IMG/VR virus record: IMGVR_UViG_3300014962_000020
Coordinates: 1-38,540 of that record
Source of the DNA: a virus
Length of the DNA: 38,540 bases
Strand: one strand, 5' to 3'
Each line of letters starts with the position of its first letter. The stretch's first letter is position 1. The translations under genes and the position numbers were made by a program. The notes beneath the pieces were generated by a model. That model had not been told where the DNA came from, searched no databases, and saw nothing but the letters and a program-made list of their open reading frames with translations. This document shows, piece after piece, positions 1 to 38,540 of the stretch.

Positions 1-41
1 GCCCATGCTTGAATGTTTTGTTCGAGCATGTTGCGGCGGGT
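1..41. repeat. Terminal overlap, left copy
   Basis: These 41 bases are repeated exactly at 38478-38518. The copy lies inside a gene whose reading frame stays open and in phase when the ends are joined, so this is an assembly overlap of a circular or permuted genome, not an extra biological repeat. Confidence 0.92.
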
Positions 42-77
42 TTCGGCTGGGACGAGGGTGCGGAAGTCGATGGACAT
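1..77 (-). CDS. Small late protein, 5' part of a gene spanning the contig ends
   Basis: The gene starts at an ATG at 77-75, preceded by an AAGGAAGG ribosome binding site between it and the fibre stop codon at 90-92. It runs leftwards off base 1 and continues at 38477 down to the stop at 38321. The joined product is 77 aa, starts MSIDFRTLVP, and is alanine-rich and probably helical (repeated AxAxA and ENAAAV segments). A start inside the repeat (at 38506) would give only 61 aa and lacks this binding site, so the junction-spanning start is preferred. No function is recognised. It lies between the collagen-like fibre and a tail/receptor-type gene, so a fibre chaperone or small tail component is possible (inference). 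Confidence 0.8.
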   Translation of the reverse strand, partial: MSIDFRTLVPAETRRNMLEQNIQAW

Positions 78-89
78 GGTGTTCCTTCC

Positions 90-2348
90 TTACTGGGGGA
101 TGTTGTCGAGGATGGTGGTTTCTGCGCCTGCTGTGCCTGCGCGGACGACGAGTTTGAGGGTGCCGGCGTTAGTGCCGTCACGGAGGTATAGCGCGCCGAT
201 GTCTGCACCTGGGTTTGTTTGCGCCGATGTTGATTTCCTAAGTTGCAGGAACGCACCACCCGAGGCATTGCCCAAGTGTCCCCATGTCGAGGTTGTGCGG
301 AATGAGTTGCCGACCCAGTTACCCGCCGTCGATAGGTTCGCAATGCTGGAACCTGACGAGTTCTGAACATCAAGCGGAAATGCCGTGCCGCCCGTTCCGT
401 TTGCGGATAGGCGAATGACAAGTCCTGCCGTGCCCGTGCTTCGGGATGTAATGCTTGCCTGCGCCGGCACCGACACCGTGCCAGCAACCGTCTGGCTACC
501 AGTCGTCGCATTCGCATACGACAACGTATTCGCCGTCACACCCGTCAACACATAGGTGCCGTTGTAGCCCGTAGGGGTCACACCAGCCACAGTCACAATG
601 TCACCAACAGCAAGGCCATGATTGTTAGTGGTCGTGATCGTCGCAGTCGTGCCAGTGCCCGAGGCAGCAGTTGTGGCACCACCTGTGCCGACGGTGATGG
701 GGGCGGTGGAGCCTGTGTAGATTTGGGCGTTTGGATTCCTGCCGCCAACGACAGTCGGAGTTGAATCTTGATAAACGAACAGGTCACCAGTTTGGTTTGA
801 CGAACCGCGCAGCACGATGCCTTGATTGCCACCCGAAGCAGTCGAAACGCTTATTGCTGGGTTTGAACCGCCAATCTGGAATACAGACGAGGTGCGAACT
901 GTGACCATGCCAAAGTCGTTGACACCGAAACGGTTAGATGCAGCCGCAGACGCACCAGCAGCAAACACAGTTGCGGCGGAAGTGCTGGTGCCAGAAGTCA
1001 GCAGAGTGTGCCCGCCCACTGTTGCAGAAATGGCTTGAGCGGAAGTAATGGCTAGGTTGACGGTGCCGCTGCTGTTCTGCCATTCCTGCAAGTTCGCCGT
1101 CTGGGAGGCAGCACCACGGACGACCAAGGGAATCGCAGATGCGCCATAGACCTGATTATTGATAGCCCAACCAGTGCCAGCGATAGAGGCTCCAGCGCGA
1201 AGTTGCGAACCGCTACCCACAAACAGATTGACGTTGCCTGCTGAGTCTTGCCATTCGGTGAGGTTCGCAGACTGCGAAGCAGCACCACGGATAACCGCGC
1301 CGATAGTGGTAGATGATGAAGCAATCGCTGTCAGCGTTCCCAACGCACTCGCTGAGTTGATGCGAGCCTGCGAGGCGCGTAAGCCGCCATTGGACAAGAT
1401 GCCAGCCAAGAATCCGCCGCCGTCATTCTGCCACTCTTGGATGTTCGCAGTCTGTCCTGCGGCAGCCTTCAAGATGAGCGGCACGACACCTGCCGCCGCG
1501 TTCGTGATCGTATGGCCGCCCACCGTGAACGCATTAGCCGCACCCAAACGGGCAAACACTGTAGTGCCATCCGACAGTTGGGACGAGGCAATCGAGATCA
1601 GCGACTGGTTGATGCCGATAGCCGGTGCCGTCCCACCAGTCGAAGTGATCGGGCTAGTACCCGAAACTGAGGCGACCTTAGTAGCCGCCAAAGATCCAGC
1701 AGCAGAAGCCACATCATAAGCAGACTTCACCGCATTAGCAGTAGCAGCCTTGCTAGTACTAGTCGAAAAAGTAGAATCCTCCAACTGGACAGCACCAGAC
1801 TGGGTAGTAGAAGCAGACTGAATACCGATATTCGCAGAAGTCGAAGAACCACTATTAGTGATAGGAGAAGTTACCGCAACAATACCAGACGGCCCCTGTG
1901 CCCCAGTAGCACCTGTCGCCCCAGTTGCGCCTGTAGCCCCTGTCGCACCTTGCGGAATGGTGAAATCGAAGATCGCAGCTGAAGATGTGCCAGAGTTGAC
2001 AACTGAGGCAGAAGAACCAGCAGCACCAGTCGTAGTAGTGCCGACAGCGATAGTCGCAGCCGCACCATCAGCTCCAGCAGGCCCAGTCGCACCAGTCGCA
2101 CCAGGAGTTCCAGGATCCCCCTTCTCCCCCTTCTCACCTTGCAAACCCTGAACACCCTGCAAACCTTGGTCGCCCTTATCGCCTTTCAAACCTTGCGAAC
2201 CAGGAACACCCTGCGGGCCTTGCAGATTCGACAGCACAACCTCAAACGGGGCAGACTCGTCAACAGTTACAGGAAACCCACCAGAATCCTGAAACACAAT
2301 GTCGAAAGAATCACCTTCGACAATCTCAACGACAAACGACTCGCTCAT
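90..2348 (-). CDS. Collagen-like tail fibre
   Basis: 752 aa structural protein, probably a trimeric fibre for host recognition. A short N-terminal domain (about 1-42) is followed by Gly-X-Y collagen repeats at about 44-96 and again at 134-155. A phage-fibre segment of the type SGAVQLEDS...AATANAVKSAYD lies at about 184-215. The body has at least four copies of a degenerate beta unit (core GAASQTANLQEWQNSSG, at about 286-310, 347-375, 403-435, 510-535, perhaps also 642-670), typical of repeated strands in tail spikes. Residues about 566-626 form a beta module (ATITTTNNHGLAVGD, YNGTY) also found in the nozzle-like protein at 32823-34985. Its start overlaps the stop of the preceding gene by 4 bases. 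The collagen repeats support the call strongly; the receptor role is inferred. Confidence 0.85.
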   Translation of the reverse strand: MSESFVVEIVEGDSFDIVFQDSGGFPVTVDESAPFEVVLSNLQGPQGVPGSQGLKGDKGDQGLQGVQGLQGEKGEKGDPGTPGATGATGPAGADGAAATIAVGTTTTGAAGSSASVVNSGTSSAAIFDFTIPQGATGATGATGATGATGAQGPSGIVAVTSPITNSGSSTSANIGIQSASTTQSGAVQLEDSTFSTSTSKAATANAVKSAYDVASAAGSLAATKVASVSGTSPITSTGGTAPAIGINQSLISIASSQLSDGTTVFARLGAANAFTVGGHTITNAAAGVVPLILKAAAGQTANIQEWQNDGGGFLAGILSNGGLRASQARINSASALGTLTAIASSSTTIGAVIRGAASQSANLTEWQDSAGNVNLFVGSGSQLRAGASIAGTGWAINNQVYGASAIPLVVRGAASQTANLQEWQNSSGTVNLAITSAQAISATVGGHTLLTSGTSTSAATVFAAGASAAASNRFGVNDFGMVTVRTSSVFQIGGSNPAISVSTASGGNQGIVLRGSSNQTGDLFVYQDSTPTVVGGRNPNAQIYTGSTAPITVGTGGATTAASGTGTTATITTTNNHGLAVGDIVTVAGVTPTGYNGTYVLTGVTANTLSYANATTGSQTVAGTVSVPAQASITSRSTGTAGLVIRLSANGTGGTAFPLDVQNSSGSSIANLSTAGNWVGNSFRTTSTWGHLGNASGGAFLQLRKSTSAQTNPGADIGALYLRDGTNAGTLKLVVRAGTAGAETTILDNIPQ

Positions 2349-2686
2349 CGGACAGCATTAGCCTTCACGACAAACTTACCTTCAAGAATAGACCACTGCT
2401 CTCCCCCAGCAGACTCAACCTCGAAATCATAGACATAACGGCCAGGAGCCACAGTCAGATTCAAAACCTCAACATCCACTGTGCCCGAAGCACCACCCAA
2501 AGTGATACCGGAAGTGTCAGTCAAATCAAGAAGTTTCGTAGACGACTCGGCAGTCGCCCGCACCTGCATACGAGCCTTATAGCCGGTCAAATCCCACGGT
2601 ACAGAATCAGTCACCTTCAAAGTGAAGTTCAATTTGAAAGTCGTGCCATACTTTGTCTTGATATTGTAGACTGCGGCTTTAGCCAT
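2345..2686 (-). CDS. Small virion protein, beta-rich (baseplate/fibre-associated?)
   Basis: 113 aa. The pattern is an N-terminal strand pair (YNIKTKYGTTFKLNF), then WDLTGYKARMQVR, and a C-terminal PGRYVYDFEV...ILEGKFVVK. This layout resembles small immunoglobulin-like phage proteins encoded just before fibres, where a W-D-L-T-G-Y motif and a closing G-x-F-x-V-K strand are common (family recollection, not searched). It overlaps the fibre gene by 4 bases and shares one base with the upstream gene, so translation is probably coupled. A role in attaching the collagen-like fibre is plausible but unproven. Confidence 0.7.
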   Translation of the reverse strand: MAKAAVYNIKTKYGTTFKLNFTLKVTDSVPWDLTGYKARMQVRATAESSTKLLDLTDTSGITLGGASGTVDVEVLNLTVAPGRYVYDFEVESAGGEQWSILEGKFVVKANAVR

Positions 2687-2943
2687 CAGATTTCCTCCAA
2701 ATTGTCGCTGTAACCGGCAGCAGACAAACCTGCCGCAGTCGAATCATCAACCTCATAGATATGGCCGCCAAGCCAATATTCGTCAACCGACTCCAAAAAC
2801 TCTTGAGCAGGAAACATGATCTCCCCGTAAGAAGCACCAGAACGATAGACAGTCACACCGCGATTCACCTTCAGGAAATCGAACAATCGGACACCCGTGT
2901 AGGGTGTCTCCTGTGTGTTCGGGGTAGTGAACTTGTAGGCCAT
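2686..2943 (-). CDS. Small late protein of unknown function
   Basis: 85 aa, starting MAYKFTTPNTQETPYTG. I chose the ATG at 2943 because a GAAAGGA motif lies 6-7 bases upstream; longer frames start inside the capsid-gene spacer. Residues 20-40 hold FLKVNRGVTVYRSGASYGEI, and the C-terminus is acidic with YSDNLEEI. It sits directly downstream of the major capsid gene, the position of head-completion or decoration proteins in many phages. No fold is recognised. Confidence 0.7.
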   Translation of the reverse strand: MAYKFTTPNTQETPYTGVRLFDFLKVNRGVTVYRSGASYGEIMFPAQEFLESVDEYWLGGHIYEVDDSTAAGLSAAGYSDNLEEI

Positions 2944-3011
2944 AAACATTCCTTTCAACAAACCGGGAACCCCCACAAGAGCAAATCTTGTGGAGGAACC
3001 CGACTAGATGA

Positions 3012-3974
3012 CTAGGCGATAGACGAAGCGGACTCGATACGCCACAGCGACTCTTCGCGGTAGCGCTTGAAACCGAGAACGCCATACCAGCCGATAGGAC
3101 GGTGGCGGTTGAGGCGATCGACCACAGGGCCGATCACGACGTGCGGCTCTTCCGCGACAGCCTCAGCGAGAGCCTGCTGGCCTGCGATCAGAGTGCGGTA
3201 GATCTTCACGCTACCCGAGTTGTTGGCGGCGTACATACGCGGATTCTCCACGAAGAACGCACCCTCGAAAGCACCGATCTCACCCGACCAGATACCAGCC
3301 GGATCAGAGTAGACGTGCGGATCACGCCAAGAGGCGGCACCAGTCTCGGCACGAAGATCGTGCGAAACCTCAGGATGGATACCGACCCAGTAGAGGGAAC
3401 CGCGACGCGGAACGCTGTTAGCGGCACGAAGCTTGGCGACAGCCTTGCGGACGTTCGCAGCCTTGATCGTGTCGGTGGCCTCAAGACCATCGGTGGACGC
3501 GTCGGGAAGCGAAGCGCCATCGCTGGAGTAGATGACATTCGTGCCACCGATAAGCTCGGTCATAGCGAGCTTGTCGATAGAGTCGGCCATATTGAAAGCG
3601 ACAATGTTGGCGATAGCCGGATCGACATCAGCGAGGCTGAACAGCTGGAGCTTGCGGGTGGCAAGCACCGAGTTGCCATACTCGTTGAGGGTCACCACAA
3701 CCTGAGAAGGCGTGGCGACAGTGACGGCATCCACATCGTCAGTCTCAGTGAGAGCCGTAGTCGCAGACGACAGATCCGTGTAGATCTGAAGTGCGACAGA
3801 CGAACCCGGCAGAGTGCCGGGGGAGGGGCGCTTGTCTGCCACAGCGCGAACCATCGGAGTGGCGCGGAGCGCGAACTCGACTAGACGGTCGTATGCCTTC
3901 TGGACAAGACCAGCACTGCCCACGGTGCCGCCGAGCGAACCGCTGGCGGTGGAAGTGTAGTTGACAGTAGCCAT
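3012..3974 (-). CDS. Major capsid protein (N4-gp56-like)
   Basis: 320 aa, the right size for an HK97-fold shell subunit. Alanine-rich N-terminal residues 1-45 include AYDRLVEFALRATPMVRAVAD. Next comes a strand segment ending PSQVVVTLNEYGNSV, then a long helix (ADVDPAIANIVAFNMADSID, roughly 115-135) leading to KLAMTELIGG, the pattern I associate with N4-gp56-family capsid proteins. It also has the typical IHPEVSHDLRAETG and FKRYREESLWRIE near the C-terminus. It lies downstream of an acidic scaffold-like gene, as expected. A GGAG ribosome binding site precedes the ATG. Major capsid is secure from context; family membership is from memory. Confidence 0.88.
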   Translation of the reverse strand: MATVNYTSTASGSLGGTVGSAGLVQKAYDRLVEFALRATPMVRAVADKRPSPGTLPGSSVALQIYTDLSSATTALTETDDVDAVTVATPSQVVVTLNEYGNSVLATRKLQLFSLADVDPAIANIVAFNMADSIDKLAMTELIGGTNVIYSSDGASLPDASTDGLEATDTIKAANVRKAVAKLRAANSVPRRGSLYWVGIHPEVSHDLRAETGAASWRDPHVYSDPAGIWSGEIGAFEGAFFVENPRMYAANNSGSVKIYRTLIAGQQALAEAVAEEPHVVIGPVVDRLNRHRPIGWYGVLGFKRYREESLWRIESASSIA

Positions 3975-4005
3975 AAGGCTGTTGTCTCCTTTTCAGTGAT
4001 AGAAG

Positions 4006-4491
4006 TTACTGGATGGACGAGTTGATCATGTTGATGATCTCGTCCGCGTTAGTTGCTTGAGACAGGCGAAGTAGCACATCGTCTGCTCCAGCTGGGATTT
4101 GGGCGGTTGAAGTCACATCGTCGATCTGGCGTAAACCAGTCAAATCAGGAGCGTCCCCCTGCGACTTGGCCAAACCGAACAATTCGGCGTTGTCATCCAG
4201 CCAAGTGTTCAACGCTTCCGCGTTGATCTCTGTGTCGGCTGGAATGAACTTTGCGATCTTAGGATTCAAACCCTTCTCAGACAGGAAGTTTGCGACTAGA
4301 TCCTTGCGTTTCTCGGCGCGGAGCGTCTGCACTTCTGCTTCCAGCTCTTTCGCCCTCTTGTCGGCGGCACGCTGTGCCTTCCGCAACTGGCGTACTAGAT
4401 CGTCCGGTTCTTCCGAACGTCTCCGCTGCTTCGGCTGCTCGTCCTCGAAATCGAGGTCGTCGTCTTCGTCTTCCCAATCTTGGTAACCCAT
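4006..4491 (-). CDS. Capsid scaffolding protein
   Basis: 161 aa. The N-terminus is extremely acidic (GYQDWEDEDDDLDFEDE), followed by a basic stretch and a coiled coil from about 30 to 75 (DDLVRQLRKAQRAADK...LEAEVQTLRAEKRKDL). A globular helical segment and a flexible tail follow. This is the classic composition of phage scaffolds, which assemble inside the procapsid and then leave. I place the start at 4491 because GAAAGGG lies at the right distance; a start at 4518 would add nine residues with no binding site. It is immediately upstream of the capsid gene on the same strand. Confidence 0.83.
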   Translation of the reverse strand: MGYQDWEDEDDDLDFEDEQPKQRRRSEEPDDLVRQLRKAQRAADKRAKELEAEVQTLRAEKRKDLVANFLSEKGLNPKIAKFIPADTEINAEALNTWLDDNAELFGLAKSQGDAPDLTGLRQIDDVTSTAQIPAGADDVLLRLSQATNADEIINMINSSIQ

Positions 4492-4604
4492 TAGGCACCC
4501 TTTCATAGATAATCGCACACCACACGACCACCAGGGGCAGTGGACGCGGCTTGTGCTACCAGTTACTTGTACACCTGCGGGGGCTGGTCGATCCCGCTAG
4601 GGAG

Positions 4605-4688
4605 TGGACGAGACGGGAATCGAACCCGTGTCAATGTCAAAATATGGTTTATTGAACCAATTTCTGGCATTCTTGCCTTTACTCGCCC
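4605..4688 (-). tRNA. tRNA-like structure, possibly degenerate tRNA
   Basis: On the minus strand, a 7-base acceptor helix pairs GGGCGAG (4688-4682) with CTCGTCC (4612-4606, one G-U), followed by A at 4605. A perfect T-arm has stem ACGGG/CCCGT and loop TTCGATT (4629-4613). These two parts are canonical. The rest is not: the D-arm is a 3-bp GGC/GCC hairpin whose loop lacks the GG pair, and the anticodon position holds a TGGTT/AACCA hairpin with a 5-base loop CAATA, so no anticodon can be assigned with confidence. No CCA is encoded. Length is 84 bases. It sits in a 207-bp gap inside the late operon, 10 bases after an internal-protein gene. Confidence 0.5.
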
Positions 4689-4698
4689 ATATTCAGTT

Positions 4699-5547
4699 TT
4701 AGAACTTGCCTGTTTGCGCTTTCGCGAGCGAAGTAGAAGTAGTGCCTGCCGCGCCGAGGAACAGGTTCTCCTCGGCTTTAGCGATCTTCGCCCTACGCTG
4801 GGAAGCCAAACCGAGCAGATTCTCGGACTCCAGTTCTTTCTGGAGCTGATCGACAGAGATACCTGCCCGTTGGGCGGCAGCCGTATAGGATCCGATCTCT
4901 GCCGCAGTTCTCTGGAATCCTGCCCGAGCCTGCTCGCGGGACACACCCTGCTTCGCAAGTTCCTCCGCACCGATAGCAGTAGTGATACCAGCGGTAGCGG
5001 CCTCCGCCTTGATACCGGCAACGTTGATCTGCTTCTGCAACTCGGCGGCAGTCTTGCCGACACCGAGAATAGAAGCGACCAAATCCTGGTTGGAGACAGA
5101 TGGGAAGTATTCTTTCAACTGTTTCTTCAAAGCCTCATCGGCATTGTTCACAGCATTGTAGGCGATTTGCATACGGTTGGCTGCCTCGTCGGGTGACACA
5201 TCGTTCAACAAGAACTGGTCGGCGTTCTCGTTCGTCGCCAAACTGGACAAACCATATTGGGCTAGGAGATTACGGTAGACGCTACGAGCCTGATTCCATT
5301 CACGCACAGTAGTGATCCCAGTAGTGCCTTGTTTAATCTGGGTGAACTTCGTCATATAGTTCTGGTAAGACTGGGGTGCAGTGCCGGAAACTGCCATCAA
5401 ATCCAGAATATCGCCTGCGGAAACACCGTCAGCGAAGAAAGGATCGGCGGCACCGTAAATGTCGCGAATCATCTGCTCGTTGTCGAAACCCGCCAGACGG
5501 GCATATGCGAGGAAAGTCTCGTAAGCCGGCTTCTGGTATTCTGCCAT
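4699..5547 (-). CDS. Putative internal virion protein, helical
   Basis: 282 aa, alanine- and glutamine-rich and almost entirely helical by composition. The N-terminal third reads YETFLAYARLAGFDNEQMIRD and GAADPFFADGVSAGDIL. A middle part includes NDVSPDEAANRMQIAYNAV, and the C-terminal part includes repeated AGIKAEAATAGITTAIGAEE-type helices. It is translationally coupled to the 412-aa gene (TAATG overlap at 5547) and lies third in a row with the 1783-aa and 412-aa proteins. In podoviruses such a group upstream of the scaffold and capsid usually encodes ejected core proteins, so I infer an ejection/internal protein. No catalytic motif is visible. Confidence 0.65.
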   Translation of the reverse strand: MAEYQKPAYETFLAYARLAGFDNEQMIRDIYGAADPFFADGVSAGDILDLMAVSGTAPQSYQNYMTKFTQIKQGTTGITTVREWNQARSVYRNLLAQYGLSSLATNENADQFLLNDVSPDEAANRMQIAYNAVNNADEALKKQLKEYFPSVSNQDLVASILGVGKTAAELQKQINVAGIKAEAATAGITTAIGAEELAKQGVSREQARAGFQRTAAEIGSYTAAAQRAGISVDQLQKELESENLLGLASQRRAKIAKAEENLFLGAAGTTSTSLAKAQTGKF

Positions 5548-6785
5548 TACAGGTTCACCCCCATAGACTGGGCGAACGCCCTACCGAACGATGCGGCCTC
5601 TTGATGGGCATTGCCTGTGAACTGGTAGCGAGGATCCTTACGGACGACTTTCGCATAGTCGAAAGCCGACAGAGGTTTACCGTCAGGGCCAGTCGCTTTA
5701 GACAGCACATCTTTCATATCGACAGTGTTCGGATCCACTTCCATCATGTTTGAGTAGACACTCACCAAAGGAGCTGCGATATCCTTCAAGGTAGCTTCAG
5801 GATCCGCTTTCAACTGGTCTGCGAAAGCCGTATAGGTTTTCGCCGCCAAATCCCGTAGAGACGCTTTCAAAGTAGTGTCGTCGATCTCGCCTTTAGCGTA
5901 TTTCCGCATCAAGTCGATCTTCATATTCTTCGTGGCGACACCAGTCAAACCGTATGCGGACAGATACTGGTCGATATGGTCTTGGGTCGCTCCGACTCCG
6001 CCTTTAAGGTCTTTAGCCCAATCGGCTTTAGCCAGCACATAGTCGCGGAGGAACAACTCTCGGCTGAAACCAGATTCCAGGGTAGTGCTACCGCCGCTTG
6101 CGGTTTGACGGACAATCGTCGGATTCTTCCGTTCCGCCGCATTCAACTTCGACAGATAATCCTTGTATTCGGCATCAGTTGGTTTGCGGCCCAACGTTTG
6201 CGCCATATAAGAGAGCAGGTCGCGGTTAGCGGTTTCCGCTGTAGTCAAAGACACATAGCGCTGCGGGCCTGCGCTTCCCCCGCCTACAATGCCTGCCGCA
6301 TCTCCTAGGACGAAAGGAGCCAGACCCTTGTTAGTTACAACATCCTTCACAGACATTCCCAGCATGTCTGAATAGTTGAGTGCCCTACCCCAAATGTAAC
6401 TTAGAACATCAGCCTTGACACCGGTTTTGCCGGTGAGAAACTTTGAAAGCCGGTTCAAAGCCTTGCTGTTTCCAGAAGCGGAAAGCAGTTCTACAAAATT
6501 CTCGATTTGGGATTTTTTGATTTTCTGCGGAGGAGCAGGAGTCGTCATGCGCTGCTGGCGTTCACCGGGTTTGCGCACAATCTTTACGGGGCCGACAGTC
6601 TTGCTTCCCGTAACGGTATCATAGATCCATGCGGGAACGAAAATATCCGGATCGCTAGAACCCTGTGTGGTGAAAGAATAGTTCCCAGCCAATAGTTCTT
6701 GATAGTCTGGAATCCCATTGTTGTTAGTGTCATTGGGATTAGGTTTGGGAGTCTCGGTCGGCTTCCTGCTGTTGTTAGCTGCCAT
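5547..6785 (-). CDS. Putative internal virion protein with N-terminal Ca-binding-like motif
   Basis: 412 aa. The first ~40 residues are Pro/Asn/Thr-rich and contain NDTNNNGIPDYQELL, matching the D-x-N-x-N-G-x-x-D pattern of dockerin or thrombospondin-3-type calcium loops. A linker with PAPPQKIKKS follows, then a helical body, including LGRKPTDAEYKDYLSKLN and RYQFTGNAHQEAASFGRAFA near the C-terminus. The start codon overlaps the stop of the 1783-aa gene (TAATG). I infer a virion core or ejected protein from position; the calcium motif is a direct reading of the sequence, but its function is untested. Confidence 0.65.
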   Translation of the reverse strand: MAANNSRKPTETPKPNPNDTNNNGIPDYQELLAGNYSFTTQGSSDPDIFVPAWIYDTVTGSKTVGPVKIVRKPGERQQRMTTPAPPQKIKKSQIENFVELLSASGNSKALNRLSKFLTGKTGVKADVLSYIWGRALNYSDMLGMSVKDVVTNKGLAPFVLGDAAGIVGGGSAGPQRYVSLTTAETANRDLLSYMAQTLGRKPTDAEYKDYLSKLNAAERKNPTIVRQTASGGSTTLESGFSRELFLRDYVLAKADWAKDLKGGVGATQDHIDQYLSAYGLTGVATKNMKIDLMRKYAKGEIDDTTLKASLRDLAAKTYTAFADQLKADPEATLKDIAAPLVSVYSNMMEVDPNTVDMKDVLSKATGPDGKPLSAFDYAKVVRKDPRYQFTGNAHQEAASFGRAFAQSMGVNL

Positions 6786-9700
6786 TATCCGACCACCGAA
6801 TCAAGAGCATCATTCGCCAAAAACCTCTCATACACATCAGTGAACCCTGGATACTTCTTCTTCAACGCTTTAGCCGACTTGTCGCGCAAATCCACAATGT
6901 CCTCGTTGTCTTGCGCGTTGACAGAATAGGAGAGACCGAGACTCTTGCGGCGCAGCAGTTCCCCAGCGAGAGTATTCCTGATCTGCATCCACTCTTTCGC
7001 AGCCTTCCAGATAGGATTCTTCTTACCGATATCCGACATAAACTCTTTATTGGAGATGATGTAGTTAACTGCGCGAAGATTCTTGGCAACACGTTTCGTA
7101 TCCATACTGGATTTATCGTCTGCCCAAGCCGGATATTTAGCTGACAACGCTGTTTCCATCTGCTGGAGAATCGGAGTCACCTGCTCTTTCCAGCTCTTGC
7201 TATTCGGTCTTAAGCCTGCGCTTTCTGCTTGCAACAGCAGATTCTCTTTCCAAGGGATCCAGACAGCCCATCCGATAGAAGCCTCACGCCTGCGTTGGGC
7301 TACAGCCAGTTTTTCATTCTTGTCTTTGAGTTTCTGGCCGTTGATATCCATATCGTAATAATGGGAGTTGGTGACAGGAGAATAATCTGTGGCGATATTG
7401 CCCTCATTGAACATCGCGCCTAGAAGGGCGATAGCGTTCTCGTTCTTGTTTGTCAGTTCTTTCGCAAGACCCATGTATTTGCGAAGATTGTATTCCGTCT
7501 GCGGAGTGGCGATAAGCCCACCAGGATTCTCCGACAGGGACGAGCGGGCATACACCGATGTGACGACACCCATTTCCTGTGCTGCTTTAATCGGCCCGTC
7601 GATAGGGCCGTATGCGTGAACATAGCGATTGTATTCTTTACGAATCAAATCCATATGGTTCGTCAACTTGGTGGAGAACGGGGAACCCACAGCGAACAAA
7701 GCCTCTAGCAGATAGGATTTCTTTGCTTCCGCAAGTGAATCCTCCAAAGATTTCTGCAATTCCTTCTCGTTCAGAACCCTGTTTTCCAAATCGGCTTTAC
7801 GATTTTTCTGCTCGAAAATCAGGTTCACCCTGGAGGCCGACTGCGGTGTTCCGGCAAAAGCATTGACCAAAGCGTTTGCCCAAGCAGGGCGCGGAACATT
7901 CGAACTTATGCCGCCATAAGTGTCCATATAGGGCAACATCTTTGTTTCGATGAAATCCGCCTCAAAGCCCATATCCATCATCCATTTCTGGACATTGGTT
8001 CCAGACATCAAAGCGCCCACACCCATAGACACAAGTCCACCAGAAAGACTTGGAACCATCGGAATGTTGCCATTGGTGATCAGATCCATAGAGGACTTGC
8101 TGACAGTCACATATTCGTTCCCTGTCAGCTTGTACATCCAGTCGGCAAAAATCGTTCCAGGAGCGGTAATGTAGATTTGCTCGTTTGAGTAGAATGGAAG
8201 ACTGGACTCGACACTATTGCCTTCCGCATCCATCACATCGAAAACCCGATTCGGAGTGTTCCACGCCAGCAGATACAGGTCGGCTAGATATGGATTCTTG
8301 AAAGCCTGTCCAAGCCAGTAGCGGGACGAGTTCTGCTGTGCCATATAGAACGGGGATGCGAAACGAATCAAACCGGCCACATCGGTTTTACGCTCAATCG
8401 TGTAAAGCGTCTCGTTCAAAGTTTTCATAGCCTGCTTGTGGGACAAGCGGCGAATCCTGTCGATAGTCTCAGGATTCAACAGGTCGGCTCCCTGCTGCCG
8501 GAAAACTCTAGCCAGCCTTGTGGCTTCAGACCGATAGGTGGTACGGTAGAATGGATGCCTGGCCAAAACTGTTTCGGGAACAGTACCGATCCATTTGAAA
8601 ATATTTCCAACAGCTCTCCTGTAGGCTGAAACCAACAGGTCGCCAGGACTCATTTGTCCTATCTGGTCACCGATTACCGACGAGCGGTATTTCACCGGTA
8701 TGTTCGCTGCGATTTCTGGAGTCAACGCTCCTTCTGCTGCCAAGGTTTTCAAATAGGCCGGAGGCATATCTGGAATCTCTGGAAGATACTGATCTACAAT
8801 CTCGGAGACGGTTTGAACCCTGCTACGCAATTCTGAACGGTTCAATCTCGGACGGTCGATACCAAAGTTGATACGGTAACTCTTGCCATCGACAGATGCG
8901 AGCCAGTCGATCATCTCTTTTTCGCTTGAACCGCGCATAGCCATTTGTGCCAGTTGATCTGAGAAAAGATCTGTGTTGGCAAAATGAGAATACGCGTTAA
9001 CCCAATCCTTGTCGGTGGGCACAATATCGACATTCCGATACTTTTTGCCGAAAGCGTTTTCCAATGTGCTGCGATTGCTAGACAAGACGGTTTGCAAATA
9101 TGTGTTGTCTGCCGATGATTCTCCGCGGGCGAACTTACCGATCTGATCTGCCGCCCAGTCTGGGATGGTCGCGCCTTCACGCACGATGAAACCCTCACCG
9201 GAGCGAACTAGAATAGGATTAGCGCCAGCGGCAAGAGCGGCATAGTCTCCCCAGGCTGCTGCCTGCGTAGCCCGAGTAGCGGACACGGTATCTAGCGATG
9301 AAGACAAGGCCACTAGGTCTTGCTGGTATTCGGCAATCAGGGCAACCTGGTTCTTGGGCAGCCATGCCGCATATGTGCCGTCAGCCAGACCTGCCGTATA
9401 GGTATCCGCATTGGCAATCAAATGGTCTTGGAAAGACTTGATCTCCGCATTGAAACTCGACACATCTTTAAGTTCGGCAAGAAGTTTGGACGCATCGTCC
9501 AGCTTTCCCTCAAACATCAAAGTGAGATATCGGCGCACTTCACCATTCTTGAAAGTGAAAATAGGCCGTCGCGTGTAGACGGTCTCCACTCCTCCGCGAA
9601 CAGTAACCAGCGATTCGCCAGTAGTCAGAATATCTAGAATTCCGGAAGCTTCAAGGCTTTTAGTCTTGTCCTTATATGAAAACAGCCGCTTTGCCATATA

Positions 9701-12136
9701 AGACACTTTGTCGGCCTGCTTGGATGCTACTTTGAGAGACTGCTCGACTAAAACATCTTGTGCTTCTGCGGCAGCGCGGAAAGCGGTATCGTAGGTCTCA
9801 AGTTCTTTAGCGGCCGCCCTAGCTGATTTCTTTGATTCCAAATTCTGGGAGATCATCTTGACACGAGCAGCGACACCTTCGCCCTCGTTCAAGCCAATCC
9901 AATCCTCTAGGATCTGACCACGGCTAACACCCGTAGTGCTGTGCAGTTCCTCAAAATATGCAAGCGACCGGATATGCGCTTCAAGCACATTTCGAATAGC
10001 GTACTTTCCTGAAATAAGAGTGATAGGCTTCCAGATGGTGCTTTGAAAAGAATCATACAAGCTGATTCCGCCATCCCAGATGGCTTTAGTGCCATACATG
10101 ATGCTATCGCCAGGAGCCGCTGTTAAAGCAGTTTTAGCCCTAGGGCCGAGCGCATCGGTGACAGATTGAGAAAGTTCTTTCTCAAGTTCTTTAGCCGACA
10201 TGCTCAAGCCGTGTTGGGCTAGTCCTTCTTCGATATTCGACAGTTTGGTGGCAAGATGGTTGAGTAGCGATGTTACTTTTCCACGGTTCTCAAGTAGAAC
10301 ATCTGAGAAGGCTTTAGTGTCGATGAACGAGAAAATGTTTGCCATCTGGGATGACAACTGCGGGTTGTCTTCAATCTGCTTTGCTAACGCGTCATGGGAA
10401 ATGCCGCGCATAGCCGCTTCCTCGTTCATCCACGCTTCAAACTGCGGGTAGTGGAAAGTGTCCCTAGTGACTTTATCCACAGTGAAATACTTGTTGCGTA
10501 CCAGATCCGCTAAAGCTTGTGCGCGGTGCAGATTGTCACTTTTCGCCACAGACTCAGCAAAAATCTTTGCCGCAGAAATCTGGGATTTAGTCGGAGCCTC
10601 AAATCCGATGCGCTTCAAATGGGATTCTACCATCGCATAGATGGCATCGTTCTGAAGTTGCAGTAGAAACTCGTGTTTCGACTCGTCCGGGATACGCACA
10701 TATTCGCTAGTGATATCCTCAAAAGTCCTCGTCTTTCCGCGAAAGACCATTGAGTCGGCACGCTTGCCGAGTTTTCTTTCCGCAAGCGGAGTAAGGTCTT
10801 TACCCAGCTGCCTCAAAACCGCCTGCATCTCCCTATAGGAAGTCCCAGTACTGGCACCGGCTAGACGGAAAACACCTGAAGGCAGATCGGCTATAGAACC
10901 AGACGGATTCAACCAGGTTATGGTTCTAACTGGAATACCACCGATATTCCTCAGTTTGCTGCTGTACACGGTTTTTCCACGAGCGTCTGCTACCTTTGCC
11001 CGTAGAGTCTCAACTGATTCAAAACTTGAAACTGTCCGTCGCATAGATCCACCGGCAGAGCCGACAGCCCTGCCCTCAGTTCCGATGGAGGTCTCTATAA
11101 TCGCATTTTCTTTATAGAGTTTCTCAAGCGAATTGGTTATATTCCCAATCTGAGTATCCGACAGTTCAAGAAGTTGATCGTCAAAACGGTCAAGCACATG
11201 CTGTCTAGCCTGCACTAGACCGGAAATCTTGTCTCTACGGGCAATCAATCTGTCTATAGCTGGCTTGTTTGAAATACTCGCTTTCAACAAGTCTCCAAAT
11301 AAACCTGCATCACCAGACTCTAGAGCCATAGATATGCCTTTGGCTAGAGACTGCGGATCAGATGACTCGAAAACAAAAGTATTCTGAAGAATATCGAATT
11401 CGCTAGGCTTCTCCTGCATCCTTCTGATGAGCGGCCCCCAAGAGGACTTCTTGCCAGCGAGGGCCTGGTCAATCTCAAACGCATGCATTGCCGCATCTTG
11501 ACCTGTGATAACAGGACGCTGCATGTATTTGATTCTGAACTTGGATGCCCCGATACCTGCCCAAAGGGTAGGGTCTAGGAAAACGTTTCCGACAAGATCG
11601 AAATATCCAGACACATACTGTTGCGGCCCGCTAGAGAAATATTTCTGCACTTCGTCTTTGTTAGTCCAGTTAATGCCATCTGTTCCCTGTTTGCCGGGAA
11701 GGATAGCTGAACCAAAACCGTATGCGGCTTGGCCCATGCTGATGCCGCCCTCGCCGGACTGCCACCATTCCTTGCCTGTACGGTCTCCCTGGACAAGATT
11801 ACGGGCTTCCTGAAAACTCAATCCGTCTTGTTTGCCGCCAAGGTTTGTGGTGGCCCACAAAGCTCCAGCGCCATACTGTTCCATCGTCCATCGCGCTGGA
11901 GTGGCTAGAGGCTCCATTACGGCAGAGGAGACAGCCTGTTTCGTTCCACGAAAAGCCTCACCATAGCCGAGAGTGTCGGCAGCCTTCTCGGCAGCATAAA
12001 AAGAGGGTAATCCGGTTTGCGACGCTTTTGTGATTTCCGAGGAAATCTGCGGCATAACCTTTTTAATCTGGGCAGACTGCTCGGGGGTAAAAGCTGGAGT
12101 GTTCCAAGCCTTTACAAGATCATCCCACCAACTCAT
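6785..12136 (-). CDS. Giant putative internal virion / ejection protein (1783 aa)
   Basis: This one gene takes up about 14% of the genome. The N-terminus MSWWDDLVKAWNTPAFTPEQ is followed by Gly/Ala-rich segments. The protein then alternates long helical stretches (about 600-700 with SMSAKELEKELSQSVTDAL, about 780-850 with KKSARAAAKELETYDTAF) with globular parts. I see no polymerase, protease or lysozyme signature that I would defend. Podoviruses deliver very large proteins with the DNA (T7 gp16, N4 virion RNA polymerase), and the place of this gene, after the portal-associated genes and before two other helical proteins, fits that role. A tail tape measure is unlikely because no tube or sheath genes exist. 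Its start overlaps the 51-aa gene by ATGA. Confidence 0.7.
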   Translation of the reverse strand: MSWWDDLVKAWNTPAFTPEQSAQIKKVMPQISSEITKASQTGLPSFYAAEKAADTLGYGEAFRGTKQAVSSAVMEPLATPARWTMEQYGAGALWATTNLGGKQDGLSFQEARNLVQGDRTGKEWWQSGEGGISMGQAAYGFGSAILPGKQGTDGINWTNKDEVQKYFSSGPQQYVSGYFDLVGNVFLDPTLWAGIGASKFRIKYMQRPVITGQDAAMHAFEIDQALAGKKSSWGPLIRRMQEKPSEFDILQNTFVFESSDPQSLAKGISMALESGDAGLFGDLLKASISNKPAIDRLIARRDKISGLVQARQHVLDRFDDQLLELSDTQIGNITNSLEKLYKENAIIETSIGTEGRAVGSAGGSMRRTVSSFESVETLRAKVADARGKTVYSSKLRNIGGIPVRTITWLNPSGSIADLPSGVFRLAGASTGTSYREMQAVLRQLGKDLTPLAERKLGKRADSMVFRGKTRTFEDITSEYVRIPDESKHEFLLQLQNDAIYAMVESHLKRIGFEAPTKSQISAAKIFAESVAKSDNLHRAQALADLVRNKYFTVDKVTRDTFHYPQFEAWMNEEAAMRGISHDALAKQIEDNPQLSSQMANIFSFIDTKAFSDVLLENRGKVTSLLNHLATKLSNIEEGLAQHGLSMSAKELEKELSQSVTDALGPRAKTALTAAPGDSIMYGTKAIWDGGISLYDSFQSTIWKPITLISGKYAIRNVLEAHIRSLAYFEELHSTTGVSRGQILEDWIGLNEGEGVAARVKMISQNLESKKSARAAAKELETYDTAFRAAAEAQDVLVEQSLKVASKQADKVSYMAKRLFSYKDKTKSLEASGILDILTTGESLVTVRGGVETVYTRRPIFTFKNGEVRRYLTLMFEGKLDDASKLLAELKDVSSFNAEIKSFQDHLIANADTYTAGLADGTYAAWLPKNQVALIAEYQQDLVALSSSLDTVSATRATQAAAWGDYAALAAGANPILVRSGEGFIVREGATIPDWAADQIGKFARGESSADNTYLQTVLSSNRSTLENAFGKKYRNVDIVPTDKDWVNAYSHFANTDLFSDQLAQMAMRGSSEKEMIDWLASVDGKSYRINFGIDRPRLNRSELRSRVQTVSEIVDQYLPEIPDMPPAYLKTLAAEGALTPEIAANIPVKYRSSVIGDQIGQMSPGDLLVSAYRRAVGNIFKWIGTVPETVLARHPFYRTTYRSEATRLARVFRQQGADLLNPETIDRIRRLSHKQAMKTLNETLYTIERKTDVAGLIRFASPFYMAQQNSSRYWLGQAFKNPYLADLYLLAWNTPNRVFDVMDAEGNSVESSLPFYSNEQIYITAPGTIFADWMYKLTGNEYVTVSKSSMDLITNGNIPMVPSLSGGLVSMGVGALMSGTNVQKWMMDMGFEADFIETKMLPYMDTYGGISSNVPRPAWANALVNAFAGTPQSASRVNLIFEQKNRKADLENRVLNEKELQKSLEDSLAEAKKSYLLEALFAVGSPFSTKLTNHMDLIRKEYNRYVHAYGPIDGPIKAAQEMGVVTSVYARSSLSENPGGLIATPQTEYNLRKYMGLAKELTNKNENAIALLGAMFNEGNIATDYSPVTNSHYYDMDINGQKLKDKNEKLAVAQRRREASIGWAVWIPWKENLLLQAESAGLRPNSKSWKEQVTPILQQMETALSAKYPAWADDKSSMDTKRVAKNLRAVNYIISNKEFMSDIGKKNPIWKAAKEWMQIRNTLAGELLRRKSLGLSYSVNAQDNEDIVDLRDKSAKALKKKYPGFTDVYERFLANDALDSVVG

Positions 12137-12288
12137 GCGCCCACCGATCCAGACATGTTTCCGATTTCGGCTATAAACGCATTTCTATCGTCCTGCGACT
12201 CCCACGGAATAGTGGCAAAAGTCCAAACCACATCAGGATTAGACAATCCCAAAACCGCCACAAAAGCAGAAATGTCGTCCATAAGCAT
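12133..12288 (-). CDS. 51-aa late protein
   Basis: A small open frame fills the gap between the stop of the 149-aa gene (3 bases upstream) and the giant gene, which it overlaps by ATGA. The product starts MLMDDISAFVAVLGLSNPDV and continues with VWTFATIPWESQDDRNAFIAE, a well-formed small acidic protein; an ATG at 12282 would shorten it by two residues. Perfect tiling of the operon and sensible composition argue that it is real. Function is unknown. Confidence 0.65.
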   Translation of the reverse strand: MLMDDISAFVAVLGLSNPDVVWTFATIPWESQDDRNAFIAEIGNMSGSVGA

Positions 12289-12290
12289 TT

Positions 12291-12740
12291 TCACTGCACA
12301 GACCCCAAGTCGACATTCGCCTTAACTGCTTGCACAAACCTGCGGAAAGGCTCAGGAGCATCATCCTGTGCGGCCAAAGACTCCAACGTCGGAAGATACT
12401 TTCCGACAATCGAAGTGGTATTGCCAGAAGGACGAGTCGGTGCAGACATGTTACCGGCACCGAAAGGCAAACCAGAAGTCACAGGTTCCGTAGGACGCTC
12501 ACTAGCAGCGAAAAGCGGAGTCGCCTTCAAAGCAGGCATAGTCGGATTGGGCATAGCCCCACCCGCCAGCGGGGCACCAGCTTGTGCTTCCGCAATCGCC
12601 TTCGACTCTCCATATTTGCCTGTGCGAATCTCCTGCTGCGCCTGCTTCGAACCAGCACCACCATCAGTCCTGCGGGACATAGCGCCAGGGCCAGAGACAG
12701 CAGCAGGATTAGACGGCTTACGGTAACCTCCACGAGCCAT
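12291..12740 (-). CDS. Disordered portal-associated protein, MARGGY type
   Basis: 149 aa, low complexity. The N-terminus is MARGGYRKPSNPAAVSGPGA followed by MSRRTDGG; the centre is Ala/Pro/Gly-rich (AGAPLAGGAMPNPTMP), and a helical C-terminus follows (VGKYLPTLESLAAQDDAPEP, FRRFVQAVKANV). I recall proteins with the same opening next to portals in other actinobacterial podoviruses, which supports a conserved structural or assembly role. It shares base 12740 with the preceding gene. The disorder suggests a packaged or assembly-accessory protein rather than an enzyme. Confidence 0.7.
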   Translation of the reverse strand: MARGGYRKPSNPAAVSGPGAMSRRTDGGAGSKQAQQEIRTGKYGESKAIAEAQAGAPLAGGAMPNPTMPALKATPLFAASERPTEPVTSGLPFGAGNMSAPTRPSGNTTSIVGKYLPTLESLAAQDDAPEPFRRFVQAVKANVDLGSVQ

Positions 12741-13006
12741 CAGAAATCATCCTCACCATCATCGAAAGCCGAAACTTCGACAACATCCTCTTGCATCACA
12801 TAATCGACTAGACCGCGAATCTGCCACGGGGGCGAGTTCGGGTCGCTAATCGACACGGTATACCATTGGCCTTCGGAATCGACCAGTTCGGCAATCACAA
12901 TATAGTTGTTGCACAAAGCGTTAGTGCCACCGCAAAAGTCGGCGGAGTTCTTGTTCAACCAGCCTTGAATCTGGTCTCCGTGGGAAAGATCCTCGTTGAA
13001 ACTCAC
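12740..13006 (-). CDS. Small late protein downstream of portal
   Basis: 88 aa, acidic, ending EVSAFDDGEDDF. It contains two cysteines in DFCGGTNALCNN, then a beta-type segment (NYIVIAELVDSEGQWYTVS) and ISDPNSPPWQIRGLVDYVMQ. It overlaps the portal gene by 4 bases and the 149-aa gene by one, so it belongs to the head operon. No family is recognised with certainty. Confidence 0.7.
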   Translation of the reverse strand: MSFNEDLSHGDQIQGWLNKNSADFCGGTNALCNNYIVIAELVDSEGQWYTVSISDPNSPPWQIRGLVDYVMQEDVVEVSAFDDGEDDF

Positions 13007-14787
13007 TGTCCGCCACCACCCATCATCGCAAGGATTTGAGCCATATCAGGTGCAGCCTGCTGTGGCTGGCCTGCGGCCTCAGGGGCAGGAGAAGTAGGCT
13101 CCCCCGCAGGGGCCGCGCCCGGAGCGGCAGTCTGCGCCATCTGCTCAACGGGGGCCATCTGACTTACTGCGGGGGAGACATTCGGAGTGGGAGGCGGTTC
13201 AGGCATAAACACCTTTTGCACCGCATCCTCAATATTCGTGCCAGACTTTCGCATAGCGATCACATCAGCGATCTGCTTCACAATCTTCGAAGGATCCTGA
13301 CCCTGTGCGGCCATCTGGGGGATAGCCTGCGACATGGCTGCGAACGAGCCGGCCAACTGGTCTCGCATCCGCTCCACCTCGATAGCCTTCTGGACTTCGG
13401 AAACGTTCATCGACCACGGAAGTTCGTGCATCACAAACTCGCGGGAAATCAGATTCGCCTGCAACGCCTGTAGCGAGAAGATCAAAGCCCGCGACGGATC
13501 CAAACCGGACATAAGCCCGTAACGCACCTGAACCGTGTAGTCGCCTGCGATATCCTTCGACGGACGGTACGACAACTTGTAAGGTGCCCCATTGTAGAGG
13601 GACGATACTTCCTTCTCGTTGTCGAACAGCTTCTCGTCCATCTCGAAACAGAGGGCGACAGCCTTCTCCAAAGCGCGAGCGAACACTTGCTGGCCTGTTT
13701 TCACCTGGGTGTCGAAACCACCTAGGAGGGCCTGCACTCCTTGACCGGTGATGACAGAAGCGTCGATCTGGCCTGAACGGCCTTGCGGATAGCGGGCACC
13801 GAGCCGTAGCTCCTGCTCCAACACCTGTGTCTCGGTGAACGCGCCCGAAGGGAGTTCCAAGCCGACTCGGCGGATAGCGCCTGGATTCTGGGTGCGAATG
13901 ATCGCATCAGCACCCAAAGAGAAATCCTGCACGTCGGAAGGCACAGCAATGGGAGCCTGAACCGACTTTTCGACTGCCTCCATGTGCAGGAAACCGAAAC
14001 GGGCGCGAGCAAGCTGCACCCAGATCACATCGTCATACTGGCCGCGAGGATCGGAAGGGTCGATATCGGGTCGCCAAGCGACCGAAACGCAAACCTTCCC
14101 CATCGGGTTCGGGGCGGACGACAAAACCAGATTATCCCGATCTGGCAGATAAAGCAGAACTTGGTCTTTATCCTCGTAGCGGATCAACTCTAGACGAGTG
14201 TTCCAATCGACCGTCTCAAACGAATGGTATTGGCCGATGATCTTCGACTCGTATTCGGGAAAATCGGCACACAACTCGGCTACCGTCTTCTGATAGCGGT
14301 TAGCCATATAGATCGGACGGTTGAAACGGTCACGTTCGATATAGCAGCCGATCGGATTCACATAGGTGATCCGAGGCATACCAGCCTCATAGTCCGGTTC
14401 CACCTTGATCGGCTGGAAACCATACGACAAATACCAGTCGGCACCCGTGTACTGCTGGGATTCCACATCAGAGTGCTGCACATAGTGATTCGCAATCTGG
14501 GTGCGAATATCCGCCTTCCGCTTCTCCCGTTCGGAAGTCGTGTTAGCGGGAGCCTGACAGGAGATCGTCGGCAGAGGTGCCAGAACCTCGGAAGTGTCCT
14601 TAGCGGACACGTCGATCAAGTTGGCGACCATAGCATGGTCGAAACCCTCAGGGAACAAGTCGCTACCGATAGCGGACAGATCGCCCCGACGGACAGCATA
14701 CACATCGCCCATACGCGCATCGCGGGCAGCATAACGGGTTTTCAAAGACAAAACCCGCTTGTCCACCTGTTCGATAGAAAGAGCCAT
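13003..14787 (-). CDS. Portal protein
   Basis: 594 aa, forming the dodecameric ring at the packaging vertex. It begins with a helical domain (residues 1-90), a wing/stem region with ITYVNPIGCYIERDRFNRPI and YMANRYQKTVAELCADFPEY around 140-180, and a helical stem with VTGQGVQALLGGFDTQVKTG near 370. The C-terminus is a flexible Pro/Ala/Gln tail ending MMGGGGQ. Length and position, seven bases after the terminase stop, agree with a podovirus portal. The call rests on context and overall pattern, since portals lack short diagnostic motifs. Confidence 0.85.
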   Translation of the reverse strand: MALSIEQVDKRVLSLKTRYAARDARMGDVYAVRRGDLSAIGSDLFPEGFDHAMVANLIDVSAKDTSEVLAPLPTISCQAPANTTSEREKRKADIRTQIANHYVQHSDVESQQYTGADWYLSYGFQPIKVEPDYEAGMPRITYVNPIGCYIERDRFNRPIYMANRYQKTVAELCADFPEYESKIIGQYHSFETVDWNTRLELIRYEDKDQVLLYLPDRDNLVLSSAPNPMGKVCVSVAWRPDIDPSDPRGQYDDVIWVQLARARFGFLHMEAVEKSVQAPIAVPSDVQDFSLGADAIIRTQNPGAIRRVGLELPSGAFTETQVLEQELRLGARYPQGRSGQIDASVITGQGVQALLGGFDTQVKTGQQVFARALEKAVALCFEMDEKLFDNEKEVSSLYNGAPYKLSYRPSKDIAGDYTVQVRYGLMSGLDPSRALIFSLQALQANLISREFVMHELPWSMNVSEVQKAIEVERMRDQLAGSFAAMSQAIPQMAAQGQDPSKIVKQIADVIAMRKSGTNIEDAVQKVFMPEPPPTPNVSPAVSQMAPVEQMAQTAAPGAAPAGEPTSPAPEAAGQPQQAAPDMAQILAMMGGGGQ

Positions 14788-14794
14788 AACCGTC

Positions 14795-16666
14795 CTACTG
14801 GTAGATACCGTACTGTTCCATGAAAATCTCGTCCAAATTCACAACCTGCCGATTCGCGTCAGCCCGGCGCGAAGTCCAACGGGATCCCGCATGGAAAGTC
14901 TTCACCTGATTCGCCAGAATCAGCTCTCTAGCGCGAATCTCGCAAAACCAGAGAGCCATCACCAAGTCGGTCGGGCCTTTAGTGTCCGCCTTCCAAGTGA
15001 TCAACTGGTTGATCAAAGCCTTCAAATGCTCGTTGCCCAAATGGTCGGGCAAAGATAAAAGATTATCCCCCTGATGTTTCCCGTCCCGCAACGTCCCAAA
15101 CAGACTGGACATGGCTGCCACACCGAACGCGGTATCCCACTTGTTCTTACCTGTGAAATGCTGGCGCAAAGCAACACCCCTGGATGCGAGCCACTGGTTC
15201 AGCTCGGTATCCAAAGCATATGCTTTCTGGTGGGCGTTGATCTCGATCCGCAACTCCATCGGACGATAGCGGTCAACCCAGTCTTCCATCAAAGCACGGA
15301 TCTTCTGGGGAGTCGGATCCGACATGTTGTAGGCATCCAACACCAGACGCTCACCAGTGTTCCGCTCGACCGCGTACATGACGGCAGCAGTCTTCCCGGT
15401 CATAGCCGGATCCAAACCCATCAAAGTGACCCATTGGCCGCCTTTAGGGTGGCCTGCCGTACCGTGGTTGATCGGCCCTGGTTTACGCATCCTGTTCACA
15501 GACGAGTGGACACAAGCAGGCGGGAACACCGCGTCCTCTTCCACATCCTGCTGCTGGTAGACCAACGCCCAAGTGGAGGCTGAAACCTCTGAACGGCGGG
15601 AGAACAAAGCCGGGCCATCCCATTTAGGGTATTCGCCGTTCTCGTCCGGTTCGTCATCGGAACCGTCCCAAGGCCGATCCGATTTAGGCCACAAAGTCAC
15701 CCAATCCTCAGGATCGTCAGCGAACTCCAACACGGCAGGCATCGACAGCTGGGTGAACGGAGACCTGCCGCCAGACCAGTTGTCAGGCTCCATCAAAGCC
15801 TTGTACAAATCCATAGAGGCGACACGGGTACCGGCGATCACCAGCACCCCAGTCTTGCCTAGACGGGTCACAACCATCTTCTGCAGCCAATCCAGCTGCT
15901 TCTCCCACTCGTGGGCGTTCGACGTGCCCACAATATCGTCCAAGATGATCAAATCGAGGCGGGCACCGTAAATCTGCTGGCCGACACCCAAAGCTTGGAC
16001 AGTCGGATCCTTCTCACCTGAAGTGCGTTGCAGGTAAATCTGGTCTTGCGTCCACTGGTCGGAAGTAGCCTTCCAGCCTTCAGGAGGCCCGTAGGCTTGC
16101 TGCATCCGAAGCCAAGGTTCCTCAGTCAAACGCTGTTTGATCGAGTAAAGGAACTCTTTAGCCCTTTTCTGCGTTTGGGAGATGACCGCCACCCGGACGT
16201 TCGGATCCATACAAATCCTGTACACAGGATAGCCGACTGTCAACACAGTCGATTTCGCATGCTCGGGCGGGACGGTCACCAGGAGCCGTTTCGGGTTCGC
16301 CACCTGATAGGTCATAGAGTCATGGAGGAAAGAAGGCTCCCGGCCTTCCAACACATCCACCCACGTCTGATGGTGGGGGAACACGCGGCTGTTCAAAAAC
16401 TCTTTCGAGAAGGTAGCGTAGTCGATCTTGTGGCGATCCAACCCGATCAGGGATTCCAGCTCGGCAGCCCCCTGGCGGCCAGCCTCCTCCACTTGGGCGG
16501 CGAACACAGGATCCCTCAGCCAAACCTTCTGGGTCGCCTCGTTGCGGCCCACAGCCCCCATAGCGGAACGGATATCGACCCCGGTGCGGAGAAGATGCAA
16601 AACCTTCTCTTTATCCTCACGCATGGCTTTAACCTTGTGGTGTTCCACACCACCTCTAGCAGCCAT
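14795..16666 (-). CDS. terL: Terminase large subunit
   Basis: 623 aa motor that packages DNA into the procapsid. The ATPase domain has a variant Walker A, VPPEHAKST (132-140), and Walker B LIILDD (239-244), followed by a coupling motif with VIAGTR at about 276-281. The nuclease domain has an RNase H-like first acidic strand, LMGLDPAMTG (D419), a second acidic strand LRIEIN (E475), and a C-terminal DLVMAL (D567). All are in the expected order. The N-terminal 70 residues (LLRTGVDIRSAMGAVGRNEA) read like a helix-turn-helix, perhaps replacing a separate small terminase subunit, which I did not find. It is the first gene of the late operon, with TTTGGAG upstream of the ATG. Confidence 0.95.
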   Translation of the reverse strand: MAARGGVEHHKVKAMREDKEKVLHLLRTGVDIRSAMGAVGRNEATQKVWLRDPVFAAQVEEAGRQGAAELESLIGLDRHKIDYATFSKEFLNSRVFPHHQTWVDVLEGREPSFLHDSMTYQVANPKRLLVTVPPEHAKSTVLTVGYPVYRICMDPNVRVAVISQTQKRAKEFLYSIKQRLTEEPWLRMQQAYGPPEGWKATSDQWTQDQIYLQRTSGEKDPTVQALGVGQQIYGARLDLIILDDIVGTSNAHEWEKQLDWLQKMVVTRLGKTGVLVIAGTRVASMDLYKALMEPDNWSGGRSPFTQLSMPAVLEFADDPEDWVTLWPKSDRPWDGSDDEPDENGEYPKWDGPALFSRRSEVSASTWALVYQQQDVEEDAVFPPACVHSSVNRMRKPGPINHGTAGHPKGGQWVTLMGLDPAMTGKTAAVMYAVERNTGERLVLDAYNMSDPTPQKIRALMEDWVDRYRPMELRIEINAHQKAYALDTELNQWLASRGVALRQHFTGKNKWDTAFGVAAMSSLFGTLRDGKHQGDNLLSLPDHLGNEHLKALINQLITWKADTKGPTDLVMALWFCEIRARELILANQVKTFHAGSRWTSRRADANRQVVNLDEIFMEQYGIYQ

Positions 16667-16796
16667 AACGCTCCAAACAAAAACCTATAAACAGACGAAA
16701 TAAAACTCTTTAAAACCACGAGGCGAAAAGCCGAGTGCCGGATATATATAATTACAATAATAGATATTCTAAAAACAATTATATATATTCATATAA

Positions 16797-16817
16797 GCAG
16801 CCGCCGCAAGCGGCTGC
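16797..16817. repeat. Hairpin A of a related pair
   Basis: Perfect 8-bp inverted repeat GCAGCCGC / GCGGCTGC with a 5-base loop CGCAA, set in extremely AT-rich DNA. Preceded by ATTCATATA, as is hairpin B. It has no T-run on either side, so it is not a typical intrinsic terminator. Confidence 0.8.
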
Positions 16818-16841
16818 AATATACAACTACTATTCATATAC

Positions 16842-16863
16842 GCGGCAGCCGCAAAGCTGCCGC
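16842..16863. repeat. Hairpin B of a related pair
   Basis: Perfect 8-bp inverted repeat GCGGCAGC / GCTGCCGC with a loop CGCAAA, 25 bases after hairpin A and with the same ATTCATATA upstream. The loop and composition match hairpin A, but the stem order is rearranged, suggesting two copies of one functional element. Confidence 0.8.
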
Positions 16864-17018
16864 TAAATAAAAACCCTCTATAATATATAACCCTAAAAAA
16901 CTATACCCACTAACACAAAATCCAAAAACTTAACCAAACCGAAACATAAAAACATAACAAAACAGGACAAACACATACATAACCCCGCACCAGAAATAAC
17001 CCACAAAAATTTAGATGG

Positions 17019-17138
17019 GAGTAATACTCATACCCCCCGGTCTCGCGTTTAAGCATCGGGGGGTCATATTTCCTACCTTCCAGGTAGGGATTATATGGTA
17101 AGGATATCCTAACTAAATGGGGAGCAAGAAAGCTCCCC
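17019..17138. repeat. Run of five palindromes/hairpins
   Basis: In order: palindrome GAGTA-A-TACTC (17019-17029); 8-bp stem ACCCCCCG/CGGGGGGT with a 17-base loop (17032-17064); CCTACC/GGTAGG with loop TTCCA (17072-17088); palindrome AGGATATCCT (17101-17110); and GGGGAGC/GCTCCCC with loop AAGAAA (17119-17138), followed by ATCTTT. The last could terminate rightward transcripts weakly. The set lies at the centre of the divergent region next to the DnaA boxes, so operators or origin structure are also possible. Confidence 0.7.
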
Positions 17139-17209
17139 GATCTTTGACAGTCTGTAAACAACTATTCCCCAACATGTTTAATAACCAGCAAACTAAACAA
17201 TAGAACATG

Positions 17210-17259
17210 TTATCCACAGAATATCCACAAGATGTGCATAACAATAATAGTTATCCACA
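17210..17259. other. DnaA-box cluster, candidate replication origin
   Basis: Two perfect TTATCCACA boxes (17210-17218, 17251-17259), one reverse-strand TGTGCATAA (17233-17241, i.e. TTATGCACA) and one near match ATATCCACA (17221-17229) lie within 50 bp. All but the last fit the consensus TTATNCACA. Weaker TGTGGAT elements occur at 17303-17309 and 17463-17469. The cluster sits where the + strand changes from A/C-rich to G/T-rich and between the two divergent operons, as expected of a bidirectional, host DnaA-dependent origin. Confidence 0.65.
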
Positions 17260-17433
17260 AGAGCCAGAATGGCGACAGTCTGCTAATGGGTTTTACACGG
17301 GTTGTGGATTGTTGTTTGACGGGTTGTAAATATGTGTATGTCTTTACATTAGGTGTTTGTGGGGGTTTGTTTGTTTGTTAGGTGTTTGTGTGTTTGTCGA
17401 TGTTTGGCCGGTTGTCTAGGTGTCTTGATGTTT

Positions 17434-17483
17434 GGGTATGGGATACCCTGGCGGGTATGGGTTGTGGATACCCCTAGGGGTAT
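17434..17483. repeat. GGGTAT iteron cluster
   Basis: The hexamer GGGTAT or its complement ATACCC occurs five times in 50 bp in alternating orientation (17434, 17443, 17453, 17468, 17478), including a perfect 16-base palindrome at 17468-17483 with centre CCCTAGGG. This looks like a binding array for a regulator or replication protein, upstream of the first early gene. Confidence 0.65.
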
Positions 17484-17642
17484 TTGTTACTGGCGGGTAG
17501 AAATTGGTTGTTCCGTTTCTGGCGTTTCTCGTTTACCCTCTTCTCATGCGGCCCGCAGGCCCGCCCCTCATTACGGGTGGAGTACCTAACGGCCCCGCTT
17601 GTACCTTCTCAATTCAATAGTGGAAAGCTCCCCTTCAAGGTG

Positions 17643-17729
17643 GCCCACAGCCCGACCGCTTGGCGTGTCTGTGGGTTGCCTTGGCTCCACTGGCATTCGG
17701 CCGGCGGGGATCAGTTAGGGAGATAGCAA
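17643..17729 (+). promoter_or_regulatory. Leader element M0
   Basis: First and most divergent member of the two-hairpin leader family. Stem 1 is CCCACAG/CTGTGGG (17644-17675) with a long loop, extended by AAGG/CCTT outside. The segment ends with GGGGATC then TTAGGGAGA, the ribosome binding site, 8 bases before the ATG. Hairpin 2 is less clear than in the other copies. Confidence 0.5.
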
Positions 17730-17960
17730 ATGGATGATCTAACGACGACGACAGAGGCGGCCATTGACGTGGCCGCCGATGCTCTGCGCAATGCCGCTTG
17801 GGATCTACAGAGAGAGGCGGCCAATTGGCAACGCATGCTCGACGAGAACGCCGAAACGATGGACTACGCGAACAACCGCGAGAACGCGGTTAGGCGTGTC
17901 GAGTATCTATTGAAGGCTGCTTGCTTGCTCGATGATGCGCGGCGGTTCATGACGGCATAG
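17730..17960 (+). CDS. Early protein of unknown function, helical
   Basis: 76 aa, first gene of the rightward operon. It is all-helical in character with acidic and alanine residues (AAIDVAADALRNAAWDLQRE, then VRRVEYLLKAACLLDDARRF). An AGGGAGA ribosome binding site lies 8 bases upstream of the ATG. First-transcribed early phage genes often encode host-takeover proteins; nothing in the sequence shows its target. Confidence 0.75.
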   Translation: MDDLTTTTEAAIDVAADALRNAAWDLQREAANWQRMLDENAETMDYANNRENAVRRVEYLLKAACLLDDARRFMTA

Positions 17961-17963
17961 TGG

Positions 17964-18043
17964 CTGACGGTTGGGCAGGGAACCTAGGTTCCCTGCCTTT
18001 CCGCCTGCAACTAGGCAGGGATCGAGTAGGGAGAGGAAATATC
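17964..18043 (+). promoter_or_regulatory. Leader element M1 (two hairpins plus AGGGAGA)
   Basis: TGACGGTTG, then a perfect 24-base palindromic stem at 17974-17997 (arms GGCAGGGAACC), then TTTCCG, then hairpin 2 CCTGC/GCAGG with loop AACTAG (18004-18019), GATC and the AGGGAGAGG ribosome site. The outline is shared with M2-M5. Confidence 0.72.
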
Positions 18044-18235
18044 ATGAGCAAACATGCTCCCGCTACCGTAGAGCATGCGGCGGAGATTAAACTGCGCGTT
18101 GTGTTTCACGCTGGCGCGGATTTGACTGCGGATCAGGTGAGAGCGGCGGCGGTAGACGTTATCGTTTATGCGCTCGACTGCGGCGGCGACATGGACAGAG
18201 AGTTTTTTGACGCTGTGGAGGTCGAGCTGATCTAG
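18044..18235 (+). CDS. Small early protein
   Basis: 63 aa, MSKHAPATVEHAAEIKLRVV onwards; I see no motif. It has a beta strand (IKLRVVFHAG), a helix (TADQVRAAAVDVIVYALD) and an acidic C-terminus ending EVELI, a pattern like a small alpha/beta fold. I chose the ATG at 18044 over upstream in-frame codons because the upstream sequence is the structured leader M1 and the ribosome site AGGGAGAGG fits this ATG. Confidence 0.72.
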   Translation: MSKHAPATVEHAAEIKLRVVFHAGADLTADQVRAAAVDVIVYALDCGGDMDREFFDAVEVELI

Positions 18236-18309
18236 TGGTGAACGGTTTGCCTAGGGCAATTGCGCTAGGCTTTCCGCCTATCACTAGGGTAGGAAGATAT
18301 GGAGGAAAC
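18236..18309 (+). promoter_or_regulatory. Leader element M2
   Basis: GAACGGTTT, then stem 1 GCCTAG/CTAGGC with an inner GCAATTGC (18249-18270), then TTTCCGCC as in M1 and M4, then hairpin 2 CCTATC/GGTAGG with loop ACTAG (18277-18293), and the ribosome site GGAGGAAA before ATG 18310. Confidence 0.7.
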
Positions 18310-18609
18310 ATGCTAGAAAGCGGCGAGACACTAGACATTATCTGGCGGATCTTGGATCAGGCTCGCGCGGCATCGGCCGGCGGGAATTGCGAGTCTGACG
18401 AAGACACACTGTGGCGAATCGACTATGCGCTCAACGAATGGCGGCACAGTCCCGATGCGGGACTATTGGGGATCACTTGCGGCGATTGCGGACGGCTGTG
18501 CCGTGCGCATGACGGCTCTTCGGGTTGCGTGACAGTGTTCGGGCCAGAAGGTGCCGCATGGTGCTATGAGTGCGCGAGGGTCAACGGCAGAATGAGGGAT
18601 AACGTCTAG
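18310..18609 (+). CDS. Small zinc-binding early protein
   Basis: 99 aa. The N-terminal half is helical (TLDIIWRILDQARAA). The C-terminal half carries ITCGDCGRLC and later WCYECARV, i.e. two CxxC pairs about 30 residues apart, with GCVTVFGPEG between them, a plausible treble-clef or zinc-ribbon. The start follows leader M2. Small zinc proteins of this type are common in early operons of actinobacteriophages; the partner is unknown. Confidence 0.73.
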   Translation: MLESGETLDIIWRILDQARAASAGGNCESDEDTLWRIDYALNEWRHSPDAGLLGITCGDCGRLCRAHDGSSGCVTVFGPEGAAWCYECARVNGRMRDNV

Positions 18610-18614
18610 TGGTT

Positions 18615-18689
18615 GAGCATGGCTTAGCGGCGAAAGTCGCTAAGCCGTGTCCTGTAACTAGGCAGGAACAACTAAGGGAGAATAAACAA
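18615..18689 (+). promoter_or_regulatory. Leader element M3
   Basis: Stem 1 is an 11-bp hairpin beginning GGCTTAGCG and closed by a GAAA tetraloop (18621-18646). Hairpin 2 is CCTGT/GCAGG with loop AACTAG (18651-18666), almost the same loop as M1. Then CTAAGGGAGAA, the ribosome site for ATG 18690. Confidence 0.72.
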
Positions 18690-19310
18690 ATGAAATTCGA
18701 AATTTCTAGTGACGGCTTGACGGCTTTGGCAAGTGTTGGCGCATGCGCCAGCACTCAAGACAACCTAGCGCACCTGACTGGCGTTTATATCGTCGCGGAT
18801 CATTCCGGCATTGAGTCGGCCGCAACGGATCGGTTTAGACTGGCCGTTATTCGATTCTTTGACGGCGCTAACGGATTAAAGGTGCTTAGTGAGGGTTCGG
18901 TATTGATCCCCGCAAAGGAGCTGCAACGTGTCGCCAAGGCTCACAGCAAGGCACGCGGGCTAACTGTCACAGTGTCGGAAGATGGGGAATTTTTGACGGT
19001 CGCGGATAGGGAGAATTCGACAACTATTCGCACACTTAAAGGGTTTAGTTTCCCTGACCGGTATCGGGATCTATTGCCTGCCTATGGGCCAGAGGGGAAC
19101 CCCGAGCCATGCGGCACGGCTAAATTAAACGTTGAGTATCTAGCGACCTTGGCTAAACTCAAGCCTTGGCTCGGGTTGCTCAAGCCGTCGGGTGATGCCT
19201 CTAATCATTGGCGGGTATTCCCTGGCAAGTCCGGCAAGCCGTGGCTCTACACTTGGGAATATGCAGGCGTTAGCGCGGAATTTCTGCTGATGCCTATTCG
19301 GAACAATTAA
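18690..19310 (+). CDS. Truncated DnaN-like sliding clamp
   Basis: 206 aa. Residues 28-53 (AHLTGVYIVADHSGIES then ATDRFRLAV) match the core of bacterial beta-clamp domain 2 (L-x-G-V-x-x-x-x, A-T-D-G-H-R-L-A). Residues 71-83 (VLIPAKELQRVAK) and 116-130 (LKGFSFPDRYRDLLP) match the following helix and the 'G-x-F-P-D-Y' strand. Residues 146-156 (LNVEYLATLAK) and the C-terminus EFLLMPIR match the end of domain 3, where bacterial clamps finish with MPMR or MPVR. A normal subunit is ~370 aa with three domains; here domain 1 and part of domain 3 are absent. It probably tethers host polymerase III or acts as a decoy. No phage polymerase is present. Starts after leader M3. Confidence 0.75.
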   Translation: MKFEISSDGLTALASVGACASTQDNLAHLTGVYIVADHSGIESAATDRFRLAVIRFFDGANGLKVLSEGSVLIPAKELQRVAKAHSKARGLTVTVSEDGEFLTVADRENSTTIRTLKGFSFPDRYRDLLPAYGPEGNPEPCGTAKLNVEYLATLAKLKPWLGLLKPSGDASNHWRVFPGKSGKPWLYTWEYAGVSAEFLLMPIRNN

Positions 19311-19318
19311 ACGGTTGT

Positions 19319-19401
19319 CTGACGGTTGGCTAGGTGCGGATTCGCACCTAGCTTTCCGCCCGCTAACCGTTGCGGGATTAGATCAAGGGAGAAATTTAGA
19401 A
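19319..19401 (+). promoter_or_regulatory. Leader element M4
   Basis: TGACGGTTG, stem 1 of 10 perfect base pairs (GCTAGGTGCG/CGCACCTAGC, loop GATT, 19329-19352), TTTCCGCC, hairpin 2 CCCGC/GCGGG with loop TAACCGTT (19359-19376), then GATCAAGGGAGAA. The loop AACCGT could pair with the ACGGTT upstream, a possible pseudoknot. Confidence 0.73.
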
Positions 19402-19704
19402 ATGCGCTCTATATATGTTGAACAGCGAAATTGGTTTGATAAAGCGGCCGGAAATTCGTATTTCTCGGCGCGTGTGTTTGTTGATGGTAAGTGCGTGGCC
19501 GTTCTGCCGATGCAATACGGCTACGGCGATGCGGCAAGTTATGCAGCGTTAGTAGCTTTGAAAGAGGCCGGAATCACTCCCGCCGAATTCGAAGATCGTC
19601 GGCCGCTTTGGCAGTTGCGCGATTTTGGGTTTACCGTTCATACGGCTCCGCAAGTGTGGGGGCCGAAGAAACTGTGCAAAGAGTACGGAGAGGGGAACAT
19701 CTAG
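19402..19704 (+). CDS. Conserved-type early protein, WFDKxxGN family
   Basis: 100 aa. The opening IYVEQRNWFDKAAGNSYFSA is followed by RVFVDGKCVAVLPMQYGYGD, a pattern I recall in many phage proteins of unknown function (R-x-W-F-D-K, G-N-x-Y-F-S-A, Q-Y-G-Y-G). An Ala-rich helix and a basic C-terminus follow (WGPKKLCKEYGEGN). The start at 19402 follows leader M4 with AGGGAGA. Probably a small beta-sheet protein. Confidence 0.75.
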   Translation: MRSIYVEQRNWFDKAAGNSYFSARVFVDGKCVAVLPMQYGYGDAASYAALVALKEAGITPAEFEDRRPLWQLRDFGFTVHTAPQVWGPKKLCKEYGEGNI

Positions 19705-19705
19705 C

Positions 19706-19855
19706 ATGTTCGAATTTATGCTTGCCGCCGCTAGTGTCATTCTTTCCTTCGGGGTCGGATTCAAACTAGGAGCTAACGAGCAACGCCGCATTGATCTACG
19801 GCTAGTACACACTAGGCGCGAGGGTCATGCGGGCCGGCCGACTATTCACCTTTAG
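19706..19855 (+). CDS. Small membrane protein, 49 aa
   Basis: Starts MFEFMLAAASVILSFGVGFK, one hydrophobic segment of about 16-18 residues, followed by a basic tail (NEQRRIDLRLVHTRREGHAG). The ATG lies one base after the stop of the previous gene, with GGAGAGGGG about 10 bases upstream. A membrane-anchored early protein; superinfection exclusion or an inhibitor is possible, but the sequence does not tell. Confidence 0.6.
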   Translation: MFEFMLAAASVILSFGVGFKLGANEQRRIDLRLVHTRREGHAGRPTIHL

Positions 19856-19859
19856 ATAG

Positions 19860-19940
19860 GCGGATATTCGCCCACGAGGGTTAATCCTCGTGGGCGTTTA
19901 CCCGTAGATCACGGGATCAAATATTAGGGAGAAATAACCA
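19860..19940 (+). promoter_or_regulatory. Leader element M5
   Basis: Stem 1 is 11 perfect base pairs (CGCCCACGAGG/CCTCGTGGGCG, loop GTTAAT, 19869-19896). Hairpin 2 is CCCGT/ACGGG with loop AGATC (19901-19915). Then GATCAAATATTAGGGAGA before ATG 19941. Confidence 0.72.
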
Positions 19941-20216
19941 ATGGAAACATGGAAAGATTTAGGCAGCGGGTATTCCGCGCAATTCCATATTGTCGACGGG
20001 TTCACGCTCTATGGGCCGGTGGAGCCTACTAAACGGTTTATCGGTTACACACTTGAAGAGGCTTTAACCTTCTGGCGGGCCAAACTGGCCGAGTGTGGAT
20101 CCTGCGGGCTTGAATGGTGCGCCGAGTGCGATCCCGCGCCGAGCGCGCTGTGTCCCGCATGCAATGGGCGCGGCTATGCAATGGCTTGCACTGGCGACCA
20201 TGAGGGAAGGATCTAG
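19941..20216 (+). CDS. Zinc-binding early protein with DnaJ-type cysteine motifs
   Basis: 91 aa. The N-terminal part is alpha/beta (YSAQFHIVDGFTLYGPVEPT, then YTLEEALTFWRAKL). The C-terminal part has three CxxC pairs, CGSCGLEWCAEC and CPACNGRGY; CPACNGRGY is the C-x-x-C-x-G-x-G core of DnaJ-type zinc domains. Located after leader M5 and two bases before the next gene. Confidence 0.75.
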   Translation: METWKDLGSGYSAQFHIVDGFTLYGPVEPTKRFIGYTLEEALTFWRAKLAECGSCGLEWCAECDPAPSALCPACNGRGYAMACTGDHEGRI

Positions 20217-20218
20217 AC

Positions 20219-20440
20219 ATGCAGCTCGATCCTGAGGAGCGCACACGGCTTTATACGATGCTCCACGCTAAAGCGCAACCTATACAGGCTAACCCCTGGC
20301 AGTGCGACTGCGGGTGCGTCATTCTCGATGGATGCGACGGGTTCACAATCTATTTAGAACGGTTTACAGCGCCGATTAAATACGGCACCTACAATCCGGC
20401 CCACTCGTGCGAATGCCACGAGATAGACTCGCACGAATAA
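20219..20440 (+). CDS. Small cysteine-rich early protein
   Basis: 73 aa, with WQCDCGCVILDGCDG and a C-terminal HSCECHEIDSHE. The CDCGC and CECH pairs could bind one zinc. The N-terminus is a short helix (PEERTRLYTMLHAKA). AAGGA lies 9 bases before the ATG. It is the last gene before a 191-bp spacer. Confidence 0.72.
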   Translation: MQLDPEERTRLYTMLHAKAQPIQANPWQCDCGCVILDGCDGFTIYLERFTAPIKYGTYNPAHSCECHEIDSHE

Positions 20441-20631
20441 CTGATTCCACCTAGGCAAGTGGCTAAACTGCCTACCGAAACTTTTACATATTGTCAAACA
20501 TAAATCAACATAAATAAACATTCGCGGATTTGGCGGATTCCGCGCCGCACAGAAACTCTAGGTTTCTGGAATTGTGGTGGCGGATCCAATAGGATCGCGG
20601 ATCTAACCTTCTAATCCGAAAGGAAACTATT
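20441..20631 (+). promoter_or_regulatory. Spacer with three hairpins ahead of the WhiB-like gene
   Basis: TAGGCA/TGCCTA (20452-20474), AGAAAC/GTTTCT with loop TCTAG (20551-20567), and GATCC/GGATC with loop AATA (20583-20596), then GAAAGGAAA before the ATG. The AT-rich stretch at 20485-20520 may contain a promoter (TTGTCA is present), but no clear -10 can be fixed. Confidence 0.5.
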
Positions 20632-21078
20632 ATGGAAAACTGGTATGACGAAACCCCCTGTCGGGGTTTGGAATTTGTATTCGACATGGATCCGGACATC
20701 ACCCGTAAAGTCGATGCGAACACTAAACATCTTATGGCTATGGCTATCGAAGTGTGCGAGTCGTGCCCGGTGCGGGCCGAGTGTTTGGCGGATGCGTTGC
20801 AATACCGCGAGCAAGAGGGGATTCGGGCGGGTTTGACTCCGCGCCAGCGTATGAAGCTCGTCTCCCCGTCTGTGTTGTCATGGTCGGATCGACAGGCGAA
20901 GATCCTGTCTGAGCGGCTTCGGTTGAAGAATGAGAAAGACAACCAGCATGGCCTTAATTCGCCTTCCTGGCGACGTGGATGCGATTGCGCTATCTGTCGG
21001 TACACATCGACTGCCGAGCAGGAGATCGCGGCCAGAGAGGCCCTTAACGAGCGTTCTAGAAGGTCTCGTGCGAAGTAG
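20632..21078 (+). CDS. WhiB-like iron-sulfur transcription regulator
   Basis: 148 aa. Cysteines C10, C42, C45 and C51 give the C-x31-C-x2-C-x5-C spacing that holds a 4Fe-4S cluster in WhiB proteins, with VCESCPVRAECLADAL around the last three. GIRAGLTPRQR follows at about 63-73, at the place of the usual G-[VI]-W-G-G turn; here R replaces W. WhiB proteins bind the primary sigma factor and occur in Actinobacteria and their phages, the best host evidence here. A C-terminal extension has a second Cys group (GCDCAICRYTS), a motif common in actinobacteriophage proteins. It probably alters host promoter use. Confidence 0.88.
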   Translation: MENWYDETPCRGLEFVFDMDPDITRKVDANTKHLMAMAIEVCESCPVRAECLADALQYREQEGIRAGLTPRQRMKLVSPSVLSWSDRQAKILSERLRLKNEKDNQHGLNSPSWRRGCDCAICRYTSTAEQEIAAREALNERSRRSRAK

Positions 21079-21379
21079 GAAGGCCGAGTTGGCGGATTTG
21101 GTCGGATTGCTTGAATCCGAACACGACTCGGTGGAGGATTTAGCCGAAAAAGTCTGGCTTCTGATCGACAGTCAAAGATCGAGCCGCGACATGTTCCTGG
21201 TAGCCGTGAATCATGGTGGCGGATTGGTCATCGTCTACGGCTTGTATGTGACTGAGAATGCTGCTAAAAAGGATTTGGAGAAGTTCCGGTCTACGACCGG
21301 AAACGAGCGGGCATATGTGTTGCGGCTGGCGGATCCAGCCTCAATGTTCGATATTGAAGACTCTGAAAGATTTCTTTAA
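21068..21379 (+). CDS. Small early protein following the WhiB-like gene
   Basis: 103 aa, starting at GTG 21068 inside the end of the WhiB-like gene, with AGAAGG four bases upstream. The frame is open further up, but that part overlaps the WhiB-like coding sequence. The product has a charged helical N-terminus (RKAELADLVGLLESEHDSVE), then an alpha/beta part (DMFLVAVNHGGGLVIVYGLY) and ERAYVLRLADPASMF. It looks like a compact domain; function unknown. Confidence 0.68.
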   Translation: MRSRKAELADLVGLLESEHDSVEDLAEKVWLLIDSQRSSRDMFLVAVNHGGGLVIVYGLYVTENAAKKDLEKFRSTTGNERAYVLRLADPASMFDIEDSERFL

Positions 21380-21401
21380 ATGTCGTCGCTTTACGCCCAT
21401 C

Positions 21402-21417
21402 GCTCCGACAGCGGAGC
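21402..21417 (+). terminator. Possible intrinsic terminator
   Basis: GCTCCG-ACAG-CGGAGC hairpin 23 bases after a stop codon, followed by an AT-rich stretch (ATTCTAATTAAATAAA) with no pure T-run. Weak as a terminator, but the position before a new leader fits. Confidence 0.4.
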
Positions 21418-21494
21418 ATTCTAATTAAATAAATATATACAGCGCAAACCGAAAAGTTTTCGGCGTGTCGCGACCTTCCGGCAGGACTGTGTGC

Positions 21495-21595
21495 TACTGT
21501 CGGAATATGGATCGGCCTTCTCCCTGGCTGATCCAACTAGGAGGGGGCTGGTGATCTCCGTTATCTCCCTGACGATGCTGATCCCAGCCTCCTCC
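21495..21595 (+). promoter_or_regulatory. Structured leader of the replication genes
   Basis: TACTGT (21495-21500) fits an actinobacterial -10, and the ATG at 21507 would then start a leaderless 15-codon frame. Two helices follow. The first is GGATCGGCC/GGCTGATCC (21509-21534). The second is a 12-bp stem pairing GGAGGGGGCTGG (21540-21551) with 21584-21595 using one G-U. The second stem buries the GGAGGGG ribosome site of a 25-codon frame starting GTG 21551 (product MISVISLTMLIPASSAQKFL...). This resembles an attenuator or leader-peptide arrangement upstream of 21644. Confidence 0.5.
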
Positions 21596-21643
21596 GCCCA
21601 AAAGTTTCTCAACAACGAGAATAAGTGAAGAAAGGAAACCATT

Positions 21644-22039
21644 ATGGCTAAAGCTCTGGCTATCCCGGCTTTTGGCGACCCGTATGTGGTCGAATGGGAT
21701 CGCAGCGGGCCGGACGACGGCTATCGGGAGCTGATCTCCCACATCAACAGCACCATTGAAGGTCTGGCGGACTGCTACACGTTCCAAGAGGATTTCTCCT
21801 GGCTGCCTGACGAGAAGCCTTTCACTTTCCAAGTGTGGGCGAAGGACAATCCTAAAACCGACGATATCCGCAACGAGTGGGCATCATCGAAATACGCGGT
21901 TCCCGTCTACGGGCAAGTGCTGGTCACCGGCCTAGTCGGTATTGAGGCTGTCAGTCTCGATTGGGATGTTATCAACTACTATGCGGCGGAAGCCGACAGC
22001 ATGAACGACGGCGAGACGAAACTGTCATGGCTGTTGTAG
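21644..22039 (+). CDS. DUF3846-like early protein
   Basis: 131 aa. The pattern PYVVEWDRSG, DGYRELISHINSTIEG, then VWAKDNPKTDDIRNEWA and YGQVLVTGLVG resembles the small phage/plasmid family DUF3846 (V-x-G-x-I-E, a residue block before N-x-x-A, then G-x-V-V-V-G). Assignment is from memory and moderate. The C-terminal 20 residues are acidic. It starts after GAAAGGAAA and overlaps the next gene by 13 bases. Confidence 0.65.
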   Translation: MAKALAIPAFGDPYVVEWDRSGPDDGYRELISHINSTIEGLADCYTFQEDFSWLPDEKPFTFQVWAKDNPKTDDIRNEWASSKYAVPVYGQVLVTGLVGIEAVSLDWDVINYYAAEADSMNDGETKLSWLL

Positions 22040-22236
22040 TAGACGGTTGGGAGCTGCCCGACCATGTTTCGTATAGTTCGCTGACAACCTATCTGGATTG
22101 CGGTTGGATGTATGTTCTGACTCGTGGCGCGAAGGTCGCTGAACGGCCTTCATGTTGGCTTACCGGCGGTTCAGCAGTCCATGAGGCTACCGAACAGTTG
22201 GATCGTGAATGGTGGGAGGAAAGCAAGAATGCCTGA
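22027..22236 (+). CDS. RecB/Cas4-like nuclease, N-terminal half
   Basis: 69 aa. VSYSSLTTYLDCGWMYVL (residues 14-31) and GGSAVHEATEQLD (47-59) are the first cysteine helix and the G-x-x-x-H-x-x-x-E motif of PD-(D/E)XK exonucleases of the RecB/Cas4 type. C25 would be the first Fe-S ligand, and H52 and E56 part of the active site. The protein stops after EWWEESKNA, exactly where other members continue. The remaining catalytic part is the separate gene at 22359-23024. Either a functional two-subunit enzyme or a recent break. Confidence 0.8.
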   Translation: MAVVVDGWELPDHVSYSSLTTYLDCGWMYVLTRGAKVAERPSCWLTGGSAVHEATEQLDREWWEESKNA

Positions 22237-22402
22237 AGAATTCATCTCGGATCCTGTCGGTATGGATCTGGTGGAAGTCGATTTCGCTGGCGAGAAGTTC
22301 GTGATCGCCGGCAACGGCATGTTCGTCACAATGCCGCTAGAACTTTGGGAGAAGGTGTATGTCGCAGCTAGTATCGGATCTGTTCAAACAGAAGTGGAAT
22401 GA
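22229..22402 (+). CDS. 57-aa protein between the nuclease halves
   Basis: Starts at ATG 22229, overlapping the end of the N-half gene by 8 bases, and ends 44 bases inside the C-half gene. The product MPEEFISDPVGMDLVEVDFA, then GEKFVIAGNGMFVTMPLELW, reads as a small acidic beta protein, so it appears to be a real gene inserted within the nuclease. No family known. It may be the insertion that split the enzyme or a linker subunit. Confidence 0.6.
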   Translation: MPEEFISDPVGMDLVEVDFAGEKFVIAGNGMFVTMPLELWEKVYVAASIGSVQTEVE

Positions 22403-23024
22403 GCAGTTCAAAAAGAATGTAACCGATAAAGGTTTCACCGCAGCCGACGTTCGGGCTGGCGGTCGGGCCACTAAGGCTTATCCGAATAAAGAGGATGAAT
22501 CCTGGTGGATGGATAACGGGCCGCAGTTTGTGCAATCATGGCTCCAGTTCCGTTCCGAGTCCGGTTGGCATATCGCTATGATCAACAACACGCCTGCTAT
22601 CGAGATCGGTTTGACCCCGCTGTTCGCTGGTGTTCCTGTCCAAATGCATATCGACCGTGTGATGTACATGCCAGGGGAACCTGGAGAGCCTGACGGCCCG
22701 AACAATTACGCTATCATCGACTTGAAGACTGGTTCGCAACCTCCGAAATCCGATTTGCAGCTGGCTTTCTACGCTGCCGGTATGGAGAAAGTGTTGGGTT
22801 TTCGTCCCCGTTGGGGCGGCTATTGGATGGCTCGCACAGGACAACTCGGTTTCCTAGCGGATCTAGATCAGTATCCTTTGGAGATGATTGAGGATTTGAT
22901 CGACCAGTTTAAGAAGGCTAGGGACAGCAAAGTGTTCCTGCCGAATATGGGGCATTGCTATATGTGCAGTGTGTCAGAGTTTTGCAAGTACCGTAATCCG
23001 GAGAAAGGAAGTTGGAAGAAGTGA
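22359..23024 (+). CDS. RecB/Cas4-like nuclease, C-terminal catalytic half
   Basis: 221 aa. VQMHIDRVMY (D99), AIIDLKTGS (D121, K123) and SDLQLAFYAAG (Q134, Y138) are motifs II, III and QxxxY of PD-(D/E)XK nucleases. C200, C203 and C209 (CYMCSVSEFC) are the last three ligands of a 4Fe-4S cluster whose first ligand, C25, is in the upstream half. The ARTGQLGFLADLDQYPLEMI region and LPNMGHCYMC match the Cas4-type exonucleases I know from actinobacteriophages. It probably resects DNA ends for recombination. Starts MSQLVSDLFKQKW, inside the 57-aa gene. Confidence 0.85.
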   Translation: MSQLVSDLFKQKWNEQFKKNVTDKGFTAADVRAGGRATKAYPNKEDESWWMDNGPQFVQSWLQFRSESGWHIAMINNTPAIEIGLTPLFAGVPVQMHIDRVMYMPGEPGEPDGPNNYAIIDLKTGSQPPKSDLQLAFYAAGMEKVLGFRPRWGGYWMARTGQLGFLADLDQYPLEMIEDLIDQFKKARDSKVFLPNMGHCYMCSVSEFCKYRNPEKGSWKK

Positions 23025-23479
23025 GTACTACTGAAGCACCATTCTCGTTTACCACTAAGGTGAATGGGGATCTGCTGACTGTGCGAGGAGAGGATTATGC
23101 GGCGTTTGTCGCTAATCTCGGTTTCCTTGTGAATGTTCCGCAGATCGCTAGTCTGGTGGATGTTCTGTCGGGGACTGCGACTGTCCCGTTTGAAGTGGAG
23201 CAGGAGGCTATCGCCACGATTGCCGCTGCCGCTGGTGGGGCTACTGTGATTTCGGCTCCCGCTGTGATCAACCAGCCTGTCCAGCCACAGACATTCGCGC
23301 CTGTCGCCCCGCCTGTGCAGCAGACTGCACCGCAAGGACAGACTCCTGCTTGCCAGCATGGCCCGATGAAGCTGGTTCCCGGTGGGATCAGCAAGAAGAC
23401 AGGTAAGCCGTACAACGCGTTTTGGGCTTGCCAATGGCCAACTCGCGAGGAGCAGTGCCGAGCAGTCTCGGTGCCGTAA
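23021..23479 (+). CDS. Early protein with C-terminal zinc-ribbon, possible ssDNA-binding
   Basis: 152 aa from GTG 23021, which overlaps the nuclease stop (GTGA) with AAAGGA upstream. A small N-terminal domain (FTTKVNGDLLTVRGEDYAAF) and an Ala-rich helix are followed by a Pro/Gln-rich linker (VAPPVQQTAPQGQTPA). The C-terminal zinc motif reads CQHGPMKLVPGGISKKTGKP, then FWACQWPTREEQC. The GISKKTGKPY-x-x-W-x-C pattern is familiar from phage proteins placed between the nuclease and the helicase. A role in handling single strands is inferred from the linker and context. Confidence 0.7.
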   Translation: MSTTEAPFSFTTKVNGDLLTVRGEDYAAFVANLGFLVNVPQIASLVDVLSGTATVPFEVEQEAIATIAAAAGGATVISAPAVINQPVQPQTFAPVAPPVQQTAPQGQTPACQHGPMKLVPGGISKKTGKPYNAFWACQWPTREEQCRAVSVP

Positions 23480-23542
23480 ACCTTGCTCATTCTCCTGGGT
23501 ATGAGGATAAACTGCCCACTCAAACATATTCTAGGGAGAATT

Positions 23543-24322
23543 ATGAGGAATCTTTCTAAAGCCGTCGGCAAACCAGACTTAGGCGGCGAATCGCTACCAG
23601 TAGTGTTCAAGACTTTGGACGACAGCGGTGTCTCTATCCGTCGTAGCGAGTTGACTATGGTCGCCGGTGTTCCTGGGGCGGGTAAATCCACGATCGCTTT
23701 GGCTATCGCCCTACGGGCAGCAGTTCCGACACTCTATATTTGCGCTGACACTAACGCGCACACGATGGCTATGCGCTTGTATTCGATGATTACCGGCCAG
23801 TCCCAAAGGGATTCGGAGCGGATCCTGTTGGAGCAGCCGCATATGGCGCGGGAGGCTTTGAATATGGCCCGCCACATTTTCTGGTCGTTCGACTCGGCAC
23901 CCACATTGAACGATATCTATGACGAAGTGTTCGCTTTCACCGAAGTATGGGGCGATAGCCCCCACCTGATTGTGGTGGACAATCTAATGGATGTGACTTT
24001 GGATTCAGGCGAGGAGTTTGCCGCTATGCGGACGATCATGAAAGAGTTCAAGTTCATGTCCCGTGACACTAACGCCTCTATCATGGTGTTGCACCACACT
24101 TCGGAAGCGTATAGCGGGGATCCGTGTCCCCCGTTGCGGGCTGTCCAAGGGAAAGTGAACCAACTACCCGCTTTGATTATGACAGTCGGCCAGCAAGGCG
24201 GCCTGCTCGGTGTCGCCTCAGTCAAGAACCGGTACGGTCGGGCAGACTCGTCCGGCATGTCTCCGATATTCTTGCAGTTTAATCCCGAATACATGTATAT
24301 TGCCGATATAGATCACAGATAG
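23543..24322 (+). CDS. DnaB-like replicative helicase (RecA-fold core only)
   Basis: 259 aa. Walker A GVPGAGKST at 42-50; Walker B HLIVVDNLMD at 141-150; sensor segment IMVLHHTSEAY at about 180-190; and KNRYGRADSSG near 235, at the place of the DnaB arginine-finger region (K-x-R-x-G). The N-terminal DnaG-interacting domain of full DnaB (~450 aa) is missing, so this is a core helicase. I chose ATG 23543 because CTAGGGAGAA lies 4-5 bases upstream. It probably unwinds the origin with the split primase encoded downstream. Confidence 0.85.
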   Translation: MRNLSKAVGKPDLGGESLPVVFKTLDDSGVSIRRSELTMVAGVPGAGKSTIALAIALRAAVPTLYICADTNAHTMAMRLYSMITGQSQRDSERILLEQPHMAREALNMARHIFWSFDSAPTLNDIYDEVFAFTEVWGDSPHLIVVDNLMDVTLDSGEEFAAMRTIMKEFKFMSRDTNASIMVLHHTSEAYSGDPCPPLRAVQGKVNQLPALIMTVGQQGGLLGVASVKNRYGRADSSGMSPIFLQFNPEYMYIADIDHR

Positions 24323-24328
24323 GAGCTG

Positions 24329-24820
24329 ATGATGGCATGGTCGAAAAGGATGCGCGGGATTGCGACCGCGATGGTCACTGTGTTTTTTATTGGAACGCAG
24401 ATTTCAAATGTTCAAGATGCGGGGCAGACCACTCCGACAAATACGGTAGAAACCCCGAAACCGGCAGAGTCGTCGGTAAGAAACAAGCTGGAGGGAAAGT
24501 TCGGGGCAAGCAGGTCGAGAGTGAAGCGTAGGCAGATCGTCAAACAGTATGCCTACTGGTATGCGGTGGAGCATTTGGGTTTGTCGCCAGAGGAATTCTG
24601 GATGGTTCACGAGATTTGGGAGCGGGAATCCCATTGGAATTGGGATGCTTTAGGGTTGAAGCAGTCTGATGGCAGGGCTAAAGGGATTCCGCAAGTGAAA
24701 TGGTCTAAGATGATCAAGTCCCCGTTCCGGCAGGTGGAGAAGGGTTTCGACTATATTCTCGCCAGGTATGGTACGGTTGAGGCTGCCTACAAGTTTCATA
24801 TGAAGAATGGATGGTATTGA
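24329..24820 (+). CDS. Lytic transglycosylase-like protein with membrane anchor
   Basis: 163 aa. The N-terminus MMAWSKRMRGIATAMVTVFF is a signal-anchor, followed by a low-complexity linker (TTPTNTVETPKPAESS). The C-terminal domain has EFWMVHEIWERESHWNWDAL with a candidate catalytic glutamate, GIPQVKWSKM, and GFDYILARYGTVEAAYKFH ending NGWY, the typical order of soluble-lytic-transglycosylase domains (E-S-x-W-N, G-x-P-Q, Y-I-x-x-R-Y-G, H-x-x-x-x-G-W-Y). It would cut peptidoglycan. It is far from the late lysis cassette, so an early or virion role is possible. Residues ~4-67 overlap another frame (24337-24531). Confidence 0.75.
   Translation: MMAWSKRMRGIATAMVTVFFIGTQISNVQDAGQTTPTNTVETPKPAESSVRNKLEGKFGASRSRVKRRQIVKQYAYWYAVEHLGLSPEEFWMVHEIWERESHWNWDALGLKQSDGRAKGIPQVKWSKMIKSPFRQVEKGFDYILARYGTVEAAYKFHMKNGWY
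24337..24531 (+). CDS. Overlapping zinc-binding peptide, 64 aa (candidate)
   Basis: A second frame inside the 5' part of the transglycosylase gene. The product carries DCDRDGHCVFYWNADFKCSR then CGADHS, giving C-x5-C-x9-C-x2-C, and a Lys/Gly-rich tail. Cysteine, tryptophan and histidine placement looks like a small zinc-ribbon, not random translation. The ATG is 13 bases after AGGAG. The overlapping stretch of the other protein is only an anchor and linker, so dual coding is feasible. Unproven. Confidence 0.45.
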   Translation: MVEKDARDCDRDGHCVFYWNADFKCSRCGADHSDKYGRNPETGRVVGKKQAGGKVRGKQVESEA

Positions 24821-24821
24821 G

Positions 24822-25022
24822 ATGAAGTTGAATTTGGAGCCGTTGAAGGAGACTTTAGTCGAATACTATGAGAAGACGACTGGTAATCCTGAATATGCTT
24901 TGGTTTACGCTTTTATCGTCGGATATCTGCACGGCCATTTGGAGGGCGGCAGTACTGTAGATCAGATTGCCGAGGATCTTCCTCATGTTGTGGAAGAAGT
25001 TTCAGGCTGGTATTCGGAATGA
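24822..25022 (+). CDS. Small acidic early protein
   Basis: 66 aa, MKLNLEPLKETLVEYYEKTT and then VYAFIVGYLHGHLEGGSTVD. Helical, with an amphipathic middle. The ATG is one base after the transglycosylase stop; an in-frame ATG at 24807 would overlap that gene. The stop overlaps the next ATG (ATGA). Function unknown. Confidence 0.62.
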   Translation: MKLNLEPLKETLVEYYEKTTGNPEYALVYAFIVGYLHGHLEGGSTVDQIAEDLPHVVEEVSGWYSE

Positions 25023-25084
25023 TCTGGCTGTCTATCGCTGTCCTGTTCGGACTGGCTGTGTTCCTAGCTTGGGCGACGAAATGA
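25019..25084 (+). CDS. 21-aa membrane micro-peptide
   Basis: MIWLSIAVLFGLAVFLAWAT plus a final lysine: a single transmembrane helix and little else. It overlaps the preceding stop and the following start by ATGA on both sides, the usual coupling in this operon. Small peptides like this can be holin-related or regulate a membrane partner; no evidence chooses between these. Confidence 0.5.
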   Translation: MIWLSIAVLFGLAVFLAWATK

Positions 25085-25194
25085 TCTTCGGCTGGTGCGC
25101 CACCGGGCATCACAATATTTGTCGCGCTAGGTTTATAGATTGGAATGGGAAAGAGCAATATTGTTCTTGCGAATGCCATAAGGAGGCATTGTGA
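25081..25194 (+). CDS. 37-aa zinc-binding micro-protein
   Basis: MIFGWCATGHHNICRARFID, then WNGKEQYCSCECHKEAL. The C/H positions (C6, H10, H11, C14, C28, C30, C32, H33) follow a pattern (H-x-x-C...Y-x-C-x-C-x-C-H) that I recall in short actinobacteriophage proteins. It is coupled to both neighbours by overlapping start/stop codons. Confidence 0.55.
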   Translation: MIFGWCATGHHNICRARFIDWNGKEQYCSCECHKEAL

Positions 25195-25454
25195 GTTGTA
25201 TGTGTAATGGTTGCGCGAAGGCCCGTGACGCGGGCTATCGGGTTGGTGTGGATGTTTCTAATAAGAAGTTTGATGATCTAGCTAGGGATATCATCAAGTT
25301 TGCGGAAGGATTGTATATCACCGGTACAGGGAACAGGATATCTCCTCCGATGGATGGTGTTGTTTCCCAAGTGGGTAAACGGGAGTTGATGATTTTCAAT
25401 GCGCTTGCCCAGATTTTGGAGAAGCATGGTTTGGCCGAGAAGGTGGAGAAGTGA
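25191..25454 (+). CDS. Small early protein
   Basis: 87 aa from GTG 25191, overlapping the previous stop. The N-terminus is MSCMCNGCAKARDAGY, three cysteines. The rest is helical (FDDLARDIIKFAEGLYITGT, then LMIFNALAQILEKHGLAEKV). Coupled to the next gene by GTGA. Function unknown. Confidence 0.65.
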   Translation: MSCMCNGCAKARDAGYRVGVDVSNKKFDDLARDIIKFAEGLYITGTGNRISPPMDGVVSQVGKRELMIFNALAQILEKHGLAEKVEK

Positions 25455-25696
25455 ACCACGAACCTGAATGTCCATACAACGATGCGTCGCTAGTCCCGAC
25501 GCGCACCTTCTTCGGTGACGTGGAGGTTTCTGTGGGCTGCACTTTCTGTGGAGTCATCCGTGCCGCCTACCAGCGTGGTCGTGAGGACGCAGCAAAGGCG
25601 GTTGAAAGCGTAAAGGACTACCACGGCGGGAGCGGCGTGCTGGTCAATCGCAACTTCGCTGCCGCAGCTGCCCGTGGGGACGGTGAGCAGGCATGA
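25451..25696 (+). CDS. Module-type zinc-binding protein, paralogue 1
   Basis: 81 aa. Module A, at residues 1-50, is HEPECP...CTFCGVIRAAYQRGREDAA; the C-terminal module is VLVNRNFAAAAARGDGEQA. Module A recurs in the next two genes, and the C-terminal ARGDGEQ in paralogue 3. The start is a GTG overlapping the previous stop. Probably binds zinc through the Cys pairs and is helical after them. Confidence 0.68.
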   Translation: MNHEPECPYNDASLVPTRTFFGDVEVSVGCTFCGVIRAAYQRGREDAAKAVESVKDYHGGSGVLVNRNFAAAAARGDGEQA

Positions 25697-26007
25697 GGGC
25701 GCATGAGCCTGAATGCGATGCCATGCATGGGCACAATGAAGACAGGCTGAGAACTGGTGCGTGCATCTTCTGCCACGTGTCACGGCTTGCCTACCGGCGT
25801 GGCCGTGAGGATGCTAACGCCACTCTAGCGCGCATCCGCGACCTGCACGCAGAGGTTGTGCGCGAAACCGACACGGTGGAAGGTTATTTAACGAAAATCT
25901 GTGGGTACTGCGACGATTCCTATCCGTGCGACACCATCCGCGCCTTGAATGGTGAGCGGAAGTGCAAGCACGGTTCGCACACCTGCGGTTGCGGTGAGCA
26001 GGCATGA
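25693..26007 (+). CDS. Module-type zinc-binding protein, paralogue 2
   Basis: 104 aa. Module A (HEPECDAMHG...CIFCHVSRLAYRRGREDA) is fused to module B, RIRDLHAEVVRE...ICGYCDDSYPCDTIRALNGE, and ends CGCGEQA. Module B recurs in the gene at 26255-26554. The DNA at its 3' end (GGTGAGCAGGCATGA) is nearly the same as at the ends of paralogues 1 and 3, showing recent duplication. Confidence 0.68.
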   Translation: MRAHEPECDAMHGHNEDRLRTGACIFCHVSRLAYRRGREDANATLARIRDLHAEVVRETDTVEGYLTKICGYCDDSYPCDTIRALNGERKCKHGSHTCGCGEQA

Positions 26008-26258
26008 CCCACGAACCTGAGTGTCCGAATCAAGGATTTTCCTTAGCCCAATGCCTTGCCTGTGACGCTTTGCGTGCCGCCTACCAGCGTGGTCGTAAGG
26101 ACGCGGCAATCGCAGTTGGTAGTAATAATGTGCAGGACTTGGCTGAAAGCGGTGAGGGCATCATCGTGCAAGTCTCTATTGGCAAAAACCAGCGAAATGT
26201 ATATGTCAACTGGGAGAAAGCAATCTCGCTGGCCCGTGGGGATGGTGAGCAGGTATGA
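26004..26258 (+). CDS. Module-type zinc-binding protein, paralogue 3
   Basis: 84 aa. Module A (HEPECPNQGF...CLACDALRAAYQRGRKDAA) is followed by a beta segment (EGIIVQVSIGKNQRNVYVNW) and the shared tail ARGDGEQV. Its ATG overlaps the paralogue 2 stop, as in the other members. Confidence 0.68.
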   Translation: MTHEPECPNQGFSLAQCLACDALRAAYQRGRKDAAIAVGSNNVQDLAESGEGIIVQVSIGKNQRNVYVNWEKAISLARGDGEQV

Positions 26259-26554
26259 GCCAAATAGACGGAAAAGAAATTGAAGTTTGCCCAGCCTGCC
26301 GGGCTATCTATTTTGAGGTCGATTGGATGACCCATCGCGCCTGGCATGAAGGCGAGAAGGATCCAGCGAAGAACCGGGCTAGTCGCTGGTTTATCCGCGC
26401 TAAAGAAGCTGAAACATCCAATGATCGTGTTCGCAACCTACATCGTGAAGTTATCTCAGAATCACCTTTAGACAAGGGACGCTGGATATGCGCCCACTGT
26501 CATGAATGGTATCCCTGCGAAACAATCCAAGCGTTAGACGGAAAACAGATATGA
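26255..26554 (+). CDS. Module-type zinc-binding protein with different N-terminus
   Basis: 99 aa. The N-terminus has a C2H2-like motif, VCPACRAIYFEVDWMTHRAW. The C-terminus is module B (RVRNLHREVISE...ICAHCHEWYPCETIQALDGK), as in paralogue 2. So module B has been joined to two different N-terminal zinc modules in neighbouring genes. Confidence 0.7.
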   Translation: MSQIDGKEIEVCPACRAIYFEVDWMTHRAWHEGEKDPAKNRASRWFIRAKEAETSNDRVRNLHREVISESPLDKGRWICAHCHEWYPCETIQALDGKQI

Positions 26555-26889
26555 GTACTCCAAGTAAACGAAAAGGTTCCGCCTTTGAACTAGCAATCGC
26601 TAAATATCTAGTCGAGCAAGGCTGGAAACATGCCGAACGGCGCATCGCCGGATCCACAATAGATAAAGGCGATATCTATGGGATCATCGGTTGCGTTATC
26701 GAAGCGAAAAACGAGAAGCGTATAGATTTGGCAGGCTACATGAAAGAGCTGGAGGTTGAATGTGCGAATGCGAAAGCCACGACTGGTGCCGCGATTGTGA
26801 AGAAGCGTGGCACCACCAATGTGGGGGAAGCCTATGCGGTGATGCCAGTGAGAATGTGGGTTGATTTGATGAAACAGGCAGGATACTGA
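26551..26889 (+). CDS. Holliday-junction-resolvase-like nuclease (PD-(D/E)XK)
   Basis: 112 aa. KRKGSAFELAIAKYLVEQGW supplies the motif I glutamate (E13). GDIYGIIGCVIEAKN has D41 and E51-x-K53, the central D...E-x-K of the fold. Short length and the K-G-x-x-F-E opening fit archaeal/phage resolvase-type nucleases. It would process branched DNA during replication or packaging. The start overlaps the previous stop (ATGA). Classification from motifs, fairly sure as nuclease, less so as resolvase. Confidence 0.75.
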   Translation: MSTPSKRKGSAFELAIAKYLVEQGWKHAERRIAGSTIDKGDIYGIIGCVIEAKNEKRIDLAGYMKELEVECANAKATTGAAIVKKRGTTNVGEAYAVMPVRMWVDLMKQAGY

Positions 26890-27212
26890 TGAGCTATGTT
26901 TATGATGTCACTTTGGTGATACCTTATACTACCGCCGAAAATGTGGAAATACTCAAAACCAATGAAGACTATCTACTTCGGGAATTAGACTCTCGCCAAG
27001 CAGGTGGAACTAAAATCTATGGTTCTACTGTTTTGGCTGCCGGAGTCAACTATTTGCAGATAGATCCATTTCGTAGATGGCTAGAGTTGATGGCGCATGA
27101 ACTATGGCTCACGATTCATTGTGTTGTCACTAATGAGGATGGTGGCTGGTATATTTTCACTTATGCTCCAAGTGGAATGGCTAGTTTTGCACAGGGCGAG
27201 GCAGAATACTGA
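26889..27212 (+). CDS. Early protein of unknown function
   Basis: 107 aa, MSYVYDVTLVIPYTTAENVE, with alternating strands and helices and several aromatic residues (FRRWLELMAHELWLTIHCVV, GGWYIFTYAPSG). It is coupled by one-base overlaps to the resolvase-like and MT-A70-like genes. No recognised family. Confidence 0.68.
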   Translation: MSYVYDVTLVIPYTTAENVEILKTNEDYLLRELDSRQAGGTKIYGSTVLAAGVNYLQIDPFRRWLELMAHELWLTIHCVVTNEDGGWYIFTYAPSGMASFAQGEAEY

Positions 27213-27778
27213 TGTTTCATGACTTACCCGCACAGACTTTCGATGTGATACTCACAGATCCCCCATGGAGCTATACCGGACAGCAAGACAAATGGGGTGC
27301 GGCAGCTAAATTCTATGAGACAATACCAGACTTCGATCTCGGACACATGCCTATCCGTAATCTATTGAATGAGAGATCGGTGCTGTTTATGTGGGCTACT
27401 TGCCCGCGACTAGATTTCGCTATCGACCTGATGCGAGATTGGGGACTCTATTATAGGGGTGTCGCATTTATCTGGGTTAAAACTAAGACTGACGGAATCA
27501 CTCCGGTTGGAGCGCAAGGTGTTCGGCCTAGCACGGTAAAACCGACTACAGAACTTGTTCTAGTCGGGTCTACCGTAAAATCCGGCAGACCGCTGCCGCT
27601 GGCAGACGAGTCGATTAGGCAAGTTGTTTTAGCTCCGAGGCAGGAACATTCACGCAAGCCAGATGAAGTGATGGAACGGATAGAAGCCATGTATCCGACA
27701 GCCAGCAAACTAGAGATGTTTGCCCGTCGGAAACGAGAAGGATGGTTTTCGTGGGGAAATGAGATAGATAATGCCTAA
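27212..27778 (+). CDS. MT-A70-like N6-adenine DNA methyltransferase
   Basis: 188 aa. DVILTDPPWSY holds the catalytic DPPW at 16-19. FMWATCPRLDFAIDLMRDWG and FIWVKTKTDG are the following strands, and HSRKPDEVMERIEAMYP then KLEMFARRKREGW is the conserved C-terminal block of the family (H-S-x-K-P, E-M-F-A-R). It probably methylates adenine in phage DNA to avoid restriction. No cognate restriction enzyme is present. Confidence 0.9.
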   Translation: MFHDLPAQTFDVILTDPPWSYTGQQDKWGAAAKFYETIPDFDLGHMPIRNLLNERSVLFMWATCPRLDFAIDLMRDWGLYYRGVAFIWVKTKTDGITPVGAQGVRPSTVKPTTELVLVGSTVKSGRPLPLADESIRQVVLAPRQEHSRKPDEVMERIEAMYPTASKLEMFARRKREGWFSWGNEIDNA

Positions 27779-27956
27779 CTACCAGTATGCTTGCGTATCC
27801 TGCGATAAAGAAGAAACAATCAACAGACCATTAGAATTACGCGACACACACACAACCTGCCCCATCTGCGGATACGGCATGGTTAGAGTATGGTCACCAC
27901 CGGGAATCCAGTTTAAAGGATCTGGTTTCTACAGCACAGACAAGGGAGGAATATGA
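27771..27956 (+). CDS. FmdB-type zinc-ribbon protein
   Basis: 61 aa. MPNYQYACVSC and TTCPICGYGMVRVWSPPGIQ supply two CxxC pairs in the order of the FmdB/CxxC regulatory family, which also typically ends with a G-F-Y-x-T-D-x-G motif, seen here as GSGFYSTDKGG. Probably a small nucleic-acid- or protein-binding ribbon. Overlaps the methyltransferases on both sides. Confidence 0.82.
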   Translation: MPNYQYACVSCDKEETINRPLELRDTHTTCPICGYGMVRVWSPPGIQFKGSGFYSTDKGGI

Positions 27957-28466
27957 GATTCGCGTATGCAGATCCACCATACCTGGGGATGGGGAAAAAG
28001 TATGCCCAACTGCACGAAGAAGCGTTGATTTGGGATGACCCAAAATCCCATCAAGATTTGGTTACTCGGCTATGTGACGAGTATCCAGATGGCTGGGCCA
28101 TCTCATTGAGTGCGCCTTCGCTCAAAACATATTTGGCAGCCTGCCCAGATGATGTCCGTATAGCGGCATGGACAAAGACCTTCCACCAAATCCGAGTAAA
28201 TGTAGCAATCCAATATGCTTGGGAGCCGGTAATCTGGAGGGGGGGGGCGCAAAGACACTCCAGTCAAGCCGATGGTACGCGACTGGCATAGTGGTGCGAT
28301 AGCTATGCGTAAGGGACTTTTCGGGGCAAAGCCACAACATTTCAATAACTACATTCTAGATTTGCTTCAGTTTAATCCAGAGACAGATACTTTAGATGAC
28401 TTATTCCCAGGCACTGGCGGGATGTCGGAAGCCATCGAAAAATACGGGAAGAAAGTGGAATTATGA
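27953..28466 (+). CDS. Second DNA methyltransferase, frameshifted at a run of nine G
   Basis: The frame from 27953 starts MRFAYADPPYLGMGKKYAQL, with catalytic DPPY at 7-10, and stays sensible to YAWEPVIWRGG. Nine G at 28239-28247 then shift it. If one G is removed, the frame continues RKDTPVKPMVRDWHSG and GAKPQHFNNYILDLL to DDLFPGTGGMSEAIEKYG, the AdoMet-binding loop, giving about 170 aa. Motif order (DPPY first, F-x-G-x-G last) fits a permuted beta-class enzyme. As read, it makes a 112-aa product without the AdoMet loop. Sequencing error, phase variation or frameshifting are all possible. Confidence 0.78.
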
Positions 28467-28687
28467 ACTTTTATGAATGGCAGCAATACGGCATAGACAA
28501 AGGTTGGATCAGTCCCCAATACTGCATGACACACGACGGAGGATACGAGTATCTTTCAGTTGAAGATCAACAGGAAATGGATGAAGGCGGAGACCCGTGC
28601 CAAGTAGTCCACTCCATACTATTTGAAATACCGTGGTTCGATAGGGAGAATCTGGATGCGGAAACATCCGATAGCCCCAATCCTTGA
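28463..28687 (+). CDS. Small early protein
   Basis: 74 aa, acidic. CMTHDGGYEYLSVEDQQEMD and EGGDPCQVVHSI show the C-x-x-H-D-G...G-x-D-P-C pattern seen in several small actinobacteriophage proteins (memory). Coupled to the methyltransferase by ATGA and overlapping the primase start by 32 bases. Confidence 0.68.
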   Translation: MNFYEWQQYGIDKGWISPQYCMTHDGGYEYLSVEDQQEMDEGGDPCQVVHSILFEIPWFDRENLDAETSDSPNP

Positions 28688-29036
28688 ACACTATGGGGCA
28701 CAAACCTTAGACGACACTCGCACAGGATGGGTGAAATCTAAATGCCCATTTCACGGGGACAGCCACGCTTCAGCGGCTGTCTCATTCGAATCAGACTATT
28801 TCAAATGTTTCGCTTGCGACATGGCAGGCGACACTTACGAGATCATCATGAAGAAAGAAGGCATAGGCTTTGTTGAAGCTCTCGCCTACGCAGAAAGCAT
28901 TGTTGGAAGCAGCAGCAGACCGCTATCAGAACCATATCGGGGAGGCGAAAGACTACCTTCAGGGGCGAGGATTGTGGGGAAGTCCCGCAAATATGTACCG
29001 CCTAGGCGTAGTCGTAGATCCGTTTCCGGGGCATGA
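28656..29036 (+). CDS. Primase, zinc-binding N-terminal part
   Basis: 126 aa. C30, H33, C51 and C54 form the CHC2 zinc motif (KCPFHGDSHASAAVSF, then YFKCFACDMAGDTYEI), which recognises template DNA in DnaG-type primases. AGGGAGA precedes the ATG. After about residue 85 (FVEALAYAESIVG), the frame loses similarity, and the polymerising half is in the +1 frame from about 28870. The last 40 residues here (PRRSRRSVSGA) are probably not functional coding if the two halves are joined. Confidence 0.82.
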   Translation: MRKHPIAPILEHYGAQTLDDTRTGWVKSKCPFHGDSHASAAVSFESDYFKCFACDMAGDTYEIIMKKEGIGFVEALAYAESIVGSSSRPLSEPYRGGERLPSGARIVGKSRKYVPPRRSRRSVSGA

Positions 29037-29526
29037 GCAGTATGCGGGAAGGTTGGCAATCCCCTATATCTCGGCTACCGGTGTGGTTGATATCAGGTTC
29101 AGGTCTCTAGACGGTTCGGAACCGAAATATCTAGGACTGCCAGGGTCGGCTACCCGCATGTTCTCAGTCACTTCCGTCCTGCAAGGCACCGACCATATTG
29201 CTGTCTGCGAAGGAGAGTTGGACACGATCACTTTGAACAGTATCGGGATTCCAGCTGTCGGGATTCCCGGTGTGTCCAACTGGAAACCGCATTTCGTGAA
29301 GATCCTACAGGATTTCGACAGGGTGTTCGTGTTCGCTGACGGGGACAAGCCGGGTCAAGATTTCGCTAAGAGGCTTGCCCACGAGTTGAGGAATGTGTCG
29401 ATCATCCAAATGGATGAGGGGGAGGATGTGAATTCTACATTTTGCAAACATGGCTCTGACAGGCTATTGTCCGTTTTGGGGTTGCATCCCGAACCTGAGT
29501 TCGATGATGACATTCCGCCGTTCTAG
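28870..29526 (+). CDS. Primase, TOPRIM catalytic part
   Basis: Open from about 28870 to 29526. The sequence LSPTQKALLEAAADRYQNHI, LQGRGLWGSPANMYRLGVVV, LAIPYISATGVVDIRFRSLD and HIAVCEGELDTITL (TOPRIM glutamate) with VFVFADGDKPGQDFAKRL (DxD) are the catalytic core of a DnaG-like primase. No ATG begins this half. A TTG at 28870 has AGAAGG 8 bases upstream and could start it; otherwise a +1 frameshift from the CHC2 half would be needed. It works with the helicase encoded at 23543. Confidence 0.85.
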   Translation: MLKLSPTQKALLEAAADRYQNHIGEAKDYLQGRGLWGSPANMYRLGVVVDPFPGHEQYAGRLAIPYISATGVVDIRFRSLDGSEPKYLGLPGSATRMFSVTSVLQGTDHIAVCEGELDTITLNSIGIPAVGIPGVSNWKPHFVKILQDFDRVFVFADGDKPGQDFAKRLAHELRNVSIIQMDEGEDVNSTFCKHGSDRLLSVLGLHPEPEFDDDIPPF

Positions 29527-29534
29527 GAAAAGGT

Positions 29535-29660
29535 ATGAGAAGCGATGAAGTTGAGAAGGTGCTTGAATGGCTGAGAAGCGGAGGGTTTCAAATCCTGAAC
29601 GCAACACTTTCGGGGGACGGATTGGAAGTCCTGATCCGAACCCCGGTGGTAAGGATGTGA
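29535..29660 (+). CDS. 41-aa early protein
   Basis: MRSDEVEKVLEWLRSGGFQI then LNATLSGDGLEVLIRTPVVR: a helix then a strand pair. AGGA lies 6 bases upstream of the ATG. The competing longer frame (29567-29965) would begin inside this one, and its first ~30 residues look like its shadow. Confidence 0.55.
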   Translation: MRSDEVEKVLEWLRSGGFQILNATLSGDGLEVLIRTPVVRM

Positions 29661-29965
29661 CCTATATGGTTGTGGACAAGGCGGAGAATATTCCTTTCCG
29701 TGAAAATGTGTCTGCTTTGTTTGACGAGCTGGAGAGTCTGCTGGTCAGGAAGCACCGTGACTATGGGCCGACTAACATCTCGGCTTCCCCTGGTGGGGCT
29801 ATGAACGGTTTGCGTGTACGTATGCACGACAAGTTGGCTCGTTTGAACAATCTGGTGGATACTGGACGTGAGCCTAGCAACGAGTCGTTGCGGGATACTC
29901 TATTGGATTTGGCCAACTATGCCGCTATCGGTGTGCTGGTTTTGGATGGGAAGTGGCCTAAGTGA
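29657..29965 (+). CDS. Nucleotide-modification-associated protein, DUF1599-like
   Basis: 102 aa from GTG 29657 (or ATG 29666). LFDELESLLVRKHRDYGPTN, GLRVRMHDKLARLNNLVDTG and NESLRDTLLDLANYAAIGVL match the K-x-x-D-Y-G, D-K-x-x-R-L and D-L-A-N-Y blocks of the family found with phage base-modification or nucleotide-pool genes. It may act on nucleotides in coordination with the methyltransferases; the reaction is not established. Confidence 0.78.
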   Translation: MTYMVVDKAENIPFRENVSALFDELESLLVRKHRDYGPTNISASPGGAMNGLRVRMHDKLARLNNLVDTGREPSNESLRDTLLDLANYAAIGVLVLDGKWPK

Positions 29966-30720
29966 AGAAGGTTGTAGTCCTGTCGGATATTCAAGCACCG
30001 TTGCATGACGCTAAAGCGGTTGCCGCTGTCCAGCGGTTTGTCGCCGGATACGAGCCTGACGAGTTGTATTGCGTCGGGGACGAAGCTGATATGACTGAGC
30101 CTGCCCGCTGGTCTAAAGGCACTTTCACCGAGTATGCGGGAACATTCCAGAAAGGTATCGATGCTGCTAGGAATGTGATGCTCGGGTTTCGGGAAGCATT
30201 GGGCGACAAGCCTTTTCACACTATGAGGAGCAATCATGGCGACAGGCTACAGCATTACATCTCTAAATACGCTCCTGCGCTTAGCTCGATCAGAAGCCTT
30301 GAATATGAGGTTCTACTTGGATACCGCGAGGCGGGAATACAGTATCATGATCGAATCTGGTCGTTCGCCCCAGGATGGGCTTTGGCTCACGGAGACGAGT
30401 CAAGCCTTGTTCGGACTGCGGGAGGAACTGCGTTGTCTCTTGCGAGACGCGTCGGACTTTCTATCGTCTGCGGACATACACATCGAGCAGGAATCCAGCA
30501 TGAGAACACAGGTGTCAACGGCAAGTTGACTGGCAGCCTCCACGGGGTGGAGGTGGGCAACCTGATGGATTTGTCGAAGGCAGGCTATCTCCGCACTGGT
30601 GGAGCCAACTGGCAGCAGGCTTTCGGAATCCTATATATCGACAACAACAAAGTGTCGCCTGTCGTTGTGCCGATCCACAACCGCCAGTTCGTGGTCGAAG
30701 GCGAGAAATACTCATGGTGA
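29962..30720 (+). CDS. Metallophosphoesterase (calcineurin-like)
   Basis: 252 aa. VLSDIQAPLHD (D9, H15), CVGDEADMTE (GD), TMRSNHGDR (a variant of G-N-H-[DE]), ALAHGDESS and VCGHTHRAG are the five metal-ligand motifs in order. Substrates in phages range from nucleotides to proteins, so the target is unknown. It starts with GTG overlapping the previous stop. A 97-codon frame with its own ribosome site runs inside it (30236-30529). Confidence 0.87.
   Translation: MKKVVVLSDIQAPLHDAKAVAAVQRFVAGYEPDELYCVGDEADMTEPARWSKGTFTEYAGTFQKGIDAARNVMLGFREALGDKPFHTMRSNHGDRLQHYISKYAPALSSIRSLEYEVLLGYREAGIQYHDRIWSFAPGWALAHGDESSLVRTAGGTALSLARRVGLSIVCGHTHRAGIQHENTGVNGKLTGSLHGVEVGNLMDLSKAGYLRTGGANWQQAFGILYIDNNKVSPVVVPIHNRQFVVEGEKYSW
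30236..30529 (+). CDS. Nested frame within the metallophosphoesterase gene (candidate)
   Basis: Starts ATG 30236, five bases after GAGGAG, an ideal ribosome site, and stays open for 97 codons in another frame (LNTLLRLARSEALNMRFYLD, LREELRCLLRDASDF). The product is a clean amphipathic helix set. The host frame shows conserved motifs throughout, so this would be dual coding. It may be chance; kept as low-confidence. Confidence 0.25.
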   Translation: MATGYSITSLNTLLRLARSEALNMRFYLDTARREYSIMIESGRSPQDGLWLTETSQALFGLREELRCLLRDASDFLSSADIHIEQESSMRTQVSTAS

Positions 30721-31376
30721 ACAGGATGCCGGACGAGTGGGTGGATCGTTTCGCCAAGATTGTCCGCAAGACTTCCAACGAGTACTACCGCAAATACAGG
30801 ACTATTGTGGAGCGGGAGGATGTGGAGCAGGAGTGCTGGCTGTGGTTTGCCAGCCATGTGAACAAAGTCCACTCTTGGTACAGCGAGCATGAGGACGATC
30901 CGAAAGCCGTGGAGAGGCTCGTGTGGCGTTCCCTTAGGAACGCGTCGCATGACTACTGTCATCGACAGCATTTGAAGCAGACTGGTGGGAGACCGGAGGA
31001 TGTGTTCTGGTATGACCATGCTCTAGTAAAGATCCTGCTACCTGGTGCTATGGCCGACGATTGGGGGCCGGTGCAGGAGTTGAGTCCTGAGAGGTTTGCC
31101 GCTAAGGATCCTGCGGAGCGCGGGGATTGGATGGCTATGGCTGCCGATATCAAACGTGCTTTCTACTCGCTGGGCGAAGAGGATCAGAAGCTTGTGTGGC
31201 TTGTCTATGTGGAGGATGGCGGCTCGTCTGCCGCGAATAACGGCACTTCGTCTAATGCTGTCGCTATGCGGGCGCATCGTGCTGTGAAGAAGATGGTTGA
31301 GTTTCTCGGTGGGACTAAACCGTGGTTTGATCCTGAGATCGAGTTGGAGGAAGTTGAGAATGTTGAAGAAGTTTAG
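30714..31376 (+). CDS. Sigma-70-like transcription factor
   Basis: 220 aa. Region-2-like helices at about 10-60 (RFAKIVRKTSNEYYRKYRTI, DVEQECWLWFASHVN, as in the core-binding D-x-x-Q-E motif) and a region-4-like C-terminus from about 150 (FYSLGEEDQKLVWLVYVEDG, SSNAVAMRAHRAVKKM, the helix-turn-helix pattern). The region between carries LVWRSLRNASHDYCHRQH. It probably directs RNA polymerase to late promoters. Distant from canonical sigma factors, hence moderate confidence. Overlaps the preceding stop. Confidence 0.75.
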   Translation: MVNRMPDEWVDRFAKIVRKTSNEYYRKYRTIVEREDVEQECWLWFASHVNKVHSWYSEHEDDPKAVERLVWRSLRNASHDYCHRQHLKQTGGRPEDVFWYDHALVKILLPGAMADDWGPVQELSPERFAAKDPAERGDWMAMAADIKRAFYSLGEEDQKLVWLVYVEDGGSSAANNGTSSNAVAMRAHRAVKKMVEFLGGTKPWFDPEIELEEVENVEEV

Positions 31377-31824
31377 GTTTGTCTGGGATTGCGAATGGTG
31401 CGATATCAAACATGATGGCGAGCATATTCTGTCGGCCTACAGTTTGGAGTCGGCTGTGGAGCTTTTCGAGGAATGGTATTTCGGGCCGGACAAGGGTGGC
31501 GAGGCTCCAGCTAATCTTCGTGTCTACAGTTGGGATGTGGATTACAAGGCTTGGCGTTTGACTGGCAAGTCGTATGATTCGGATGATTCAGAGGTTGAGG
31601 GTGGGAACAAGGATTTGAGGATTCTCGCTTCTCGTTATGTTCTGGATTTGAAGGTTGCGAACTACAATGGTTCTGGGGATATCTACAATCTGGTGCAGTG
31701 GTTTCTGGTGCCGGACGATGCTGATGTGCAGGTTAAACCTGAACGTGACAAAGATGGCACTTTGTCAGCATATGTCCGTTTTGAATACTATTCTGATAAT
31801 GGTCCCGTAAAACGCTCTATATAG
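31360..31824 (+). CDS. Last gene of the early operon, unknown function
   Basis: 154 aa from ATG 31360, overlapping the sigma-like gene. The N-terminal domain has two cysteines (WDCEWCDIKHDGEH) and LESAVELFEEWYFGPDKGG; the C-terminal part is strand-rich (LRVYSWDVDYKAWRLTGKSY, DADVQVKPERDKDGTLSAYV). Acidic overall. No family recognised. It ends 18 bases before the terminator stem. Confidence 0.7.
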   Translation: MLKKFRFVWDCEWCDIKHDGEHILSAYSLESAVELFEEWYFGPDKGGEAPANLRVYSWDVDYKAWRLTGKSYDSDDSEVEGGNKDLRILASRYVLDLKVANYNGSGDIYNLVQWFLVPDDADVQVKPERDKDGTLSAYVRFEYYSDNGPVKRSI

Positions 31825-31841
31825 CCCTATAAAGCGAAGTA

Positions 31842-31875
31842 GCCCCCTCCTAGGCAAAGATACCTAGAAGGGGGC
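31842..31875. terminator. Bidirectional terminator between the convergent arms
   Basis: Stem GCCCCCTCCTAGG/CCTAGAAGGGGGC, 12 of 13 pairs, loop CAAAGATA. It lies between the last early gene and the last late gene, which converge here, so it can stop both transcripts. It has no long T-run on the + side and a short TTCGTCGTT after. Confidence 0.78.
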
Positions 31876-31918
31876 GTTCGTCGTTCAGAGATGCCTCTAT
31901 GGGCGTTTAAAAGGCATC

Positions 31919-32119
31919 CTAGCCTTCATCGACCTCTACAGCCGCATCTTCCAAACCAAGCGTGTCAGCCACCTTGTCAGTAGGCTTCGCAAACCCGAAA
32001 AACCCAGCGACCAAAGCCGACATGACCACCTTGAAATCGACAGCGAAATCAGCCGCCTGCCAGCAAGTCAGAAACGCACCGACAGCCAACAACACCCGAA
32101 CCTGCATCTTCTTATCCAT
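31919..32119 (-). CDS. Holin-like membrane protein
   Basis: 66 aa. Charged N-terminus MDKKMQVR, then a hydrophobic segment (VLLAVGAFLTCWQAA), DFAVDFK, a second (VVMSALVAGFFGFA) and an acidic tail ending VEVDEG. Two membrane spans plus charged ends fit a class II holin. It is next to the endolysin gene. No start ambiguity. Confidence 0.7.
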   Translation of the reverse strand: MDKKMQVRVLLAVGAFLTCWQAADFAVDFKVVMSALVAGFFGFAKPTDKVADTLGLEDAAVEVDEG

Positions 32120-32626
32120 CTACTTCACCCTCTTCAAAACCACAGCATTGCGGGCCTTCGCCGCAACCGTCTTCTTACGGATCACCGGACGACCCGAAAC
32201 CTGATCGAACTTGACAGCAGGATTAGGACGATACGACGGATCCTTCTCATTGGAAGCCAAACCGTCCTTACCCGCGTCGAACGCGGTCACCTGCCGTTTG
32301 GCGATCGGAGCCAAATCAGGACAACCGATAGCGACAGCATGCACATGGGCAGACCACACACCAGGACGAATCCTCCGATGCCAAGCCGCGAACCCTGTGT
32401 CCTTCAACGCCTTCAACATCCTGCGGATATCCAAAGCGTCCATCTCCTTCACGGAGAAATCGACCACACCCCCACCATCGTGGGTGCCTGCCGAAGCAGC
32501 CACACCGCCTTTGTTGTAGGAGCCTTGCGACACATCGAACTTGAAACCAGCCAGCTTCTCCGCATACTTCACCATAGCGACAGTGCGGTCATCGAACAGA
32601 TAGCCACGGAACTTTACCTTCATCAC
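32120..32626 (-). CDS. Endolysin, M15-like zinc peptidase
   Basis: 168 aa. AGTHDGGGVVDFSV gives H-x6-D, and SAHVHAVAIGCPDL gives the second H-x-H; together these are the zinc ligands of the D-Ala-D-Ala-carboxypeptidase/Hedgehog fold. A basic C-terminal tail (VIRKKTVAAKARNAV) may bind the wall. It would cleave peptide cross-links for lysis with the two neighbouring membrane proteins. It overlaps the 66-aa membrane gene upstream (32623-32823) by 4 bases. Confidence 0.83.
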   Translation of the reverse strand: MMKVKFRGYLFDDRTVAMVKYAEKLAGFKFDVSQGSYNKGGVAASAGTHDGGGVVDFSVKEMDALDIRRMLKALKDTGFAAWHRRIRPGVWSAHVHAVAIGCPDLAPIAKRQVTAFDAGKDGLASNEKDPSYRPNPAVKFDQVSGRPVIRKKTVAAKARNAVVLKRVK

Positions 32627-32823
32627 ATGCCCTTCTCGACCAGCAGCAGATAAATCTCGTCCACCCTGGATTCAAGTTTGTTGATCTTGTCTTTCATACT
32701 GGAACCGCTGTTCGGAACCAGTTCGTGCAGATAGTGTTTCACCATCCATTTGATAGCCGTAGCCAAACCTCCGATAATCGACATCACGCCGACCGCGACC
32801 GCAACCCACTCGTTCACACCCAT
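32623..32823 (-). CDS. Membrane protein with coiled coil, second holin or spanin-like
   Basis: 66 aa. A hydrophobic stretch (WVAVAVGVMSIIGGLATAI) is followed by a basic WMVKHYLHELV and a coiled coil (MKDKINKLESRVDEIYLLLV). This resembles small phage proteins of the holin-accessory type. Upstream of the endolysin in transcription order, it completes the lysis cassette. Confidence 0.65.
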   Translation of the reverse strand: MGVNEWVAVAVGVMSIIGGLATAIKWMVKHYLHELVPNSGSSMKDKINKLESRVDEIYLLLVEKGM

Positions 32824-34985
32824 TATGAGATCTTCCTGACTGTCACGGTCAGGACACCGCCGAAACCGCTGAACCCTTTGCTTCTAGCGGTTTGACTCCT
32901 GAATGAGCATTCCTCGATCAAACCTTGATATGTCTCGCCTGTCCGGAAATCCCTGACAGTCACAATATCGGAAGTCGCCTCCAGCTCCTCAAACCTTCCG
33001 ATCCGCTGATAGGCGCGTCCAGGGAAACCGATACGGTTGTGGAAAGAATCTTGCTCTGTGTCGAAACACCACAAGTTGTATTGAATGTATCTTTGCCGTT
33101 TCACAGCAGGGAGAGCCTTCACCTGATATCCCCACAATGTGGGGCCTTGCGTGTTGTTGCTCGGATCCCTGTTCAAAGTGAAAGTGAACTGGGAGAATTG
33201 GATGGCAGGCTGGTTGATAGCCACATCCAGATCGGTGCTGCCAGAGGTGACAGTCAACAGGTTGCTGCCGTCCATGATCACGCCGATAGAGCCGCCGTTG
33301 AAGTTCGCTCTCGGTTTGATGTATTTGAAATACTTGTTCTCGATAGTGGCAAACCTGATGCGGCCTGTCGTCAAGAATCCTGTCTCCCGCAGACGGGTCG
33401 GACTTTGCATGTAGAAATGCCCGGTGGAGGCGGAGAAAGCCAACTGGTCGGTGTTGCCGATGAAGGCGACACCTGTCGCCTCCTTCTCCACATTCACAGC
33501 TTGCAGGTCGTATGCCCAAGGGAAAGCCAAAGTGTCGTATTGGGTTCCCAAGTCGATGCGGACGAGTCCAGCATCGTTACCGATCCTGTCGGTTGCCCAC
33601 ACATATTTGTCGCTGCAAGCGATCCCGTAGACTGGTTGGGAGAACTCGCCTAGGATCGGGCCGTAGGCGATGGAACCGTCCGATTGGGTGGCAGCGATAC
33701 GGATGCCTTTGCTGGTGCCGATGACGAGATATCCGAGATAGTATCGGATGCTGTAGATCAACTCGCCTCGCGGCATCTCGGCCACAGTGACAGCACCGTC
33801 AAGAGCGGCAATAGTTCCAGAAGAACTGACTGTCAGTTTCAAGATGGCTGAACGGTTTCCGCCATAGCCGGAGATATAGATGTTGGATGGGGATTCTGTG
33901 ATATCCGTCCATACAAAGTTCGGGTCTTTGCTAGTGTATAGGATCTTGTCATAAGTCGTAGTAGAAGCAGTTCCAGGCAGATTTGTTCCTCCAACCTTGG
34001 AGGGATCTAACTCGTACACCACATTGTTAATACAGGTGATAAGCCTGCCCTTCACATATTCGATCACGGCAGAAGTAACCGCGACAGCATTATCGTAATA
34101 CATGGAAGTATTAGCGTCAGCAGAAGTCTTGTCCAGATTCTTAGTGAAAATCTGGCATTTGCCTGTACCATACTGGTTTGTCACCCAAAACGCCCGAGTG
34201 CCATCATCGCAGACCGCATAAACGGCTGTGTCCGTGCCGGTGTTGTGGTCGATGAAATGGACGACATTCGAAGACACAGAACCCGCAGGAGACACAGCAG
34301 TCAAAGACACATTCGAAGCAGTCTTCGCATACGAGATAGTGTTAGTGGCAACAGCCGTGACTGTGTAAGTCCCGTTGAAAGTGGCATCCACACCAGACAC
34401 CACAATCTCCATACCGACCGCGATATTGTGCGGAACAGTCGTAGTAATAGTAGCTACATTCGAAGTCAACTGCTTGTAGGAGACAGAGAAAGAACGAGTC
34501 GGATAGACTTTATCCACATCCGCCCCGTCCAAAGTCAACACCGCATCCACACCATCCCAACGGATAGAACGCATACGAGTCCTACCAGAACCAGTCACAG
34601 TATGGTTTTGATCCACATCAGGCAGCAAAGACACACTACCTGGAGTCCACACATCGACACCCTCCGAAGTGTCGAAACGGAACCTCAGATTCTGGTCTTG
34701 AGAAGGCTCATAGAAATCAGCTCCAGCGCCATAGTGGAAAGACGACTGGGAACGCAGCCACCAGCCTGCGAGGGTCTTCTCGCCCGGTTCGCCAGAGTTG
34801 TCGTTCTGATCCTTCTGATATGGGGCGGTCTCCCGCCTATACGACAGATCGGGTGTGGAAGCGTCGAAGAAAGTCTCGCTGTCGAACGCGATATCGTATT
34901 TGATATTCGTGTTCGTCGCAGTCGGCTTCGCACCTACAGGTACAGATATGTCTACTTGAAACTCTTCAGTGATATCCGATGACAT
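32823..34985 (-). CDS. Tail nozzle / tubular B-like protein
   Basis: 720 aa from ATG 34985, with GGATGG upstream. Strand-rich throughout; residues about 173-240 are the same beta module as in the collagen-like fibre (VATITTTVPHNIAVGMEI, FNGTYTVT). The middle shows propeller-like repeats (GRTRMRSIRWDGVDAVLT, DDGTRAFWVTNQYGTGKCQI, YSIRYYLGYLVIGTSKGIRI). Position near the adaptor and its length fit a T7 gp12-type nozzle. Inference from context and composition. Confidence 0.72.
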   Translation of the reverse strand: MSSDITEEFQVDISVPVGAKPTATNTNIKYDIAFDSETFFDASTPDLSYRRETAPYQKDQNDNSGEPGEKTLAGWWLRSQSSFHYGAGADFYEPSQDQNLRFRFDTSEGVDVWTPGSVSLLPDVDQNHTVTGSGRTRMRSIRWDGVDAVLTLDGADVDKVYPTRSFSVSYKQLTSNVATITTTVPHNIAVGMEIVVSGVDATFNGTYTVTAVATNTISYAKTASNVSLTAVSPAGSVSSNVVHFIDHNTGTDTAVYAVCDDGTRAFWVTNQYGTGKCQIFTKNLDKTSADANTSMYYDNAVAVTSAVIEYVKGRLITCINNVVYELDPSKVGGTNLPGTASTTTYDKILYTSKDPNFVWTDITESPSNIYISGYGGNRSAILKLTVSSSGTIAALDGAVTVAEMPRGELIYSIRYYLGYLVIGTSKGIRIAATQSDGSIAYGPILGEFSQPVYGIACSDKYVWATDRIGNDAGLVRIDLGTQYDTLAFPWAYDLQAVNVEKEATGVAFIGNTDQLAFSASTGHFYMQSPTRLRETGFLTTGRIRFATIENKYFKYIKPRANFNGGSIGVIMDGSNLLTVTSGSTDLDVAINQPAIQFSQFTFTLNRDPSNNTQGPTLWGYQVKALPAVKRQRYIQYNLWCFDTEQDSFHNRIGFPGRAYQRIGRFEELEATSDIVTVRDFRTGETYQGLIEECSFRSQTARSKGFSGFGGVLTVTVRKIS

Positions 34986-34986
34986 A

Positions 34987-35964
34987 CTAGAATACCATCC
35001 AGTAGACAGTATAGGTTCCGCTAGGAGCCGAACCATCAATAGTCCTAAGCCTAATCTGGAAACCAGTTACGTTAACCGAGATTACGGAAGCGTTCATAAG
35101 CGAATCGGCGGCAGTGGCAACAACAATGCTAGACGAAGTGGTAGTCGCAGAAGTAACAGTAACAGTTCCCGTACCAGCGTTAACAGTGACGTTAGCCGAT
35201 CCAGCTTGAATCTGCTTAGTCAGCGAGATAACAGGATTGCCGGAAACACCATCGCCATTGCTTACTGAGATATCTCCACTGCCTGTAATGGTTCTAGCAA
35301 CACTCGTGCCAGCCCCATTCTTGACAGCGAAACCATTAGACACAGGCTCATCCAACTTGGTGTCGCCTACAGCCTGCACGAAAGCAGTAGTAGCCAGCTG
35401 GGTATTGTTAGTTCCAACGGCTGCCGTGTCTGCGGTAGGAGTCCCAGTAAAGGCAGGAGAAGCGATAGGGGCTTTAGCCGACAAGTCGGACACAAGATTG
35501 GTGACAGCAGACTGGGCGATCACCATAGAGTTAGACGCGGAGTTGATCGTCTTGTTCGTCAAAATCTGGGAAGCAGTAGTTCCAACAATATCGCCAGTCA
35601 CACCATGCACACCGCTAGTGGCAACCATGTGATTCTGCGGCTCCTGCAAATCACGGGCAGTCACCATATGCTTCACAAAAGTAGTGGAACCAGCAGTGTG
35701 ATCAGTCGGAGTAGTACCATCACCACCAGCGACACCACCATAAGTGTTGGTGCCACGCACGATGTTCACAGTATTCGCAGGACTGGAAGCATAACCAGTC
35801 ACCAGCACAACTTCCTCTTTGCCAGTCACATCAGGTTCGATCACCAGAGTGAATGGGCCAGACGGCGGCAAACCATCCAAATCGCTCAAAGTCATAGTCG
35901 TGACAGACGAGTTCATAGTCGTGGCAAGAGTCTTAGGAGTGGCCTTAGACGAATAGTAGCGCAT
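34987..35964 (-). CDS. Tail protein with fibre-type repeats
   Basis: 325 aa. The N-terminus is a strand-rich domain (TLSDLDGLPPSGPFTLVIEP, VVLVTGYASSPANTVNIVRG). A fibre-type block, APIASPAFTGTPTADTAAVG and NNTQLATTAFVQAV, occurs near the middle, common in tail fibre proteins, and a strand-rich C-terminus ends TYTVYWMVF. Lies between adaptor and nozzle genes; probably a tail or fibre-attachment part. Confidence 0.75.
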   Translation of the reverse strand: MRYYSSKATPKTLATTMNSSVTTMTLSDLDGLPPSGPFTLVIEPDVTGKEEVVLVTGYASSPANTVNIVRGTNTYGGVAGGDGTTPTDHTAGSTTFVKHMVTARDLQEPQNHMVATSGVHGVTGDIVGTTASQILTNKTINSASNSMVIAQSAVTNLVSDLSAKAPIASPAFTGTPTADTAAVGTNNTQLATTAFVQAVGDTKLDEPVSNGFAVKNGAGTSVARTITGSGDISVSNGDGVSGNPVISLTKQIQAGSANVTVNAGTGTVTVTSATTTSSSIVVATAADSLMNASVISVNVTGFQIRLRTIDGSAPSGTYTVYWMVF

Positions 35965-35975
35965 AACTTCGATTC

Positions 35976-36872
35976 CTAATTAGAATAGTGGAGAGTCACC
36001 GGAAGTCTGCCCTGCTGTTTAGCAGACTCCTCCTGCAACCTAGCTTGATACAAGGCATAGACATATTTGGCGGCGCTGATAGCCGAACCGACAGCCATAC
36101 GTCCAGACTGCACTTCCGCCTCAGGCGAATTATATTGGATCCTGCGAGGATCGATCGTAGCCAGCAGACGGGCCACAGCACCCAACACGACCACATCCTT
36201 CACCGACTCCGGCAAACCAGTCGTGTCAGCGAAATCGTCCCCAGCCGACTCCAGAATCGAAGGCTCAGACGTGTACTGCAACTTCACCTTCGCACCAGGA
36301 TCTATATAAGACAGCAAAGTGACAGTGCTAGTCGAAGGGAAAGCATCAGTGTCGGCTGCGCTATCTAAACGCCAGCCCTTCACCTTCACCCATTCCTTCG
36401 ACGGGCCGATCGCCTGATAGGCGATAGAGACGATATCCTCCACGATAGAAGGAATAGCGTAAGTGTTCACTGAAGGGGTGTAAGTGAAAGTCGTGCTGCC
36501 GACAGCCCGCACCTTCGGGAACACAGACAGAATCGTGTCGTTCAAAGCGGTCACAATGCTCTTGCGAGTGAACGACGGGTTGAACACAACTTTCGTGTTC
36601 AACTTGTGGCTGGCACCGCTCGTGCCACGGAAACCGCGACCGAACGGGGCGGGGATAAGAGTATTGGCGGTAGAGTCGAAAGAGTCGATCCAAATCAGCT
36701 CGTCGTCGATCTCGATCACACCACGACCAGCAGACTCGGTGGAATACACAGAGAACGGGCTAGTGGACGTAGAAGTCAACTCTGTAGTCAACCAAGTCAC
36801 AGGATCAGACTGGACACCGTATCCGGCCAAATGGCCGTAAACCTCGTCCACCATCTCGTTCAATGTAGCCAC
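35976..36872 (-). CDS. Head-tail adaptor / tail tubular A-like
   Basis: 298 aa. Starts ATLNEMVDEVYGHLAGYG, then IEIDDELIWIDSFDSTANTL and a C-terminal helical part (SVKDVVVLGAVARLLATIDP, YVYALYQARLQEESAKQ). The length, a helical end with R-x-L-A-x-x-D-P-x-R, and placement with the nozzle fit podovirus adaptor proteins such as T7 gp11. Moderately certain. Confidence 0.72.
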   Translation of the reverse strand: MATLNEMVDEVYGHLAGYGVQSDPVTWLTTELTSTSTSPFSVYSTESAGRGVIEIDDELIWIDSFDSTANTLIPAPFGRGFRGTSGASHKLNTKVVFNPSFTRKSIVTALNDTILSVFPKVRAVGSTTFTYTPSVNTYAIPSIVEDIVSIAYQAIGPSKEWVKVKGWRLDSAADTDAFPSTSTVTLLSYIDPGAKVKLQYTSEPSILESAGDDFADTTGLPESVKDVVVLGAVARLLATIDPRRIQYNSPEAEVQSGRMAVGSAISAAKYVYALYQARLQEESAKQQGRLPVTLHYSN

Positions 36873-36874
36873 AA

Positions 36875-37024
36875 TCAGCGACCCTTCTTAGCCTTCACAG
36901 CCTTCTTGACAGCCTTCTTGGCGGTCTTGCCGCCATACTCCATCTTCCGCTCCTGCTTGCCTTCGCCCTTCTCATGCTTCTTCATAGCAGACCTGGAAGC
37001 GTACTTCTCTCCACGCATCGACAT
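36875..37024 (-). CDS. Lys-rich small late protein 1
   Basis: 49 aa: MSMRGEKYASRSAMKKHEKG then repeated KTAKKAVKKAVKAKKGR at the end. The (K/A)-rich tail resembles histone H1 tails. Found by reading the gap upstream of the adaptor; ATG 37024, stop 36875. First of three consecutive basic genes, possibly DNA-condensing or packaged. Confidence 0.62.
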   Translation of the reverse strand: MSMRGEKYASRSAMKKHEKGEGKQERKMEYGGKTAKKAVKKAVKAKKGR

Positions 37025-37026
37025 AA

Positions 37027-37209
37027 CTACTTGCCTCTCTTAACACCGGAAACACGCTTCAGGCGGGGATTCGCCGCCACAGCCTTCTTGCTTGCCTTAC
37101 GGGCACCCGCAGCCAGAATGGCTCCAGCCCGCTCCTTGCTGATACCCTGCTTCTTCGCGATCTTGTTCTGGATCGCGGCGAAACCAGGATGCTTCTTCTT
37201 CGTCGGCAT
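37027..37209 (-). CDS. Lys-rich small late protein 2
   Basis: 60 aa. MPTKKKHPGFAAIQNKIAKK, GISKERAGAILAAGARKASK and a final VKRGK. The H-P-G-F-x-A-x-Q-x-K-I-A-K-K-x-G-I-S pattern is familiar from phage genomes, where the function is unknown. Two to three bases separate it from its basic neighbours. Confidence 0.72.
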   Translation of the reverse strand: MPTKKKHPGFAAIQNKIAKKQGISKERAGAILAAGARKASKKAVAANPRLKRVSGVKRGK

Positions 37210-37395
37210 TTACTTGCCTTTCTTCTTACGGGCCACACCGGCCTGCGACAACGCGATAGCCACAGCCTGTTTGCGGGACTTCACGATCGGAGCCTTCTTC
37301 GGCCCCTTCGGATCGACACCGCCATGCAAAGTACCGCGTTTGAACTCGCCCATCACTTTGGCGATCTTCTTCTGGGTTTTAGTCTGCTTCTTCAT
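37210..37395 (-). CDS. Lys-rich small late protein 3, DUF6496-like
   Basis: 61 aa. KIAKVMGEFKRGTLHGGVDP and SRKQAVAIALSQAGVARKKK match the K-V-M-x-E-F-K-x-G-x-L-H and S-R-K-Q-A-x-A-I-A-L-S-x-A blocks of DUF6496, a small basic family in phages and bacteria. No activity is known. Confidence 0.75.
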   Translation of the reverse strand: MKKQTKTQKKIAKVMGEFKRGTLHGGVDPKGPKKAPIVKSRKQAVAIALSQAGVARKKKGK

Positions 37396-37652
37396 GCTTG
37401 AAACGCGACTCCTGTCTGATTCGACTGCTCCACAGCTGCCCGCACATCGCGGAGTTTAGTGGACTTAGGCTGGATACCTTGGGCGCGGGCTTCCCGATAT
37501 GCGTTCAACTCGCCATCCCATTTCTTGTTCGTCCAACCGTTTTTGATCAACTTGCCGTTAGCGTCGCCGGTAGCCATCTGGATGCTGCCGACTTTGCAGC
37601 CGAAACATCCTTCAACATATTCAGGATGTGTCAGTTCACGATGTAGACTCAC
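37392..37652 (-). CDS. Conserved-type small late protein, HPxYVEGCFGCK
   Basis: 86 aa from GTG 37652, chosen because GAGGAGG lies 6 bases upstream; an in-frame ATG at 37670 has no such site. HPEYVEGCFGCKVGSIQM and KKWDGELNAYREARAQGIQP are blocks I recall from many actinobacteriophage proteins. The CFGC pair could bind metal. Overlaps the basic gene 3 start by 4 bases. Confidence 0.7.
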   Translation of the reverse strand: MSLHRELTHPEYVEGCFGCKVGSIQMATGDANGKLIKNGWTNKKWDGELNAYREARAQGIQPKSTKLRDVRAAVEQSNQTGVAFQA

Positions 37653-37716
37653 CAGTCGCCTCCTCGTCATATTCGATAATCTCACCGGTTTCAACGTTGA
37701 TAGTTTTAACTCGCAT
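37636..37716 (-). CDS. 26-aa late peptide
   Basis: MRVKTINVETGEIIEYDEEA then TGESTS: a small beta hairpin-like peptide. The ATG shares a base with the stop of the 201-aa gene (TGATG), and the end overlaps the next gene, consistent with coupled translation. Its stretch includes the GAGGAGG site of the next gene. Confidence 0.5.
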   Translation of the reverse strand: MRVKTINVETGEIIEYDEEATGESTS

Positions 37717-38321
37717 CAGTATTTTCCATAAAGATAGACGTTGCCGCCAGTCCAGGCGACAGATGTGATCACATTCAAATAGGCGATAGCGTTCCCGATC
37801 CAAGTGCCATGTACGATTTCTCCTGTGGCTACCGATGCCACATTGAATCTGCCAGTGACAGATTTAGGTCCTGTGGTGCGGGCGTACTCTGGGATATCTA
37901 GAATATGCAAACCCCAAGATGTGGCAGTGGAACCTCCGATGATAGAGGTGGTCAAAGATCCAGCAGTCCAAACAAAGTTGCCTGTAGTGGTGTATGAGGA
38001 TCGGTAGTTGCTGCCTGTGTCGATAGCAGATGTTCCGAAACGGAAAGAAATCTGACTCGGGGCGGAACTGGATGCTCCTGTGACTACTACTCGCAAATCT
38101 GTGTATGTTTGGGGAATAGAAGTGAAGGATACTGTGGATAGTGTGCTGAGGGTAGAGGAGGAGATCAAAGTCCAGCCTGGCCTAGTGCCGTCTGCATTTG
38201 CTACCGTGAGGGCAGATCCGCTTGTGCCTTGATATTTCAAAGCGCCAGCGTCCTCATACAGATATGCGCTCCCCGCCGCTAAAGCCCCAGCTGATGGGGT
38301 TAGGTTAGTCCAACCTGCCAT
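37716..38321 (-). CDS. Putative tail / receptor-binding protein
   Basis: 201 aa. AGWTNLTPSAGALAAGSAYL and KYQGTSGSALTVANADG open the protein, followed by strand-rich Ser/Thr sequence (LRVVVTGASSSAPSQISFRF, IPEYARTTGPKSVTGRF) ending YLNVITSVAWTGGNVYLYG. A jelly-roll-like surface protein is likely. It lies directly downstream of the junction-spanning gene and the fibre. Confidence 0.65.
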   Translation of the reverse strand: MAGWTNLTPSAGALAAGSAYLYEDAGALKYQGTSGSALTVANADGTRPGWTLISSSTLSTLSTVSFTSIPQTYTDLRVVVTGASSSAPSQISFRFGTSAIDTGSNYRSSYTTTGNFVWTAGSLTTSIIGGSTATSWGLHILDIPEYARTTGPKSVTGRFNVASVATGEIVHGTWIGNAIAYLNVITSVAWTGGNVYLYGKY

Positions 38322-38518
38322 CAGGCATCAGCCTCCGGCAAAGTGTCCAACTCTGCTTGCGCGTTCTGGATGGCGGCGGCGATGGTCGCCATGTTCGCCT
38401 CGGCTTGTGCTTTCGCTGTGTCGTCGCCTACTGCGGCGGCGTTCTCCGCGTTGATCTGGTTGGCGTAGCCATCCAATGCCCATGCTTGAATGTTTTGTTC
38501 GAGCATGTTGCGGCGGGT
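38321..38518 (-). CDS. 3' part of the junction-spanning small late protein
   Basis: Continuation of the gene starting at 77; the product part is MLEQNIQAWALDGYANQINA and so on, ending LPEADA. Bases 38478-38518 repeat 1-41, so unique coding here is 38321-38477. The stop overlaps the next start by ATGA. Confidence 0.8.
   Translation of the reverse strand, partial: TRRNMLEQNIQAWALDGYANQINAENAAAVGDDTAKAQAEANMATIAAAIQNAQAELDTLPEADA
38478..38518. repeat. Terminal overlap, right copy
   Basis: Exact repeat of 1-41. From 38519 the sequence departs from 42 onward and becomes a G-rich run (38525-38540), most likely low-quality assembly ends, so it should be trimmed before circularising. Confidence 0.9.
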
Positions 38519-38540
38519 GTTGGTTGGGGGGGGGGTGGGG

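Follow-up and report, generated by a model that had tools for sequence, protein, structure and literature searches.

A family of structured RNAs with two competing predicted folds at the early-gene junctions of probable actinobacteriophages

Introduction

Why should a virus place much the same hairpins, in differing sequence, ahead of one small early gene after another? The question is raised by the 38,540-base virus record IMGVR_UViG_3300014962_000020, the whole of which is referred to here as the window. Its minus strand bears structural genes, including the terminase large subunit (14795-16666), and from 17730 on its plus strand carries a series of small genes, beside which are a sliding-clamp-like gene (18690..19310, plus strand; PF02767, E 1e-9), a WhiB-like gene (20632-21078) and a DnaB-like helicase gene (23483-24322). 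Both the WhiB homology and the nearest annotated relatives suggest that this is an actinobacteriophage. A preliminary description had grouped six spacers of the plus-strand series as one family of leader RNAs, each with two hairpins joined by a linker. We name these spacers M1 (before 17730), M2 (before 18044), M3 (before 18310), M4 (before 18690), M5 (before 19402) and M6 (before 19941); the earlier numbering apparently began at zero.

Five copies of one structured RNA in the window

M2 to M6 are five copies of one structured RNA with a common stem 1 and stem 2, most of the five spacers also containing AGGGAGA. Each of the six spacers exceeds the mean of its own shuffles in stability; for M2 to M6 the fold energies lie at z of -2.2 to -6.2 relative to dinucleotide shuffles, the number of equally stable shuffles out of 500 being 13, 1, 0, 0 and 0 in that order. 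M2, M3 and M5 have in common the arrangement CGG-U(2-3)-stem-U(2-3)-CCG with a 5-bp hairpin immediately 3', and their comparison revealed double-sided changes in 10 of 19 pairs, a score which none of 500 shuffles reached, with 96% of the cells paired as against 40-49% when the partners are slid. A covariance model built from these three copies, R1, matched M4 (E 9e-6) and M6 (E 0.02), neither of which had gone into it, and the opposite-strand counterparts of the window hairpins scored much lower.

The single-family claim thus stands for the five spacers backed by models and shuffles, but not for M1, which in the search of the window was matched neither by R1 nor by the second model, R2, described below. 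M1 (17616..17712, plus strand) is kept, on its fold, as a candidate divergent element: AGUGGA would pair with UCCACU around a long stem, with the hairpin CUCC.CUGGC/GCCGG.GGGG as the competitor. A 24-codon ORF (17546..17620, plus strand, from translation), whose UAG stop falls at M1's 5' strand, is possibly a leader peptide and could also be a product of chance.

The pair of competing helices is described first for M2 (17957..18020 from its 5' strand to stem 2, plus strand, as are all features below), which lies between the genes 17730-17960 and 18044-18235 and scores 67.3 bits with R2 (E 2e-14), being a training copy of both models. The 5' strand of its helix P0, AUAGUGGCUG (17957..17966), includes the UAG stop codon of the preceding gene (17958-17960) and pairs with 18005-18014, by UAGU x ACUA and GC.G x C.GC. 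Hairpin 1, CGG-UU-11 bp stem-UU-CCG, occupies 17968..18003 on the evidence of folding and covariation; hairpin 2, CCUGC-AACUAG-GCAGG, occupies 18004..18019, its 5' arm and loop doubling as the 3' partner of P0. The Shine-Dalgarno-like AGGGAGA of gene 18044 follows at 18028..18034 and is predicted to be open in both folds. M3 (18232..18294; R2 56.5 bits) has a P0 strand, CUAGUGGUG, that begins at the stop codon of 17960-18235. The sliding-clamp gene is flanked by M4 (18606..18667; R2 58.5 bits) and M5 (19310..19377, detected as inverted repeat I2), the latter lying directly 3' of it; R2 was built without M5 and finds it at E 1e-3, and its 5' strand AACGGUUG (19310-19317) pairs with the loop UAACCGUU (19364-19371). 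M6 (19854..19916; R2 E 2e-4, again with M6 outside the training set) has a shortened P0, GCGG x CCGU, in competition with CCCGU/ACGGG.

Relatives and distribution

Searching 96 related-phage loci (1.09 Mb) with R1 recovered four matches (E 5e-6 to 7e-4), all of them in the loci L091 and L084, where, just as in the window, they lie between small genes of an operon divergent from the terminase. The preliminary description had named this as its own check, and the model from window copies did find relatives in which the pairing covaries. More loci were gathered through the L091 terminase and one stem-2 pattern (L134, L177, L222, L239, L221, L216, L228 and others), and an alignment of 20 copies, A4, served as the source of R2, which was built on the nested fold A defined below. 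R2 recovers all five window copies, the worst at E about 1e-3, along with new members outside any stem-2 pattern selection (L184, L174, L168, L180 and L198/L199). A hand count puts the distinct copies at about 37, distributed over 21 viral contigs, or 16 once near-duplicates are removed. R1 matches in L157, L164, L197, L219 and L227, with a low-scoring match in L267, were taken as chance; L198 had initially been set aside likewise and was reinstated after R2 and folding. The exact pattern ACGGTT-TTTCCGCC-ACTAG gave 11 matches in viral contigs, none with the structure, and these too were taken as chance; among the new loci with the pattern GCGGAYGRTT, R2 yielded no new member.

Every copy checked lies between co-directional genes, and a single fetched genome may have as many as five. 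Similar elements precede unrelated genes (L084/L134 versus L222), and blastp identifies sliding-clamp homologues directly 5' of it in L221, L216, L228 and L220. Relatives identified by DnaB and by terminase amount to hundreds of contigs, most of those fetched being devoid of the element or having other intergenic hairpins; as many relatives lack it, the element occurs in only some members of the group. Searches of isolated phages or genome contigs for the sliding-clamp gene, the terminase or the element returned nothing useful, and the model search over whole records is lossy. The window has no Rfam match at gathering score, which agrees with the earlier remark that no described family fits; for the element region, with E up to 5 admitted, the best match has E 1.4, far below the gathering score. 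In a limited literature search the element itself was not found, the nearest described elements being the Start Associated Sequences and Extended SAS (SAS/ESAS) and the cluster O repeats of actinophages. We rate the element as a new RNA family, of the bistable cis-acting kind.

A long hairpin whose outer helix covaries

The element, about 62 nt in length, has a regular order from 5' to 3': the P0 strand (typically UAGnnGCGG), an A, a closing triplet, UU or similar, stem 1 of 8-12 bp, UU, the other closing triplet, CCUGC, the loop AACUAG and GCAGG, with a purine-rich ribosome site shortly 3'. The partner of the P0 strand is the 3' strand CUGCnnCUA, and P0 together with stem 1 constitutes fold A, one long hairpin whose imperfect duplex measures about 22 bp. 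The earlier picture of two hairpins and a linker is right as to stems 1 and 2 but incomplete, since it gives only a hint of P0, the helix competing with stem 2; moreover, TTTCCGCC is not the free linker it was taken for, as its CCG pairs, across an internal loop rich in U, with the CGG in ACGGTT and so closes stem 1.

In A4, fold A has double-sided changes in 20 of 23 pairs, a result matched by none of 500 shuffles, and 91% of its cells are paired, falling to 33-41% when the partners are slid. This bears out, well beyond the window, the original observation that the stems differ and yet stay paired. Over 37 rows the corresponding values are 90% and 37-47%, in an alignment that had been fitted to fold A. 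P0 taken alone shows double changes in six of nine pairs, 86% paired cells (14-42% slid) and 15 doubly changed cells versus 5.4 in shuffles. Across copies its pairs include UAGU/ACUA, CUGGC/GCCAG, CUGAU/AUCAG, ACUGA/UUAGU, UAAG/CUUA and AACGGUUG/UAACCGUU. Within L239 a loop CGCCAG is matched by CUGGC and CAUCAG by CUGAU; in L134 UUAG is matched by CUGA, and in both L091 and L134 CUUA is matched by UAAG. The contact noticed at the outset in one copy, between its loop and the upstream ACGGTT, is therefore an instance of a general rule of loop-to-upstream pairing, which is the strongest feature of the family. A further suggestion, that TTTCC pairs with the ribosome site, did not prove consistent in the relatives on inspection.

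On the sense strand G.U pairs outnumber A.C pairs by 53 to 12, which identifies the sense RNA as the molecule that pairs. One pair is G.U in 18 of the 20 copies of A4 and CCUG/CAGG is conserved, while the apical parts and loops of the element vary freely. In only 29 of 36 copies does the copy's own P0 do better than swapped P0s on average.

Two mutually exclusive folds

CUGC serves two helices, P0 as its inner 3' strand and stem 2 as its 5' arm, and CUA sits in the stem-2 loop (in a few copies in the stem); P0, in fold A, and stem 2, which defines fold B, therefore cannot fully coexist. At the column common to both helices the two partners for the most part change together: where it is C it faces G in both, where it is U it faces A or G in both, and where it is A it faces U in both (L168, L184); where it is G, the pair is kept by stem 2 only. 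The predicted mean gain is -8.2 kcal/mol for P0 (shuffled -4.7) and -7.9 for stem 2 (shuffled -2.6), and over 36 copies the difference of B minus A has a mean of 0.3 and a median absolute value of 1.5 kcal/mol; in M3 fold A is predicted to beat fold B by 5.1 kcal/mol. Covariation of stem 2 is weak in A4, a set dominated by CCUGC/GCAGG copies, partly because some loci had been fetched with the stem-2 pattern. Its double changes are clearer in M3, M5, L177, L091 (copy d), L168 and L184, loci that were not chosen by pattern. Each helix is thus backed by covariation or by above-shuffle stability, and comparison and predicted energies together yield what characterizes a bistable switch, namely two exclusive conserved helices of similar stability. 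That these RNAs form one family in which P0 and stem 2 compete is, judging from comparison and modelling, very probable.

Position of the upstream stop codon

When the region from -22 to +6 was searched for the stop of the upstream ORF, it was found within -9 to +4 of P0 in all 39 copies examined, and inside P0 at one identical register in 23 of them. UAG accounts for 25 of the 39 upstream stops, whereas the ORFs of these contigs end with it in 26% of cases (p 8e-7, overstated as the copies are related). In about a third of the copies P0 begins a few nucleotides 3' of the stop, not on it; for example, the stop is 6-9 nt ahead of P0 in L221, L216, L228, L220 and L239 (copies a, c and d), and the pairing is therefore independent of the stop codon as such. 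Given the size of the ribosome footprint, a ribosome at any such stop would still cover the P0 strand. Intergenic gaps are about 64-114 nt, so the proximity of the stop could partly reflect mere compactness. In anatomical terms, the element is an intergenic junction that includes the stop-codon region of the preceding gene and extends beyond the leader of the next one.

A possible switch coupled to translation termination

How might such a junction act? The Shine-Dalgarno site and start codon are systematically hidden in neither fold, their predicted mean unpaired probability being similar in most copies; M1 is possibly exceptional in that its ribosome site is predicted to pair. Stop-codon readthrough or fusion is not supported, as the frames of the next gene are spread 12/13/11 and the extensions are short in most copies. 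Bypass or hopping was rejected for M2-M4, where inspection by eye revealed no usable frame with landing codons that match. Of the functions originally entertained, namely a switch, processing or translation control, the two exclusive folds favor a switch, but direct masking of the ribosome site is not supported.

We accordingly prefer, with a probability of roughly 0.4 for the mechanism as a whole, a model in which a bistable cis-acting RNA occupies the junction of two early genes and responds to termination of translation. Were the upstream gene translated, the ribosome at its stop codon would cover the 5' strand of P0 and the nascent RNA would settle in fold B; if terminating ribosomes were absent, fold A would be the first to form, since its strands are synthesized earlier. 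The resulting state would change the fate of the downstream gene, whether through ribosome loading beside stem 2, through mRNA cleavage or stability, or through the binding of a factor, and repeats before many early genes would place these genes under one common rule. More tentatively, we propose as a generalization that the family ties early-gene expression to termination at the preceding gene in distantly related phages, being reused at up to five junctions per genome, with the stop region acting as a switch strand that covaries with its partner. If the coupling is true, this would be an RNA device that, along an early operon, relays the translation status of one gene to the next and could be reused as a genetic part; the models R1 and R2 make the element both testable and searchable.

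Other readings would explain parts of the evidence. By analogy with T7, fold A could be cut by an RNase III-like enzyme to give separate mRNAs, with stem 2 capping the downstream 5' end. In its length, its internal loops and its recurrence between early genes, the element is like what is generally known of the T7 sites, and no sigma-70-like promoter was found on the plus strand of the spacers (by a test that is crude for this host group) nor any terminator between the window genes on that strand, so that the elements look like internal junctions of one transcript. However, processing alone leaves unexplained both the complementarity of the 3' partner of P0 to a second arm and the near-equal energies, and we regard it as rather doubtful. 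It is unlikely, too, that the element is an operator for a trans-acting RNA-binding protein of phage or host that chooses between folds A and B and thereby co-controls the early genes: its repetition at the same place before different genes, up to five times in a fetched genome, and the conserved CCUG/CAGG and G.U pair would suit such a protein, but no candidate was identified and the loops and apical parts vary freely.

The folds themselves bear on a static pseudoknot, in which stem 2 with its loop paired upstream would serve as a rigid spacer or roadblock. The outer part of P0 can pair with loop 2 in most copies, and the combined structure has 92% of its cells paired; against this, the inner part of P0 (GCGG x CUGC), which is incompatible with stem 2, also covaries, and in L180b, L184c and L168c the competitor is a GGCUAA/UUAGCC hairpin that buries the partner of P0 within a stem, an arrangement at odds with a permanent pseudoknot in those copies. 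We take these predicted hairpins as the best evidence of competition, and consider the fixed structure improbable. A DNA-level repeat that shuffles gene cassettes as a recombination or protein-binding site would explain why similar elements lie ahead of unrelated genes, but the retention of G.U pairs and the strand bias fit RNA and not DNA, making this very improbable. Least credible of all are transcription terminators or attenuators, which the strong GC-rich hairpins of the spacers might bring to mind: intrinsic termination is not supported, as at most two consecutive U occur in the 12 nt after stem 2 in 36 of 36 copies and the plus-strand scan came up empty, which largely refutes this reading and leaves its Rho-dependent version.

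Comparison with known systems

The element has partial counterparts in classical phages. In T7, RNase III sites in the form of irregular hairpins of about 60 nt separate the early genes of one transcript. The element, likewise predicted to form an irregular hairpin of that length at one early-gene junction after another, differs in its competing second helix and its link to the upstream stop. Lambda cIII and the coat-replicase coupling of MS2 exemplify bistable folds, or the opening of structure by upstream translation. The element shares with them two competing folds, but hides the ribosome site in neither and is repeated at many junctions per genome.

Among actinophages, cluster O mycobacteriophages have 17-bp inverted repeats with sites of recombination (PMC4351075), which resemble the element in their many copies, partly intergenic location and dyad symmetry; unlike it, they have invariant arms without covariation, are not linked to starts and lie within genes in a third of cases (PMC4351075). 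Also near the element are the SAS/ESAS found in mycobacteriophages of cluster K and in Microbacterium phages of cluster EF, of which there are about 10-20 per genome just upstream of the starts of small non-structural genes (PMC3203893, PMC7302621). They too are repeated in actinophages, with a paired motif that precedes one at the ribosome site, and the element also lies immediately upstream of the starts of a subset of non-structural genes. SAS/ESAS are further defined by a 13-bp conserved ribosome-site sequence, GGGATAGGAGCCC or GGGAAAGGACCCC, and by 17-bp inverted repeats conserved between sites; the window copies have only AGGGAGA or GGAGG and the relatives GAAAGGAUG or AGAGAGAG, and stem 1 differs between copies with compensation. 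R2 has no match in the TM4 and AnnaSerena regions, and membership in ESAS was dropped after these tests, though a GTAGAG core is reported for AnnaSerena. The arms of ESAS are conserved in sequence and RNA pairing was judged unsupported by the authors (PMC3203893), whereas the stems of the element diverge yet stay paired; it further differs in its two competing folds and in drawing on the region of the upstream stop. Repeated intergenic motifs before small early genes have been known in several actinophages without an explanation so far; here compensatory changes reveal such a motif as a structured RNA with two predicted, mutually exclusive folds, one of which uses the stop-codon region of the previous gene.

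Genomic context of the element and other structured regions

The synteny of the sliding clamp gene and the repeated intergenic RNA element is conserved between the window and four loci of related phages (L221, L216, L228 and L220): these encode distant homologs of the window's clamp, with about 25-30% identity, and in each the element lies directly downstream of the clamp homolog, as does copy M5 (19310..19377) in the window. Among the relatives L091, L084, L134, L177, L184 and L180, many copies of the element share a palindrome, GUCUUAAGAC, at the apex of stem 1, and in the form CUGUCUUAAGACAG it recurs as stem 2 or as an additional hairpin; it may represent a mobile or preferred hairpin core. 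The relatives L051, L054, L045 and L048 lack the element; upstream of the terminase gene, their junctions of the same type carry different intergenic hairpins or repeated short palindromes, e.g. GTATCC..GGATAC and TGATCATAATTATGATCA.

In the window, the UAG stop of a 24-codon ORF (17546-17620), which may encode a leader peptide for the first early gene, coincides exactly with the 5' strand of M1, a candidate divergent copy. The divergent intergenic region contains DnaA-box-like sites, namely two copies of TTATCCACA (17210-17218 and 17251-17259) and one ATATCCACA (17221-17229); 17210-17259 is a possible replication origin. Two long, strongly structured spacers, 20441-20631 (predicted -50 kcal/mol), which precedes a WhiB-like gene, and 21380-21643 (predicted -105 kcal/mol), matched neither covariance model of the element (R1 or R2). 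A 59-nt repeat (25546-25604 versus 26060-26118; 81% identical) marks two paralogous small genes.

The Extended Start Associated Sequences (ESAS) of phage TM4 are TGTTGA..TCAACA hairpins, two in tandem (e.g. around 4970, 21501 and 25082). As both arms and hairpins repeat, alternative pairings between the tandem hairpins are possible, and re-examining these sites as RNA might be worthwhile.
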